Below are positions 1 to 64,000 of a stretch of 64,000 nt of DNA, one piece after another; within the stretch, counting starts at the first letter, position 1, and the number at the start of each line of letters is the position of its first letter. The notes under the pieces are model-generated. The model did no database searches, was not told the DNA's origin, and was given only the letters and a program-made list of their open reading frames with translations. Both the position numbers and the translations under genes were made by a program. This stretch comes from Paenalcaligenes suwonensis (GTDB lineage: Bacteria; Pseudomonadota; Gammaproteobacteria; Burkholderiales; Burkholderiaceae_B). The stretch covers positions 124,001 to 188,000 of the forward strand of contig NZ_JAANPV010000005.1 in the NCBI RefSeq assembly GCF_011290505.1, in the 5' to 3' direction.

Positions 1-1021
1 CGCCTACGCTTTTGTGACCTTTTAACTGCAGCAAACCACGCTGATCCGCTTCAGCCAAAAACACAGAATCCAATGCCGCATCACGTAACTGGAATGGCAC
101 GTTCATGCGGGAACGGTCAGAGTTCTGAACCGCATTGACGTAGAAGGAAGACTGGTCCAAGTAACCGTACAAGGTTTCGGCTTTCGCAATATTCGCTTTT
201 TCGATTTGTGCCACACCACCTTGCTGCTTTAACCACTTGTACACCAGGCCTGCGATGTAAATAGAGTACGTGGCCGGTGTGTTCACCATGGACTGATTAG
301 CCGCCAACAGTTCGTAGTTAAAGACATTCGGACACGTAGCATCGGCTGCGCCTAGCAACTCTTTGCGAATGACCACCAAGGTCAAACCCGCTGGACCCGC
401 ATTTTTCTGCGCGCCAGCATACAACATATCAATATTCTTGAAGTCAAAAGGACGCGACAACAAGTTAGACGAAGCATCCACCACCAATGGCACATCAAAC
501 TCAGGCCATTCGTTATGCTCTACACCGCCAATCGTCTCGTTACTGCACACATGGATGTACGAAGCATCTGCTTGCAGATGCCACGTATCCACGGCGGGGA
601 ACCACGCGAAAGGTTTGTACTCGCGGCCATCCAACTTGGCTGCAGCAGCCGAGCTTGCTGCAACGTTAATGTGACCAAACTGCGTCGCATCTTGTTGCGC
701 TTTGGATGACCAATTACCTGACACGATGTAATCAGCTTTGCGTCCGGGCTTTAACCCGATTAAGTTCATAGGAACAATGGCGTTTTGGGCCTGTGCACCA
801 CCCTGCGTAAACAGAACGGCGAAGTCATCGGGTAATTGCAGCAAGTCACGCAAATCCGCCTCGGCTTCTTGCAGAATTTGCATAAACTCTTTACCACGGT
901 GGCTCATCTCCATGACGGACATGCCACTGCCCTGCCAATCCAGCATTTCTGCTGCTGCACGTTCCAGTACTTCCACCGGCAAGACGGAAGGACCCGCTGA
1001 AAAATTCCACGGACGCATCAT
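1..1021 (-). CDS. serC: Phosphoserine aminotransferase SerC (3' end beyond window)
   Basis: This enzyme makes 3-phosphoserine from 3-phosphohydroxypyruvate and glutamate in cytoplasmic serine synthesis, and also acts in the pyridoxal phosphate route. The reverse-strand translation opens with [15 protein letters not shown], the typical SerC N-terminus, and includes a [10 protein letters not shown] stretch holding the PLP-binding lysine. About 340 codons are present; the family is about 360 long, so only the last 20 or so residues are missing off the window edge. Two ATG codons are adjacent at 1021 and 1018, and an AGAGAG ribosome site lies just upstream. It follows gyrA by 9 bases on the same strand, so the two are probably co-transcribed, as in Bordetella relatives. 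Confidence in identity is high. Confidence 0.95.
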
Positions 1022-1030
1022 TGATTCTCT

Positions 1031-3739
1031 CTATTCATTCCCTTCATCAGCAGCCAAAGACGGGGTATCCCCTTGCTCGGTTGATCCTGCAGCATCAACC
1101 GTTTCGTCACCTTCTTCTTCATCAGCTTCTACGTCATCGGTTTCCAGAATTCGGTAGACGCCTGACAACTTGCTCTCTTCATCCACACTAATCAGCGTGA
1201 CACCCTGAGTAGAACGGCCCATTTCACGAATTTCTTCCACTCGTGTACGCACCACCACCCCAGAGTTGGTGATCAGCATCAGCTCATCGCTTTCGCTCAC
1301 CAATACTGCGCCAACCAGATCGCCATTACGGGCCGAACACTGGATAGCAATCATGCCTTTGGTACCACGTCCGTGACGTGTGTATTCCTCGAGAGCAGTA
1401 CGTTTACCGTAGCCGTTTGCCGTTGCGGTCAGCACAGAAACACGCTCTGCGGTTTCGCCTTCTTGTGGCTCAGCCCCCTCAGGATCAGCCACCAACAAGG
1501 AGATCACATTCTGACCTTCCTCTAGACGCATACCACGCACACCACGTGCGGTACGACCCATTGGGCGTACATCACCTTCGTCAAAGCGTACGGCTTTACC
1601 TGCATCCGAGAACAGCATCACATCGTGTTTGCCATCGGTAAGCTGTGCACCGATCAAGAAGTCACCCTCGTCCAGATCAACCGCGATAATGCCGGCCTTA
1701 CGTGGATTAGAGAAGTGCGACAACGGTGTTTTCTTCACAGTACCTCGGGAGGTTGCCATGAAGACAAACTGATCATCACTGAACTCTTTGATGGACAATA
1801 CGGCAGTGATTTTCTCGTCGTCTACCAACGGGAACATATTCACAATTGGACGACCACGAGAGTTACGCGAACCCTGAGGTACTTCCCACACTTTCAGCCA
1901 GTACAGGCGACCGTGATCGGAGAAACACAACAGCACGTCGTGCGTATTAGCCACAAACAACTGATCTACCCAGTCGTCTTCACGCATGGTTGTTGCTACC
2001 TTACCGCGACCACCACGACGCTGCGCGCGGTACTCAGACAACGGTTGGCTCTTCACGTAACCTGCGTGCGACAAGGTCACCACCATATCCATAGGCGTGA
2101 TCAAGTCTTCGGTATCTAGCTCAGTTGCGTTGTGTTCGATTTCAGAACGACGAGCGTCTTTGTCGCTGCGTGAGAACTCTTCTTTAAGCTGCAATAGCTC
2201 AGTAGAAATGATTTCAGTCACACGTTCTGGACGGGACAAGATATCCAACAAGTCGGCAATACGCGCCATAATTTCGCGGTATTCGTCGACAATTTTATCT
2301 TGTTCCAGACCAGTCAAACGTTGCAAGCGCATGTTCAGGATTTCCTGAGCTTGCACTTCGCTTAAGCGATATTGGCCGTCATTCAGCAAACCAAAGCGAG
2401 CTGACAGGTTATCTGGGCGATACGCCGCGCGGCCACCGGGCACACCGCTGTCATCAGCACGTGACAACATCTCGCGCACCAACGTGGCATCCCATGTACG
2501 GGACATTAACTCTTCACGCGCAACGGGAGGTGTAGGGGCAGCACGAATGATGCGAATGAACTCATCAATATTCGCCAATGCAACCGCCAAGCCTTCCAGA
2601 ATGTGGCCTCGCTCACGTGCTTTACGCAATTGGAAAACAGTGCGGCGTGTTACCACCTCGCGGCGGTGCATCAAGAAGTACTCTACCAACTGCTTCAGGT
2701 TCAACAAGCGCGGCTGGCCATCCACCAGCGCCACCATGTTCATACCAAAGGTTTCTTGCAGCTGAGTATTTTTGTACAGGTTATTCAGAATAACCTCGGG
2801 TACCTCGCCGCGTTTAAGCTCGATCACCAGACGCATACCGTCTTTATCGGACTCGTCACGGATATCAGAGATACCTTCGATTTTTTTCTCGTTAACCAAG
2901 TCAGCAATACGCTCTTGCAGCGACTTTTTATTAACTTGGTACGGCAAGGCATCAATCACAATCGCCTGACGGCCATTGCTGCGCTCAATGTCTTCAAAGT
3001 GAGCACGTGCACGCATCACCACACGGCCACGGCCAGTGCGATAGCCTTCACGCACACCTGACATGCCGTAAATAATGCCGCCTGTAGGGAAATCAGGTGC
3101 TGGGATGTAATCCAGCAAATCGTCTACAGAGCACTCTGGGTTTTTCAGGCAGTACAAACATCCCTCTACGACTTCACCCAAGTTATGGGGAGGAATATTT
3201 GTCGCCATACCTACCGCAATACCCGAGCTACCGTTTACCAATAGGTTAGGTAAACGCGAAGGCAACAGAGCAGGCTCTTGTTCGCTACCGTCGTAGTTAG
3301 GGATGAAATCTACGGTTTCCTGGTCAATATCAGCCAGAATTTCGTGGGCAATTTTAGCCAGTCGGATCTCGGTGTAACGCATTGCCGCCGCGCTATCACC
3401 GTCGATGGAGCCGAAGTTACCTTGTCCATCTACCAACATGTAGCGCATAGAGAAATCTTGCGCCAACCGCACAATCGTATAGTACACAGCCAAATCACCG
3501 TGAGGGTGATACTTACCAATGACATCCCCCACGATACGGGCAGATTTCTTGTAAGCGCGGTTCCAGTCGTTGTTGAGCTCGTGCATCGCAAACAGTACTC
3601 GCCTGTGCACGGGTTTCAAACCATCTCGCACGTCAGGCAAAGCACGTCCAACAATTACGCTCATTGCATAATCAAGATAGCTGCGACGCATTTCCTCTTC
3701 CAGAGATATGGGAAGAGTCTCCTTAGCAAAGGAATCCAT
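1031..3739 (-). CDS. gyrA: DNA gyrase subunit A, with Leu83 and Tyr87
   Basis: GyrA is the DNA-cutting and rejoining subunit of gyrase, which introduces negative supercoils together with GyrB. The 902-residue product has the breakage-reunion domain with catalytic Tyr122 (AAMRYTE), followed by the C-terminal beta-pinwheel repeats with the GyrA-box-like QRRGGRG near residue 570 and an acidic tail. Numbering by counting from the start matches E. coli exactly. In the quinolone-resistance region the sequence reads [14 protein letters not shown], so residue 83 is Leu (codon TTG) and residue 87 is Tyr (codon TAT), where most gyrases have Ser and Asp. Both changes are well-known quinolone-resistance substitutions. 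The rest of the protein appears intact. An extended -10 promoter lies upstream and serC follows closely. Confidence 0.98.
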
Positions 3740-3800
3740 ATGAAAGGTCTTTATAGATATTAGTTAAGCAAGAAGCTGGCCGTTCTCGGTCGAATAAGAA

Positions 3801-3809
3801 ATTCTAGCA
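3801..3809 (-). promoter_or_regulatory. Putative extended -10 promoter of gyrA
   Basis: On the minus strand the sequence reads TGC TAGAAT, an extended -10 element about 60 bases before the gyrA start codon. No good -35 box is seen at the usual distance, which is common for extended -10 promoters. A short inverted repeat, GAGCCC/GGGCTC, lies just upstream at 3815-3840. This is sequence inference only. Confidence 0.4.
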
Positions 3810-4061
3810 CTTACTGAGCCCCTATATGGAATTGGGCTCGATATTCCTCATCTACGGTTGACTTTGACCCTTTGCCAGACTTTACTCGGCCTTAACTCGC
3901 CCTCTTGTTGCCCAAACCCAACAGATTTAGGGCATATATGCATTTATTCCTGTCATCAGGCGTTTATGCCTAAAACGCGCTTAACTTAAGGCCTACAAAT
4001 GACTTAAGATTCCAGCTAACAAGCGTGAAACAGGGCTTAATACTAGGCATCATGCGTAGTC

Positions 4062-4090
4062 TTGCATATACTGGTTCCGTTACATATAAG
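4062..4090 (+). promoter_or_regulatory. Sigma-70 promoter and 5' hairpin of ompA
   Basis: TTGCAT (4062-4067) and TATAAG (4085-4090) are separated by 17 bases, a good housekeeping promoter. Just after it, 4090-4107 can fold as GCGGCG/CGCTGC with one wobble pair, giving a hairpin at or near the 5' end of the message. Such a hairpin is known to stabilise E. coli ompA mRNA; a similar role here is inference. The ribosome site GAGGAG lies at 4135-4140. Confidence 0.6.
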
Positions 4091-4144
4091 CGGCGGGAGT
4101 TCGCTGCGGTCACTTAACAGGCATTAGCTTAAACGAGGAGAAAC

Positions 4145-4738
4145 ATGAACAAAACCTCCAAAATCGCACTTGCACTCGCCTTTGCGGCAGCCACAGCCAC
4201 AGGTACTGTGTCGGCACAAACTGGCGAAGTTAACAACTGGCAAAATCCATTCGGCAACGTATGGATGAACGGCACAAACGAACTGTGCTGGCGCGATGCA
4301 TTCTGGACCCCAGCAACAGGTATTCCTGGTTGTGACGGTGTGCCAGTTGCTCAAGCAGAAGCACCAGTTGTTGCTCCTACAACCACTAAAGTTGTTCTGA
4401 GCGCAGATACATTCTTTAACTTCGACAAATCCAACCTGAAACCAGAAGGCCGTCAGGTTCTGGATCAAGTTGCTGAGCAAGTTCGTGGTTTGCAACTGGA
4501 AGCCATCATCGCTGTTGGTTACACAGATGCTATCGGTACTGATGCTTACAACTTGAAGCTGTCACAACGCCGTGCCCAAACTGTTAAAGATTACCTGATC
4601 AGCAAAGGTATCCCTGCTGACCTGATCTACACAGAAGGCAAAGGTAAAGCCGATCCAGTTGCTACAAACAAAACAGCTGCTGGCCGTGCCGAAAACCGTC
4701 GCGTTGAGCTGGAAATCGTGGGTCTGCGTAATCAGTAA
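4145..4738 (+). CDS. ompA: OmpA-family outer membrane protein
   Basis: This 197-residue protein has a Sec signal peptide (cleavage expected after TVSA, residue 24), a short linker rich in Ala, Pro and Val, and a C-terminal OmpA/Pal peptidoglycan-binding domain from about residue 80, with FFNFDKSNL, GYTDAIGTD and LSQRRAQTV motifs. It lacks the eight-stranded barrel of enteric OmpA, so it probably tethers the outer membrane to peptidoglycan from the periplasm, as the short OmpA of Bordetella is thought to do. A strong promoter, GAGGAG ribosome site and a terminator at 4789 make it a single-gene unit, likely highly expressed. The symbol follows Bordetella usage. Confidence 0.9.
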   Translation: MNKTSKIALALAFAAATATGTVSAQTGEVNNWQNPFGNVWMNGTNELCWRDAFWTPATGIPGCDGVPVAQAEAPVVAPTTTKVVLSADTFFNFDKSNLKPEGRQVLDQVAEQVRGLQLEAIIAVGYTDAIGTDAYNLKLSQRRAQTVKDYLISKGIPADLIYTEGKGKADPVATNKTAAGRAENRRVELEIVGLRNQ

Positions 4739-4788
4739 TCCACACGTAGCCATCTGTCTTACGACAGAGTCTAAACAGGCTATACTAA

Positions 4789-4815
4789 AGGCTCCGCATT
4801 TTGCGGGGCCTTTTT
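4789..4815 (+). terminator. Rho-independent terminator of ompA
   Basis: GGCTCCGCA, a short TTT loop and TGCGGGGCC form a nine-pair stem with one wobble, followed by a T-run. It sits 50 bases after the ompA stop codon and just before ubiG. Confidence 0.9.
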
Positions 4816-4837
4816 CTTTGCTATCACCGTACTTCCT

Positions 4838-5554
4838 ATGAGCTCACTAAACAGCGTTAACGTCGATCCCGCAGAAATAGAAAAATTCAGTGCTTTGGCT
4901 TCTAAATGGTGGGACCCCACCAGTGAGTTCAAACCGCTACATGCGATCAATCCCCTGCGCTTATCGTGGATCCTAGAACACACCGGCCCATTAGCAGGCA
5001 AAAAAGTTCTAGACGTAGGGTGCGGCGGCGGCATTCTGACTGAAGCCATGGCCACGCACAAAGCAGACGTTACCGGCATTGATCTGGCCGAGAAATCACT
5101 GAAAGTTGCCCGCTTGCACAGTTTAGAAAGCGGTGTGCCCGTGAACTACCAAATGATCAGCGCAGAAGCCCACGCGGCAGAAGCAGCAGGCCAATACGAC
5201 GTGGTTACCTGCATGGAAATGCTAGAGCACGTTCCTGACCCTGCCTCTATTATTCGTGCGTGTTCTACGCTGGTACGCCCCGGTGGCTGGGTGTTTTTCT
5301 CTACCCTAAACCGCAATCCCAAATCTTTCTTGTTTGCAATCGTAGGGGCCGAATACGTGCTTAAGTTGCTGCCCACTGGCACACACACCTATTCGTCCTT
5401 TATTAAGCCACACGAACTAGCACGCAGCGCACGTGAAGCTGGTTTAAGTAACCTAGACTTACGTGGGCTTGAGTACAATCCGCTGTCGCAACACTACTGG
5501 TTGTCGCGCAACACCTCCGTCAACTACTTACTTGCCACACGCAAGGAAGCCTAA
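4838..5554 (+). CDS. ubiG: Ubiquinone biosynthesis O-methyltransferase UbiG
   Basis: UbiG carries out both O-methylation steps of ubiquinone synthesis using S-adenosylmethionine. The 238-residue product has the class I methyltransferase motif VLDVGCGGG at residues 57-65 and the family-typical tail TLNRNPKSFLFAIVGAEY with GTHTYSSFI, which separates UbiG from other methyltransferases. Its length matches the family. gph follows after 12 bases, a pairing conserved in Bordetella and its relatives, so the two probably form an operon. The start is the first ATG after the ompA terminator. Confidence 0.95.
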   Translation: MSSLNSVNVDPAEIEKFSALASKWWDPTSEFKPLHAINPLRLSWILEHTGPLAGKKVLDVGCGGGILTEAMATHKADVTGIDLAEKSLKVARLHSLESGVPVNYQMISAEAHAAEAAGQYDVVTCMEMLEHVPDPASIIRACSTLVRPGGWVFFSTLNRNPKSFLFAIVGAEYVLKLLPTGTHTYSSFIKPHELARSAREAGLSNLDLRGLEYNPLSQHYWLSRNTSVNYLLATRKEA

Positions 5555-5566
5555 GTCGTACGCATC

Positions 5567-6241
5567 ATGACAACCTCTAAGCTGGTATTGTTTGATTTTG
5601 ATGGCACGCTGGTAGACTCAGCACCTGATTTGGCTGCAGCCGTAAACCGCTTACGCCACGATCGCAACCTTCCCCCTCTGCCCTACGAGCTACTACGCCC
5701 CGTCGCCTCACACGGCGCTCGTGGCTTATTAGGTACAGGCCTAGGGCTAGACACAGAGCATGCCGACTACCCTATAGTACGTCAGCAGTTTCTGGACTAT
5801 TACGCTGAAGACATTACAACGCTCAGCCACTTATTTAGTGGCGTAGAAACCATGTTAGATGGCCTCAAAGAGCACAACTTACCCTGGGGCATTGTGACCA
5901 ATAAAGCCCTTGGTTTAACGAAGCCCATCATGGCTAAGTTTGAGTTGAACCACGACTGTAAGGTATTGGTAGGCGGCGATAGCACCCCTTACCTAAAACC
6001 CAACCCAGCCTCGCTATTGCTCGCCACCAGCACCTACGGCATTGCCCCTGAGCACTGCATTTATGTGGGGGATGACCTACGCGACATACAAGCAGGCAAA
6101 GCAGCCGGCATGCCCACCATTGTGGCAGCATACGGCTACTGCAAAGACGATGCCAGCGTATCCGAATGGGGTGCAGATGCCATTGCGCACAGCCCAGAAG
6201 AACTACTGCATCAACTGCAAGAGTGGGCTCACACAGCCTAA
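5567..6241 (+). CDS. gph: Phosphoglycolate phosphatase (HAD family)
   Basis: Gph removes phosphate from 2-phosphoglycolate produced during DNA repair or oxygenation reactions. The 224-residue protein is a HAD-superfamily hydrolase: motif I FDFDGTLVDS with nucleophile Asp10 and acid Asp12, motif II as the VTNK segment, and motif IV VGDDLRDIQAGKAAG. A helical cap between motifs I and II fits subfamily I. It follows ubiG closely and ends at a bidirectional terminator. Some HAD proteins paired with ubiG have been proposed to act in ubiquinone or N-acetylmuramate metabolism, so the exact substrate is less certain than the family. Confidence 0.88.
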   Translation: MTTSKLVLFDFDGTLVDSAPDLAAAVNRLRHDRNLPPLPYELLRPVASHGARGLLGTGLGLDTEHADYPIVRQQFLDYYAEDITTLSHLFSGVETMLDGLKEHNLPWGIVTNKALGLTKPIMAKFELNHDCKVLVGGDSTPYLKPNPASLLLATSTYGIAPEHCIYVGDDLRDIQAGKAAGMPTIVAAYGYCKDDASVSEWGADAIAHSPEELLHQLQEWAHTA

Positions 6242-6245
6242 GCAC

Positions 6246-6278
6246 AAAAAACGCCTGTACTACACAGGCGTTTTTTAT
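6246..6278. terminator. Bidirectional terminator between gph and nudF
   Basis: ACGCCTGT (6251-6258) pairs with ACAGGCGT (6264-6271), flanked by an A-run on the left and a T-run on the right, so it can stop transcription from both convergent genes. Confidence 0.9.
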
Positions 6279-6304
6279 ATTGTCTATGACAGACGCAAAA
6301 ACTG

Positions 6305-6886
6305 TTAGTTACTTGCCTGCCACTTATCGGCTAACCAAAATGCGCACGATAAGGTCTTAGCATCAGTAATGCGCCCATCTTTGCAGGCCTCAAGAAACTC
6401 TTCAACAGGCATACTAAACACATCCAAAAACTCCCCGTCATCGAGCTTGCGTGTGCCTGCTTGTAAACCTGTCGCAAAATAGGCATAAAGCACCTCGTTA
6501 GAGTAGCCTATCGCCAGATGTATTTTCCCTGCTAAATGCCACTCGCTCGCGGTGTAGCCTGTTTCCTCTAACAGTTCGCGCTGCCCACATAAAAATGGAT
6601 CTTCGCCGGCATCCAGCTTACCAGCAGGCAGTTCTATCATCACCTGCCCTACGGGATGTCGGTACTGACGCTCTAACAATACATGGCCGTTATCCAACAA
6701 TGGAATAATCACCACAGCTCCGGGATGCACCACGTAATCTCTAGTACTTTGTGCACCATCTGGCAAACGTACGGTATCGCGCTTAAGCGTTAAGAAACTG
6801 CCTTCGTGCAACGTTTTGCTTTCCACTAACGTTTCAGTTAAATGGGCAAACTCGCTGTCGTGATCCGGATGTAGAGGTTGAGTCAT
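6305..6886 (-). CDS. nudF: Nudix hydrolase, ADP-ribose pyrophosphatase type
   Basis: This enzyme probably hydrolyses ADP-ribose to AMP and ribose 5-phosphate. The 193-residue protein has a complete Nudix box at residues 89-111 (G, KLDAG, E, then RELLEETG), matching GX5EX7REUXEEXGU, and the preceding VHPGAVVIIPLL and ERQYRHPVG segments typical of the NudF/YffH group. Length fits that group. Exact substrate among nucleoside diphosphate derivatives cannot be told from sequence. It converges on gph across a shared terminator and has 84 bases before the upstream lipoprotein gene on the same strand. Confidence 0.85.
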   Translation of the reverse strand: MTQPLHPDHDSEFAHLTETLVESKTLHEGSFLTLKRDTVRLPDGAQSTRDYVVHPGAVVIIPLLDNGHVLLERQYRHPVGQVMIELPAGKLDAGEDPFLCGQRELLEETGYTASEWHLAGKIHLAIGYSNEVLYAYFATGLQAGTRKLDDGEFLDVFSMPVEEFLEACKDGRITDAKTLSCAFWLADKWQASN

Positions 6887-6970
6887 TATGTGTTCCAGTA
6901 CTTGATAGGTTGCGGCATCGTTACGATGCCCCCGTCACTATACCGTTACCATAGCCCCTTATGCACTTTG

Positions 6971-7987
6971 TTAAGGGGCCAGTATGTTTTTTGCACTACC
7001 AGCCACCCACGGCAACGGCACAAACACCTCTTGCTCTACATACTTTGTTTGTATGCCCTGCGACGAATCTACTGGTGCAGCCACTGCCTCATAAGCCACC
7101 ACACACGTGCTAGTTAGCGGCATCACACGTAACACCTGATTGCTGTAAAAACATGGCCGCAATGGGTAATCACCTAGCTGCGTGCTAAGCAGTAACTGCT
7201 GTACGGCATCCGTAAAACCGCCCTGATACGAAAAAGGGCCACTTAAGGGAATCTCTACCCTTACTGCCCAGTGCTCATCATTAAACACCCAACCAGCAGC
7301 AAGTGCCCATCGCTGCAAAAGCTGCTTGAAGTTATTGTCTGACGCATGAGAGCCAAACGCATTGTGCTCCATCACCTTGTCAGCAGGCTCTTGCTGCACA
7401 ACAACAACCGATGACTCTACCTGCTGCACTGATGCGGCCACAGGCTCTACCTCAACCGCCATCACCTCACTACTATGCCTACCGTCACCGCCAGTAAAGC
7501 TTGCCATAGGCTCTGTTGCCCCTGTAGATACAGAGCTATTGAGATTTTCCTGCCATGGTGGGCTATAGGTATGCATAGAAGCCTGCTGCTGCCGTAAGTA
7601 GCTTAACAACGCAGGCATAAATGAGCTTCTGTACGCCCACGCCTGCTCTGTACCACGCCGTAGCAACAGCACATCCACCCTGCTATTCACCACATGGTAA
7701 ACACCCTGCCTTTTCGCCTGCAAAGGCACCAAACCGTCTTTTTGCAGTGCAAATAAAGCCGGTAGAGACTCATCAGCCGAAAACTGTAGCCACAACTGCT
7801 GCGCGTTGCTAAATACCTGTAAGGGAGCCAATTGATCACTACCCGTAAGCTCCCACTCAAAATCAAACTGATACTCCTCGCCTGCGGATGCCAAGGCCCC
7901 CCAGCCATTCCACCATGAGCCATTGTTTGGAGCAGCACACCCAGACAGCACACCGCAGATCAGAATACTTACAATACCTTGCCTCAT
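6971..7987 (-). CDS. Orphan lipoprotein with VirB9-like and TcpQ-like regions
   Basis: The first 17 residues end in the lipobox LSGC, so Cys17 should be lipidated and the protein anchored in a membrane facing the periplasm. Residues about 50-112 (VFSNAQQLWLQF, LPALFAL, then RVDVLLLR) resemble the beta-rich VirB9/TrbG/CagX fold. Residues 125-215 are low-complexity and rich in Ser, Val and Glu. Residues about 218-292 (LLQRWALAAGWVF through FYSNQVLRVM) resemble the C-terminal domain of TcpQ/PilL proteins of type IV pilus or conjugation systems. No other pilus or conjugation gene is nearby. Function is unknown; the domain matches are from memory and should be searched. Two hairpins (6967-6994 region) lie at its 3' end. 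Confidence 0.7.
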   Translation of the reverse strand: MRQGIVSILICGVLSGCAAPNNGSWWNGWGALASAGEEYQFDFEWELTGSDQLAPLQVFSNAQQLWLQFSADESLPALFALQKDGLVPLQAKRQGVYHVVNSRVDVLLLRRGTEQAWAYRSSFMPALLSYLRQQQASMHTYSPPWQENLNSSVSTGATEPMASFTGGDGRHSSEVMAVEVEPVAASVQQVESSVVVVQQEPADKVMEHNAFGSHASDNNFKQLLQRWALAAGWVFNDEHWAVRVEIPLSGPFSYQGGFTDAVQQLLLSTQLGDYPLRPCFYSNQVLRVMPLTSTCVVAYEAVAAPVDSSQGIQTKYVEQEVFVPLPWVAGSAKNILAP

Positions 7988-7999
7988 CGTTCGCCCAAT

Positions 8000-8032
8000 A
8001 AAAAAGCACCCAACCAGTAATGATTGGGTGCT
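8000..8032 (-). terminator. Terminator after the solute-binding protein gene
   Basis: Read on the minus strand, AGCACCCAATCA, a TTAC loop and TGGTTGGGTGCT are followed by a T-run. It separates the dadA/binding-protein unit from the lipoprotein gene below. Confidence 0.9.
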
Positions 8033-8086
8033 ATCTTCGGCGAATTACACGAGCAAAACTAGCGTAATGATTGCCTATGGCTTAAC

Positions 8087-9379
8087 TTAGCGCGGCCTAG
8101 CATTCGCAATTTTATTCGCTTCTGCAGCCGCCACACGCAACGCCGCTACAGCAGGAGTTTTACCATCTAATGCTTCTTCTAGCGTCAGGTTAAACATGGC
8201 GCGAATCTGATGGTAATTGTTTACGCGGAAACCACGAGTCGTGTTTTCAGGGTTTTTCTCGTACACATCCACCAATGCTTTCCAGTCGCCCAAATTAGCA
8301 TAGTAAGAAGGTTCTGTTTTCGCATACGCCGCTTGAGTCAGTGGCAGGTAACCAGTGGACTCATACCATTTTTGCGCCACGTCATCAGACGCCAACCAGT
8401 TCACAAATTGTGCGCTAGCTTTGTCTTCATCGTTAGACTTACCTTTACTTGCCCAAAAGCCTGAACCAGACACAAAGGGGTTACCGGGTTGTGCTGTAAC
8501 TTGTGGGTAGTAAGGCAAGCCAGTCACAGAGTAATTCAAACCACGCTGTGCAGTTAGTCGGCCGATATTGCCTGAGTTGGACAGCAACACGGCACACTCA
8601 CCACCTTGGAAACGGTCTACCGATTGTGGACCGAACTCAGGTTTCACCATCAACTCGCTACGCACCCAGCTGATCATGGTAGACAAGTGACGCACGTACA
8701 GAATATCAAACTCAAAACCACGGCGATTATTGCTATCGCCAGCATAGAATTGCTTATTCACCGCCGCCAAGTTTTCCAAGTTAATGGAAACAGGTTGGTC
8801 AGAGGTTAATGGACAACGACGTGAACCATTATTCGCCAGTGTCACTAATTGATCTTGCAAACCCTGCCATACACGCTGTGGCTGTGTAGGTTCTAAACCG
8901 GCACGTTTGAATGCGTCTACGTTATAGAACATCACAGGGATTTCAGCCATAAATGGCAGCGCTAACATGCGACCACGAGTGTCGTGCATGAAGTTGTTCG
9001 CTGCAGGCAAGAACCAGCGCTGGTTACCTGCTGTCGCTTTGGTCAGCAAGGTATGCATAGGCTGCACATAAGAGCGCTGCGCTACGTCATCCAGACCCGA
9101 GGTTTCACCCATTTGGAATAGGTTTGGCTTGCTTTGATCAGCCTGCAAGGCTGTATCTAATTGTTCTTCACTTTCAAATGCACGCAGATTGACACGTACA
9201 TCGTCCTGATTACGATTGTAGTTGCGGACCAGCTCTTCAAAAACGACTTTATTGTATTCTGGCAAGGCGTGCCAGACCTGAATATCCGTCGCTGCGGATG
9301 CTGCCGAGGTAGCAGTAATCAGAAACGCAATAGCCGTTAAACGGCCTGATACAGCTGAAGAAAAAAATGTTTTTTCCAT
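8087..9379 (-). CDS. ABC-type extracellular solute-binding protein, UgpB-like
   Basis: This is a periplasmic binding protein of family 1, most like UgpB, which binds sn-glycerol-3-phosphate in the Ugp importer. The 430-residue product starts at MEKTFFSS, has a signal peptide ending near SAASA, then ATDIQVWHALPEYN and a later GSGFWASKGKSNDEDKASA segment, both typical of the family. A longer frame exists upstream to 9430, but it would overlap dadA and spoil the signal peptide, so 9379 is chosen. dadA ends 7 bases upstream. No permease or ATPase gene is adjacent, so it must work with a transporter encoded elsewhere. Ligand assignment is inference. Confidence 0.85.
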   Translation of the reverse strand: MEKTFFSSAVSGRLTAIAFLITATSAASAATDIQVWHALPEYNKVVFEELVRNYNRNQDDVRVNLRAFESEEQLDTALQADQSKPNLFQMGETSGLDDVAQRSYVQPMHTLLTKATAGNQRWFLPAANNFMHDTRGRMLALPFMAEIPVMFYNVDAFKRAGLEPTQPQRVWQGLQDQLVTLANNGSRRCPLTSDQPVSINLENLAAVNKQFYAGDSNNRRGFEFDILYVRHLSTMISWVRSELMVKPEFGPQSVDRFQGGECAVLLSNSGNIGRLTAQRGLNYSVTGLPYYPQVTAQPGNPFVSGSGFWASKGKSNDEDKASAQFVNWLASDDVAQKWYESTGYLPLTQAAYAKTEPSYYANLGDWKALVDVYEKNPENTTRGFRVNNYHQIRAMFNLTLEEALDGKTPAVAALRVAAAEANKIANARPR

Positions 9380-9386
9380 GAAATGC

Positions 9387-10640
9387 CTAGCGCAAAAAAG
9401 GAAATTCCGCTTCGGGTTGTCTGCCTGCAATTAGGTCAGCCAACGCTTTGCCAGAACCGGCCCCAAGAGTCCAACCTAACGTACCATGTCCGGTATTGAG
9501 ATACAGGTTTCGTACTTCAGTGCGTCCGATTAGGGGAACATTGGATGGAGTCGCTGGACGCAACCCCGACCAAAACTGAACATTATCAAAATCAAGCGCA
9601 TTTGGGAATAACTCTTGTGCTTGCTTAACCATTGCCAAGCACCGTTTGCCATTTAAAGCCCGAGAATAGCCACTGAGTTCCGCCGTTCCCGCCATACGCA
9701 AGGTATTACCCAAACGAGTATACGCCATTTTTCTGGCCGAATCGGTAAGACTAGTATCCGGTATGGCGCTGGCATCTTTGATATCAAAAGAAGCCGAATA
9801 CCCCTTTGCAGGATACACAGGGCAACTAATACCCAACGGTGAGAGCAATGCCGCTGAGTGCGCCCCCAAGGCCACAACCACCGCATCCACAGGAACATGT
9901 TGGTAGTCGCCTTCAGCATCAACAATTTCCAAATGCTGCACTTGCCCTTGCTCAGCACACAAGCGCGTGACTTGAGTGCTGTACTGAAACTCCACCCCTT
10001 TACTCGCCAATTGTGCTGCCAGTTGAGTCGTCCACTCGTAGGCGTCTCCGGACTCATCCTCGGGGTGAAAATCACCACCAGCAATTTGGTGCTTAATGCC
10101 TGCTAAGGCAGGCACCAACGCCACCAGTTCATCGGCGCTTAGAATGCGGCGGTCTATGCCAAAATTACGCATCACATCCGCCATTTCCTGCGCCTCATCA
10201 AAACTGCGCTCATCACGGTAAAAGCTCAGAATGCCTTTTTCTAAGCAGTGATACTCCACATTCACCGATTGACGCATTTCTTGCAGCACTGTGCGGCTGT
10301 ATTCCGCTAATCGCAGCAACGCTTTGACGTTAGGTTCAAAGCGCTTAGGCTGGCACTCCCACAAGAAACGCAGCCCCCACATCCATTGTTTTGGATCCAG
10401 TGACGGTTTAAACCATAGCGGGGCATCGTCTTTAAATAGCCATCTCGCCAAGCGCCACGGCGCTTTGGGATTAGCCCATGGTTCGGCATAAGACACTGAA
10501 ATTTGCCCGCCATTGGCACGCGAACACTCTAAAGCTGGCCCAGGCTGCCTGTCTATTACCAGTACCTCATGCCCATCTTGATGCAGCCACCATGCAGTGG
10601 CCACTCCTAGCGTTCCACTTCCTAACACAGCGATTTTCAT
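9387..10640 (-). CDS. dadA: D-amino acid dehydrogenase, DadA type
   Basis: DadA is a membrane-associated flavoenzyme that oxidises D-amino acids (mainly D-alanine) to keto acids and passes electrons to the quinone pool. The 417-residue product opens with the FAD-binding AVLGSGTLGVATAWWL and ends with NLYLNTGHGTLGWTLGAGSGKALA, a tail typical of DadA. SRANGGQISVSYAEPWANP is another family segment. Length matches. The downstream binding-protein gene starts 7 bases after its stop, suggesting one transcript. No alanine racemase is next door. Activity on other D-amino acids is possible. Confidence 0.9.
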   Translation of the reverse strand: MKIAVLGSGTLGVATAWWLHQDGHEVLVIDRQPGPALECSRANGGQISVSYAEPWANPKAPWRLARWLFKDDAPLWFKPSLDPKQWMWGLRFLWECQPKRFEPNVKALLRLAEYSRTVLQEMRQSVNVEYHCLEKGILSFYRDERSFDEAQEMADVMRNFGIDRRILSADELVALVPALAGIKHQIAGGDFHPEDESGDAYEWTTQLAAQLASKGVEFQYSTQVTRLCAEQGQVQHLEIVDAEGDYQHVPVDAVVVALGAHSAALLSPLGISCPVYPAKGYSASFDIKDASAIPDTSLTDSARKMAYTRLGNTLRMAGTAELSGYSRALNGKRCLAMVKQAQELFPNALDFDNVQFWSGLRPATPSNVPLIGRTEVRNLYLNTGHGTLGWTLGAGSGKALADLIAGRQPEAEFPFLR

Positions 10641-10689
10641 GGCCCTACCCTTCTATGGCTGTAAACACGTCACGGCTTTCACCCAGCAC

Positions 10690-11718
10690 TTACAGGGCGT
10701 CAGCCTCTGATGTAAATGCATCGGCATAAAACTCAGCATCTGGCAGCTTGCACTGCTCGTTGAAGTCTTTACGTGCGCTTTCTACCATCGCAGGAGCGCC
10801 ACACGCGTAGACTTCCCAACCGGACATATCTGGCAGATCAGCCATCACTGCCTGGTGCACAAAGCCCGTACGTCCAAACCATTCATCGTCGGCATGCGCA
10901 TCCGAAATAACAGGAATGAACTGGAAGTTTGCGATGGTTTGTGCCCACTCTTGAGCCAATTCCATCATGTACAAATCTTTGGGTCGACGGCCACCCCAGT
11001 ACAAACGTACTTCACGAGAAATACCTTGCTGCTGCATGTGTTCAACAATGGCTTTAATGGGTGCAAAACCGGTACCACTAGCCAGCAACACTATAGGTTT
11101 ATCGCTGTCTTCACGTAGGAAGAACGAACCCAGTGGTGCTTCAGCACGTAAGATTTCTCGCTCTTTCATTTGTGTCGCACCAGCACCAAACACGTGGTCC
11201 GTAAACGCGCCACCTGGCATATGGCGAATATGCAGTTCTACCAAGTTCTGCTCATTAGGCGGATTCGCCATGGAGTAGCTGCGGCGACGGCCATCTTTAA
11301 GAATGAACTCCAAGTATTGACCGGCATAAAACTTGAATGGATCGCTTGCTGGCAATTGCAGTTTCACGATCATGACATCATCACTAACACGCTCTAAACC
11401 CGCAACACGTGATGGCATTTTTCGAATTTGAATGTCACCCAGTTTTTGTGCCTGCAAAGACTCAATCACCATATCGGATTGTGGTCGCACTTGGCACATC
11501 AAAGTGTAGCCTGCTTCTAGCTCTGCGGGCTCCAGAATTTTTTCTGGCGCGCTGCCGGCTTCGTACTCACCCTCAATGACCTTAGCCTTACAGGTAGAGC
11601 ACGTACCACTTTTACAGCTATATGGCAGCAAAATCTTGGCAGCAATGGCTGCGTCCAACAAGTTCTGTCCGGCCTCTACCGGAAACTCTAACCCTGAGGG
11701 TTGTACAGTTACCTTCAT
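10690..11718 (-). CDS. Ferredoxin-reductase fusion (CDP-6-deoxyglucoseen reductase-like)
   Basis: The 342-residue protein joins an N-terminal plant-type [2Fe-2S] ferredoxin domain (Cys35, Cys40, Cys43, Cys75) to an FNR-type flavin and NAD(P)H domain (RRSYSMAN flavin motif, LLASGTGFAPIKAI nucleotide motif, YACGAPAMV). It should pass electrons from NAD(P)H through flavin to the iron-sulphur centre and on to a partner oxygenase or reductase. Such genes are commonly labelled CDP-6-deoxy-delta-3,4-glucoseen reductase, but no sugar genes are near and the true partner is unknown. The chosen ATG lies 7 bases past the parC stop; an upstream in-frame start at 11736 would overlap parC. Confidence 0.85.
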   Translation of the reverse strand: MKVTVQPSGLEFPVEAGQNLLDAAIAAKILLPYSCKSGTCSTCKAKVIEGEYEAGSAPEKILEPAELEAGYTLMCQVRPQSDMVIESLQAQKLGDIQIRKMPSRVAGLERVSDDVMIVKLQLPASDPFKFYAGQYLEFILKDGRRRSYSMANPPNEQNLVELHIRHMPGGAFTDHVFGAGATQMKEREILRAEAPLGSFFLREDSDKPIVLLASGTGFAPIKAIVEHMQQQGISREVRLYWGGRRPKDLYMMELAQEWAQTIANFQFIPVISDAHADDEWFGRTGFVHQAVMADLPDMSGWEVYACGAPAMVESARKDFNEQCKLPDAEFYADAFTSEADAL

Positions 11719-11725
11719 CTTATGT

Positions 11726-14053
11726 TCACTTATCACTATTCAAATTTTCACGTAGAGCGCTGAGCGTAGGTTCGGCAATTTTACTGTCCAACAAGCGACC
11801 TTTACGTGCTCGTTTAGCGCGGTAAGGCTCCAACGCAGCCCAATCCAGATGCTCGGTGCTTTCCTTGCGTCTATAGATCCCAGACAGCTGAATACCTTGC
11901 GGCCCTACAGCTACCCACTGCGCCAGAGAATCATCGTCATCCAGCGTCATTAACATGGTACCCCGTCCGCCGGACGATAGCACTCGCAATTCTTCTCTGT
12001 CCACGACCATGAAGCGCCCTTTAGCACTTAAGAGTGCAACGGCCGTGTCATCGTCTCGCAGTAACAGCGGAGGCATGAGTGTATCCCCTTCTGCCACGGT
12101 CATAAACTGTTTGCCTGCACGTTGACGCGATGTCATGTCGGTCAGCGCGCAAATAAAGCCATACGCGCTTTTCGCCCCCAGTAAATACTGGGTTTTCTCG
12201 GAAGCGACTAGCATGTGCTGCACGGGTGCTCCGGTGGCGATGTCAGCCAACGCAGTCACCGGCTGGCCATCCCCCCTGCCTGATGGCAAGTTCGCCACAG
12301 GAATGGTGTAACTGCGGCCATCTGTTCCCAGCGCAATTAAGTCGTCTGTACTACGGCACTCAAAGGCGGCATAGAAACTATCCCCTGTTTTGAATGCCAC
12401 CGCATCGTTATCGTGCCCATGGCCTTGGCGTCTACGCATCCAACCTTTTTTGGACACAATCACGGTCACAGGCTCGTCTAGCACTTTGTTTTCCAATACG
12501 GCGCGCTCGGCCTCTTCGATGATGGTGCGACGCTCATCCCCATAGGTTTGGGCATCGGTTTCCAACTCTTTGATCATCATACGTTTAAAGGCCGCAGGGT
12601 TATCCAATAACTTTTGCAAACCGGCTTGTTCTTCACGCTGCTTGGCAAGCTCTTGCTCAATTTTGAAACCTTCCAATCTGGCCAACTGGCGCAAACGCAT
12701 TTCAAGAATGTCTTCGGCCTGACGCTCTGACAACTTGAAGGTTTCCATCAGCGCTTCCTTAGGCTCATCGGCTTCGCGAATGGTTTTGATGACCGCATCT
12801 ACGTCCAGATACACCACCATGCGCCCTTCTAGCACATGGATCCTATCTTCTACCTTGTCTAAACGATAACGGGTACGACGCAACAAGGTCTGGTGCCTGT
12901 ACTGCAACCACTCTTCCAGCATTTGACGTACAGATCGTTGCCCCGGACGCCCATCAATACCAATGCTCACTAAGTTAATGGTCTGATTGCATTCCATGCT
13001 GGTATGCGCCAGCAAGGTATTGATGAACTCTTGTCGGTCTACACGACTACTTTTAGGCTCAAACACCAAGCGCACGGGCGCATCTTTGCCAGACTCATCT
13101 CGAACTGCATCCAACAACCCTAGCAACAACGCCTTGGTTTGTTGCTGTTCATTGCTTAAGGCTTTACGGCCTGTACGCACTTTGGGATTGGTACGGTCTT
13201 CTATCTCTTCCAGAATTTTCTGTGCTGATGCTCCGGGTGGAAGTTCGGTCACCACCAATTGCCACTGCCCTCTGGCCATTTCTTCGATGACCCAACGTGC
13301 TCGCACCTTAATGCTGCCACGCCCTGATGCATAAATCTGGCTAAGCTCTTGGCGGCTAGAAATAATTTGTCCACCGCCAGGAAAATCTGGCCCTGGGATT
13401 AATTCAGCCAGCGCTTCATCTGACAATTTAGGGTCACGAATCAGCTCTACACACGCATGCGTCACTTCACGCAGGTTATGCGGAGGAATATCCGTTGCCA
13501 TCCCCACGGCAATACCCGAGGCGCCGTTTAGCAGCACCACCGGCAAACGCGCTGGCAGTAACAACGGTTCTTTTTGCGAACCGTCGTAGTTAGGAATAAA
13601 GTCTACGGTGCCTTCACCCAGCTCATCTAACAACACTTTAGCAAACGGTGTTAAACGCGCTTCGGTGTATCGCATCGCGGCGGCATTATCACCATCGCGT
13701 GAGCCAAAGTTACCTTGACCATCAATCAATGGGTAACGCAGGCTGAAGTCTTGTGCCATACGCACCATGGCGTCATAGGCGGCCTGATCACCGTGCGGGT
13801 GGTACTTACCCAGTACATCCCCCACTACGCGAGCCGACTTCACTGGCTTCGCACCCGCAGCCAAACCCATCGCCTGCATGGCGTACAAAATACGTCGTTG
13901 TACTGGTTTTTGCCCATCGGACACATCCGGCAACGCACGTCCGCGTACTACTGATACCGCATAATCCAAATAGGCTTGCTCTGCATACAAACCTAAGCTC
14001 AAGCTGTCATCATTGCTACTTTGATCAAATAGCCCTGGTTGCTGAGAATCCAT
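11726..14053 (-). CDS. parC: DNA topoisomerase IV subunit A
   Basis: ParC with ParE separates linked daughter chromosomes. The 775-residue product has the gyrase/topoisomerase A core with [14 protein letters not shown] and the catalytic tyrosine in [10 protein letters not shown], and a shorter C-terminal pinwheel than GyrA, without the GyrA box, which separates it from gyrA at 1031. The positions equivalent to E. coli Ser80 and Glu84 are Gln90 and Asp94 here; this may simply be normal for the lineage. It lies 40 bases downstream of parE on the same strand, in one operon. Confidence 0.95.
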
Positions 14054-14093
14054 GATGTTTACTCGTCAATTCGTTAAATGAAAGCAGGCGTGA

Positions 14094-16061
14094 TTACACA
14101 TCCAACTCAGCCAAATTCCCTTTAGTCTCCAACCAGCTACGTCGCTGTGAAGACTCGCCTTTACCCATCAGCATGGTGAACATCGTTTGGGTACCTTGCA
14201 TACCCAGATCACCGTAGCTGACTGGCATTAACCGACGCGTGTCTGGATTCATGGTGGTATCCCATAATTGCTCAGCACTCATCTCGCCCAAGCCTTTAAA
14301 GCGACTAATGGCCCAACTGCTTTCTTTGACACCTTCAGCACGCAATTTCTCTTGCGCCACATCCAGCTCTTTTTGATCCAAACAATAAATTTTGCGTGCC
14401 GCGCGTTTGCCCACGGCAGGCACATCCAGCCTAAAGAGCGGTGGACGTGCTACATAAATATGGCCGGCCTCAATCAACTTAGGGAAGTGGCGGAAAAACA
14501 GCGTTAGCAGCAAAACCTGAATGTGCGAACCATCCACGTCCGCATCCGACAAGATACAAATGCGGCCATAACGCAAACCCGACAAATCTACCGTGTCTTC
14601 TGGCCCATGCGGATCTACCCCAATGGCGACTGAAACATCATGGATTTCCTGGTTCGCAAAAAGACGGTCTTTATCCACTTCCCACGAGTTCAACACCTTA
14701 CCGCGCAAGGGCAAAATAGCTTGGAAGGATTTGTCTCGGCCCATTTTGGCAGAGCCACCGGCAGAATCGCCCTCTACCAAAAACAACTCGGTACGATCGT
14801 TGTCGGTAGATTCACAGTCTGTCAGTTTGCCTGGCAGCACAGCAACACCGGAACTTTTACGCTTTTCTACCTTCTGTAACGAGCGCACGCGCGCTTGTGC
14901 ATGGCGAATAGCAAATTCAGCTAATTTCTTCGCCATTTCTACGTCAGCATGCAGTTTCAGCTCTAGCGCATTACGTACAAAGCCACTAATCAATCTAACC
15001 GCATCACGGCTATTGAGCTTCTCTTTGATCTGGCCCTGGAATTGAGGATCTAGAATTTTGGCAGACAGCACGAAACTGACACGCGCGAATACATCCTCAG
15101 GTAATAGCTTCACCCCTTTGGGAATCAAACTATGTAGCTCGGCAAAGCTTTTCACCGCTTGGTATAAGCCATCTCGCAAGCCAGCCTCGTGGGTCCCGCC
15201 TGCGGGCGTAGGGATCAAGTTAACAAAAGACTCGCGTACCACGTTACCTTCCGCTGTCCATGCCACTACCCAGTGTGCGCCCTCGCCTTCAGAGTAATTG
15301 TCGTCGTCGGCGTCAGCATACTGTTGTGCCTCAAACAAAGGCACTAAGAACTCGGTGGTATCTAGGGTTTCCTGCAAGTAGCTGCGCAAACCGTTTTGGT
15401 ATTGCCAGCTATAGGTTTCGCCACTTTTTTCGTTGATCAGCTCAACCAATACTCCACCTAACAACACGGCTTTGCTACGCAGCACGTGCATCAATTCGTT
15501 CAGTGGAATCGTTGCGCTATCAAAATACTTAGCCTCAGGCCATACACGCACTACCGTACCGCTGTGTTTTTTAGGTACTTTCGCCACTTCCTCAAGCGGC
15601 GTAATCACCTCGCCTTGAGCAAACACAATACGATGCTGTAGGCCGTCCCGTTTTACATCTACCTCTAAACGTGTAGATAAGGCGTTGGTGACTGATACAC
15701 CCACACCGTGCAGACCACCGGAAAACGCATAAGCGCCACCGTCTTTCTTATTAAACTTGCCCCCTGCATGCAGGCGGGTGAACACCAGCTCCACGACTGG
15801 AGCGTGCTCTTCGGGGTGCAACCCTACTGGAATACCGCGTCCGTTGTCTTCTACGGAGACACTGCCATCCGCATGCAATCGAACCCGAATTAAAGATGCT
15901 AACCCTGCCAACGCCTCGTCTGCTGCATTATCAATAACCTCTTGAATAATGTGCAGGGGACAATCAGTACGCGTGTACATCCCTGGTCGTTGTCGCACAG
16001 GTTCTAGCCCTTTTAGGACCTGAATGGAACGTTCATCGTAATTAGAAGTGGCCAAAGTCAT
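14094..16061 (-). CDS. parE: DNA topoisomerase IV subunit B
   Basis: ParE supplies ATP hydrolysis for topoisomerase IV. The 655-residue protein has the GHKL ATPase domain ([31 protein letters not shown]), the transducer, and the TOPRIM domain ([14 protein letters not shown] with [19 protein letters not shown]). Its size of about 650 without a long insertion fits ParE, not GyrB. The frame is open up to 16184, but [16 protein letters not shown] at 16061 is the conserved N-terminus, so the longer start is rejected. The 229-base gap to trxA is divergent and should hold both promoters; no clear boxes were seen. Confidence 0.95.
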
Positions 16062-16290
16062 CTCTAGCAGGATTAAAAATAAAAAGTATTTTACGGAGTT
16101 GCGCCAAAAAGCCAAAACAGGACTCACACAACACGTTAAACTACCACTACAATGTAAATGCGCTGCACCTGGCTCTGCTGTCAAAATGCGACAGCCTATC
16201 TGCCCTCATTCCAAAGCTAGACTACCATACTGCCATGAGGCCTTATCAGGCTGCAGATTCTCTATTTTTCTTATTAAAACTGTAATTCTC

Positions 16291-16617
16291 ATGAGTGATT
16301 CCATCAAACACGTTACTGATGCCTCTTTTGACTCGGATGTGTTGAACGCCGATCTTCCTGTACTGGTAGACTACTGGGCTGCGTGGTGTGGTCCTTGTAA
16401 AGCGATCGCCCCCTTGCTGGAAGAAGCGGCGGAAGAGTTCAAAGGCCGTGTTATCATTGCCAAAGTCAACGTTGACGAAAACCCTGATATCGCTGCCTCT
16501 TATGGCATTCGTGGCATCCCCACTTTGATGCTGTTCAAAAATGGCGAAGCCACACAAACTAAAGTGGGCGCATTGAATCGCTCACAACTAACTACGTTTC
16601 TCAACGACTCCCTATAA
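16291..16617 (+). CDS. trxA: Thioredoxin
   Basis: Thioredoxin reduces disulphides in cytoplasmic proteins such as ribonucleotide reductase. The 108-residue product starts [13 protein letters not shown], has the active site WCGPC at residues 32-36, the cis-proline segment [11 protein letters not shown], and the standard length. An open frame extends upstream to 16048 but overlaps parE and lacks family similarity, so the ATG at 16291 is used. rho follows 79 bases downstream, a linkage (trxA-rho) common in proteobacteria. Confidence 0.97.
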
Positions 16618-16628
16618 CTTGCGTTCAA

Positions 16629-16673
16629 CTATGATGCTGCGCGGGCCTACGATTCTTCGGCCCGCCGTCATAG
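16629..16673 (+). other. Large hairpin in the trxA-rho spacer
   Basis: GCGGGCC (16641-16647) pairs perfectly with GGCCCGC (16659-16665), and outside it CTATGA (16629-16634) pairs with TCATAG (16668-16673). No T-run follows, so it is not a classic terminator. It sits 24 bases before the rho start codon. Rho genes are known to be autoregulated through their leaders in E. coli; a role in that here is inference. Confidence 0.5.
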
Positions 16674-16696
16674 ATTGAGCCCCTTCTTTTCCTCTC

Positions 16697-17953
16697 ATGC
16701 ACCTCAACGAACTCAAAGCGCTGCATGTTTCGCAGTTGCTGGAAATGGCTGCCAGCCTGGAAATCGACAACGCCAACCGCCTGCGCAAACAAGAACTGAT
16801 GTTTGCCATCATGAAAAAGCACGCCAAAAAAGGCGAACAAATTTTCGGCGATGGCGTATTGGAAGTTCTGCCTGACGGTTTTGGTTTTCTGCGTTCTCCA
16901 GAAACCTCCTACCTCGCCAGCACTGACGACATTTATATCTCTCCTTCACAAATCCGCCGTTTCAATTTGCATACGGGCGACTCTATTGAAGGTGAGGTAC
17001 GTACACCCAAAGACGGTGAACGCTACTTTGCTCTGGTAAAAGTAGACAAAGTTAATGGCATGCAGCCAGAGGCTATCAAACATCGCATTATGTTTGAAAA
17101 CCTCACTCCTCTGCATCCAGACCAGCCTATGCGTCTGGAGCGTGAGATCAAAAGTGAGGAAAACATCACTGGCCGTATTCTGGATATCTTTGCCCCTATT
17201 GGTAAAGGCCAGCGTGCCCTGATCGTTGCTAGCCCAAAATCCGGTAAAACCGTGATGATGCAGCACATGGCTCACGCCATCACCACCAACTACCCAGAAG
17301 CCACGTTGATCGTGCTGCTGGTAGACGAACGTCCTGAGGAAGTGACCGAAATGCAACGTACCGTTCGCGGTGAAGTTGTAGCGTCCACTTTCGATGAGCC
17401 AGCGACACGCCACGTTCAAGTTGCCGAAATGGTGATCGAAAAAGCAAAACGTCTGGTAGAACTAAAGAAAGACGTTGTGATTTTGCTGGACTCCATCACA
17501 CGATTGGCGCGTGCATACAACACCGTGGTACCTGCTTCTGGCAAGGTGCTAACAGGTGGTGTGGACGCAAATGCATTGCAACGTCCTAAACGCTTCTTTG
17601 GTGCGGCACGTAACTTGGAAGAAGGCGGTTCTCTGACTATCATCGGTACAGCTCTGATTGAAACCGGTAGCCGTATGGATGAGGTGATCTACGAGGAGTT
17701 CAAGGGTACTGGTAACTCTGAAATCCACTTGGAGCGCCGTTTGGCTGAGCGTCGTATGTACCCAGCCATCAATTTGAACAAGTCTGGTACACGCCGCGAA
17801 GAGCTGCTGATCAAGCCAGATTTGCTGCAAAAAGTTTGGGTATTGCGCAAATTCATCCATGACATGGATGAGGTTGAAGCGATGGAATTCATCCTCGACA
17901 AGATTCGCGCCACAAAAACAAATGCAGAATTTTTCGATATGATGAAAAAATAA
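16697..17953 (+). CDS. rho: Transcription termination factor Rho
   Basis: Rho is the hexameric RNA helicase that ends transcription at rut sites. The 418-residue product has the Rho N-terminal helical domain ([18 protein letters not shown]), the cold-shock-like RNA-binding domain ([15 protein letters not shown]), Walker A in VASPKSGKT, Walker B in [15 protein letters not shown], and the Q-loop and R-loop regions. Length equals that of E. coli Rho (419). No insertion is seen. A strong terminator follows at 17961. Confidence 0.98.
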
Positions 17954-17960
17954 GCATAGA

Positions 17961-17995
17961 ATAAATAAGCCTCCATAGTGAGGCTTATTTATTTT
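17961..17995 (+). terminator. Terminator of rho
   Basis: A 13-base stem (17961-17973 with 17980-17992) with loop CATAGT-like sequence is followed by TTTT. It lies 8 bases after the rho stop codon. Confidence 0.9.
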
Positions 17996-18166
17996 CCAGC
18001 CTGGGCTGGAAACTGCGGGCATTCAGACCCTGCTTCCCTGACTTTTCTGGGATAAAACCGTTTCACGGTTTAACTCTGCACTGGCATAGGCGGGCCTGAT
18101 GGCAGGCCTCACCTTAGGTGTTACTTGCTCCCCTCATAAGCCAGCCCTCTTTTTTGCAGAGTAGTT
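17993..18166 (+). promoter_or_regulatory. Structured leader upstream of gdhA
   Basis: Several stems can be drawn: TTTCCAGC/GCTGGAAA (17993-18012), AAACCGT/ACGGTTT (18055-18071), GGCCTG/CAGGCC with an ATGG loop (18093-18108), and CACC/GGTG. A long-range pairing, ACTCTGCA (18073-18080) with TGCAGAGT (18155-18162), extended inside by CTGGC/GCCAG (18081-18085 and 18140-18144), closes a multibranch structure. That closing helix covers the AGAG ribosome-site region just before the gdhA ATG at 18167. It resembles a regulatory leader or riboswitch-like fold, but I match it to no known class. Confidence 0.45.
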
Positions 18167-19507
18167 ATGAGATCATCTAGTCTAGAGCAGTTCCTCGATT
18201 CTGTGCGCGCCCGTGACCCACACCAGCCTGAATTCATGCAGGCAGTCGCTGAGGTCATGGGCAGTTTGTGGCCATTCATCCAGCAGAATCCTCAGTACGC
18301 TAAACAAGGATTGCTGGAACGTTTGGTTGAACCTGAACGCGCGATTCAGTTTCGTGTTTCCTGGGTCAATGACCAAGGCGAAACCGAAACAAACAGGGCT
18401 TTCCGCATCCAGCACAGCAGCGCCCTAGGCCCCTTTAAAGGCGGCATGCGTTTTCACCCTTCTGTAAACCTCTCCATCCTCAAATTCCTGGCTTTCGAGC
18501 AAACCTTTAAAAACGCCCTCACTACCCTACCTATGGGTGGCGCTAAGGGTGGGTCTGACTTTGATCCCAAACACCGCTCAGAGAACGAAATCATGCGCTT
18601 CTGCCAAGCGCTGGTGACTGAACTCTACCGTCACATTGGCCCAGACACAGATGTGCCTGCTGGTGATATTGGCGTAGGTGGCCGTGAAGTGGGCTATATG
18701 TCCGGGATGATGAAAAAACTGTCCAACAATACAGCCTGCGTCTTTACTGGCCGCGGCATCAGTTTTGGCGGCAGCTTAATACGCCCAGAAGCCACCGGCT
18801 ACGGTTTGGTGTACTTCGTGCAAGAAATGCTGCAACGTCAAAGCATGGCATTGGAAGGCTTAACCGTTTCGGTATCTGGTTCAGGCAATGTGGCGCAATA
18901 CGCCATCGAAAAATGCATGCACTTTGGTGCCAAAGTGGTGACTGTTTCTGACTCACAAGGTTATGCCTACGACCCAGATGGTTTCACACCTGAAAAGCTA
19001 GAACGCTTGATGGAAATCCGTAACCAGAACCAAGGCCGTGTAGAGCATTACGCCAAAGAGTTAGGTATTCAATACATTGCTGGCAAACGTCCATGGGAAG
19101 TACCTGTAGATGTCGCCCTGCCATGTGCTACCCAAAACGAATTGGATGCTCATGATGCGCGTGTATTGCTGTCTAACGGTGTACGCTGCGTTGCCGAAGG
19201 CGCCAATATGCCTTCAACACTGGAAGCTGTAGAGCTGTTCTTAGAAGCTAAGATTCTCTATGCACCCGGTAAAGCCAGTAATGCAGGTGGTGTAGCGGTA
19301 TCTGGCTTGGAAATGAGCCAAAGCTCACAACGCTTGTTCTGGACTCAAGAAGCTGTTGACCAAAAACTGCATCACATTATGCACGCCATCCACGAGAACT
19401 GCGTGCAACATGGCCAACAAGCTAAATTTATTAACTATGTAGACGGCGCTAACATTGCCGGCTTTGTAAAGGTGGCGGATGCGATACTCCAACAAGGTGT
19501 ATATTAA
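18167..19507 (+). CDS. gdhA: NADP-specific glutamate dehydrogenase
   Basis: GdhA forms glutamate from 2-oxoglutarate and ammonia with NADPH. The 446-residue length and the N-terminal SSSLEQFLDSVRARDPHQPEF are typical of the hexameric GdhA family. The catalytic segment PMGGAKGGSDFDPKH and the nucleotide-binding region GSGNVAQYAIEKC are present, as is PAGDIGVGGREVGYM. The gene stands alone between two terminators, behind an unusual structured leader that may control translation. Glutamate supply links it functionally to glnE further on, but they are not co-transcribed. Confidence 0.96.
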   Translation: MRSSSLEQFLDSVRARDPHQPEFMQAVAEVMGSLWPFIQQNPQYAKQGLLERLVEPERAIQFRVSWVNDQGETETNRAFRIQHSSALGPFKGGMRFHPSVNLSILKFLAFEQTFKNALTTLPMGGAKGGSDFDPKHRSENEIMRFCQALVTELYRHIGPDTDVPAGDIGVGGREVGYMSGMMKKLSNNTACVFTGRGISFGGSLIRPEATGYGLVYFVQEMLQRQSMALEGLTVSVSGSGNVAQYAIEKCMHFGAKVVTVSDSQGYAYDPDGFTPEKLERLMEIRNQNQGRVEHYAKELGIQYIAGKRPWEVPVDVALPCATQNELDAHDARVLLSNGVRCVAEGANMPSTLEAVELFLEAKILYAPGKASNAGGVAVSGLEMSQSSQRLFWTQEAVDQKLHHIMHAIHENCVQHGQQAKFINYVDGANIAGFVKVADAILQQGVY

Positions 19508-19527
19508 TCCTTATACGTTCTATCAAT

Positions 19528-19552
19528 AAAAAGGGGCCTAGGCCCCTTTTTT
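19528..19552. terminator. Bidirectional terminator between gdhA and yhdP
   Basis: AAAAGGGGCC and GGCCCCTTTT flank a TA centre, giving a compact GC stem with A and T tracts on the two sides, suited to both convergent genes. Confidence 0.9.
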
Positions 19553-19569
19553 CATGCGTGAAACCCACC

Positions 19570-22500
19570 TTACGGTAAGTCTAAGGACTGCTCCTCTACC
19601 TGGGGATCATCCCAACTACCCTGTACCGCGTAACGCTGCGTCATGGCTCGTGACAATGGCTCTTGCATTAACCACTGCGTCACAAATGCGCCAAGTCCGA
19701 CTATAGGATTTACCGCAATAGCCGCCGCAACCGCTGCACCACTGATGTCCACCTGCGGGATCACCACTACGTTTAAGGCTAGGGTTTCCTGCTGCACACC
19801 CACATCACCCTCAATCACAATAGTCCCTACAGGGCCTGTAATCCTATAGTTATTGGTGTGCAGTACCATTTCTCGCAAGCTCACATCGCCCTTGATCGCA
19901 TCGTAGGGGAAGCCCTCGCGCAATACACCACCAATATTCAGTTCTAAGCGGGCCAATCGCGTTAGCGACTGCAGTGATAGCACCTCTAGCAAGCGGGCTG
20001 AGCGTGACTGTATTTGCTTTAAACGCCCCTTGCCTAGAACCACATTAATATCACCCTCTAAATCATCTAATGCTACGCGCCACGGCAAATTGCGCCAGCT
20101 GAACTGCATCGCCACGCTACCTTTAGTGCCCTGTACTACATCAGGCACACCGAAGAAATCCAGATAGTCTTGTAGACTTTCTATCGTCGCTTGCGCCTCT
20201 ATATACAACCCACGAGACTCACCATTTAACAACCAATGCCCCGCCCCCGTTAAACTCATCCCGGGCGCTACCAAAGACAGATTTTCTAGCTGCCATACAT
20301 CTGAATCTGGCTCTGACCTACCCTCTGCCAACACGCTACCTATGCGCTTGCCTGCAATTTCCAACTGTTCTATGTGCAAATTCATATCGGGCAGATGCAG
20401 CGTATCATCCCCCCATCGCTCGGACTGGGACTCTGACTCAGTACTTTCTGCTACCTCACCCTCAGCCATTTCACCCAAAATAATGCGCTGAAAATGGGCT
20501 TGCAACACCCCTTGTATTTGTCCGGCTCTATCTACCTGCCACTGTAAGTTTCCGGCGGCCTCGCTAGAGCTGATATCTACACGCCAATGTTGCTGTTGCG
20601 GCTGCTGTGCGGTGAGAGTCAGATGCTCAAATGCCATCCCCAATCCCTGCGCCTCATCAGCCTGCACTCGCAGCCGTTTCAATGCAGGAAAATACCCCTC
20701 TCCCTGTGATTCATCGGCTTGTGCTGTTTGTATCAGGGCTTGCCACCCATCTAAATCCACTTTGGGGTAATGCACATCCACCACCAAACCATTTTGCTCT
20801 GGCTTAATCTCTTTATTGGCAGTGATGGTGCCAGCCTTGAAATACGGCTGCGGGACCGTTTTATCATGCAAGAAGCTAGCGTAAAAAGAACGCCCTAACG
20901 CCACGCTGAGCTGTGAGGTGCTAGGATTCACGGCCTGCCACCGTAATTGCAAAGGCCAGCGTTGCTCAGCCGGTTTTTGCATAGGTAAAGGCAAATCTAC
21001 GATCAAGCCTTGCAGTGTAGAGTCCAGTTTCAACACTACGTCAGACTGCTGCACACTGAGCACAAACTGAAAGGGGGTACGCCCTTGCACACGCTCATGC
21101 CACATTGCTGGTATCCATGGGCGAGCTTGCTGCATATCAGCACTGCCTTTAAAGGTCAGCCCGGGGTATTTATTGGGTTGATTTCCGTCGTAGGCTACGC
21201 CTTTCTCAATAGATAAGGGTTGGCCTAACCATGCACCACGCAAATTCTCTGCCCACACCGCCGTGTCAGAAAAGTTCAGGCGTCCATGTAATCGGCGTAT
21301 AGGCGGAAGCTCGTCATACACACGTAATGACGTGTTTTGCATCGCCACGTGCCCTGTAATGGAAACATCCTTACCGGCTTGCAACGGCACAGCAAGTTTC
21401 AAGGGAACCTCCCACTGCCCTTCTGCCCGTAAGCCATCCAGCTCGTTATTCACCAACTCCCCCAAGGGAGAGTTTTTAAACAAGGGTACATACGATGCGG
21501 CACTACCGTGGCTCTGTGCATCAATATGCACGACGGAGTCGTGTTCCATATTAGGAATAGTGATAGCCAACGCGGTGGCCTGCACGGGTGAGGCCGGGTC
21601 TATCAAGACAGAGGCTTGAGTGAAATTACCATACAAGCCAGCACGTTCAATGCGTAACTGACCTTCTATATCGCGCAGCAGCGGCCACGTACGCTCATGT
21701 GCTGCCGCCTGCCAATAGTCAATTTGCGCGCCACGTATTGTGCCCGTAACATCAAAATAGCCTTTTTCTTGTTCTGATTGAAACGGGAACGCATCCACAT
21801 CACCTCGCAGCGTAAAGCGCCCCTGCTCTAAGCTGCCTTGCTGCAAACCCGCTTTAAGCCAACTAATAACATCAGTCCCCACATCGTCTGGGAAATACTT
21901 ATATAAGCTGCTGAGCTGCACATGCTCTAAGCGGCCCTGAAGCTCTAACCACCCTAGCTCGTAATCGGGATCAGGACGCCAGTTTCCTTGGGTATAAAGA
22001 TACAGCTCAGGGTTCTCTACCACAAAGGTTGTTAACTGCCATGCTCTGCCACGTCCATCTAACTCAAACGCCATGCGATCCAGTTGTAGGTCTTCTTGCC
22101 ACAACTGGCCGCCAGCGACGTGAACGTCGTCTAACATGACAATACTTTGTACGGGTGCCGTGCTCAGCCAATCACGCTGCGCTAACCATCGGTCCAAGTC
22201 CGTCCACGATGAGGACATGAATACCGATAGTTTTTTCGCCGCCAAGTCTTGGCCGTAGAAAGCCCCCTGCAAGGCTGACGCTTCGGCCTTAAAACGTATA
22301 TCCGTGAAACGCCCCTGCTCTACCTTCACCACCAATTCTAAGAGTTCGGGGTACACCGACCAGTCTGTGTTTTTATCCAAACCTAGCGCTAACAAGGACT
22401 CAAACCCCGTCCGAGCCCGCACATACAACTGACCATTCATGGCAGAGACATTATCCCCGGCCTCTGAACTGGGCGTTTGTAAGTCGGCTAACACAGCCAA

Positions 22501-23127
22501 GCCATCCGTATTACCTGGCTCGCCCTCTTGCAATGCGACGTAATGCCGCCCATCACGATTCTGTACATCGATTTGTACAGGGGTCACCACCTCTGGTGGC
22601 AGCTTTCTATAGTGATCGTCCCAAATAATGGTGGCATTGGTGATCTGTACTTGTCGTTGTAACGCCAGCCACCGTAAAAAAGCTTGATCGTCCTCCCTAG
22701 AACTTTCTGCAGCCGTGCCATCATCAACCACCACGCCCCCCACGCTGATATGGGCATTACTATCGCGCTTGATAGTGAGCTGCAGTCCATCGGCATACAC
22801 CATATGAAAAATGGGCTTGGCGTATAACCACGACGACCAACTAAACTCAAACTGCAACATAGGGATGTGCATAGCGGGCTGTTCGCCCTCGCCCTGCTGC
22901 ACCCTGACATTATCCAGTTGTAATCGGGCACGTGAGCCTTTCCAATCGCCTGTCACCTGATCAAAAGTAAGCTCTACGCCCAACGCGTCAGACAACACTT
23001 TTTCCAATGGTGCCTGCCATTGCTGCAAATTGGGTATCACCCAAAAACGTATTGCGCTGACAAACAGCACTGCGCTCAGGTATAAAGCAAAAAGCACATA
23101 CAGCAACGTGCGCCGTAGTCGTGACAT
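19570..23127 (-). CDS. yhdP: AsmA-like YhdP family envelope protein
   Basis: The 1185-residue protein has one N-terminal membrane segment (about residues 8-28) and a long beta-rich body facing the periplasm, ending in VIPQVDISGAAVAAAIAVNPIVGLGAFVTQWL, a hallmark of the YhdP/TIGR02099 group. These bridge-like proteins span the periplasm and are implicated in phospholipid transport to the outer membrane in enterics. The size is normal for the family. glnE starts 100 bases away on the opposite strand, so the two share a divergent promoter region; the same neighbourhood occurs in Bordetella relatives. Confidence 0.9.
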   Translation of the reverse strand: MSRLRRTLLYVLFALYLSAVLFVSAIRFWVIPNLQQWQAPLEKVLSDALGVELTFDQVTGDWKGSRARLQLDNVRVQQGEGEQPAMHIPMLQFEFSWSSWLYAKPIFHMVYADGLQLTIKRDSNAHISVGGVVVDDGTAAESSREDDQAFLRWLALQRQVQITNATIIWDDHYRKLPPEVVTPVQIDVQNRDGRHYVALQEGEPGNTDGLAVLADLQTPSSEAGDNVSAMNGQLYVRARTGFESLLALGLDKNTDWSVYPELLELVVKVEQGRFTDIRFKAEASALQGAFYGQDLAAKKLSVFMSSSWTDLDRWLAQRDWLSTAPVQSIVMLDDVHVAGGQLWQEDLQLDRMAFELDGRGRAWQLTTFVVENPELYLYTQGNWRPDPDYELGWLELQGRLEHVQLSSLYKYFPDDVGTDVISWLKAGLQQGSLEQGRFTLRGDVDAFPFQSEQEKGYFDVTGTIRGAQIDYWQAAAHERTWPLLRDIEGQLRIERAGLYGNFTQASVLIDPASPVQATALAITIPNMEHDSVVHIDAQSHGSAASYVPLFKNSPLGELVNNELDGLRAEGQWEVPLKLAVPLQAGKDVSITGHVAMQNTSLRVYDELPPIRRLHGRLNFSDTAVWAENLRGAWLGQPLSIEKGVAYDGNQPNKYPGLTFKGSADMQQARPWIPAMWHERVQGRTPFQFVLSVQQSDVVLKLDSTLQGLIVDLPLPMQKPAEQRWPLQLRWQAVNPSTSQLSVALGRSFYASFLHDKTVPQPYFKAGTITANKEIKPEQNGLVVDVHYPKVDLDGWQALIQTAQADESQGEGYFPALKRLRVQADEAQGLGMAFEHLTLTAQQPQQQHWRVDISSSEAAGNLQWQVDRAGQIQGVLQAHFQRIILGEMAEGEVAESTESESQSERWGDDTLHLPDMNLHIEQLEIAGKRIGSVLAEGRSEPDSDVWQLENLSLVAPGMSLTGAGHWLLNGESRGLYIEAQATIESLQDYLDFFGVPDVVQGTKGSVAMQFSWRNLPWRVALDDLEGDINVVLGKGRLKQIQSRSARLLEVLSLQSLTRLARLELNIGGVLREGFPYDAIKGDVSLREMVLHTNNYRITGPVGTIVIEGDVGVQQETLALNVVVIPQVDISGAAVAAAIAVNPIVGLGAFVTQWLMQEPLSRAMTQRYAVQGSWDDPQVEEQSLDLP

Positions 23128-23227
23128 AAGCCTCCAATCGTCACACTAATCCGCAAGACTGCAAAGTGCTAACATGAACATGCTGTACACCGTTGATTAA
23201 TGCTCTGACCTTTTTATCGATTATCAG

Positions 23228-25981
23228 ATGAACGAAGCCATTATATTGAACTCTGCCCTCGCTTGGTCAGGCACATTACAACGAAAGTTAACCGCCTTCC
23301 CGGATTTTGCTCACCACCTGCAGCAAAACAGCCTACATCCACTCACGCTAGAACGTTTAAATCAGCTCGCACAGTTGGCGTTAGCTAATGCGCCCTACAG
23401 TGAGATCAACGACATTAAACGCCCACTGCGTTTATTGCGTACAGGCGTGTTCTATACCCTAATGGTGCGTGACATTGCTGGTCTTGCCAGCTTTGAAGAG
23501 GTTACCCAGGCCATGAGTCATCTGGCCGACTTGTCTGTACAACATGCTTACGAAACTGCCTACAGAAAACTAGCAGAACGTCACGGCACCCCGCTGGATC
23601 CCAAAACAGGGCAGCCCTTAGAAATGCTGATTCTGGCTATGGGTAAATGGGGGGGTAAAGAGCTAAACGTGTCATCAGACATAGACCTAATTTGTATTTA
23701 TGGGCCTGATGGCGACACCACCGGCCCGCGCCCTATTAGTCACCACGAGTTTTTTGGCAAACTTACGCAACAAATCAGTGCGATTTTGTCTGAGGTCACG
23801 CCAGACGGTCAGGTGTTTAGATGCGATCTACGTTTACGCCCTGATGGCGACTCTGGCCCGTTGGCATGGAGCATGGCTGCCGTCGCTAACTACTTGATTA
23901 GCCAAGGGAGGGAGTGGGAACGCTATGCATGGATTAAGGCTAGACCCTTGGCATTACAAGCAAATCCCACCAGCAACCCCCATAGTTTGCGCTACCAGTT
24001 CGAACAATTGCGTACGCCTTTTGTGTATCGCAACTACTTTGACTTTGACGCGTTAGCTGCCTTACGTGAACTACGTGAACGTATACGCCAAGACTGGAAC
24101 CGACGGGTGCTCAATAGAAATGGCATTGATAGCCTGCACAATATCAAGTTGGGCGATGGCGGCATACGAGAAATTGAATTCGTAGTGCAGCTGAATCAGC
24201 TCATTCGCGGTGGGCGCTTACCCTCGCTACAGCGCAGCAACCTGTTGGATGCTATGCGCGCCCAACAACGAGCAGGCGTACTAACGGCCACAACAGTAGA
24301 AGAGTTAAAACAGGCGTATTTATTTTTACGTCGCACCGAACACATGCTGCAGTACCGTGAAGACACACAAACCCACCTACTGCCCGTAAAAGTGGAAGAA
24401 CGCCAAGCGCTGGCCACCACATTAGGCCTTGAGCTTGATGAGTTCGAAACCCAACTACAGCACCACCGCAGCGTCGTCAGCCGGTATTTTAGTGATGCCT
24501 TTAGATTGGCGGGGTTAAATGACAGTAGCCCCACAAACGTAGAAGCCAGTCCGCCTCCCACACCGGAAGCACCGGCAGTTACGCCGGATGACTTTCAAGC
24601 TCACGCTCAAGAAAAAATCACGCACTTTTTGGACAGCCATAAGTTGCGACGCTTACCACGGCCTAGTCGCGCACGATTAGAACAACTGCTGCCGCAGTTA
24701 AGCCTTGCTGCTGCCCAAACGGCTAACGCAGAAGAAACCTTAAGCCGGCTCTTAAATGTAATGGAAAGCATCGCACAACGTAGTGCATATGTGGCCTTGT
24801 TAAGCGAGTACCCCGAAACCATTAGCCGTTTAACCATGCTAGTGTCTGCCAGCCCATGGGTAGCGCAGTACTTAGTGCAATTCCCCTTGGTATTAGACAG
24901 GCTGATCAACTGGAAAAGCTTGATGCAGGATACGGATTTCAATGCCCTGCAAACTCAGTTGCATCACGAGTTAGACGCGTGCCGCCTACCCGATGGGCAG
25001 CCCGATATAGAACAGCAAATGAACTTGATGCGCGACACACTGCATCAACACACCTTTGAACTACTGGCTCAAGACTTATCTGGTTGCTACAGCGTAGAGC
25101 AACTGGCGGACAAGCTGTCTGCCTTAGCCGACCTGATGCTAGAAGAAACGCTATACCGCACGTGGCCCTTAGCCCAGCCTAAAGGTACTGATACCGCAAC
25201 CTTGCCCGCCCCAGAATTTGCCATCATTGCCTATGGAAAATTAGGCGGTAAAGAGCTGGGCTATGCCTCTGACTTAGATTTGGTGTTCCTGTACGACGAC
25301 CCAGATCAAAACGCGTCAGAACACTACGTCAAACTCGGTCGCCGCATGATCTCGTGGTTGTCTACCCTGACATCATCAGGGCGGCTTTATGAAGTAGATA
25401 TGCGCCTACGCCCCGATGGTAACGCCGGGCTAATCGCCGTGAGCATTGATAGCTTTGAGCAATACCAGCAACAACAAGCGTGGAGTTGGGAGCATCAAGC
25501 CTTAACACGTGCCCGTTTTGTGGCGGGTAGCGCTCGTATAGGTAAACGCTTTGAGCAAGTACGGCGAGACATACTGGTACGCCCTCGCGACTTGTCACAG
25601 CTTAAAGCTGATATACGCCAAATGCGTGCCCGCATTTTTGAAGGCCACCCTAACCGCAGCGAACTGTTCGATCTAAAACACGACAGCGGTGGCATGGTGG
25701 ATATTGAATTCATCACACAATTCATCGTATTAGCGCATGCCCATCAATACCCTGTGCTGTTGGGTAACCTCGGCAATATCACCTTATTAGGCTTAGCTGC
25801 TGAACTGGGGCTGATAGACAGTAGTTTGGCTAGCCAAGTCAGCAGCATTTATAGAAACTACCGCAAACTGCAACACACCTTGCGATTACAGGCTCAGCCA
25901 TGGGCCCGTGTGCCCCCTCAAAACCACGAACAAGACCGCCAAACTGTGCGCGCGCTTTGGGAAGTGGTGATTGAAGGCTAA
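23228..25981 (+). CDS. glnE: Glutamine synthetase adenylyltransferase/deadenylase
   Basis: GlnE adds AMP to glutamine synthetase when nitrogen is plentiful and removes it when nitrogen is scarce, under PII control. The 917-residue product has two nucleotidyltransferase domains: the first around residues 135-160 (LAMGKWGGKELNVSSDIDLI) for deadenylation, and the second around 660-690 (AYGKLGGKELGYASDLDLVF) for adenylylation, each with its GxxD acidic pair. A proline-rich linker near residues 435-460 joins the halves. Length is typical (about 940). Confidence 0.96.
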   Translation: MNEAIILNSALAWSGTLQRKLTAFPDFAHHLQQNSLHPLTLERLNQLAQLALANAPYSEINDIKRPLRLLRTGVFYTLMVRDIAGLASFEEVTQAMSHLADLSVQHAYETAYRKLAERHGTPLDPKTGQPLEMLILAMGKWGGKELNVSSDIDLICIYGPDGDTTGPRPISHHEFFGKLTQQISAILSEVTPDGQVFRCDLRLRPDGDSGPLAWSMAAVANYLISQGREWERYAWIKARPLALQANPTSNPHSLRYQFEQLRTPFVYRNYFDFDALAALRELRERIRQDWNRRVLNRNGIDSLHNIKLGDGGIREIEFVVQLNQLIRGGRLPSLQRSNLLDAMRAQQRAGVLTATTVEELKQAYLFLRRTEHMLQYREDTQTHLLPVKVEERQALATTLGLELDEFETQLQHHRSVVSRYFSDAFRLAGLNDSSPTNVEASPPPTPEAPAVTPDDFQAHAQEKITHFLDSHKLRRLPRPSRARLEQLLPQLSLAAAQTANAEETLSRLLNVMESIAQRSAYVALLSEYPETISRLTMLVSASPWVAQYLVQFPLVLDRLINWKSLMQDTDFNALQTQLHHELDACRLPDGQPDIEQQMNLMRDTLHQHTFELLAQDLSGCYSVEQLADKLSALADLMLEETLYRTWPLAQPKGTDTATLPAPEFAIIAYGKLGGKELGYASDLDLVFLYDDPDQNASEHYVKLGRRMISWLSTLTSSGRLYEVDMRLRPDGNAGLIAVSIDSFEQYQQQQAWSWEHQALTRARFVAGSARIGKRFEQVRRDILVRPRDLSQLKADIRQMRARIFEGHPNRSELFDLKHDSGGMVDIEFITQFIVLAHAHQYPVLLGNLGNITLLGLAAELGLIDSSLASQVSSIYRNYRKLQHTLRLQAQPWARVPPQNHEQDRQTVRALWEVVIEG

Positions 25982-26019
25982 AATAGCCAGTTCAGCTCCA
26001 TTTATTCTGTAGAAGCGTC

Positions 26020-26730
26020 ATGTCCACATCTGTTGATCGTCCTGTACTCACACTACCTGACAACCGCAAGAAGGTTTTATTGCACTCCTGCTGCGCCCCC
26101 TGTTCGGGCGAAGTCATGGAGGCAATCACGGCCTCTGGCATTGACTACGCCATCTTCTTTTACAACCCTAATATTCATCCTGTGCGCGAGTATGAGATTC
26201 GTAAACAGGAAAACATACGCTACGCCGAAAAACACGGTATTGAGTTTATTGATGCCGATTACGACGTAGATAACTGGTTTGAGCGGGTAAAAGGCATGGA
26301 GCACGAGCCCGAGCGTGGCATACGCTGTACTGAATGCTTTGACATGCGCTTTGAACGCACTGCCCTTTATGCACACGAGCATGGCTACGATACGTTTAGC
26401 AGCTCGCTGGGTATTTCGCGCTGGAAAGACATGAACCAGATCAATGGTTGCGGTGAGCGTGCTGCTGCTCGCTACCCCAACATGCTGTACTGGACGTACA
26501 ACTGGCGTAAAGGCGGTGGTGCTAAACGTATGCTGGAGATCAGCAAAACGGAAGAGTTCTACATGCAAGAATACTGTGGCTGTGTGTACTCTTTGCGGGA
26601 TGCAAACCAGTGGCGTCGTGAAACTAATCGCGAACGTATACAAATTGGGGTGAAGTTTTACTCGTGGGACGCCACTCGCGAAAACCTGAATGAAACGCCT
26701 GCCAAACGTTTAGATAAACCAATACTTTAA
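26020..26730 (+). CDS. queH: Epoxyqueuosine reductase QueH
   Basis: QueH carries out the last step of queuosine synthesis in tRNA, reducing epoxyqueuosine. The 236-residue protein belongs to the former DUF208 family: [13 protein letters not shown] near residue 20, then [19 protein letters not shown], and YCGCVYS near the C-terminus. The paired cysteines bind an iron-sulphur cluster and an extra iron in the known enzyme. It is unrelated in sequence to QueG, which does the same job in many proteobacteria. The gene follows glnE by 38 bases and may share its transcript. The start is the first ATG. Confidence 0.9.
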
Positions 26731-26930
26731 GCGCATTCATCGCACCTGCTAGGAAGGCAGCTTAACGATTAGTAGGCTTCTACGCTTGATGCTAGTTCAG
26801 GATAACGGCTGTATCCATCGCACGCGCTGGGGAGCTACAGAGGCTGTTTTTTGTGCAGAAGTATGCATACCTACAGAAATCATCTGTCTAAAAACCTCTG
26901 CAAGCGACGAGCAAAAGGCGGATGGAAGTG

Positions 26931-26960
26931 TTTTTTTATTTGGTGTCTCAAATAAAAAAA
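26931..26960. repeat. AT-rich perfect inverted repeat
   Basis: TTTTTTTATTTG and CAAATAAAAAAA are perfect reverse complements around the loop GTGTCT. It lacks the GC-rich base of a strong terminator but could weakly stop transcription arriving from either converging neighbour. Confidence 0.6.
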
Positions 26961-26971
26961 TACTTTCGCAG

Positions 26972-27050
26972 CCTTAGGCTAATGCAGCAGGTGGTTGATA
27001 AGCGGGTTTCGCCACCTTAGGCTAATGCAGCCCAGTCGTGAGTAAGCGGG
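26972..27050. repeat. Tandem imperfect 43-base repeat
   Basis: CCTTAGGCTAATGCAGC occurs at 26972-26988 and again at 27015-27031, 43 bases apart. Each is followed by a matching TAAGCGGG (near 26999 and 27043). A shorter relative, CCTTAGGTTACGGCA, begins at 27074. The repeat is not seen elsewhere in the window by eye. Confidence 0.6.
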
Positions 27051-27114
27051 CTTTAAGCTCATGGCATTCTAAGCCTTAGGTTACGGCAAACAATCAATCA
27101 TTGATGGGCAGTGA

Positions 27115-28281
27115 CTACCTAGACGGGTATAGCCTCACACTCAGAAGCAACGACAACATCAAGGCCGATGCAGCCATCACCAACGCACTGGTAAAACTAT
27201 GGCTGTAGCTGTGCAACATCTCCGCCAACACAGGACCAACAATCTGCCCCACGCTGTACACCAATGTCATAATCGCCAATAAATTCGTACCTGTATGGCG
27301 TGCCAAACGTTGTGCTGCGGGCATCGCGATAGTTACCGTGCCTGTGAAGGTTCCCCCCACCAGTAACGCACTGAGCATATAACTCGTCGCAGACTCCACC
27401 AGTACCGGCAGCCCTACTCCCAATGCTTGTACTGCCAGATTCCACTGTAATGCTGTACGAGTCCCTAGTTTTTCATGCAGACCATGCCACAAAAAACAGG
27501 CGGGCACCGCTCCTAATCCAAATACTGCCCACACGTGTGCTGACTGTAAGTCTGGCAATGCCATGTGCACCAGCATGGGTAGATAGGTAGCCGTCACGAT
27601 ATAACCCAAACCAGCCAGGCCATAAATAACCACCAAAGGCAATGGCGCAACCAGCTTTGGCTCTATGACTTCCACGGATGACTGCATAGACTGTTCTGAT
27701 GTCTTACCACGCCCCAATAATCCTGGTACGGCAATCGCCCCCATGATGACGGCAACCACGGCCAATAATAGCCACATCCCAGAACTACGCAGCCCTAGCT
27801 CTGCCCCTAACACCAAGAGTTCGGCCGATAAAGCTATACCCACCCCAACTCCGGCATACAGCACTGGAGCTCCTCTGAAGTTTTTACGCTCAGAAAACAA
27901 CCATAATGACGCCGCGACAAAGCCCAAGGCACTAATAGCCCCGGCCACACCACGCAATAGCAAAATCCCCCATACCGGCATGGGCAACGCCAACAACGCC
28001 AAGGTTAAGGCTGTACCCAATACAGCCCACACGCACAAACGATAGGCATACCTGCTGTGCAACTTAACCGCCAACAAGGCCCCTAGCAAATACCCTGCAT
28101 AATTCGTAGATGCGGCCCAACTGCCTTGCTGCACGGTGATCACAGCATCTTCAACCATGTAGGGAAAGACCGCTGTGAATGCAAAACGCCCTATCCCCAT
28201 GCCTACAGACAGGATCAAGGCAGCTTCAAACGCCGAGCGCCATGGCCCCAGTAAGGCCGTGCGGTTTCCTGATGCAATCAC
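27115..28281 (-). CDS. MFS transporter, YbfB/YjiJ family
   Basis: The 388-residue protein has about 12 hydrophobic helices and the N-terminal signature SVGMGIGRFAFTAVFPYMV, followed by STNYAGYLLGALLA, which marks the YbfB/YjiJ group of major facilitator transporters. Substrates in this group are mostly unknown. Its start codon overlaps the stop of the upstream LysR-type regulator by four bases, so the two are translated together and the regulator probably controls the transporter. Export of a toxic small molecule is possible but not shown. Confidence 0.85.
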   Translation of the reverse strand: MIASGNRTALLGPWRSAFEAALILSVGMGIGRFAFTAVFPYMVEDAVITVQQGSWAASTNYAGYLLGALLAVKLHSRYAYRLCVWAVLGTALTLALLALPMPVWGILLLRGVAGAISALGFVAASLWLFSERKNFRGAPVLYAGVGVGIALSAELLVLGAELGLRSSGMWLLLAVVAVIMGAIAVPGLLGRGKTSEQSMQSSVEVIEPKLVAPLPLVVIYGLAGLGYIVTATYLPMLVHMALPDLQSAHVWAVFGLGAVPACFLWHGLHEKLGTRTALQWNLAVQALGVGLPVLVESATSYMLSALLVGGTFTGTVTIAMPAAQRLARHTGTNLLAIMTLVYSVGQIVGPVLAEMLHSYSHSFTSALVMAASALMLSLLLSVRLYPSR

Positions 28282-29153
28282 AGCTTTTCCTCTGCGAGCA
28301 ACGCGAGCAAATGCTGGAAAGCCGGCACGTCATAGCCTTTACGCCACACCAATAAGGTATCCACTATCCCTACCGATAAGGTTGTGAGGCTATGAGGTAC
28401 ACCAGCCAACTTCAAGACACTTGCGGGCACTAAGGTCACGCAATTACCCGCCGCCACACACGCAATCATGGCATGGTAGGAAGCAATTTCTAGTACCCGC
28501 CACTCAGGAGACTCAGCCATGCCCAAAAACTGCTCAGCCATGCTGCGATAGGTACAGCCCAGCGGGAAGGCCACTAAGGTACGGGCACGAATATCTGCCA
28601 CCTGTTTCACGTCTGACTCGCTGCTTGGCAATAACAACAGCAGTTCCTCTTGCCACGCTGGTAGTGCCTGTAAAGCTAACTCATCCAGCAAAACTCCTTC
28701 CTCTGCTGTGGGAGACAACGCCGCAAATGCACAGTCCAAAACACCTGTACGCAACTGCTCCAATAGCGCTCGCGTAGGCCCCGTACGTAGCTGTAACGAG
28801 GTATTGGTATGCCTAGCATGGTACGTTGCCAACAACGCCGGCAAGCGGCTAGCTGCCGTACTTTCCATGCTACCCATGCGCAAGAGGCCACCATCACGCC
28901 CACCGGTGATGACATGCCTAGCCTCAGCTTCTAAGGCCAACAGCTTATTGGCATAGCTCACGAAGCCCTCCCCAGCCACAGACAGCACCATGCGCTTACC
29001 TGTACGTACAAAGAGCTCCACTCCCACATCAGCCTCAAGTTGCTGTATACGTGTCGTGATATTGGAAGGTGCTCGGCCTAATCTTGCTGCTGCTTGCGTA
29101 ATACTCAGTTCGCTCGCCACACAAAGAAAAATGCGTAGTGTTTCTGAATCCAT
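28278..29153 (-). CDS. LysR-family transcriptional regulator
   Basis: The product is 291 residues from the second ATG. It has an N-terminal winged helix-turn-helix (TLRIFLCVASELSITQAAARLGRAPSNITTRIQQLE) and a C-terminal ligand-binding half (GLLRMGSMESTAASRLPALL onwards). An upstream ATG at 29165 is possible, but GGGGA lies correctly before the ATG at 29153. It forms an overlapping pair with the downstream MFS gene, a co-directional layout unlike the usual divergent LysR arrangement. The inducer is unknown. Confidence 0.88.
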   Translation of the reverse strand: MDSETLRIFLCVASELSITQAAARLGRAPSNITTRIQQLEADVGVELFVRTGKRMVLSVAGEGFVSYANKLLALEAEARHVITGGRDGGLLRMGSMESTAASRLPALLATYHARHTNTSLQLRTGPTRALLEQLRTGVLDCAFAALSPTAEEGVLLDELALQALPAWQEELLLLLPSSESDVKQVADIRARTLVAFPLGCTYRSMAEQFLGMAESPEWRVLEIASYHAMIACVAAGNCVTLVPASVLKLAGVPHSLTTLSVGIVDTLLVWRKGYDVPAFQHLLALLAEEKL

Positions 29154-29247
29154 TAAATTCCCCATTAGAGAACATTACTTAACTATCATTCTTTTTTAAG
29201 AAATTAAAATATACGCTTATTTGCCACGCTTGCCAAAGCTTTAGACG

Positions 29248-29285
29248 AAAAAAAGCCCCACTCTTTTTCAAGAGGGGGCTTTTTT
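29248..29285 (-). terminator. Terminator of clpB
   Basis: AAGCCCC-A-CTCT and AGAG-GGGGCTT form a stem with A and T tracts on each side. On the minus strand it lies just after the clpB stop codon. Confidence 0.88.
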
Positions 29286-29305
29286 GTGACTACTTCAGCG
29301 TAGTG

Positions 29306-31900
29306 TTAAGCAGCGCCTGCTTTCTGGTCAAACACGAAACTACCGTCTCTCCAGTCTACAGGTACTACATCATCTTCACCGAACTGGCCTTCCAAGATCA
29401 GTTTAGCCACTGGGTTCTCGATGTTCTGCTGGATAGCTCGTTTCAGCGGTCTAGCACCAAACAATGGATCGAAACCAACTTTTGCCACTTCAGCCAAGGC
29501 AGCATCGCTAACTTCCAACTGCATACCTCTGTCTGCCAAACGTTGTGCCAAACGTTGCAACTGGATTTTGGCAATAGATTGAATCTGCGCCTCGCCCAGT
29601 GCGTGGAACACCACAACTTCGTCAATACGGTTCAAGAACTCTGGACGGAAAGAGAGTTTGACCTCTTCCCATACCGCAGACTTCACTTTCTCGTAAGGTT
29701 CGCCCACCATTTCTTGGATGTGATGAGCACCCAAGTTAGAGGTCATGATCACCACGGTATTACGGAAATCTACTGTTCTACCTTGGCCATCAGTCAGGCG
29801 ACCGTCGTCCAGCACCTGCAGCAAGATGTTAAACACATCAGGGTGAGCTTTTTCTACCTCGTCCAGCAAAATCACACTATAGGGTTTGCGACGTACGGCT
29901 TCTGTTAAGTAACCGCCTTGTTCGTAACCCACATAGCCCGGAGGCGCACCAATCAGTCTCGCTACGGAATGTTTCTCCATAAACTCTGACATATCAATAC
30001 GAATCAAATGATCTTCAGAGTCAAACAGGAAGGCAGCCAAAGCTTTAGTCAGCTCGGTTTTACCCACGCCGGTAGGACCTAAGAACAAGAACGAACCATA
30101 CGGTTTAGAAGGATCAGCCAGACCAGCACGTGAACGTCGAATAGCATCAGCCACCAACGATACCGCTTCATTCTGGCCCACCACACGCTCTTCAAGGTGC
30201 TGTTCCATATTCAGCAGTTTTTCACGCTCGCCTTGCATCATGCGCGAAACAGGAATACCTGTAGCACGTGATACCACCTCAGCAATCTCTTCTGTACCTA
30301 CCTGCGTACGTAAAAGCTTAGGTTTGTCTTCCAATTTGTCTTTGGAATGCTCGGCGGTAGCCAAACGGCCCTCTAGCTCGGGCAACTTACCATACTGCAA
30401 CTCAGCCAACTTATCGAACTGGCCTTTGCGTTGCAGCTCAGCCATTTCTGCTTTTAACTGTTCAATTTCTTCCTTAATGGATTGCGTACCTTGCACGGCC
30501 GCTTTTTCGGCTTTCCAAACCTCTTCAAAGTCGTTGTACTCGCGTTGCAAACGCTCCAGCTCTTCTTCGATGGTTGCTAAACGACGTTGTGACGCATCGT
30601 CGGTTTCCTTACGCACCGCTTCGCGCTCAATCTTGAGCTGAATCATGCGTCGGTCTAGCCTATCCATCACTTCAGGCTTAGAGTCGATTTCCATACGAAT
30701 ACGGGCAGCGGCTTCGTCAATCAAGTCAATCGCTTTATCCGGCAGGAATCTGTCGGTAATGTAACGGTTAGACAGCTCAGCAGCAGCCACAATCGCGGGG
30801 TCAGTAATCGCCACACCGTGGTGCAGTTCATAACGCTCACGCAAACCACGCAGGATCGCAATGGTGGACTCTACATCAGGCTCATCCACCAACACTTTTT
30901 GGAAACGGCGCTCTAACGCAGCATCTTTCTCTATGTATTGACGGTACTCGTCCAGCGTGGTTGCACCAATACAGTGCAGTTCACCACGGGCCAGCGCGGG
31001 TTTCAGCATATTGCCAGCATCCATCGCACCCTCAGCTTTACCTGCCCCCACCATGGTGTGGATCTCATCAATGAAGAGAATGGTCTTACCCGCATCTTGA
31101 GACAGTTCTTTCAATACGGCTTTCAGACGCTCTTCAAATTCACCACGGTATTTAGCACCGGCCAGCAAGGCGGCCAAATCCAATACCAACACCCGTTTGT
31201 TTTTCAGGTTCTCAGGCACCTCGTTATTCACGATACGCTGAGCCAAACCTTCCACAATCGCGGTTTTACCCACACCAGGTTCACCAATCAACACAGGGTT
31301 GTTTTTGGTTCTACGTTGCAGGATTTGAATAGAGCGACGGATTTCATCGTCACGTCCAATCACAGGGTCCAACTTGCCCAAACGTGCGCGGTCTGTCAGG
31401 TCAGTGGTGTATTTGGACAACGCTTCACGGTTGGCATCGCCTTCCGCATCGTTTACCGATTCACCACCACGAACTGCTTCTATCGCAGCCACCAATGCTT
31501 GTTCATTTAAACCCGCTTCTTTTAATAACCTACCGGCCTGCCCTTTATCTCGGCTTAATACCAATAAGAATAATTCGCTAGCAATATAGGTATCACCGCG
31601 AGAGGTAGCTTCTTTTTCAGTTAGCGCTAATGCACTTTGCAATTCGCGACTAATATTTAAATTCACATCACCAGAAGAAATCTGCGGTAATGCATCAATC
31701 GCTTTTTTCACTTCCGCTTGTAAGCGGGGCACGGCCACACCTGCACGCGCCAATAGACTGCCTGCTCCGGAATCCACGTCAGCCAACAAAGCTGCTAATA
31801 CGTGTACAGGTTCCAGATATGAATTGCCCTGTTGCAATGCCAAACTTTGGGCATCTGCCAAAGCTTGTTGGAATTTTGTCGTTAATTTATCAATTCGCAT
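29306..31900 (-). CDS. clpB: Chaperone ClpB (Hsp100 disaggregase)
   Basis: ClpB, with DnaK, rescues aggregated proteins after heat stress. The 864-residue product has the N domain ([22 protein letters not shown]), the first AAA+ domain with Walker A GEPGVGKT near residue 206, the long coiled-coil middle domain (about 405-530), and the second AAA+ domain with GPTGVGKT near residue 605. Length matches E. coli ClpB (857). The N-terminal ATG gives the full N domain. A heat-shock type promoter can be proposed upstream. Confidence 0.97.
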
Positions 31901-32233
31901 GTTGCCTTACTCTAAGTAATGTGCAGAATCTTGCGTTGAGTATTCACAGACTGCACCAGATTAATTTCGCTTGACTTATAGATGATGTCAAAGAGTCAAA
32001 CTTCAAGAGGCGTTAAAAATCATTTATGTGCTTATTTGCATTTTATTACAATTATTGCAAGCCTCTAAAATAAAAGAAAAAGCAAAACCCTTGATGTTTC
32101 AAAAAGAGCTTTTAAATACGCTAGAATAGCAAGTGTGGCACTTCACTCCGAAGTGCGATTTTTACGCTGTGCTTGATTACAGCATCTGGTTACGGTTTAC
32201 CGTCCAGAGTGTTTTCAGACACAGCCGCTTTCT
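31901..32233. other. Divergent region between clpB and fnr
   Basis: This 333-base spacer holds the putative clpB heat-shock promoter and a possible fnr promoter with -10 TAGAAT at 32122-32127. After that, the fnr leader can form three small hairpins: GCACTTC/GAAGTGC (about 32138-32156), GCTGT/ACAGC (about 32167-32184), and CTGG..ACGG/CCGT..CCAG (about 32188-32208). TTGATGTTTCAAAA (32091-32104) is a poor match to an Fnr box. No gene is seen. Confidence 0.5.
31976..32007 (-). promoter_or_regulatory. Putative heat-shock (sigma-32) promoter of clpB
   Basis: Read on the minus strand, CTTGAAG (32007-32001) is followed about 16 bases later by CATCTATA. The first box matches the sigma-32 -35 consensus CTTGAA; the second only partly matches CCCCATNT and could equally be a sigma-70 -10. 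The call rests on box similarity plus the known heat-shock control of clpB. Confidence 0.4.
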
Positions 32234-32959
32234 ATGCAAAAACGAATCTCTGTCAATCACGATGCTATACGTTGCTCATCCTGCATGCTGAATGAAATCT
32301 GCTTGCCGCTTGGGATGTCCAGCCACGACCTACAAAAGCTGGATGATCTGGTCAAGGAGCGTATACGTCTGAGCAAAGGCTCTGTCCTGTTCCATCTTGA
32401 TGATGAAGTGGACGCAATCTACGCATTGCGCACCGGCAGTATCAAGACACAACTGGAAGATGCTTCTGGCCAAGTGCAAATCACCGGCTTTTTACTGCCA
32501 GGTGAAATTATTGGTATGGATGGTTTACTTAATAACCGCCATGTCTCGCACTCCATTGCCTTGGAAGACAGCGAAGTCTGTGTCATGCCATTAAACGAAC
32601 TGGATAAACTGTCGTTGCAACTGCCTATCTTGCAGCAGCAACTACGCCGTTTGATGAGCAAAGAAATCAACCGTGCCCATACCCTTATCATGAATCTGGG
32701 TGCACTACGCTCTGAGCAGCGTTTAGCGGCCTTCTTGATTAATCTTTCGCAGCGTTTGTCTACCTTGGGTTACTCCCCTTACCAGTTCATTTTGCGCATG
32801 AGCCGGGAAGAAATCGGTAACTTTTTAGGCCTAACACTGGAAACGGTTAGCCGTTTGTTTTCTCGCTTTGCACGCGAAGGTCTGTTACGCATTCAACAAC
32901 GCGAAGTCATGATCTTAGACCTACCTGCCCTGCAAGCCATGGCCGGGGTCGACTGCTAA
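32234..32959 (+). CDS. fnr: Fnr-type oxygen-sensing transcriptional regulator
   Basis: Fnr senses oxygen loss through a [4Fe-4S] cluster and switches on anaerobic or microaerobic genes. The 241-residue product has the cluster cysteines Cys14, Cys17, Cys23 and Cys116, spaced as in Fnr, a cyclic-nucleotide-type beta barrel (residues 35-120), a long dimerisation helix, and a helix-turn-helix with MSREEIGNFLGLTLETVSRLFSRF, where the ETVSR contact residues predict binding to TTGAT-N4-ATCAA. It neighbours the cbb3 oxidase cluster, its likely target. In Bordetella the gene is called btr. Confidence 0.95.
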   Translation: MQKRISVNHDAIRCSSCMLNEICLPLGMSSHDLQKLDDLVKERIRLSKGSVLFHLDDEVDAIYALRTGSIKTQLEDASGQVQITGFLLPGEIIGMDGLLNNRHVSHSIALEDSEVCVMPLNELDKLSLQLPILQQQLRRLMSKEINRAHTLIMNLGALRSEQRLAAFLINLSQRLSTLGYSPYQFILRMSREEIGNFLGLTLETVSRLFSRFAREGLLRIQQREVMILDLPALQAMAGVDC

Positions 32960-33003
32960 TACGCGTTTGCCTCTGTTACGCACAACACCTTAGTTGTTGC
33001 ACC

Positions 33004-33039
33004 ATAAAAAAATCCCACGCTAAAACGTGGGATTTTTTA
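33004..33039. terminator. Bidirectional terminator between fnr and ccoH
   Basis: AATCCCACG and CGTGGGATT enclose a CTAAAA loop, with A-run left and T-run right. It serves the converging fnr and cco units. Confidence 0.9.
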
Positions 33040-33055
33040 TTGCTATCCGCTGTGT

Positions 33056-33289
33056 TTATTCAGCTTCTACTACCGCTGGAGCTTCTGGTGCCGCATCTCG
33101 TGTAACAACTAAGCCGCGCTTCTGGCCACCGTCGTTAATGGTTTCGCTCACACCTGTAGGCTGCAATACCAACGCAATAGTGATGAAACAGCCCACCATT
33201 GCAAGGAAAGGGCCAGCCATTAAGATCCATGGCCATGGCTCTTTAAACCACGGTTGAGTATCCAATTCCTGATCAACTGCATTTGCCAT
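33056..33289 (-). CDS. ccoH: Short FixH/CcoH-like membrane protein
   Basis: FixH (CcoH) is a membrane protein needed for assembly or stability of cbb3 oxidase. This 77-residue product keeps the family N-terminus (QPWFKEPWPWILMAGPFLAMVGCFITIALVL), one transmembrane helix, and a short QKRGLVVTRD segment reminiscent of the YKRGLxINRD motif. It then ends with an Ala/Pro/Glu-rich tail. Usual FixH proteins are about 150 residues with a periplasmic domain, which is missing here. A terminator follows directly, so the gene does not continue. It has a good AAAGGA ribosome site and follows ccoG by 26 bases. Confidence 0.75.
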   Translation of the reverse strand: MANAVDQELDTQPWFKEPWPWILMAGPFLAMVGCFITIALVLQPTGVSETINDGGQKRGLVVTRDAAPEAPAVVEAE

Positions 33290-33315
33290 GATGGGTCCTT
33301 TATCTAGCGTGCACC

Positions 33316-34824
33316 TTAACGTGGCACATAAAAACGGGTTTTCTCACTGATGAACTCTTCACCGGAATCCGCATCTGCAGACTTACGAGCGGTAATCACA
33401 ATGTCGTGCATCCCCTCTTTCAAGCCCACATCTACCGGAACCTGTACGTGCACAGGAATCAGCTCATTTGTGGCCGCTGGAACAACGACCTCTGAGCTGC
33501 CACCGCTCACCGTACTAATAGTGATACCAGAGAACCCTTCCGCACCAAGTTCAATACGCATAGGTTGTTCTGATTTGTTCATCATTTGCAGTCTGTAGAT
33601 GTTCTCTATATGACCGCCTGGCACTTCACGCCCCATTACCCCTCGATCTCGAATCACATCCATGTGCAGATCATTACGGGCCATCAGCGAGTAAACCGCT
33701 GCTACAGTAATAAGGCTCAAAATGGCAATATACACCAAGATACGCGGCCTAAACATATGCCTACGAACTTGGTCTTGGGTCAGCCTTTCTGTAATAGCAC
33801 GACCCGAGGTATAACGGATTAAGCCTTTAGGATAATCCAGTTTTTCCATTACATCATCACAGGCATCGACACAGGCCCCGCAACCAATACACATGTATTG
33901 CAGCCCTTCTCGAATATCGATGCCGGTCGGACAGACCTGCACACAGAGGGTACAGTCTACGCAATCCCCTAAGCCTGCCTCTTTATGGTCTACCTTTTTA
34001 GAACGCTTACCGCGTGGCTCACCACGTACATGGTCATAACTCACCACAAAGGTGTCGTCATCCACCATCACACTTTGGAAGCGTGCGTACGGGCACATGT
34101 ATTTACAGATAGCCTCGCGCAGGAAGCCTGCGTTACCCCAGGTAGCAAAACCGTAGAACAACAACCAGAACCACTGCCATGGGCCTAACGTGAAATCCAT
34201 GATCTGAGAACCCAGCTCACGAATAGGCGCAAAATAGCCTATGAACGTAAAGCCAGTCCACAGCGCAATTACTATCCAGAAAAAATGCTTAGTGGCTTTG
34301 AGACGCAGCTTCTTGGCACTCCAAGGTGCTTCATCAAGACGGATACGCGCCATACGGTCGCCTTCCACCTTGCGCTCAACCCACATAAATATTTCGGTAT
34401 ATACCGTTTGCGGACAGGCGTAACCACAGAATAGTCGCCCCGCCATCGCCGTAAAAAGAAACAGCGAGAATGCCGACAAAATTAATATGACGGTCAGGTA
34501 AATAATATCCTGAGGCCACATCACAATGCCGAACATATAGAACTTTCGTGTACCCAGATCAAACAGTACAGCTTGACGGTCATTCCACTGCAACCATGGC
34601 AAACCGTAATAAATAATCTGTGTGAAGAATACAAGGGCGATTCGCCAGTTGGCGAATACCCCTTTTACTGATCGCGCATAGATCTTCTGATTAATATCGA
34701 CGACCTTAACAGCATGAGCGGACGCCTTAGCTGTTACCGGATTGGAGGAAATAGGTGGTTGCCATTCCGGTACCTGCTCTGTATTTCCTTCGTCTGGACG
34801 ACGATGGGGAGCGTCACTACTCAT
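33316..34824 (-). CDS. ccoG: Cytochrome oxidase accessory protein CcoG
   Basis: CcoG (FixG, RdxA) is an iron-sulphur membrane protein that reduces Cu(II) to Cu(I) for insertion into cbb3 oxidase. The 502-residue protein has five hydrophobic segments, a ferredoxin-like domain with CVDCTLCVQVCPTGIDIREG and CIGCGACVDACDDVMEKL (two 4Fe-4S sites), the GYACPQTVYTEIFMWVE and CKYMCPYARFQSVM cysteine pairs, and a C-terminal Ig-like periplasmic domain. GAGG lies six bases before the ATG. It sits 38 bases after ccoP in the oxidase operon. Confidence 0.95.
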   Translation of the reverse strand: MSSDAPHRRPDEGNTEQVPEWQPPISSNPVTAKASAHAVKVVDINQKIYARSVKGVFANWRIALVFFTQIIYYGLPWLQWNDRQAVLFDLGTRKFYMFGIVMWPQDIIYLTVILILSAFSLFLFTAMAGRLFCGYACPQTVYTEIFMWVERKVEGDRMARIRLDEAPWSAKKLRLKATKHFFWIVIALWTGFTFIGYFAPIRELGSQIMDFTLGPWQWFWLLFYGFATWGNAGFLREAICKYMCPYARFQSVMVDDDTFVVSYDHVRGEPRGKRSKKVDHKEAGLGDCVDCTLCVQVCPTGIDIREGLQYMCIGCGACVDACDDVMEKLDYPKGLIRYTSGRAITERLTQDQVRRHMFRPRILVYIAILSLITVAAVYSLMARNDLHMDVIRDRGVMGREVPGGHIENIYRLQMMNKSEQPMRIELGAEGFSGITISTVSGGSSEVVVPAATNELIPVHVQVPVDVGLKEGMHDIVITARKSADADSGEEFISEKTRFYVPR

Positions 34825-34862
34825 GCTTTACCTCAACTTACACAATAATCACACCACAACGC

Positions 34863-35771
34863 TTACTTAGAAGTGTTGTTGCTCAGACCCCATACCCAAC
34901 CAGCCAGCAAACGAATTTGCTCTTCGGTCAGACGGTTTTTCTGGGCTGGCATTTGGTTATCACGACCGTTCAAAATACCTTCAACAATCACGGCCTCTGA
35001 ACTGCCATACAGCCAGTTACCGCTAGTCAGGTCAGGAGCACCCAACAATTGATTGCCTTTAGCATCCGCACCGTGACATGCAAAACATGTTTGTTCAAAC
35101 AGTTTTTTGCCAGACGGTACACGTGATTGGTCATGTGCCAAGCTATTCAAGGAGCGTACATACTGAGCGATGTCGGAAGCCTCACCAGGAGTCAACACAC
35201 CTTTGTGTGCTGTCATGATGCCGCGTCTACCTTCAGTAATGGTATGCAGAATATCCTCAGGCTTACCGCCCCACATCCATGTACTGTCTGTCAGGTTAGG
35301 AAAGCTTGGGCTACCTTGAGCATCAGAACCGTGACACTGCGCACAATTGTTCAGGAACAAACGCTGACCAATAGCACGTGCTTCAGCATCGTCAGCGATT
35401 TGCTCAAGTGGCATCTCACGGAAACGCTCGTAAGTAGGTGCCAAACGGGCGTTAATTTGCTCTTGTTGCGCTTGCACTTCTTTAGCTGCTGAGTAGCTCA
35501 GCATACCTTGGTAACTACCCAGACCTGGATACATGATCAGGTAGCCCAATGCGAAGATACACAGCAACACGTACATCACGGTCCACCAACGTGGCACGTT
35601 TGTATTGAGCTCAGTGATGTTGCCATCCCATACGTGGGAGGATTCTTGCTCTTCCATCGACGGTGATAGCCATGCACGCTGTGTCCATAACAGCCACAGA
35701 CAGAAGGCTATACCCAACAAAGCTATAGCGGAGATATAAATACTCCAGCCTTGATTAAAAAAATCACCCAT
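34863..35771 (-). CDS. ccoP: cbb3-type cytochrome oxidase subunit III (CcoP)
   Basis: CcoP is the dihaem cytochrome c subunit that feeds electrons into the cbb3 oxidase. The 302-residue product has two N-terminal membrane helices (about residues 8-28 and 60-80), then two c-type haem sites, CAQCH and CFACH, each with a later methionine ligand. The frame runs further upstream to 35852, but the conserved start is MGDFFNQGW at 35771, which overlaps the end of ccoQ by eight bases. Confidence 0.96.
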   Translation of the reverse strand: MGDFFNQGWSIYISAIALLGIAFCLWLLWTQRAWLSPSMEEQESSHVWDGNITELNTNVPRWWTVMYVLLCIFALGYLIMYPGLGSYQGMLSYSAAKEVQAQQEQINARLAPTYERFREMPLEQIADDAEARAIGQRLFLNNCAQCHGSDAQGSPSFPNLTDSTWMWGGKPEDILHTITEGRRGIMTAHKGVLTPGEASDIAQYVRSLNSLAHDQSRVPSGKKLFEQTCFACHGADAKGNQLLGAPDLTSGNWLYGSSEAVIVEGILNGRDNQMPAQKNRLTEEQIRLLAGWVWGLSNNTSK

Positions 35772-35931
35772 TCGAACCTCCCTGCTCGTCAGCTTCATCC
35801 GGTAATGCGAACGGAAGCATAGACCCATCATGGTTGGCCTTTTTACGGCCATCCGACCACGCCCAGATCACAATACCAATGAACGTCAAAATGCCAAGTA
35901 TTGTCATCAGACCATTCAAGAATGCAACCAT
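35764..35931 (-). CDS. ccoQ: cbb3-type cytochrome oxidase subunit IV (CcoQ)
   Basis: CcoQ stabilises the cbb3 complex. This 55-residue gene was found by translating the gap between ccoO and ccoP. It reads MVAFLNGLMTILGILTFIGI followed by VIWAWSDGRKKANHD, one transmembrane helix with the WAWS/K-rich cytoplasmic boundary typical of the family. It ends in an acidic tail. It starts 2 bases after the ccoO stop and overlaps the ccoP start by eight bases, so the three are translationally coupled. Confidence 0.9.
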   Translation of the reverse strand: MVAFLNGLMTILGILTFIGIVIWAWSDGRKKANHDGSMLPFALPDEADEQGGSNG

Positions 35932-35933
35932 GA

Positions 35934-36593
35934 TTAGCGTCTCCCTTCGGCTACAGCTTGTTCAGCTGCTGCACGACCTTCAACCCCCATACCTTGCAGA
36001 TAAGCGATCAGCGCATCTTCTTCGGTTTTACCAACCAATTGCTGAGGTGCTTTTTCAATCTGCTCGTCGGTATATGGCACACCAATAATGCGCAGAGCAT
36101 TCATACGTGCACGCACGTCGTCATTTTCTACACTGTTATGTTGCAGCCAAGGGTAAGCCGGCATGTTAGAAGCAGGTTCAGTATCACGTGGATTACGCAG
36201 GTGAATACGGTGCCAGTTATCAGTGTACACACCACCTACACGAGCCAAGTCAGGACCAGTACGTTTGGAACCCCACAAGAAGGGGTGATCGTACACAGTC
36301 TCACCGGCCAGTGAGTAAGGACCGTAACGCTGCACTTCAGATTGCAGCATACGGACTTGTTGGGAGTGACAGCCTACGCAACCCTCACGAATGTAGATAT
36401 CTCTACCTACCAAACGCAGAGGCTCGTAAGGCTTCACGCCTTCTGTGGGCTCAGTCATAGAGTGCTGGAAAAACAGCGGCACGATCTGTACCAAACCCGC
36501 AAAGGAAATCACCAGAATACTGAGCACAATCAGCAAACCAACGTTGCGCTCAATCGTGGCGTGTGTAAAACCTTTTTTCTCAGATGAGGACAT
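35934..36593 (-). CDS. ccoO: cbb3-type cytochrome oxidase subunit II (CcoO)
   Basis: CcoO is the monohaem cytochrome c subunit that carries electrons from CcoP to the catalytic subunit. The 219-residue product has one N-terminal helix ([22 protein letters not shown]) and the haem site [10 protein letters not shown], with [31 protein letters not shown] family sequence after it. The chosen start is [11 protein letters not shown]; an upstream in-frame start at 36650 would overlap ccoN. It lies 10 bases after ccoN. Confidence 0.96.
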
Positions 36594-36603
36594 TGATTGC
36601 TCC

Positions 36604-38088
36604 TTATTCCGTAACAACAGCCGGACCAACGTTAGTCGGACTGATCGCATCAGGGTTAGTCAGCGGAACAACAGGGTTCACACGAGGTTTGCCCCATGCT
36701 GTCAAGAAGACGTTCACGCCCATCATGACAATACCGCAAACAAACATAAAGCCACCCAATGCACGAATTGCATAGAACGGATAAGTTGCTTTCACCCCTT
36801 CGACGAAGCTGTATGTCAACAGACCATCAGGAGCGGTTGCACGCCACATCAAACCTTGCATCACACCGGAAATCCACATCGCGGCGATATACAGCACCAC
36901 ACCCAATGTAGCCACCCAGAAGTGAACTTCTACCAGTTTTGGCAGAGCCATCTGTTTTTGGCCATACAAGCGAGGAATCATGTAGTACAGGGAACCAAAG
37001 GTCACCATCGCTACCCAACCCAACGCACCCGAGTGCACGTGACCGATAGTCCAGTCAGTGTAGTGGGACAGGGAGTTCACTGTGCGGATAGCCATCATGG
37101 AACCTTCAAAGGTAGACATACCGTAGAAGGACAATGAGGTTACCAAGAACTTCAAGATAGGATCTGTACGCAGTTTGTGCCAAGCACCCGACAAGGTCAT
37201 GATACCGTTGATCATACCGCCCCATGATGGAGCCAACAGGATCAGCGAGAAGGTCATACCCAAGGATTGGGTCCAGTCAGGCAAGGATGTGTACAGCAAG
37301 TGGTGAGGACCAGCCCACATGTACGTAAAGGCCAATGCCCAGAAGTGCACAATGGACAAACGGTAGGAGTACACCGGACGGTTAGCTTGCTTAGGTACGA
37401 AGTAGTACATCATCCCCAAGAAGCTCGTGGTCAGGAAGAAACCTACGGCGTTATGGCCGTACCACCACTGCACCATCGCATCTTGCACACCGGCGTAAAC
37501 CGAGTAGGACTTCCACATGGAAACCGGAATTTCCAAGTTATTGAAGATGTGCAATACAGCAATAGTGGTAATGAAAGCACCGTAGAACCAGTTCGCCACA
37601 TAAATGTGACGCACACGGCGTTTAACGATAGTGCCAAAGAACACCACAGCATACGATACCCAGACAATCGTAATCAGGATATCCAGAGGCCATTCCATTT
37701 CAGCGTATTCTTTGCTGCTGGTGAAACCCATAGGCAAAGTAATCAGCGCCCCCAACATCACTAGCTGCCAACCCCAGAAGGTGAAAGAAGCCAGTTTTGT
37801 ACAGTACAGACGTACCTGACAGGTACGTTGAACCACGTAGTACGATGTAGCGAACAGTGCGTTACCGCCGAAGGCGAAAATCACCAAGTTGGTATGTACT
37901 GGACGCAGACGGCCATAGCTAAACCATGGCGTTTCGAAGTTAAGTTCAGGCCAAATCAGTTGCAAGGCAACCAGTAAGCCGACACTCATGCCGATAATTC
38001 CCCAAACCACCGTCATGACAGAAAACTGCCGCACGACACCGTAGTTGAAGACTTCGGCCTGTTTCCCGACTATCTCGGAAGTGCCCAT
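36604..38088 (-). CDS. ccoN: cbb3-type cytochrome oxidase subunit I (CcoN)
   Basis: CcoN is the catalytic haem-copper subunit that reduces oxygen to water at low oxygen levels while pumping protons. The 494-residue protein has 12 predicted helices and the ligand histidines in [39 protein letters not shown] and [12 protein letters not shown]. Length is typical (about 480). It starts the ccoNOQP-G-H unit. An Fnr-like palindrome lies 75-88 bases upstream, fitting microaerobic induction. Confidence 0.97.
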
Positions 38089-38162
38089 TTGCTTCCCCTA
38101 TAACACTAACATTACAAAATTAATCTCCTGAGCCATGATCGCTCATGCTCGGCCGTTGCTCC

Positions 38163-38176
38163 CTGATCTTAATCAG
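38163..38176. promoter_or_regulatory. Fnr-like box upstream of ccoN
   Basis: CTGAT-CTTA-ATCAG matches the Fnr consensus TTGAT-N4-ATCAA at 8 of 10 positions, keeping the TGA/TCA core, and is part of a longer palindrome CCCTGAT...ATCAGGG. It lies between ccoS and ccoN, 75 bases before the ccoN start. It would fit activation of ccoN by the Fnr protein encoded nearby. Inference from motif only. Confidence 0.5.
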
Positions 38177-38244
38177 GGAACTTATTATTAGTGTGGTAAT
38201 TGTGTGGATTTATACCAACTGCCACACATCCTCACAAATACACA

Positions 38245-38421
38245 CTATTTCTTGGTGCGCTCCACATCCCTGTGCGTACTGTCATCATCTTTTAGTATTG
38301 ATTCGCCAGCGGATTGGGAGTTTTCAAATTGTCCAGCAAAGATAGCCCACCATAGAGCCACCCCAATCATGATCACAAACAGCAACGAGATCGGAATCAG
38401 GAGAAACAGTGACTCAAGCAT
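38245..38421 (-). CDS. ccoS: cbb3 oxidase maturation protein CcoS
   Basis: CcoS is a small membrane protein needed for cofactor insertion into cbb3 oxidase. This 58-residue gene was read from the gap between ccoI and ccoN. It begins MLESLFLLIPISLLFVIMIG, continues VALWWAIFAGQFENS, and ends with a charged KDDD tail, matching the family pattern of one helix, WW-A-x-x-GQF, then the acidic segment. It starts 18 bases after the ccoI-like gene and precedes ccoN by 156 bases. Confidence 0.9.
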   Translation of the reverse strand: MLESLFLLIPISLLFVIMIGVALWWAIFAGQFENSQSAGESILKDDDSTHRDVERTKK

Positions 38422-38439
38422 GGTGTACCACCTTTTGGA

Positions 38440-39399
38440 TTATGCAGTGACCTCACTACCAGACAAGTGATTACCAGAAATACGCTGACGATAAATTCGC
38501 CAGGAGTTCAGGGCCACCAGTAGTGAAGACAACAACATAGAAACAGCAGCCACCCAAGGAGAGACCAACCCTACAGCAGCAAGGGGGGTCATCAACAGGT
38601 GCCAGACAATAGAACCGTATAAATTTTGTTTTGAAATGTGTTCTGTGCGTTGGATGAGCGCAGAAATATCTGCGTCAGATTGTGCAGGTTGCACCATCAA
38701 TCCCGCCTGTGCGGCGGCAACGGCAGTGGGAACGGACATGGACATGGCACAGGGACAGCTCATGACGAATAACGCCACCATGACTGCCACAGCATGATCT
38801 GGTTGATAAAAGAACCACACCACACCTAAAACCAAGGCCAAAATCACTTGAATAAGGACAAACCAGAAAGCTAATGTATTGGCTCGCACCGAAATACCAG
38901 CTCGAAACTGCTCTACGCGATCAAAAGACTGACCACGACTAATAGATTGTCTAGCACAGAACTCTAAATAACGGGCTGTCAGCAAGAACGCCACAAACAT
39001 GCTGACCGAGTCGAAATAGACTTCGCCCTGCCTTTGCCACGTGTTGACTACGCTGGGGATGAAAGCCACGATAATCCCTAACGCAACGGGCACATCCATC
39101 CCAACTTTGAATTTTTTAAGACTGTTCCATGCCCCTACCCAGATAGGCTGAGCACAGTAAAGCATTACGGGAACAGTCAGCACTAAACCCGCCCAGTTCA
39201 TCAAAATGATGGCCTTATCCATCAAGGCCAAACTGTCAGGCTCCATAGTCTCTGAGCGCAAATACCCTGGAAAAGCAAACATCATGACCTGCATCATAAC
39301 CAACCACGCCAAGCCCAACCGCGCGAGCATATGTTTGCGCTGGCGGCGCTGCTCGTCGGAAAGACCCGCAGGGATAGTAAATATAGAGTATGCGCGCAT
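38440..39399 (-). CDS. ccoI: CcoI-type copper P-type ATPase reduced to its membrane part
   Basis: Full CcoI (FixI) is a copper-transporting P-type ATPase of about 750-800 residues needed for cbb3 assembly. This 319-residue product keeps about eight hydrophobic helices in the right order: MA/MB/M1 (about residues 25-120), M2 (128-147, DSVSMFVAFLL), M3/M4 (175-233) with the metal-site CPC at 215-217, and M5/M6 (258-297, ending SMLLSSLLVALNSWR). The N-terminal metal-binding domain is absent. The actuator domain expected between M2 and M3 is replaced by about 25 residues, and the phosphorylation and nucleotide domains between M4 and M5 by about 20; there is no DKTGT and no TGE. It therefore cannot hydrolyse ATP in the normal way. 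The frame is open and is followed by ccoS. No good ribosome site is seen before the ATG. Confidence 0.85.
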   Translation of the reverse strand: MRAYSIFTIPAGLSDEQRRQRKHMLARLGLAWLVMMQVMMFAFPGYLRSETMEPDSLALMDKAIILMNWAGLVLTVPVMLYCAQPIWVGAWNSLKKFKVGMDVPVALGIIVAFIPSVVNTWQRQGEVYFDSVSMFVAFLLTARYLEFCARQSISRGQSFDRVEQFRAGISVRANTLAFWFVLIQVILALVLGVVWFFYQPDHAVAVMVALFVMSCPCAMSMSVPTAVAAAQAGLMVQPAQSDADISALIQRTEHISKQNLYGSIVWHLLMTPLAAVGLVSPWVAAVSMLLSSLLVALNSWRIYRQRISGNHLSGSEVTA

Positions 39400-39548
39400 A
39401 AAGAGAATAGATAAGCGTTAACTGCTTATTAACCATTTACATGCATGCTAACCGTTATCCGCGAAAGCTTGAATACATGATATGAGTTACTAGTCGGGGG
39501 CATTTTACTACAAAGGTACCAGAAGGTCTGCCAACGTCTCGCTTCTGT

Positions 39549-39597
39549 TTGATACAGAACAAGCCGTAGCATCCAAAGATGCTACGGCTTGTATCAA
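39549..39597. terminator. Long hairpin downstream of aceA
   Basis: AGCCGTAGCATC (39562-39573), a CAAA loop and GATGCTACGGCT form a perfect stem, extended beyond a five-base bulge by TTGATACA/TGTATCAA. On the minus strand it follows the aceA stop by 16 bases but lacks a strong T-run, so it may protect the 3' end or terminate weakly. Confidence 0.6.
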
Positions 39598-39612
39598 CCC
39601 CTGATGCTAGCC

Positions 39613-40920
39613 TTATTCAGCAGCTTTAGCAAATTGGGCAGCTTCGGTGGAGCCTGCCAATGCTGTTGTAGAGGACTGGCCGCCTTCGATAGTTTGTGTT
39701 ACGGCATCGAAATACCCAGTACCTACTTCGCGCTGGTGACGTACCGCTGTGAAACCACGTTCAGCAGCAGCGAACTCACGCTCTTGCAAATCAACAAAGG
39801 CCGTCATGTTGTTGCGTGCGTAGCCATGTGCCAAATCAAACATGCCGTAGTTCAGTGCGTGGAAACCAGCCAAGGTGATGAACTGGAATTTGTAACCCAT
39901 TGCACCCAACTCGCGTTGGAATTTCGCAATAGTTTGGTCATCCAGGTTTTTCTTCCAGTTAAACGATGGCGAGCAGTTGTACGACAGCATTTTGCCTGGG
40001 AACTGGCGGTGAATGGCCTCAGCAAAGCGTTTTGCGTATTCCAAGTTAGGTGTAGATGTCTCACACCAGATCAAGTCAGCATACGGTGCGTAAGCCAAAC
40101 CACGGGAAATAGCTTGTTCTACACCTGGACGAGTGCGGAAGAAACCCTCAACCGTGCGCTCACCGGTGATGAATGGCTGATCGTTTTCATCCACATCGCT
40201 AGTGATCAAATCAGCCGCTTCAGCATCCGTACGAGCAACCAATACTGTAGGTACATTCAGAACATCGGCAGCCAATCGAGCCGCTACTAATTTAGAGATA
40301 GCTTCGCGGGTTGGAACCAACACTTTACCGCCCAAGTGACCACATTTTTTCACTGCAGCCAACTGATCCTCAAAGTGAACACCTGACGCACCAGCCACGA
40401 TCATGGCTTTCATCAGTTCAAACGCGTTTAGCACACCACCGAAACCGGCTTCTGCGTCGGCAACGATAGGAGCTAAGTAGTCAATATAGCCCGCATCACC
40501 AGGGTTCATGCCTTCAGACCATTGGATTTGATCGCAACGCATCAGAGCATTGTTAATACGGCGTACTACTTGTGGAACCGAATTGATAGGATACAAAGAC
40601 TGGTCTGGGTACATCTCGCCCGCACCGTTCGCATCACCTGCAACTTGCCAACCGGACAAGTAAATCGCTTTCAAGCCTGCTTTCACTTGCTGCATGGCTT
40701 GGTTACCTGTCAATGCACCCAATGCATTCACAAACGGCTCTTGGGTAATCATTTGCCACAGCTTTTCGGAACCGCGACGTGCCAGTGTGTGCTCTTCTAC
40801 GGTAGAACCACGCAGACGGATCACTTCTTCTGCACTGTAGGTGCGTTTGATACCTTGCCAACGAGGGTCTTCAGCCCAGTATTTTTGCAAATTGCGGATT
40901 TCGGTTTCGCGGTTACTCAT
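39613..40920 (-). CDS. aceA: Isocitrate lyase
   Basis: AceA splits isocitrate to succinate and glyoxylate, the first step of the glyoxylate shunt for growth on acetate and fatty acids. The 435-residue product has the active-site signature [13 protein letters not shown], the metal-binding [10 protein letters not shown] region, and NCSPSFNW. Length fits the enterobacterial-type enzyme (434). The ATG at 40920 has GGAGAG six bases upstream; the longer frame begins with TTG. No malate synthase is adjacent. The upstream region holds repeated TTTCA/TGAAA motifs that may be operator sites. Confidence 0.97.
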
Positions 40921-41288
40921 GCTGCTCTCCAATACAAGAAAAAGAAAACGTTCAAGATGAGTATTAGTCTACGCAAATACAGCGCCCGCAACACACTTAT
41001 ATCTTATATAAGACCATATATTTTTCTTATTAATATCAATTAGATAGTTTTTATATTTCAAGATATGAAACAACATTTTTGTTTATGGAAAAACTTATTG
41101 TGCAGCGCGCCATTTGCTTTTCATAATATGAAAACAAATAACCACCATATGAAAAATGAACCTTTTTGTACCGGAAAACAATAGGAAATAAAAAAACACC
41201 TCAGAAATTGGCGCCATCCCAATTTCTGAGGTGTTTTTTTTCTACCACTCTATAGCGAATACTATAGAGAGATAGCCTTTTCAGAGCA
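40921..41288. other. aceA upstream region with palindromic TGAAA motifs
   Basis: This 368-base spacer is very AT-rich near aceA. It holds TTTCA-AGATA-TGAAA (41056-41070), the perfect inverted repeat TTTTCATA-A-TATGAAAA (41118-41134), and a further CATATGAAAA half at 41146-41155. These three related sites are spaced over 100 bases upstream of aceA and could bind a regulator of the glyoxylate shunt. No gene is seen. The terminator of the upstream MFS gene lies at 41191-41240. Confidence 0.55.
41191..41240 (-). terminator. Strong terminator after the MFS gene
   Basis: A stem of about 20 pairs (AAAACACCTCAGAAATTGG with its complement) is flanked by A and T tracts. On the minus strand it follows the MFS gene stop by about 50 bases. 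Confidence 0.93.
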
Positions 41289-42542
41289 TTATTTCTTTGC
41301 GGCTGCCTTAGCAATCCACACTGCCATCGATGCCGAAATACAAAAAGCCAGAGCCGCCCCAAACCATGGGCCGCGGTTCAGGCCTGCATCTAACATAGCA
41401 CCGAACATTAACGGTGCTAATGAAGAACCCACATCCATACCGGAGTACACCAATCCATACACAGTACCCGTGGCTCCTTTAGGTGTGACGCGTCGAATGA
41501 GCATATCGCGAGACGGAGCTGCCACGCCTGAGAAGAACCCGGCCAATCCCACCATGACCACAGCTACTGACGGACTTAGCCACCCTGTACCCAGAAACAC
41601 CAACATTAAGCCAGCAAAGCACAACGACATGAATACCGTGCGTTCACTGCGGGCATCAGCACCCACCAGAAAACCGCCAGCTAGCATCCCTACCGCCGCC
41701 GTCACCATATAGGCTGACAATGCTGTACCCGCTACGAGTGGATCAATGTGATACACGCTACCCAACATAGGAATGGTGTAGTTCTGTACCGACGACAACG
41801 CCATAGAAGAGAAGGCGAAAAACAAGAACGCTCCCCAAAGCGCTGGCTGCCTACATAAAATCTTCAGTGTTTGCCACGCACTTTCACGTGCCAAGGATTT
41901 CTCGGTAGTTTCTTCTGCGGCTTGCGCCACCTCTTTGGCGTGCTGCCCTGCCAGCAAGTGTCTACCCAAAAACGCAGCGCACCACACGATGGCCACCAAC
42001 CCTGCTGCTGAGAATGCGGCAGCTCGCCAACCATGATCTGAGGCAATGGCTGACACAAACAATGGTGTTAAGGCCCAGCCCAAATTGCCGGTGAGCCCAT
42101 GCACGCTAAAGGCATGACCCAAGCGTCTAGCGCTAACCCGGTGGTTAATAATGGAGTAGTCTACGGGGTGAAAAATAGAATTGCCGGCACCGCCAATGGC
42201 TGCCGCTATCCACAACATCCAATAACTGGTGGCGAAGCCAATAATAATGCCCGACACCACAAACCCGCCCAAGCCGAACAACAATACGGGAATGGGTCCA
42301 ATGCGATCCACAACAAAACCTGAGCTGGCCTGCCCTAAACACGACACCAAAAAAAAGGTAGTGGCTAAGGCTCCTAGCTCAACATAGTCGAAACCAAACT
42401 CGCGTGCCAGAAACACATAAAGCGTAGGCAGCAGCAGTTGAAAAAAGTGTGAACTTGCGTGCACCACACCGATCAGACTGATAATGCTCCAGTCTTGTTT
42501 ACGGCTAATGGTGTCTTCTACGCTTAACTCTGATGCAGCCAT
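41289..42542 (-). CDS. MFS transporter, fosmidomycin-resistance-like
   Basis: The 417-residue protein has about 12 helices and reads LIGVVHASSHFFQLLLPTLYVFLAREFG near its start and GAGNSIFHPVDYSIINHRVS in the first half, features of the Fsr-like branch of the major facilitator family. Members export small molecules, but the substrate cannot be told; the resistance label is historical. It lies 4 bases after pgsA on the same strand, so it belongs to the uvrC-pgsA transcript. Confidence 0.85.
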   Translation of the reverse strand: MAASELSVEDTISRKQDWSIISLIGVVHASSHFFQLLLPTLYVFLAREFGFDYVELGALATTFFLVSCLGQASSGFVVDRIGPIPVLLFGLGGFVVSGIIIGFATSYWMLWIAAAIGGAGNSIFHPVDYSIINHRVSARRLGHAFSVHGLTGNLGWALTPLFVSAIASDHGWRAAAFSAAGLVAIVWCAAFLGRHLLAGQHAKEVAQAAEETTEKSLARESAWQTLKILCRQPALWGAFLFFAFSSMALSSVQNYTIPMLGSVYHIDPLVAGTALSAYMVTAAVGMLAGGFLVGADARSERTVFMSLCFAGLMLVFLGTGWLSPSVAVVMVGLAGFFSGVAAPSRDMLIRRVTPKGATGTVYGLVYSGMDVGSSLAPLMFGAMLDAGLNRGPWFGAALAFCISASMAVWIAKAAAKK

Positions 42543-42546
42543 AGTC

Positions 42547-43119
42547 TTAACTCTTACGGGCGATTTCTGGCCAAGCTTTCTTCAGGTAGTAACACATGGA
42601 CCACACGGTCAGAATGGCAGCAATAATAATCAATACCTGCCCAATGGTGCCAACGGGTATGCCCTCGTAAGGCTCCCAGTACAGCAAGCAGGGAATCGCT
42701 AACATTTGCGCTGCTGTTTTAAATTTGCCTAACCAGTTTACCGCCACACTGCTGCTCGCCCCCATTTGCGCCATCCATTCGCGCAAGGCAGAAATAGCAA
42801 TTTCACGGCCAATAATAATAAAGGCGATCACAAAACCCACACGCCCTAGGTCTACCAACACCAATAGCGCTGCAGATACCATCAATTTATCGGCAACCGG
42901 GTCTAAGAATGCGCCGAAGGCGGAGGTTTGATTCCAACGTCGCGCCAACCAACCATCAAACCAATCGGTAATGGCCGCCACAATAAAGGCACCACAGGCT
43001 AGTACATCGCGTGAATGTATGTTCATCCAGCTTTCTGGCAAGAAAAACAATGCCAGCACCAGCGGGATCATTAAGATTCTCAACCAGGTCAGGGCCATGG
43101 GAAAAGTAAGTGGCATCAT
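42547..43119 (-). CDS. pgsA: CDP-diacylglycerol-glycerol-3-phosphate phosphatidyltransferase
   Basis: PgsA makes phosphatidylglycerol phosphate, the first step to phosphatidylglycerol and cardiolipin in the inner membrane. The 190-residue protein has four to six hydrophobic helices and the CDP-alcohol phosphotransferase motif DG-WL-AR-WNQTSAFG-AFL-D-PVA-D in order. Length fits the family. uvrC lies immediately upstream (25 bases), a pairing (uvrC-pgsA) conserved in many proteobacteria. The ATG may be either of two adjacent codons at 43119 and 43116. Confidence 0.95.
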   Translation of the reverse strand: MMPLTFPMALTWLRILMIPLVLALFFLPESWMNIHSRDVLACGAFIVAAITDWFDGWLARRWNQTSAFGAFLDPVADKLMVSAALLVLVDLGRVGFVIAFIIIGREIAISALREWMAQMGASSSVAVNWLGKFKTAAQMLAIPCLLYWEPYEGIPVGTIGQVLIIIAAILTVWSMCYYLKKAWPEIARKS

Positions 43120-43144
43120 GTGGCTAACTCGGTATTACAAAACA

Positions 43145-44968
43145 TCAACGTAACGCATAGTAGATACGCTCAGCTAATGCTGCAGAGATTCCTTCAACAG
43201 ACGCTAGGTCATCTATGCTCGCATTTACTACGCCTGTAAACCCACCAAAGCGTGCTAACAAGCGTTGCCGGCGTTTTGCTCCTACGCCTTCTATATCTTC
43301 TAATCGTGACACATTCCTAGATTTTGCGCGACGTGCCCGCATGCCGGTTATGGCAAATCTATGCGCTTCATCGCGCGCTTCAGCTACCAACATCAGTGCT
43401 GGCGAGGCTACTCCTAATCGTAACTCAGGTCGGCCATCGGCAAAAATCAAGGTTTCAAGGCCCACTTTACGGCCCTCACCTTTGGCCACCCCAACCAAGA
43501 CATTCGTATCTAAGCCAAGTTCGTTAAATACTTGTTTTGCCATGGATATCTGGCCTTTCCCACCATCCACCAAGACTACATCTGGTAAGGTTGCCTGACC
43601 TTCTGCTACACGTTCATAACGTCTAAATAACACTTGGCGCATCGCCGCATAATCATCGCCCGGCGTAATACCCGCAATGTTGTAACGCCTATACAAAGTA
43701 GGCTGCATATCATGATGCCTATACACCACACATGACGCTTGCGTGGCTTCACCGGCGGTATGGCTAATATCAAAGCACTCTATAGTCAGCGCCTCTAGTG
43801 CCTCATCATCCACCTCTAAACCCAGCACAGTGGCTAAATCTAGCGTACGGGCTGCTTTGGTCATGGATTCATTCAGCTTACGGGCTAAGGCCAACTCACC
43901 ATTTTTAAGGGCTTGTTCCAACCACGCTTTACGTACTCCTTGAGGACGTATAAGCAACCTAGCTTCTTTACCCGTTTGCTCTTTCAGCATATCCAAAATA
44001 GCCGTGTCTTCTAACTTGTGTGACACCACCAGCACTGGCGGTAAGGGGCGCTCTATATAGTGCTGACTAATAAATGCCGCCAATACATCCTCGGGGGTGT
44101 CGTCTTGCACTTGGGTAGGGAAAAACGCCCTATCACCTAAGTGACGACCACCACGCACCATCGCCAAGTTCACACACACCTTGCCCTCTTCGCTTATCAC
44201 CGCAATCACATCAAGATCATCGGTGCCAGCATGCTCCATCGTTTGCTGCTGCAAGACCGTGGACAACGCCCGCATCTGATCGCGCAGCATAGCTGCTTGC
44301 TCAAAGTCTAGTGCCTCAGAAGCGGCTTGCATGCGCTGCTCTATTTCTTGCAGTACCTCATTGGCCTGCCCTGACAAAAACCGCACCGCACGTCGCACAT
44401 CAGCTTGGTAGTCTTCAAGAGCAATACTGCCTACACAGGGCGCAGAACAGCGCTGAATCTGATGCAGCAAACAGGGGCGCGAGCGATGTGCATACACGCC
44501 ATCTTCACAGGTACGCAGTTGGAAGACCCGCTGCAATATTTGAATGGTTTCGCGTACGGCCCACGCATTAGGGTACGGCCCAAAGAACTGTCCGCCCACA
44601 TTGGTGTTGCCCCTGTAGTAGGCAATACGTGGTGCATCGTGTGCGCTTAACTGCAAGTACGGGTACGACTTATCGTCCCTAAACAGGATGTTATAGCGTG
44701 GCCGCAAACGCTTGATGAGATTATTCTCCAGCAATAACGCTTCCGCTTCGCTGGGAGTAATCGTCACCTCAATGCGGGCTATGCGCGCCACCATGTGTGC
44801 AATACGCGGGCTGGCCAAATTTTTCTGAAAATACGAATTAACGCGTTTTTTCAGATCTTTGGCTTTACCCACGTAAAGCACCGTACCCTCTTCGTCCAGG
44901 TGTCTATAGACACCTGGTAAGTTAGGCAGCTCAGCTAGAAACGATTTGAGATTGAAGCTCTCGGGCAT
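43145..44968 (-). CDS. uvrC: Excinuclease ABC subunit C
   Basis: UvrC makes both incisions in nucleotide excision repair after UvrA and UvrB find the damage. The 607-residue product has the GIY-YIG nuclease domain ([20 protein letters not shown]), the UVR motif ([23 protein letters not shown]), the RNase-H-like endonuclease domain ([27 protein letters not shown]) and C-terminal helix-hairpin-helix repeats. The start is placed at [10 protein letters not shown] (44968), which overlaps the end of nagZ by 38 bases; longer in-frame starts lack family similarity. Confidence 0.96.
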
Positions 44969-45988
44969 GCTGATAATATTCGTCAGACTGCAAAGCATCC
45001 CACGCAAGCGCAGGGTCCACACAACGCAAACGGCGTATACGCTGCACAGACTCTGGGTCAGATGTGTGCTGCAAACGCTGCAACAGCTCGTCGGCTAAGT
45101 CGGGTCGGTTGCATACCAAGACCATGTCACAACCCGCACCCAATGCTGCCTCGGCTCGCGCCAAGATATCACCCGCCACCGTTGCGCCTTCCATGGTGAG
45201 GTCATCCGAGAAGATCACGCCCTCATACCCTAACGCTTTACGCAGCACACGCTGCAACCAGTAGCGAGAAAACCCAGCGGGTTTATCGTCTACTTTAGGG
45301 TAGATAACATGAGCAGGCATCACACTATCTAGCACCATGGAGCCTAACCAACCATAGGGGGCCGCATCATCATTCAAGATTTGTTCTAAGTCGCGCTCAT
45401 CAACGGGAATTTCGTGGTGAGAATCAGCCTCTACCGCACCATGCCCTGGAAAATGCTTGCCACAACTTGCCATACCAGCACGATGCAAACCTTGCACCAA
45501 ACCCGTTGCCAACATCGATACCGCTTTAGGATCACGGTGGAAAGCGCGATTACCAATTACCCCACTCACACCCCAATCCAAATCCAGCACGGGTGTAAAG
45601 CTCATGTCTACACCACATGCACGCAATTCAGCCGCTAACACATACCCAACGGCAGCGGCCATTTCAGCCGCTTGCTTAGCATCTTTTTCCCACAAGGTAC
45701 CTAAGTGACGCATCGCAGGTAAGGCCGTAAAACCATCGGTTTTGAAACGCTGTACACGCCCGCCCTCATGGTCTACCGCAATTAACAAAGGCTCGTCTCT
45801 GGAAGCATGTATAGCAGCACACAAAGCAGTTAACTGTTCGCGGGAACTAAAGTTTCGCGCAAATAAGATCACACCCCCAACAAGAGGATGCTGTAACCGC
45901 AGTCGTTCGGCTTCGTTAACTCCGTACCCGCCACATCCACCATTACTGGACCGGGTAACAACACTGAACTCTGCTCACTTTGCTTCAT
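44931..45988 (-). pseudogene. nagZ: Beta-N-acetylhexosaminidase NagZ, frameshifted near the start
   Basis: NagZ removes N-acetylglucosamine from muropeptides during cell-wall recycling in the cytoplasm. The body (from 45872 down) has the family features VGGVILFARN, LIAVDHEGGRVQR, GKHFPGHG and the catalytic SDDLTMEG. The N-terminal part (from ATG 45988: GPVMVDVAGTELT) is in another frame. One base appears to be missing around 45915-45918, between ELT and EAERLRLQHPL. The first frame stops with TGA at 45871-45869, which overlaps a GTG (45872) that opens the main frame. So the gene may be inactive, be rescued by reinitiation at GTG, or be a sequencing error. acpS ends 23 bases upstream. Confidence 0.8.
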
Positions 45989-46011
45989 GTTGATGTTTCC
46001 ACTTTTAGTCA

Positions 46012-46413
46012 TTAGGTCTGACTTTCCACAATCACAAATGCCATCACCAAATCAGACTCGTCTGTCAGACTGACATGTGCAGCACCAAAACGTTGGTTAT
46101 ACCAGTGCGCCAGCGGTTCTGCCAGCACTACTGTAGGTTTACCACTGGGTGCATTCAGCACTTGCATACGCGACCAGGCCATGGGCATACGCATCCCCAA
46201 CCCCACCGCCTTAGAAAATGCTTCCTTGGCAGCAAAACGGGTGGCCAAGTAGCGCATACCACGCCGCGGATCTCTCTCAACGCGACGCGCAAACACCACC
46301 TGTTCTTCAGGCCCCAATATGCGCTGCACAAAACGTTCAGGCCGTCGTTCATACGCGGCCTGAATGCGTGATACATACGTAATATCAGTACCTATACCCG
46401 CAATGCTACTCAT
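46012..46413 (-). CDS. acpS: Holo-[acyl-carrier-protein] synthase
   Basis: AcpS attaches phosphopantetheine from CoA to acyl carrier protein. The 133-residue product has [17 protein letters not shown] with the metal-binding Asp and [18 protein letters not shown] with the catalytic Glu, both family hallmarks. The ATG at 46413 has AGGGAG six bases upstream; a longer start at 46431 is less likely. It precedes nagZ and follows orn, all on the minus strand. Confidence 0.95.
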
Positions 46414-46442
46414 GTAGTGCTCCCTATTCATACACGTAAGGC

Positions 46443-46991
46443 TTAGTCCACTTTCAGGAAATGCTCACGGTAATGTTTTAGCTCATCAATAGACTCATAA
46501 ATATCAGCCAAGGCTTCGTGGCGGCTATGTTTTACAAAGCTGCTTACCACTTCAGGCTTCCAACGACGCGCCAACTCTTTTAATGTGCTGACATCCAAAT
46601 TACGGTAGTGAAAGTACTGTTCTAGACGAGGCATGTATTTGTACATGAAACGTCGGTCTTGGCTAATGGTGTTCCCACACAAAGGGGAAACGCCCTCAGG
46701 CACATGTTTTTTCAAGAAAACCAGCAGTTCATCTTCGGCTTGAGCTTCAGTGGTTGTGGAAGCTTTTACTTTATCAATCAAGCCACTACGACCATGCGTA
46801 CCTTTGTTCCAGTTATCCATGGCATCTAACAATTCATTACTTTGATGGATGACGATCACCGGACCTTCTGCCACAATGCTTAAATCAGCTTCAGTCACTA
46901 CGACTGCGACTTCGATAATACGTTCTTTTTCTGGGTCTAGTCCGGTCATTTCCATGTCAAGCCAGACCAAACGTTGAGTAGTAACCGCCAT
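46443..46991 (-). CDS. orn: Oligoribonuclease
   Basis: Orn degrades very short RNAs and the pGpG left by cyclic-di-GMP breakdown. The 182-residue product is a DEDDh exonuclease: DMEMTGLD with the first acidic pair, the middle [15 protein letters not shown] segment, and [11 protein letters not shown] with the final catalytic His and Asp. Length is standard (181). The divergent M48 protease gene starts 48 bases away, an arrangement also known in Bordetella relatives. Confidence 0.97.
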
Positions 46992-47038
46992 ATAATCTTC
47001 CTTTAAAAACCTTATTTTCGCACACCTACCAGCACTAC

Positions 47039-48301
47039 ATGTTCACTTACCTTTTCCTAGGCTTTTTTCTGTTGGATCTGTTTACCCGCTTTTGGTTAGC
47101 GCAACGACAGATTCACCACGTGATGCTGCACCGCAGTACTGTACCAGAGGAATTCAGCTCGCGTATTTCTCTACACAGCCACCAGCGTGCCGCTGACTAC
47201 ACGGTTGCCAAGGTCAAGCTAAATCAATATGAACGCTTGGTCGATGCTATGGTGCTCATTGGGCTAACCTTACTTGGCGGCTTACAACAACTAGACCTTT
47301 TCTGGGCGCGCCATATTGATCACGAGATTTGGCGACAAATTGCCTTAATACTTAGTGTGGCGGGTTTACTTGGGCTGATTAGCCTGCCCTTCAATGCGTG
47401 GAAGAAATTCCGCCTAGAAGCACATTTCGGTTTCAACCGCCTCACCCCGGCTTTGTTTGTACGCGATGCGCTAGTAGGCACCTTATTAAGCATGGTGCTA
47501 TTAAGCGCCTGCGCCGGTGCAATCTTGCTATTTATGGAAAAGACCGGAGCACAATGGCCGCTCTGGGCATGGCTATTCTGGGTGTGCTTTAACTTATTTT
47601 TGATTTGGGCCTATCCCACGTTTATTGCCCCGCTATTCAACAGCTTTAAGCCACTAGAACGTGACAGTCTGCGTGATCGCATTAATGCTCTTGCCGAACG
47701 CAGTGGCTTCAAACTCAATGGTTTGTTCGTAATGGATGGCTCTAAGCGTTCTGCCCATGGCAACGCCTACTTTACGGGCCTAGGCAATAACAAGCGCATC
47801 GTATTTTTCGACACTTTACTGAACAAACTGGATGATGAGGAAATCGAAGCCGTATTGGCGCACGAGTTGGGGCACTTCAAACACCACCATATACGTCAGC
47901 GCCTCATTTTTAGCTTCGTCGGCTCCCTAGTTCTGTTTATTGTGTTGGGCTGGCTGTCGCAAAAAGCCTGGTTCTATGTAGACCTAGGCGTGATTCCACA
48001 ATTAGGTCGTGCCAACGACGGTATGGCGCTAGTGCTGTTTTTCTTATGCTTGCCGATATTCACCTTCTGGGTTACCCCGCTAACCAATCTATCGTCCAGA
48101 AAACACGAATACCAAGCCGATGCCTTTGCTGCCGCGCAATGCCCACCCATACACCTGCGCCATGCGCTGCTTAAGCTGTATAACGATAATGCGGCAACCC
48201 TAACCCCCGATCCCCTACACTCTGCGTTTTACGATACGCACCCAAGCGCGTTAAGCCGCCTCCAACACCTGGAACGTTATGAAAACCAGCAATCTATCTA
48301 G
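47039..48301 (+). CDS. M48-family membrane metalloprotease (CAAX protease-like)
   Basis: The 420-residue protein has several hydrophobic helices in its N-terminal half and near residues 295-345, and the zinc site HELGH at residues 275-279 within [15 protein letters not shown], with a downstream glutamate in [10 protein letters not shown]. The segment [15 protein letters not shown] is typical of the Ste24/CAAX prenyl protease-like M48 family. In bacteria these are thought to cut membrane proteins in quality control; no specific substrate is known. It overlaps the next gene, rsgA, by 23 bases. Confidence 0.88.
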
Positions 48302-49181
48302 TGGTACCGTTATTGCGGCACATGGCCGTCACTATTTTGTAGAAGACCAAAGTGGCGAGGTACGCAAGTGCTATACACGCGGTAAACGTAGCGGGATCTG
48401 CGTGGGGGATACGGTGGACTTTAGTGTGCAAAGCGCAGAACAAGGCACCATTGAAACCATACACCCACGACGCAACCTGCTGTATAGATCTGACGAAGCA
48501 CGCTCCAAACAGTTTGCCGCCAACATTGATCAATTATTGATTGTTGTGGCCTCTGAGCCGCCTTTTTCAGAAGACCTGTGTGGGCGCGCCTTAGTTGCTG
48601 CAGAGTTTGCAGACATTGCCCCTATCATTATTTTGAACAAGGCAGATCTACCTAGCGTAGAACACGCCAGAAAACAGCTGCAGCCTTTAGCCGATCTAAA
48701 TATACCCATCATTGAATTAAGTGCACTCAATGAAGAACAAGTAAAAGAGCTGCTGTATCCTGTGCTAGAAAACCGCTGCACCTTGCTGTTGGGACAAAGC
48801 GGGATGGGCAAATCCACACTGCTAAACACCTTAATCCCTGAGGCCAAAGCGCATACCCAAACACACTCTGAAGCCCTAGGCACAGGCAGACACACCACCA
48901 CCAGCACCCGCCTGTACCACATACCTGGTATTACAGGCGATCTAATAGACTCGCCCGGATTCCAAACCTTCGGATTAGCTCACTTAGAGCCTTCGGATAT
49001 TGTGCGCGGCTTTCCTGAGTTCATGGCGGAACTGGCTAATTGCAAATTTTATAATTGCACACACCGCCATGAACCCCACTGCGGTATTGTGGAAGCCTTA
49101 AAAGCAGGAAGAATTCATGCTGAGCGTTATGCGCTGTACGAACGCTTGCTCGCCGAGTACGAAGCGCAAAGTCGTTACTAA
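48279..49181 (+). CDS. rsgA: Small ribosomal subunit biogenesis GTPase RsgA
   Basis: RsgA is a circularly permuted GTPase that checks late maturation of the 30S subunit. The 300-residue product has an N-terminal OB-fold (TVIAAHGRHYFV), the GTPase motifs in permuted order, NKAD (G4) before GQSGMGKS (G1, residues 172-179) and DSPGF (G3), then a zinc site CKFYNCTHRHEPHC. The start overlaps the end of the M48 gene, implying translational coupling. Confidence 0.95.
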   Translation: MKTSNLSSGTVIAAHGRHYFVEDQSGEVRKCYTRGKRSGICVGDTVDFSVQSAEQGTIETIHPRRNLLYRSDEARSKQFAANIDQLLIVVASEPPFSEDLCGRALVAAEFADIAPIIILNKADLPSVEHARKQLQPLADLNIPIIELSALNEEQVKELLYPVLENRCTLLLGQSGMGKSTLLNTLIPEAKAHTQTHSEALGTGRHTTTSTRLYHIPGITGDLIDSPGFQTFGLAHLEPSDIVRGFPEFMAELANCKFYNCTHRHEPHCGIVEALKAGRIHAERYALYERLLAEYEAQSRY

Positions 49182-49185
49182 GGAC

Positions 49186-49908
49186 TTAGGCTAAACGTTG
49201 GTACGCAGCGTGTAGGTAATGGTAGAAATTACGTACAATCACTGCCGTTGCACCCCAAATAAAATGCTGCTGCCAACGAATAGCAAAATACTGCCTATAG
49301 TTCACGCCATCCACCTTCACTTGATGCAAGGTATGTAGGCGAGGGTCTAGCAAGGTAGACAAGGGTACTTCAAACACCTCGGATACCTCTGCTGGCGACG
49401 GCACGATTCTATAGCCAGGATGAATCATACCCACCACAGGACACATAGCAAAACGCGTAGAGCTTAAAAAAATAGGCTGCTGCCCTAATGGCTCTAAATA
49501 ATCGGGTTCTATGCCCACCTCTTCGTGGGTCTCACGCAAAGCAGCTGCTTGCACACTGCTATCTTCAGGGTCTATGCGCCCACCCGGAAAGCTAATCTGC
49601 CCGGCATGATGCAACAACTGCGCTGAGCGGCGCGTGAACAGCATAGACAAGCCTTCCTTACGCTGCAGCAAGCCCAGATACACCGCCGCTGGTATAGCCG
49701 TAGGAGCCGTAGTGAAACTGTCTACAAACTGATCTTGAAAGTAAGGGTCTACCTGTCCAGAGGCCAAGGTTTTGAAAGCCTCACGTATGAAATCTTCTTG
49801 CAAGGCTTCTGCAGCCAAGCGAGGTAAAGCGTCTAGTGCAATAACGGGTTGAGTCTCTGGATTAAACCAGATGCTCCGTTTAGCTTCTGTAGGCGAGATT
49901 TCAGACAT
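49186..49908 (-). CDS. Nudix hydrolase, CoA pyrophosphatase-like
   Basis: The 240-residue protein reads LFTRRSAQLLHHAGQISFPGGRIDPED, the combined UPF0035/Nudix signature of the NudL and YeaB group, which cleave coenzyme A to 3',5'-ADP and phosphopantetheine. The box continues with ALRETHEEVGI. An N-terminal extension of about 70 residues precedes the Nudix fold. It converges on rsgA with only four bases between stops and lies after rplS on the minus strand. True substrate is inferred from the family. Confidence 0.85.
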   Translation of the reverse strand: MSEISPTEAKRSIWFNPETQPVIALDALPRLAAEALQEDFIREAFKTLASGQVDPYFQDQFVDSFTTAPTAIPAAVYLGLLQRKEGLSMLFTRRSAQLLHHAGQISFPGGRIDPEDSSVQAAALRETHEEVGIEPDYLEPLGQQPIFLSSTRFAMCPVVGMIHPGYRIVPSPAEVSEVFEVPLSTLLDPRLHTLHQVKVDGVNYRQYFAIRWQQHFIWGATAVIVRNFYHYLHAAYQRLA

Positions 49909-49925
49909 TAGCACCCTCTAGTTTC

Positions 49926-49951
49926 AAAAAAGGCACCCTAAGGTGCCCTTT
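49926..49951 (-). terminator. Terminator of rplS
   Basis: Read on the minus strand, GGGCACC and GGTGCC flank a TTAG loop and are followed by a T-run, 25 bases after the rplS stop. Confidence 0.88.
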
Positions 49952-49975
49952 CTGATGGTAGTACAGCTTTTACGC

Positions 49976-50359
49976 TTAAACTGCTTTGCGTACCAATTTT
50001 TCTTTGATACGTGCAGCTTTACCGGAGCGGTTACGCAGGTAGTACAGTTTCGCGCGACGAACAGCACCACGACGTTTAACTTCAATACTTGCAACCTGTG
50101 GGGAGTACAGTTGGAATGTACGTTCCACTGCTTCACCGGAAGAGATTTTACGTACGATGAAAGAAGAGTTCAGACCACGGTTGCGGCGACCAATCACCAC
50201 ACCTTCGTAAGCCTGTACACGTTTACGTGTACCTTCAACTACGTTAACGTTCACAACAACGGTGTCACCAGGAGCGAACTCAGGGTGTGCTTGACCGTTT
50301 GTCAGGCGTTGGATTTCTTCCTGTTCCAGGATTTCGATAAGATTCACAATTAGCTCCAA
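49976..50359 (-). CDS. rplS: 50S ribosomal protein L19
   Basis: L19 sits at the interface between ribosomal subunits. The 127-residue product has [29 protein letters not shown] and the basic tail [27 protein letters not shown], diagnostic of the family. In most bacteria it ends the rpsP-rimM-trmD-rplS operon, but here the upstream neighbour runs in the opposite direction and those genes are absent, so rplS has its own promoter. An extended -10 is proposed at 50446-50454. Confidence 0.98.
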
Positions 50360-50445
50360 AGCATCTTGACTGGGTATTGTTTGCCATTTGTAGGGCTATT
50401 TTTAGTGTTAATAGACCTAATTACCCATCAGAGGATGAACTCGGC

Positions 50446-50454
50446 ATTTTAGCA
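50446..50454 (-). promoter_or_regulatory. Putative extended -10 promoter of rplS
   Basis: On the minus strand, TGC-TAAAAT lies about 90 bases before the rplS start. The same TGC extension is seen before gyrA. No clear -35 is found. Nearby, TTGAAAA/TTTTCAA (50461-50484) is an inverted repeat of unknown role. Confidence 0.4.
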
Positions 50455-50631
50455 CCCATCTTGAAAAAAATCCTTATTTTCAAGGCCAAACGTAGCGTAT
50501 CTTCCTAAAACCTACAGAATTTCGCTAGCATACAACTTCGTGCAACGCCGTCTCGCTGCTGCACGCTTATTTATGTACGTCTGGTTTACACCACGTAGTG
50601 CAAACCCTCTCGTTTACTCAGGAACCTACAC

Positions 50632-50910
50632 ATGAAGCATGGTGAGTATAAAGTCCCCAGTGGAAAGCTGGTGGTCATAGACTTTGAAGTTCACAACAAT
50701 CTGCTGACTAACGTACAGCTTAGTGGCGATTTTTTTCTAGAGCCGCCAGAGGCACTGGACTTGATCAACCATGCTTTGACTGGATTAGCCGCCACCAGTG
50801 ATGCCACTACCATTCAAGCTGCCGTAGACAATGCCCTGCCTGCCGATGCCCAGCTTTTTGGCTTTGATGCCGCTGCCGTTGCTGTTGTAGTAGGGAGAGC
50901 CTTAGCATGA
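50632..50910 (+). CDS. Lipoate-protein ligase C-terminal domain, separate gene
   Basis: The 92-residue product matches the small accessory domain found at the C-terminus of LplA (KVPSGKLVVIDFEVHNNLLTNVQLSGDFFLEPPEALDLINHAL). In Thermoplasma-type enzymes this domain is a separate protein (LplB) needed to activate lipoate to lipoyl-AMP. Here it is a standalone gene placed before the catalytic subunit, and its stop codon overlaps the start of that gene by four bases, so the two are made together. Confidence 0.85.
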   Translation: MKHGEYKVPSGKLVVIDFEVHNNLLTNVQLSGDFFLEPPEALDLINHALTGLAATSDATTIQAAVDNALPADAQLFGFDAAAVAVVVGRALA

Positions 50911-51686
50911 GCCAACGTACTGACTGGAACCACTACCGCTGGCAGCTCATACATGACCTGCCACAAGATCCCGCCCTGCACATGGCCTTAGACGAAATTC
51001 TCACCGACGACGTAGGTACAGGAAAACGTCCTCCGTTACTGCGTATCTGGGAATGGGCATCGTCTACGGTCATTATTGGCCGTTTTCAATCGCTTAAAAA
51101 CGAGGTAGACCCAGAAGGGGCTGCGCGCCACAACATTTCGGTAGTGCGCCGTATCAGTGGTGGTGGTGCTATGTTTTTAGAACCAGGTAACGGTATCACC
51201 TACTCTATTTGCGCTCCTGACGCCCTAGTGCACGGCATGAGCTTTCAGGAATCCTATGCGCTGATGGATAGCTGGGTAGTGGAAACACTCAAAACCCTAG
51301 GCATAGACGCGTGGTACCAGCCGTTAAACGACATCACTAGCAGCAAAGGGAAAATAGGCGGCGCAGCCCAAGCTAGGCGCTCTAAGGCTGTGCTACATCA
51401 CACCATGCTGGCATACGACATCAATGCCGACAAAATGCTGGAAGTGCTGCGCATTGGTAAAGAAAAGCTCTCGGACAAAGGCACCACTAGTGCTAAAAAA
51501 CGCGTGGACCCTTTGCGTAGCCAAACTGGACTAGAGCGTGAAGCCATTACTCGCTGCATGATTGAGCAGTTTAAAAAGCTAGCCCCGTTAGAAGAGGTTT
51601 CTTTGGATGCTGACACCCTGCATCGAGCAGAGCAATTAGCAGAACAAAAGTTCAGAACAGCGCAATGGACTACATTGGTTCCGTAA
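50907..51686 (+). CDS. lplA: Lipoate-protein ligase A catalytic subunit
   Basis: The 259-residue product is a lipoate/biotin ligase-fold enzyme: RRISGGGAMFLEPGNGITYS (the RRxSGGGxV-type lipoate-binding loop), the adenylate region GKIGGAAQARRSKAVLHHTMLAYD, and W-ASSTVIIGRFQSLKNEVDPE. It lacks the C-terminal accessory domain, which is supplied by the gene just before it. It would attach free lipoate to dehydrogenase E2 or glycine cleavage H proteins. No lipoylated target gene is nearby. The symbol reflects family membership only. Confidence 0.85.
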   Translation: MSQRTDWNHYRWQLIHDLPQDPALHMALDEILTDDVGTGKRPPLLRIWEWASSTVIIGRFQSLKNEVDPEGAARHNISVVRRISGGGAMFLEPGNGITYSICAPDALVHGMSFQESYALMDSWVVETLKTLGIDAWYQPLNDITSSKGKIGGAAQARRSKAVLHHTMLAYDINADKMLEVLRIGKEKLSDKGTTSAKKRVDPLRSQTGLEREAITRCMIEQFKKLAPLEEVSLDADTLHRAEQLAEQKFRTAQWTTLVP

Positions 51687-51690
51687 AGAT

Positions 51691-51906
51691 CTATAAACCG
51701 CTATACGCCCCTAGCCACATTAAACCCGGGATAGATACGCCCCACAATGCCACCAGGCATACATCCAAGGCTTTTGAATAACGCTGGGAGCGCTTAGCAG
51801 CCGCATAGTAGTTTTTTTCTACCTGTGTAGATCGGCTCAATACAGACGAACGGATATGGGAGGACACGTTGTGGCTCTGCTGTTCTCTATACGTAGTAAA
51901 AGACAT
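51691..51906 (-). CDS. Small membrane protein of unknown function
   Basis: The 71-residue product has a polar, Ser- and Arg-rich N-terminal half and a single hydrophobic segment at its C-terminus (about residues 47-70, LDVCLVALWGVSIPGLMWLGAY). The ATG at 51906 has GAGG at good spacing; an earlier ATG at 51918 is possible. It ends four bases after the converging lplA stop. I recognise no family. A tail-anchored membrane protein is the simplest reading. Confidence 0.55.
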   Translation of the reverse strand: MSFTTYREQQSHNVSSHIRSSVLSRSTQVEKNYYAAAKRSQRYSKALDVCLVALWGVSIPGLMWLGAYSGL

Positions 51907-51970
51907 CACACACCTCAATTAACTGTTTTCTTATACAGTACTGTATAGATACACAGCAATTGATGCAAGC

Positions 51971-52010
51971 AAAAAAAACCCTCTGTGGCTGATAACACCA
52001 CAGAGGGTAG
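51971..52010 (-). terminator. Terminator of the peroxiredoxin gene
   Basis: ACCCTCTGTGG (51978-51988) and CCACAGAGGGT (51998-52008) form an 11-pair stem, followed on the minus strand by a run of eight T. It lies about 30 bases after the peroxiredoxin stop. Confidence 0.93.
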
Positions 52011-52038
52011 AACTACATAGCAAGCAAACGTCTATAAA

Positions 52039-52680
52039 TTACTTGTTAGGCTGAGGGGTAATGCGCAAGTAAGGGCGCACCTCTGTATAGCCTTTAGGAA
52101 ACTTCTGTTTAATCAGCTCAGGGTCTTTCAACGATGGCACGATAATCACATCTTGGCCATCTTCCCAGTTCACAGGTGTGGCCACGCTGTGACTATCTGT
52201 CAGTTGCAGGGAATCAATCACACGCAAGATTTCATTAAAGTTACGACCTGTGCTGGCAGGGTAGGTAATCGTCAAACGTACTTTCTTAGCTGGGTCGATG
52301 ATAAACACTGAGCGCACAGTCACTGTGGTGCTGGCATTAGGGTGAATCATGTCGTACAGCTCGGACACTTTACGGTCCTCATCCGCCAGGATAGGGAAAT
52401 TAACCGTAGTTTTTTGTGTATCGTTGATGTCGGCAATCCATTCTTTGTGGGACTCGTTACCATCTACGGATACCGCAATGACTTTCACGCCGCGTTTTGC
52501 AAACTCATCTGCCAATTTTGCGGTGTAACCCAGCTCGGTCGTGCACACAGGTGTGAAGTCAGCAGGGTGAGAAAACAATACCCCCCAGCTATCGCCAAGG
52601 AATTCATGGAAACGAATCTTGCCAGCGGAAGACTCTTGTTCAAAATCAGGGGCAATGTCACCCAAACGCAATGTAGCCAT
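52039..52680 (-). CDS. 1-Cys peroxiredoxin (Prx6 type)
   Basis: The 213-residue protein belongs to the AhpC/TSA family, Prx6 branch, and should reduce hydrogen peroxide and organic peroxides. The peroxidatic Cys46 is in DFTPVCTTELG and is the only cysteine in the protein. His38 in SHPADFTP is also conserved in this branch. The C-terminal region (VNWEDGQDVIIVPSL, YLRITPQP) is typical of 1-Cys enzymes and forms the dimer. The reductant cannot be told. The GAATATATTC palindrome upstream may be a regulatory site. Confidence 0.92.
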   Translation of the reverse strand: MATLRLGDIAPDFEQESSAGKIRFHEFLGDSWGVLFSHPADFTPVCTTELGYTAKLADEFAKRGVKVIAVSVDGNESHKEWIADINDTQKTTVNFPILADEDRKVSELYDMIHPNASTTVTVRSVFIIDPAKKVRLTITYPASTGRNFNEILRVIDSLQLTDSHSVATPVNWEDGQDVIIVPSLKDPELIKQKFPKGYTEVRPYLRITPQPNK

Positions 52681-52737
52681 GATTACTCCTTAGTCATTTT
52701 CATGAATCTATGAATAAGCCGCCTATCACCGACGACC

Positions 52738-52757
52738 TAGAATGAATATATTCTCCC
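52738..52757. promoter_or_regulatory. Palindrome upstream of the peroxiredoxin gene
   Basis: GAATATATTC is a perfect ten-base palindrome, flanked by a further inverted AGAAT/ATTCT arrangement, about 65 bases upstream of the peroxiredoxin start. It could be an operator or simply AT-rich promoter sequence. No specific regulator is claimed. Confidence 0.3.
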
Positions 52758-52828
52758 AGCATTAAAAAGCACAAACAAATAACTATTAGAAATAAACTTA
52801 TGATACCTAGAGGCTCGCGTCCACACGC

Positions 52829-52866
52829 AAAAAGGCCGGGTGCTCTATAACGAAGCACCCGGCCCT
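52829..52866 (-). terminator. Terminator of etfBA
   Basis: GGCCGGGTGCT (52834-52844) and AGCACCCGGCC (52854-52864) form an 11-pair stem, with a T-run after it on the minus strand. It lies about 80 bases after the etfA stop. Confidence 0.92.
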
Positions 52867-52942
52867 ATGCCCTACTGTATGACTTACCTTAGCCTCAAAG
52901 CTAGCCTACTTGTAGGGCCTATTACCCTTATATCTGCACTGA

Positions 52943-53872
52943 TTACAACGCAGACTCCAACTCAGGTAACACAGTAAACAAATCAGCCACCAGACCGTAG
53001 TCTGCCACACCAAAAATAGGTGCTTCCGCATCTTTGTTCACCGCAACGATTACTTTGGAGTCTTTCATACCAGCCAAGTGCTGGATTGCACCGGAGACAC
53101 CAAACGCCACGTACAGTTGTGGAGCCACGATCTTACCGGTTTGACCAACCTGCCAATCGTTAGGTGCATAACCAGCATCTACCGCTGCACGAGAAGCGCC
53201 AATAGCAGCCCCCAGTTTGTCGGCCACAGGCTCCAACAACTTGAAGTTTTCAGCACTGCCCATACCACGACCACCCGTTACCACTACGGTTGCAGCGGTT
53301 AATTCTGGACGATCATTTTTTGCCACTTCACGGCCCACAAACTGGGACTTACCGGAAGCAGCGGCGGCGGCAACGCTTTCTACCGCAGCAGAACCACCTT
53401 CAGCAGCTTGAGGATCAAAGGCCGTAGTACGAACAGTGATCACTTTTTTGGCATCCAAAGATTGCACAGTAGCAATCGCGTTACCAGCGTAAATAGGACG
53501 CTTGAAGGTATCGGCTGACTCTACCGCAATGATGTCAGAAACCTGTGCCACATCCAGCTTAGCCGCTACACGTGGTGCAACGTTTTTACCTGCTGACGTT
53601 GCTGGGAACAAAATATGACTGTAATCCCCCGCCACTGCCAATACTTGTGCAGCAACGTTCTCAGCCAAACCATCAGCCAAGCTCGCATCATCAGCCAACA
53701 ACACTTTGCTTACGCCGGCCACTTTAGCGGCGCTATCGGCAACCGCTTGTGTATTATGACCTGCAACCAATACATGGATATCACCACCCACCTTAGCGGC
53801 AGCGGCAACCGTGTTCAGAGTCGCAACGTTCAGACTCTGATTATTGTGTTCTGCAATTACAAGAATAGCCAT
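52943..53872 (-). CDS. etfA: Electron transfer flavoprotein subunit alpha
   Basis: EtfA binds the FAD of the ETF dimer that carries electrons from acyl-CoA dehydrogenases to the quinone pool. The 309-residue product has the FAD-binding C-terminal domain with [36 protein letters not shown] and [28 protein letters not shown], both strongly conserved. It is 3 bases from the etfB stop, giving the usual etfBA operon. No dehydrogenase gene is beside them. Confidence 0.97.
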
Positions 53873-53875
53873 GAC

Positions 53876-54625
53876 TTAGATTACCTTCGCTTCGTTTTTC
53901 AGTTTCTCAACCAAGGCAGCTACATCTGCCACGATAACCCCTGCTGAGCGTGCAGGCGGTTCACTGACTTGCAGTGTTTTCAAACGTGGGCTCACGTCCA
54001 CCCCAACCTCTTCAGGCTTGATGGTTTCCAAGGGCTTTTTCTTCGCTTTCATGATGTTTGGCAGCGTGACGTAACGCGGCTCATTCAAGCGCAAGTCGGT
54101 AGTAATCACGGCAGGAAGGTTTAGCTTCAATGTTTCCAAGCCACCATCAACTTCGCGTGTTACTTGTACGGAATCTGCAGCCAACTCTACTTTGCTTGCG
54201 AAAGTAGCTTGCGGCCAATCCAACAACGCTGCCAACATTTGGCCTGTTTGGTTAGCATCATCGTCAATGGCTTGTTTGCCCAGAATTACCAGCTGTGGCT
54301 GCTCTTTATCCACTACTGCTTTCAACAGTTTGGATACGGCTAGCGGTTGCAGTTCAGCATCCGTTTCAACCAGAATGGCACGGTCAGCACCAATAGCCAT
54401 TGCTGTACGCAAGGTCTCTTGGCAAGCTGTCACACCGCACGATACGGCAATCACTTCACTGACCACGCCCTGCTCTCTTAGACGTACGGCCTCTTCGACT
54501 GCAATCTCGTCAAAAGGGTTCATCGACATTTTGACGTTAGCGATATCCACATCGCTTTGATCAGATTTCACGCGCACTTTTACATTGTAATCAACGACGC
54601 GCTTCACGGGTACCAAGACTTTCAT
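53876..54625 (-). CDS. etfB: Electron transfer flavoprotein subunit beta
   Basis: EtfB is the AMP-binding partner of EtfA in fatty-acid and amino-acid oxidation. The 249-residue product starts [20 protein letters not shown], has [16 protein letters not shown] and [24 protein letters not shown], and ends KNEAKVI. Length matches the family (about 250). The start is the first ATG. The region before it is AT-rich and shared with the divergent mltB gene. Confidence 0.97.
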
Positions 54626-54811
54626 CCGGTTATCTCCAAAACACTTTTAAACAAATTTCAATGGCACTCATAGTTTGAGCGATTGCAAATCACCATACCC
54701 AACCTATCACTATACCTAAATCTGCAGCGTTCATACTGCAAAATTATCACAACGACTGCAGTTTTACTCACAATCTCAGTACCGAACTTTTACGGTTTCA
54801 GCATATACAGT

Positions 54812-54860
54812 AGCCACTCAAAACCAGTAACATAGTGGCTCTTGAAGGAAAGCCACTATG
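54812..54860 (+). promoter_or_regulatory. Hairpin covering the mltB start codon
   Basis: CATAGTGGCT (54831-54840) and AGCCACTATG (54851-54860) are perfect complements. The ten-base loop CTTGAAGGAA carries the ribosome site, and the 3' strand includes the ATG of mltB. A second copy of AGCCACT at 54812-54818 could pair with the same AGTGGCT (54834-54840) instead, which would open the start. This is a plausible translational switch, inferred from complementarity only. Confidence 0.45.
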
Positions 54861-56015
54861 CCTATTGCCGTGACCATTCTACGAAGCTGCCTCTTACTCT
54901 CTTTGCTGACTGGCTGTGCTGCGCCGCAGACAACCGCCCCTACAGATAGCACCCCCGTTGCCGCTACTACCGCCCCAGTGGCTAATGCGAAGCAATCAGG
55001 CCATCGAGAATTAGTCATCTACGACGACCTCAACGCCGGTGATTCCAGTGCTAGCAGACGTCAGCCACCGGTACGTGCCGACGGTTCACTTCAACCCTGG
55101 GCTGCTGAATGGGCGCAAGCCTTAGAGGCCCAACGCCAAATTCCAGTAGCCTACACGACGGCCCTACTGCAAAACGCTAACTACAATGCCACCGCCGCCA
55201 AGCTCATGGCACCAAGCAAAGGGCGCATTAAGAAAAGCTGGGGCACATACCGTAATCGTTTTGTTGAGCCTATTCGCATTCGCGAAGGCTTAGCCTTTTG
55301 GCGCAACCATGCCGAAACTCTGGCCAAAGCAGAACAGCAATATGGCGTGCCTGCTTCTATATTGGTTGCCATCATCGGCGTAGAAACCTTATACGGTAAA
55401 TACACGGGTGACTTTAATGTTTTGGAAGTGCTAAGCACCTTAGGTTTTAGCTATCCTGATGACAACCGCCCCGAACGCGGTGAACTGTTCCGTAACCAGT
55501 TGGCTGACCTTATTTATTTAGACCAGGCAGGTATTTTGGATGCCAGCTCGGTAGAGGGCTCTTTTGCTGGTGCGATGGGTTTGCCGCAATTCATGCCCGG
55601 TAGTTTGCTGCGTTACGCACGCGACGGCGACAACGATGGCAAAATCAGTTTGCATGACTCTATTGCCGATGTCAGCGCGTCTATTGCTAACTTCTTGCTA
55701 GAACACGGCTGGTCAGTAGGCCAACCACCGTTCTTAAGCGTGCCTTTGCCATCACAACCCGAAAAACTGGTTACTGGCGGCTTAGAAGCCACCCTAAACT
55801 GGAATGATCTGTACCCAAATCAATCGGCACCTAATCAGCTAAGGTCTGTGCCTTTGGGCATTGTGAACTTGGTGGATGAGCCTCGTGGAACGGTAGAGTA
55901 TCGTGTTGCTACACCTAGCTTCTTCTCTATCACCCACTACAACCGCAGCTACTTCTATGCTGCATCGGTAGTGGAACTGGCTAATGCGTTGGAAGCCGGC
56001 ATGAAAAAACAGTAA
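54858..56015 (+). CDS. mltB: Lytic murein transglycosylase B
   Basis: MltB is an outer-membrane lipoprotein that cuts peptidoglycan between N-acetylmuramate and N-acetylglucosamine. The 385-residue product has a signal peptide ending in the lipobox LTGC, so Cys20 should be lipidated, an Ala/Thr/Pro-rich linker, then the SLT-type domain with catalytic Glu176 (IIGVETLYGKYTG), and GAMGLPQFMPGSLLRYA. Length matches the family (361 in E. coli). The start codon is buried in a perfect hairpin. Confidence 0.95.
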   Translation: MPIAVTILRSCLLLSLLTGCAAPQTTAPTDSTPVAATTAPVANAKQSGHRELVIYDDLNAGDSSASRRQPPVRADGSLQPWAAEWAQALEAQRQIPVAYTTALLQNANYNATAAKLMAPSKGRIKKSWGTYRNRFVEPIRIREGLAFWRNHAETLAKAEQQYGVPASILVAIIGVETLYGKYTGDFNVLEVLSTLGFSYPDDNRPERGELFRNQLADLIYLDQAGILDASSVEGSFAGAMGLPQFMPGSLLRYARDGDNDGKISLHDSIADVSASIANFLLEHGWSVGQPPFLSVPLPSQPEKLVTGGLEATLNWNDLYPNQSAPNQLRSVPLGIVNLVDEPRGTVEYRVATPSFFSITHYNRSYFYAASVVELANALEAGMKKQ

Positions 56016-56023
56016 GGCTTGCC

Positions 56024-56785
56024 TTACAGCAATGCGGAGTATTCCACACTACCTGGCGAATACTCCCATTGCTCTCTGGACAGCGCGGCACGAATACGGG
56101 CTATAGCCTGACTACGTAGTTGCGAAACACGGCCTTCTGTTACTTCCATCACCATCGCAATTTCTTTTTGGTTTAAGTCTTGCTCAAACTGTAGCGACAA
56201 CAATAGTTTTTCACGCTCAGGTAACTGATCTATGGCAGAGATCAAGGCACCACGCAAAGCCTGAGACTCCAACTGCAGCAACGGATTTTCTAGCGGTGAC
56301 GACGGTTTGGCACCACCAGATAAAAACTCTAACGCATCACCCGCCCCCTCTTCGCGGCGAGCTAAGTCTTCATAATGCAGCACTTGTACACCACTGGCTT
56401 CTTCAAGTAGTTGGTAATACTGCTCTATGGTTAAATCCAATTGCTCTGCAATTTCAGACTCTAAGGGCTCGCGCATAAGCTGCTGACGCAACAACGTCAC
56501 GGCATTATCAATTTGCCGTGCTTTAGTACGCACACTACGCGGCAACCAGTCTTGACTGCGTAACTCGTCCACCATTGCTCCGCGTATGCGGGTAACGGCA
56601 TACGTTTCGAACTGCGCCTCTACCATCACCTGATAACGCCTAACGGCATCCAGCAGGCCAATCATCCCTGCTTGAATAAGGTCATCAAGCTCAACACTTG
56701 ATGGCAGACGCGACACAAGCAGCAGCGCCTGGCGTCTAACGAGCGGCGCGTACTTCTCGATCAAAGCGTTTTCTGAAGCGGTCAT
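56024..56785 (-). CDS. fliA: Flagellar sigma factor FliA (sigma-28)
   Basis: FliA directs RNA polymerase to late flagellar genes. The 253-residue product has region 2 (LDDLIQAGMIGLLDAVRRY), region 3 (LPRSVRTKARQIDNAV) and region 4 helix-turn-helix (NQKEIAMVMEVTEGRVSQLRSQA). Length fits. It is transcribed away from the flaG-fliD block, and a sigma-28 promoter for that block lies in the shared spacer. Its stop is 8 bases from the converging mltB stop. Confidence 0.96.
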   Translation of the reverse strand: MTASENALIEKYAPLVRRQALLLVSRLPSSVELDDLIQAGMIGLLDAVRRYQVMVEAQFETYAVTRIRGAMVDELRSQDWLPRSVRTKARQIDNAVTLLRQQLMREPLESEIAEQLDLTIEQYYQLLEEASGVQVLHYEDLARREEGAGDALEFLSGGAKPSSPLENPLLQLESQALRGALISAIDQLPEREKLLLSLQFEQDLNQKEIAMVMEVTEGRVSQLRSQAIARIRAALSREQWEYSPGSVEYSALL

Positions 56786-56921
56786 GTGTGATAGATCCGG
56801 AAATACTTACACATAATTTAGCTATTCTCAGGCCTACACCACATTTGAGGTCTATGAATCAAGCGCTGATTTCCACGCCTATTCACATTATTAGCTTAGC
56901 GATTGCGCTTTAAGGGCTCGC

Positions 56922-56948
56922 TAAAGATTCCGTAGCGCTGTCCGTTAA
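56922..56948 (+). promoter_or_regulatory. Sigma-28 promoter of flaG
   Basis: TAAAGATT (56922-56929), 11 bases, then TCCGTTAA (56941-56948) closely matches the FliA consensus TAAAGTTT-N11-GCCGATAA. It lies 80 bases before the flaG start and would place flaG-fliD-fliS-fliT under FliA. Confidence 0.75.
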
Positions 56949-57027
56949 GTTCAATAGATTCCTTACACCCTTACTGGCAGCTTTTACGCTTGCCCTGTGC
57001 TAACCGTCCCGGATCGGAGCCATCGTC

Positions 57028-57453
57028 ATGATCAACCCAACAGGACACGCTTTATCACTTTCCTCTACGAGCTTAACCACCGCCCAGCAAAATCTGGAGT
57101 CGGATGCCGTAACGGATGTGGATGCAGCGGTAACCGTCACTGAATCAACTGCCGCAGACAAAGCAACAAACCACAAGCAACCTTCAACACCTTTTGATAA
57201 GCATGCTGCCGCCTACGCATCCGAATGGGAAAAGAGCACGCTAGATAAAGCGCTAGAAACGTTGAATCAAGACATGCAAGCATGGGCAACAGGTTTGCGT
57301 TTCGACATAGACCCTGACACACAACGCATTGTGCTTTCAGTAGTCGATAACGACAGTGGTGAAGTCATTCGTACCGTACCCTCAGAAGCCGTCATGGCCG
57401 TCGCCAAAATGATTGCGAAATTCCAAGGTAAAGGCATTAACACTAAGGCGTAA
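57028..57453 (+). CDS. flaG: Flagellar protein FlaG
   Basis: FlaG is a small protein encoded next to fliD in many polar flagellates and influences filament length. The 141-residue product has a poorly conserved N-terminus and the FlaG domain from about residue 75: LRFDIDPDTQRIVLSVVDNDSGEVIRTVPSEAVMAVAKMI. A consensus sigma-28 promoter lies upstream. fliD follows after 98 bases. Confidence 0.92.
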   Translation: MINPTGHALSLSSTSLTTAQQNLESDAVTDVDAAVTVTESTAADKATNHKQPSTPFDKHAAAYASEWEKSTLDKALETLNQDMQAWATGLRFDIDPDTQRIVLSVVDNDSGEVIRTVPSEAVMAVAKMIAKFQGKGINTKA

Positions 57454-57551
57454 ATGGTAACGAAACCATTGATCTAAGGAACTTTAGGCACGCTAACAGC
57501 CGCTTTGCAAGCAGGCTGCCTCAGGCACAATACAGAACAAGGAGCTTTTTT

Positions 57552-58946
57552 ATGGCAATTTCATCCGTTGGGGTAGGCTCAGGCTTACCTGTAGACAAAA
57601 TTCTCGCTGACCTACGTAAAGTAGAAAATCAGTCGCTGGCGCTCATTCAAAACCGTAAAACGGCGGCTGAAGCACGCTTGTCTGGCTATAGCGTATTGAA
57701 AGGCTCCTTAGATGGTTTGCAAAGTGCAGGCAAGAAGCTGGCTGACCCAGATATTTTCAGTGCGTTTAAAGCCACTGCTTCCAATGATGCCATTACCGCC
57801 AAAGCGAACAGCAATGCGATTCCCGGCTCGTACGAAATCGAAGTCAAAGCCCTTGCCACGGCACAACGTCTCACCAAAACTGATGATCGCGAAAGAATAC
57901 TCAGCGATCAAGAAGGCGGCAAGATTAGCGTCACCATGGAAAATGGCGACACACATGAGGTAGACTTGGCCGGTTTTGACAACACCATGGAAGGCATGGT
58001 GAAAGCCATCAATAGCGACCCCAAACTGGGCATTAGCGCTACGCTCATTAATGCCGGCGAGGGGAAAACACACTTGGTGATTAGCTCTACCAAAACAGGT
58101 GTAGGTAACGCAGTTAGCAAAATCGAAGTCAAAGACAATGCACAACTAAATGACTTCTTAGGCTACGAGAAAGAAGTCAATGCCAACGCGTACACAGAGC
58201 GCGCAGCACAAAACGCTGAACTTACTATTGATGGCATTGACATCACCAGCCAAAGCAACACGGTTGAAAATGCCGTTGAGGGTGTCACCCTAACACTCAA
58301 CCAAACCACCACTGGCAGTGAAAATGGCAAAACCACCCGTCTTGCTCTAACTCGTGATGATGCGGCGACAAACAAAACCATCCAAGAATTTGTGACGGCT
58401 TACAACAATGTAATCAGCACAATTTCCTCGCAGACTAAATATGACATAGACGCCCAAAAAGGTAGCGCGCTCACTGGCGAAGCCCTGCCTCGACGTATTC
58501 AGTCTGATATTCGTAATGCTATCGGCCATAACCTAAGTGCTGGCGAGGTGCGCAGTCTGTCGCAAGCGGGGATTACCATCAATCTCAGCACCGGCATGAT
58601 GGAAGTAGATCAGAAAAAACTGGATGCTGCCCTCAAAGATAATAGCCAAGACCTCGCACGTCTGTTCTCTGGCAAAGAGGGTATTGGACAACGCTTGGTA
58701 GACAGCACCGAGGTCTATCTAAAGAAAAAAGATGGCTTGCTTTCTGTCACCAACGACAACATCACCAAAAGCATCAAAGATATTGATAAGCAGATGAAAG
58801 TTGCTGAGGCCCGCATTGAAAACACAATGGAAGCCTACCGCAAACAGTTTTCCAACTTGGACAAAATGATGAGCCAAATGGGCGGCATCAGTGAATACCT
58901 TGGCCAGCAGCTTTCTATGCTGGGTAACATGAACGACAAGAAATAG
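57552..58946 (+). CDS. fliD: Flagellar hook-associated protein 2 (filament cap)
   Basis: FliD forms the cap at the filament tip and guides flagellin folding. The 464-residue product starts MAISSVGVGSGLPVDKILADL and ends in heptad-like helices (SIKDIDKQMKVAEARIENTMEAYRKQFSNLDKMMSQM), matching the D0 coiled-coil ends of the family. Its length is typical of betaproteobacteria. fliS starts 2 bases after its stop, so the two are coupled. The flagellin gene itself is outside this window. Confidence 0.95.
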   Translation: MAISSVGVGSGLPVDKILADLRKVENQSLALIQNRKTAAEARLSGYSVLKGSLDGLQSAGKKLADPDIFSAFKATASNDAITAKANSNAIPGSYEIEVKALATAQRLTKTDDRERILSDQEGGKISVTMENGDTHEVDLAGFDNTMEGMVKAINSDPKLGISATLINAGEGKTHLVISSTKTGVGNAVSKIEVKDNAQLNDFLGYEKEVNANAYTERAAQNAELTIDGIDITSQSNTVENAVEGVTLTLNQTTTGSENGKTTRLALTRDDAATNKTIQEFVTAYNNVISTISSQTKYDIDAQKGSALTGEALPRRIQSDIRNAIGHNLSAGEVRSLSQAGITINLSTGMMEVDQKKLDAALKDNSQDLARLFSGKEGIGQRLVDSTEVYLKKKDGLLSVTNDNITKSIKDIDKQMKVAEARIENTMEAYRKQFSNLDKMMSQMGGISEYLGQQLSMLGNMNDKK

Positions 58947-58948
58947 TT

Positions 58949-59368
58949 ATGACTTACGCCCCCACTAGACGCGGCTACGGCCAACGCTCAGTACAAACCT
59001 ATGCCAACATAGGGTTGGAAACCGAAGTATTAAGCGCTTCTCCAGAACGCCTTATTACCTTACTGTTTCAGGGGGCACGAGCCGCCATACTTCAAGCCAA
59101 ACTGCATTTTGACAATAACAATATTGCTGAGCGCGGCAAAGCCATCTCTAAAGCATTAGACATTGTTGACAGCGGCCTTAAGGCTTCTGTTAACACCGAA
59201 AAAGGTGGCGAGGTGGCACAAAACCTCATCACTGCTTACGACATTATTTTGCATCACCTACTGCGTGCAAACTTGGACGCTGATCGCACCAAGCTAGATA
59301 CTGCTGACAAGCTACTAGAAGAGCTTGGACAAGCCTGGACCACCGCTGTTGATCCGCAACGCGCCTAA
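58949..59368 (+). CDS. fliS: Flagellar export chaperone FliS
   Basis: FliS binds newly made flagellin to stop early polymerisation. The 139-residue product reads YANIGLETEVLSASPERLITLLFQGARAAILQAK, with the conserved helix-bundle pattern, then AKAISKALDIVDSGLKASVNTEKGGEVAQNL. It follows fliD immediately and precedes fliT, the standard order. Confidence 0.95.
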   Translation: MTYAPTRRGYGQRSVQTYANIGLETEVLSASPERLITLLFQGARAAILQAKLHFDNNNIAERGKAISKALDIVDSGLKASVNTEKGGEVAQNLITAYDIILHHLLRANLDADRTKLDTADKLLEELGQAWTTAVDPQRA

Positions 59369-59417
59369 AGAGGTTACCCCTCTTTACTCTGGCATATCCA
59401 CACCGAGCACTACCATC

Positions 59418-59756
59418 ATGAACACCACTGCCCCCACCCTGCTGCAACAGTACGAAACCATTGCAAACATTACCAGCAATATGCTGCAACAGGCCCAACT
59501 TAACGCCTGGGATGAGGTGCTTATACTCAGCGAACGCTACATTGAAGCGGTAGACTGCTTGCGTACACTAGATTCGTTAAGCGGCAGCGATAAAGACACC
59601 AGACGCGAATTACTCACTCGCATACTGGAAGATGACGCACAAATACGCCATCTCGCCACACCCGAGCTAAAACGCCTAGATCAACTGCTAGGCAACATGA
59701 AGCGCCAACAGAATATTCTGCAAACGTACTACCCAAATACAGCTAGCCATTCATGA
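59418..59756 (+). CDS. fliT: Flagellar protein FliT
   Basis: FliT is the export chaperone for FliD and can regulate FlhDC. The 112-residue product starts at MNTTAPTLLQQYETIANITS; an upstream in-frame start at 59325 would run through fliS. It is an all-helical small protein (MLQQAQLNAWDEVLILSERYIEAVDCLRTL) ending with NMKRQQNILQTY. Assignment rests on this pattern plus its place between fliS and fliK. Its stop overlaps the fliK start by four bases. Confidence 0.85.
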   Translation: MNTTAPTLLQQYETIANITSNMLQQAQLNAWDEVLILSERYIEAVDCLRTLDSLSGSDKDTRRELLTRILEDDAQIRHLATPELKRLDQLLGNMKRQQNILQTYYPNTASHS

Positions 59757-61000
59757 GCATTGGCGGTCACTCCCCTCTAGGTACTCTACTGATACAGCGC
59801 CTAGATGCTGCGCTGGGTAATACGGTTGGCCAGCAAAGCAACATCAGCACTGGCGCCAGAGCGGATGCAGTTAGCCAACCTCAGCAGTCTGAACGCAATC
59901 AGCGCAGCGACAACACCACGACACGCCATCCACAACATAGCGTGGAGCAAGCCAGTCGTCATGCCCAACATGGCAAACAACAGCAACTACGGCAAGATGT
60001 AAGCCTAAACCGTCAGGCTGCCATTGAGTCGCTGCTTCGGCACACCAGCACTGCCGCCACAAAGTCCGCCCCCACTACTCTGGGTAAGGCGGCACAAACT
60101 ATTGTGCAAATTATTGATCGCTACCCAGAGATCAAACAAGGCCTACAAGGGCGTCACCCTCTGGCAAACAATGGTGACTTGCGCAGCTTACTTCACGCCG
60201 CGCTGACTCAGGCCCGCACCCACACCGTTAGCTCGCCTGCTCAACAAACACCACAACCGCCTACGCCCACAACCGAGCAAGCTACTGCAAACACTCAACT
60301 TGCTCGTCCCGCTGCTGCAGCTTCCAGTTTGCTGCAGCAACTAGACACCACAGCACTGGCGCAGAGCTTCATGAAAGGCCTGCAACAAACCGTGCAACAC
60401 AGCGGCATGTTTTACGAAGCCCAGCTTGCACGCTTTGCCTTTGGCCAAGGCGCATTACAAACCTTGGCGCAACAGCCGCAAAACCAAACAACTAACGCTC
60501 AACAAGCACACTCCTCACACAAAAGCGGTCATACGGAAACGCAACACACATCGCCCACCACACACAGCGCACCAGCCGCCACAACGGACAGCAGCGATTC
60601 TCCACACTCATTGCTGATACGACAGCAATTAGAAGTACTAGCGAATCAACAGTTTCAGTGGCGTGGTGAAGCATGGCAAAACGTACCGCTAGACTGGTTA
60701 ATCCAACGCAAACAACAACACGAAGGCTCTCCTAACCACAAACGTACCGTTAGCAGCCAACAGTGGGACAGCCACCTACGACTGCAACTTCCTTTGCTAG
60801 GAAGCATAGAAATTGCCGTAACACTGGTAGATAAACAATTATCGCTACGCATTGTTGCCCCTGATGGGCATGATGCCTTGCAAGCTCATTTACCCACCTT
60901 GCAAGGTAGGCTAGCGGCTCTGGATTTCAATTTGCATACCCTCACCATGCAAGAAGACAGCGCTTCAACTCCTTCTGCATCAGAACAGCATGACGGATAA
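59753..61000 (+). CDS. fliK: Flagellar hook-length control protein FliK
   Basis: FliK measures hook length and switches export from hook to filament proteins. The 415-residue product has a long Gln-, His-, Ser- and Thr-rich disordered N-terminal and middle part (to about residue 285) and a folded C-terminal domain (FQWRGEAWQNVPLDWLI, LRLQLPLLGSIEIAVTLVDKQLSLRIVAPD). The start overlaps fliT by four bases. Its low-complexity character is usual for the family. Confidence 0.85.
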   Translation: MSIGGHSPLGTLLIQRLDAALGNTVGQQSNISTGARADAVSQPQQSERNQRSDNTTTRHPQHSVEQASRHAQHGKQQQLRQDVSLNRQAAIESLLRHTSTAATKSAPTTLGKAAQTIVQIIDRYPEIKQGLQGRHPLANNGDLRSLLHAALTQARTHTVSSPAQQTPQPPTPTTEQATANTQLARPAAAASSLLQQLDTTALAQSFMKGLQQTVQHSGMFYEAQLARFAFGQGALQTLAQQPQNQTTNAQQAHSSHKSGHTETQHTSPTTHSAPAATTDSSDSPHSLLIRQQLEVLANQQFQWRGEAWQNVPLDWLIQRKQQHEGSPNHKRTVSSQQWDSHLRLQLPLLGSIEIAVTLVDKQLSLRIVAPDGHDALQAHLPTLQGRLAALDFNLHTLTMQEDSASTPSASEQHDG

Positions 61001-61307
61001 AATTTTTTCTCCACCCTTGCGCCCTAGTGCCGTTGCATTGCGCTACGACGCCCACGACCCTGCCCCTAAAGTGGTTGCCAAGGGCTATGGCAACATCGCT
61101 GAAACCATTATTCAAACCGCTACCGCCAATGGCCTGCACGTGCATGAGTCTCGCGAACTCGTGAGTTTATTGATGCAAGTAGACTTAGATGCTCATATTC
61201 CGCCTCAACTCTACCAGGTTGTGGCTGAGCTACTGGCATGGGTCTACAGCATTGAAAACCTTGATAGTCAGCCCCTCACCTCGCCTGAAAAAAACCATAA
61301 GGCTTGA
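60990..61307 (+). CDS. FlhB C-terminal domain paralogue
   Basis: The 105-residue product matches the cytoplasmic C-terminal domain of FlhB (AVALRYDAHDPAPKVVAKGYGNIAETIIQTATANGLHVHE, then IPPQLYQVVAELLAWVY), without the membrane part and without the NPTH autocleavage site. Such FlhB-like single-domain proteins (FlhX type) occur beside fliK in Bordetella relatives. It overlaps the fliK end by 11 bases, so they are co-translated. A role in the export substrate switch is inference. Confidence 0.85.
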   Translation: MTDKIFSPPLRPSAVALRYDAHDPAPKVVAKGYGNIAETIIQTATANGLHVHESRELVSLLMQVDLDAHIPPQLYQVVAELLAWVYSIENLDSQPLTSPEKNHKA

Positions 61308-61326
61308 AAAGCCCACTTTTTTGGCG
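61301..61326 (+). terminator. Weak terminator after the FlhB-like gene
   Basis: GGCTT and AAGCC form a short stem with a three-base loop followed by CAC and a run of T. It overlaps the stop codon of the FlhB-like gene. The stem is short, so efficiency is doubtful. Confidence 0.45.
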
Positions 61327-61427
61327 GTAGATACACCGCTTGCCTTAGTGCGTACACAGGTACAGTAGGCTGTGTAATCGACTCATTATGAGAATGGGTT
61401 CCGTGCACCACTTTGGACGAGTTTTAA

Positions 61428-61760
61428 ATGTCTACCTCCATGCTTTCCAGCCTAGAGTCTGTCTTGGCAAAAATGCAGGCCCTTAGCGACGTAGCCGGCA
61501 ATCGCCCTATTAGCGCTAAACCTACTAGCTCTACTGAATCCGGCTTTGCCGCCGAACTGTCTCGTTCGTTGCAACGCCTATCTGCCATGCAAAACCAAGC
61601 CCAAGATCAAGCCAAAGCGTTTGAAGCTGGTGTACCCGGCATAGCACTGAACGACGTCATGATTGATATGCAAACCGCTAGTGTGGCATTTCAAACCACC
61701 GTTCAAGTTCGCAACCGTTTGGTAGCGGCCTATCAAGAAATTGCCAGCATGCCGGTATAA
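61428..61760 (+). CDS. fliE: Flagellar basal body protein FliE
   Basis: FliE joins the MS ring to the rod. The 110-residue product ends in PGIALNDVMIDMQTASVAFQTTVQVRNRLVAAYQEIASMPV, the family's conserved C-terminal half. The N-terminal half is low-complexity. It stands 124 bases before fliF, in the usual fliE-fliF-fliG order, with its own spacer from the FlhB-like gene. Confidence 0.95.
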   Translation: MSTSMLSSLESVLAKMQALSDVAGNRPISAKPTSSTESGFAAELSRSLQRLSAMQNQAQDQAKAFEAGVPGIALNDVMIDMQTASVAFQTTVQVRNRLVAAYQEIASMPV

Positions 61761-61884
61761 GTCCCGCTGCTATCGCCACATTTAACTAGGCCACGTCCGT
61801 TTTCATGTTTCACATGGTCGTATCACTACTCCCGCACAGTCCTGTCGCGACATCCCGCGATGCATTAAGATGAGGTAATCTGTC

Positions 61885-63573
61885 GTGAATCAGGCAGTGC
61901 AGATTTTTTCTCGCGTTCCCGGTTTTACTAAAATCATGGCCCTTCCCCGACCCGTACAGTTGGGGATAGCAGCGGCGATGATTGCTTTGGTTGCTGTTGC
62001 AGCCATGTGGGCCCGCAAACCCGACTACGGTGTTTTATTCTCCAACTTGGATGACCGCGATGGCGGCGCCATTGTGAGCGCACTGGGTCAACTCAATATC
62101 CCTTACCAGTTTTCTGATAACGGTACCGCCATTCTTGTGCCAACAGCCCAAGTGCCAGAGGCCCGTATGCAACTGGCGAGCCAAGGCTTACCCAAAGCCG
62201 GTAACGTAGGCTTCGAACTGCTGGACCAATCCCGCTTTGGTGCTAGCCAATTCACCGAGCAAGTGACGTACCAACGCGCACTAGAAGGCGAGCTGGCTAA
62301 CTCCATACAAGCGTTGCACTCGGTACAAGAAGCCAGAGTGCATTTGGCGATTCCGCGTGAAACCTTATTTGTCCGCGACCGACAAGAACCCACCGCGTCT
62401 GTACTGCTAAGCCTCTACCCTGGCCGTAACTTAGGTGAAGATCAGGTGTCTGCCATCACGTGGCTAGTGTCCTCTAGCGTACCCAACTTGAATGCGCAAA
62501 ACGTATCAGTAGTAGACCAAAACGGCAGATTGCTCACCATGCCTGTAGGTGAAGGCGGTGTGAATAGCCAGCAGCAGAACATGGTAAACGATATAGAGCA
62601 CCGCTCTGTACAACGTATTCTGACTTTGCTGAATCCCATTCTGGGCGCCGGTAATGTACGCGCACAAGTTAGCGCCGACATGGACTTCGCCAAACGCGAA
62701 GAAACCTCTGAAATCTACCGCCCCAACCAACGCCCTGGTGAAGCGGCTGTTCGCAGCGAACAAAGCAGCACCTCTATTAATAACAATTCCCTGCCCGCTG
62801 AAGGCGTGCCCGGCGCACTGAGCAATCAACCTCCTGTAGACCCTGTTGCTCCTATTGTGAACCCGGTTGCCAATGCAGCAGAAGGCACCGCCACAGAGGC
62901 GGCAGCACCACAAGACCAACAACAGAACGCCCTGCGCAACCTTAATGAGCAAGCCAGAGAAGTCTCTGCCACCGGTAATGCACGCCGCGACGTCACCACC
63001 AACTACGAAGTAGACCGCACCATCAGCCACATCAAAGGGCCTAATGGTCAGTTAAAACGCCTGTCTGTCGCGGTTGTAGTGAACTACCGCCACGAGCAAG
63101 GTGAACTGGTTGCCTTAGACGACAGCGAGTTAGAGAACATACGCGAGCTAGTTAAACAGGCCGTGGGCTTTTCCGTAGAGCGCGGTGACAGCATCAGCGT
63201 CGTAAACAGTCGATTCAGCGACCTACCTGACACCTCGGTTCCTTTCTGGAAAAACAACGACTATCTAGAGCTAGGCATGTCCCTCATCAAATATCTGTTG
63301 TTAGCGATACTGTTCTTCGTCTTCTGGCGCATTGTGATCAACCCCATCATCCAAGGGTTCATCCAAGCCTCTGCGCAAGCTGATGCGCGTCGCGCCGAAC
63401 AAGACCAAGAGTTGGAGCGTCAGCAACAGGCTCAAGACAGGGCCTCTGAAATCAACCGTTATGAAGACAACCTGAGCACCGCACGCTCTATGGCCGAACA
63501 AGACCCACGAGCCGTAGCCATGGTATTGCGCAGCTGGATGACCAAAGAAAATAAAGATGAAAAGCGCGGATAA
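61885..63573 (+). CDS. fliF: Flagellar MS-ring protein FliF
   Basis: FliF forms the MS ring in the inner membrane, the base of the flagellum. The 562-residue product starts with GTG and has a membrane helix near residues 26-45, the YscJ/FliF ring-building motif (VLFSNLDDRDGGAIVSALGQL, then RVHLAIPRETLFVRDRQEPTASVLL), a variable periplasmic loop rich in Ala and Pro, and a second helix near residues 470-490. The C-terminal tail binds FliG. Its stop overlaps the fliG start by 17 bases. Confidence 0.96.
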   Translation: MNQAVQIFSRVPGFTKIMALPRPVQLGIAAAMIALVAVAAMWARKPDYGVLFSNLDDRDGGAIVSALGQLNIPYQFSDNGTAILVPTAQVPEARMQLASQGLPKAGNVGFELLDQSRFGASQFTEQVTYQRALEGELANSIQALHSVQEARVHLAIPRETLFVRDRQEPTASVLLSLYPGRNLGEDQVSAITWLVSSSVPNLNAQNVSVVDQNGRLLTMPVGEGGVNSQQQNMVNDIEHRSVQRILTLLNPILGAGNVRAQVSADMDFAKREETSEIYRPNQRPGEAAVRSEQSSTSINNNSLPAEGVPGALSNQPPVDPVAPIVNPVANAAEGTATEAAAPQDQQQNALRNLNEQAREVSATGNARRDVTTNYEVDRTISHIKGPNGQLKRLSVAVVVNYRHEQGELVALDDSELENIRELVKQAVGFSVERGDSISVVNSRFSDLPDTSVPFWKNNDYLELGMSLIKYLLLAILFFVFWRIVINPIIQGFIQASAQADARRAEQDQELERQQQAQDRASEINRYEDNLSTARSMAEQDPRAVAMVLRSWMTKENKDEKRG

Positions 63574-64000
63574 CAAACTAAGAGAAAGTGCCATCCTAAT
63601 GATGGCCATAGGCGAGGATGCCGCTGCCGAAGTATTCAAGTTTTTGAACCCTAAAGAGGTACAAGAGCTTGGCTCAGCAATGGCCAGCCTAAAGCAACTG
63701 ACCCGAGCCGACATGGACTCCATCTTGGAAGAGTTCAGACAAGAGGCCGATCAGTTTATGGCCGTAACATTAGACTCCAACGAGTACATTCGCTCTGTCT
63801 TAAATAAAGCGCTGGGCACCGACCGTGCGGCAGGCTTAATTGAAGACATTCTGGAGGCCGGTGATGGTGTCAGCAGCGGTATTGATGCCCTGAACTGGCT
63901 GGATGCCCACAGCGTGGCTGAACTGATTAGCGATGAGCACCCTCAGATTATCGCCACCATTTTGGTGCACTTAGAGCGTGACCGCGCCGCAGACATTCTG
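63557..64000 (+). CDS. fliG: Flagellar motor switch protein FliG (3' end beyond window)
   Basis: FliG is the rotor protein that interacts with the stator and sets rotation. The 148 codons visible read KLRESAILMMAIGEDAAAEVFKFLNPKEVQELG, then EYIRSVLNKALGTDRAAGLIEDIL and HPQIIATILVHLERDRAADIL, the FliG N-terminal and middle domains. It starts inside fliF and runs off the window edge. Confidence 0.95.
   Translation, partial: MKSADNKLRESAILMMAIGEDAAAEVFKFLNPKEVQELGSAMASLKQLTRADMDSILEEFRQEADQFMAVTLDSNEYIRSVLNKALGTDRAAGLIEDILEAGDGVSSGIDALNWLDAHSVAELISDEHPQIIATILVHLERDRAADIL

Follow-up and report, generated by a model that had tools for sequence, protein, structure and literature searches.

The window, a 64,000-nucleotide stretch of Paenalcaligenes suwonensis DNA, carries a cbb3 oxidase (cco) locus in which an open frame of 319 residues lies beside ccoS and ccoN in the position of ccoI (Table 1). 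As the initial annotation had proposed, its product retains only the membrane helices and the CPC metal motif of this P-type ATPase. The three soluble domains reported as missing are indeed absent on alignment with full-length CcoI: the N-terminal metal-binding domain (~157 residues; no HMA domain among the matches listed), the actuator domain with its TGE motif (a 106-residue block), and the phosphorylation/nucleotide domain with DKTGT (a 243-residue block; no HAD domain among the matches listed). Because all three energy-coupling parts are gone, this stripped CcoI cannot pump by means of ATP, and ATP-driven Cu(I) transport is excluded for the architecture deduced from the gene. Against TIGR01511, the copper P-type ATPase profile, the protein scores 80.7 bits, below the curated cut-off of 397; it exceeds the cut-off of 28.1 for PF00122 (E1-E2_ATPase) with 36.7 bits, through profile positions 103–177 of 181 only. 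Its predicted fold is that of the P1B ATPase membrane domain and CPC lies in M4 as expected, but the second membrane site departs from the canonical one, with Met and Ser kept and Asn exchanged for His. Its position in the cco locus and its place in the CcoI tree make it an orthologue of CcoI by descent; by the defining features of the class, it is no P1B ATPase.

Table 1. Features of the cco locus and of the stripped CcoI in the window. Alignment A1 holds 48 of the 54 stripped sequences (window plus 53 relatives' loci), six Achromobacter rows having been dropped.
Feature	Coordinates	Strand	Remarks
Stripped CcoI, 319 aa, membrane helices MA, MB, M1–M6 only	38440..39399	(-)	helix names via alignment with full-length CcoI
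Actuator domain junction (domain absent; 106 aa in L097)	38920..38940	(-)	limits approximate
Q184 in M3, new invariant polar residue	38848..38850	(-)	28/28 stripped, 0/16 full-length
CPC motif, residues 215–217, M4, first membrane Cu(I) site	38749..38757	(-)	invariant in 48/48 rows of alignment A1
Phosphorylation/nucleotide domain junction (domain absent; 243 aa in L097)	38650..38670	(-)	limits approximate
W266-H267, M5, replaces Y-N of full-length CcoI (Asn of second membrane site)	38599..38604	(-)	
MLLSS, residues 288–292, M6: Met and Ser of second membrane site	38524..38538	(-)	
ccoS	38245..38421	(-)	PF03597 and TIGR00847 above cut-off
ccoN, catalytic subunit of cbb3 oxidase	36604..38088	(-)	named from sequence
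ccoO	35934..36650	(-)	named from sequence; same order in relatives
ccoQ-like small ORF	35764..35931	(-)	by position
ccoP	34863..35852	(-)	named from sequence; same order in relatives
ccoG, cupric reductase homologue	33316..34824	(-)	named from sequence; same order in relatives

The initial annotation would have been undermined had close relatives held a full-length copy and this strain alone a shortened one, which is not the case. The short form is present in nine of the ten other Paenalcaligenes genomes, the tenth (G004, 72% complete) giving no CcoI-like match at E ≤ 1e-10. Homologues of similar length, for which the annotation had proposed a search in Alcaligenaceae, occupy 53 of the 55 loci obtained in a scan of named genomes, in Paenalcaligenes, Alcaligenes, Achromobacter, Pusillimonas, Castellaniella, Advenella, Pelistega, Paracandidimonas and further Alcaligenaceae. 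The remaining two loci come from elsewhere; L078 has a full-length gene, and L077 is a fragment of that same type. With relatives carrying the stripped form, a loss confined to this strain is rejected. The family to which the window belongs was surveyed in 268 genomes; a CcoI-like gene (E ≤ 1e-10) is present in 204 of them, which by match score divide into 184 of stripped and 20 of full-length type. The class was set by E-value (for G275, by contig-end position), and the stripped count takes in G124 and G275, where the gene is cut at a contig end, and G140, where it is interrupted. No intermediate form occurs among the loci read. Frame breakage is another outcome that would have spoken against the annotation: frame lengths in the family survey were taken from among the matches listed, and among these the stripped rows are open, the one TAA counted, in G032, closing a gene of 310 residues; the genes found broken or cut are those of G140, G124 and G275. 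In G140, which we take to be Bordetella pertussis, the stripped CcoI is split by ~1,079 bases containing a transposase-like ORF of 316 aa (L193:4458-6610), and the adjoining ccoN is in pieces. The ccoN of B. pertussis is called a pseudogene in the accessible text of PMC13038864.

Beyond the family, no stripped form appears among the matches listed for the order and phylum, both of which were searched as samples at cut-offs that a more diverged stripped form would escape. In the order-wide sample of 399 genomes, 245 matched the stripped CcoI at E ≤ 1e-30; the nine that the window's own family contributes cover the profile from end to end, in frames of 325–370 aa, and the other rows among the matches listed reach its first part only, most in frames of 620–1,180 aa and a few in frames of 404–476. 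The phylum sample of 398 genomes gave 15 matches at E ≤ 1e-35, the sole one of stripped type being the window's own and the other 14 lying in frames of 764–1,065 aa.

The stripped gene is linked to the oxidase locus. The order ccoI-ccoS-ccoN-ccoO-ccoP-ccoG is found in all 53 of the relatives' stripped loci, as far as each locus extends. Achromobacter ruhlandii LMG 1866 has two different cco loci (L070, L071) with a stripped CcoI in each, and in L190 and L191 (G164, G218) a full-length CcoI lies downstream of ccoNOP, an order unlike that of the other loci read. Of the 202 genomes in which CcoN matches strongly (E ≤ 1e-170), 198 hold a CcoI-like gene, stripped or full, versus 6 of the 66 others. 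The Fisher value of 1e-47 overstates independence, since the genomes share ancestry and the genes adjoin one another. In two of the four exceptions, G153 and G181, ccoN sits at the end of a contig; G214 and G216 gave no CcoI-like match despite strong CcoN, through an assembly gap or a true loss, an observation that counts against the interpretation favoured below. Conversely, CcoI-like genes without strong CcoN lie at contig ends in G079, G124 and G275, and that of G243, of full-length type, comes from a 66% complete assembly; G140, in which both genes are broken, and G106 complete this set of six.

Phylogenies place the stripped proteins together. The CcoI tree, computed from 298 membrane columns of 44 rows (28 chosen stripped and 16 full-length sequences, including nine loci from the family's 20 genomes of full-length type, with the fragment L077 dropped), puts all 28 stripped rows on one side of a branch with support of 100/100. 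The same division appears in the CcoN tree (30 rows, 17 + 13) with support of 99/94. Nearest to the stripped clade are G035, G222 and G229, where a full-length CcoI occupies a locus arranged in the same way, although ccoS was not detected in G222. As the sampled stripped rows form one clade in both trees, the simplest reading is a single loss, inherited together with the oxidase. The stem of the stripped clade measures 0.76 in the CcoI tree versus 0.057 in that of CcoN; terminal branches have medians of 0.29 and 0.093, respectively, so the excess on the CcoI stem is larger than a general difference in rate would give, in a comparison of two trees whose row sets differ.

The stripped CcoI is under purifying selection. 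Between the window and its nearest relative, L026, ccoI has dN of 0.026 and dS of 0.50, a ratio of 0.052, comparable values for the neighbouring genes being 0.042 (ccoG), 0.045 (ccoP), 0.008 (ccoO) and 0.011 (ccoN). Across the usable pairs, the median ratio is 0.136 for ccoI (502 pairs), near that of ccoP (0.143), with 0.088 for ccoG, 0.098 for ccoO and 0.072 for ccoN. These are Nei-Gojobori estimates from pairs with dS of 0.1–1 only, excluding L077, L078, L006–L025 and loci whose match covers <85% of the query. The highest single-pair ratios (0.94 for ccoI, 2.79 for ccoP, 2.73 for ccoO) are probably alignment faults. A ratio near one, which would have spoken for decay, is thus not what the nearest pair gives, and the initial view that a membrane-only protein is being selected for gains support.

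The residues kept and changed in the membrane are informative about the copper site. In Rhodobacter, CcoI has the CPC motif and a second site composed of Asn in M5 with Met and Ser in the last helix, according to the accessible text of PMC8475189. CPC and MxxSS are retained in all 44 rows, stripped and full-length alike. The M5 pair, by contrast, is YN in 16 of 16 full-length sequences and WH in 28 of 28 stripped ones (as in every one of the 48 A1 rows), with FH at this position in the incomplete L194. W262 of full-length CcoI is replaced by G in 28 of 28 stripped rows. Residues that we equate with the copper path of solved copper ATPases are largely present in the 28 stripped rows: M101 in 28, D or E130 in 28, E146 in 25 and D174 in 19, with N in the other nine. 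The fixed YN-to-WH and W262-to-G exchanges, together with the new Q184, suggest a retuned site; retention of CPC, Met and Ser alongside the change of Asn to His looks like retuning of the copper site and not its loss. The conserved ligands make binding of Cu(I) by the stripped protein likely. The change of Asn to His nevertheless breaks the canonical second membrane site, and this counts against the interpretation favoured below. Both the altered second site beside unchanged CPC and MxxSS and the extension of the trait to a whole clade go beyond what the initial annotation had described.

A PF00122 search of the window's own assembly (99.87% complete) found no other CcoI and none of full length, and the check that the annotation had called for reveals one CopA-type pump, an ATPase of 831 aa with two MxCxxC motifs. 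The five PF00122 places comprise a CopA-like, a ZntA-like and an MgtA-like gene, presumptive names assigned from motifs, together with the stripped CcoI and a remnant fused to a porin. This last (L092:1212-3071, minus strand, outside the window) is a 620-aa frame in which Cation_ATPase_N and part of E1-E2_ATPase, the N-terminal part of a P-type ATPase, are directly followed by a Gram-negative porin, whose apparent own signal peptide lies inside the frame. The genome further has one PCuAC match and three SCO1/SenC matches. A split protein with the lost domains encoded elsewhere was considered and set aside after examination of the PF00122 places and of eight of the 13 PF00702 matches. Three of the 13 lie in the CopA-, ZntA- and MgtA-like genes, five are short-frame loci that were read, and five are short frames of 188–255 aa. 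DKTGT is absent from the five loci read (L082, L084–L087), and L087 has GDGAND in a 293-aa frame. Across the family, a CopA-type match (E ≤ 1e-120) is present in 236 of 268 genomes, comprising 171 of the 184 of stripped type and 65 of the 84 others. Five of the 13 stripped-type genomes without such a match were read: G023, G032, G245 and G246 have a full-length Cu-type ATPase, and G006 (92% complete) has a ZntA-like full-length ATPase only.

Studies of full-length CcoI indicate what a motorless form might still do. In Rhodobacter capsulatus, as given in the accessible text of PMC8475189, mutation of CPC in CcoI abolishes cbb3 activity. A strain lacking CcoI recovers with neither extra copper nor extra CopA, although copper does restore chaperone mutants, a contrast that the authors call surprising. 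The failure of rescue suggests a role for CcoI beyond filling the periplasm with copper. The same source reports that Cu(I) transport by R. capsulatus CcoI depends on ATP hydrolysis, so that the membrane part alone may do nothing. Two cases bear on this point. Genome G032, taken here as Taylorella equigenitalis NC_018108.1, encodes the stripped CcoI and a Cu-type ATPase of 714 aa as its two PF00122 proteins. In another strain, T. equigenitalis is reported from its genome sequence to have a single terminal oxidase, cbb3 (PMC3250509, accessible text). With cbb3 as the sole reported oxidase and the stripped form present, cbb3 is presumably built in this species with stripped CcoI and without the full-length protein, a conclusion that rests on a genome-based report on a different strain. 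In Bordetella bronchiseptica, a strain with the cco oxidase only could not be made even though its ccoN transcript was highest, and the authors suggest a lack of translation, assembly or cofactors (PMC11257404, accessible text). If the stripped form is present in that strain, its failure counts against the favoured interpretation.

The interpretation favoured here, which we hold with roughly balanced confidence, is that the stripped CcoI would be an assembly factor of cbb3 oxidase that sits in the membrane, binds Cu(I) without the use of ATP and hands it to CcoN, with export carried out by another ATPase. The ATPase machinery of CcoI would have been lost once, in the ancestor of the Alcaligenaceae carriers, and the membrane copper site kept and retuned. 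Cu(I) might be held between CPC in M4, His267 in M5 and Met288/Ser291-292 in M6 and passed to CcoN, either directly or through SenC/PCuAC chaperones, a direction of flow that we infer. Energy-driven export of copper to the periplasm would be left to the CopA-type ATPase of the genome. On this proposal CcoI would both export copper and pass it locally to the oxidase, and these Alcaligenaceae may have kept the second function only.

Other readings, among them the channel, the scaffold and the partner of another ATPase that the initial annotation had suggested, are less probable. A passive Cu(I) channel or gradient-driven carrier, using the old pump pathway without ATP and in either direction, is conceivable if rather unlikely: the copper ligands and most assumed entry and exit residues are kept, the predicted membrane fold resembles that of copper ATPases, and Q184 and H267, both new and polar, might provide proton coupling, but an open copper leak would presumably be harmful, and a non-hydrolysable ATP analogue elicited no current from reconstituted CcoI (PMC8475189, accessible text). 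Unlikely, too, is a structural scaffold for cbb3 assembly with CcoN, CcoS and CcoG in which copper binding is no longer relevant. Invariance of CPC and MxxSS in all 44 rows would be unexpected were copper binding dispensable, although a scaffold agrees with residence of the gene within the cco locus in 53 of 53 relatives, with the loss of the soluble copper-loading domain and with strict conservation of the non-ligand residues N68, G45 and P115 (each in 28 of 28 stripped rows).

The frequency of CopA-type matches in stripped-type genomes, with full-length Cu-type ATPases in four of the five read that have no such match, would agree with an obligate heteromer in which the stripped protein borrows or modulates the motor of a CopA-type ATPase. 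Such an arrangement is improbable: CopA-type matches are also found in 65 of the 84 genomes that have no stripped form, G006 shows a ZntA-like ATPase only, and in the pumps known to us the P-type domains are covalently coupled. That the protein is a relic in slow decay is very improbable and already contradicted by the selection data, with dN/dS of 0.052 to the nearest relative and 0.136 at the median, and by a stripped-type match in 184 of 268 genomes. The one gene that might illustrate decay, in G140, is split by its transposase-bearing insert beside a fragmented ccoN, that is, where the oxidase gene itself is broken.

If the assembly-factor interpretation is correct, the non-pumping role of CcoI in oxidase assembly would be the indispensable one. 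A natural CcoI that has no motor and is under selection makes it directly testable whether pumping or local handover is essential, and the protein would represent a conserved P-type ATPase fold without its catalytic domain. The fuller statement, in which a P-type ATPase became, by one stable conversion, a device that hands over Cu(I) without ATP, has gained a His ligand at its copper site and serves cbb3 assembly across much of the Alcaligenaceae, is put forward tentatively, as a possibility we lean slightly against. The stripped protein bears on the copper supply of oxidases in Achromobacter, Alcaligenes, Taylorella and, by extension, presumably Bordetella.

A CcoI without soluble domains was not found described in searches of open-access literature, which covered titles and openings of abstracts, with most subscription papers outside their scope; nor do the accessible parts of PMC13038864, PMC10903467 and PMC4028982 describe one. 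Compared with CcoI/FixI of R. capsulatus, a CopA2-type P1B ATPase, the stripped form has in common the kind of locus, the membrane part, CPC in M4 and the Met and Ser of the last helix; it differs in the loss of the N-terminal metal-binding, actuator and phosphorylation/nucleotide domains, in His for Asn and in the predicted inability to hydrolyse ATP. Over residues ~15–155 (MA to M2), it is 36–53% identical to full-length relatives in the order's other families. Identity to the membrane domains of the copper ATPases 4bbj, which we take to be LpCopA, and 7si7 (ATP7B) in the PDB is 23–26% over the aligned part, both of those proteins having soluble domains. The stripped CcoI would act in the same assembly line as CcoG, CcoS, SenC and PCuAC, none of which, to our knowledge, derives from a P-type ATPase. 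At its N-terminus (residues 1–10), S5, I6, F7 and P10 are each conserved in 90% or more of the 48 A1 rows; S5 and F7 are found in 27 of 28 stripped rows versus none of the 16 full-length rows, and the conserved segment is possibly a new contact motif.
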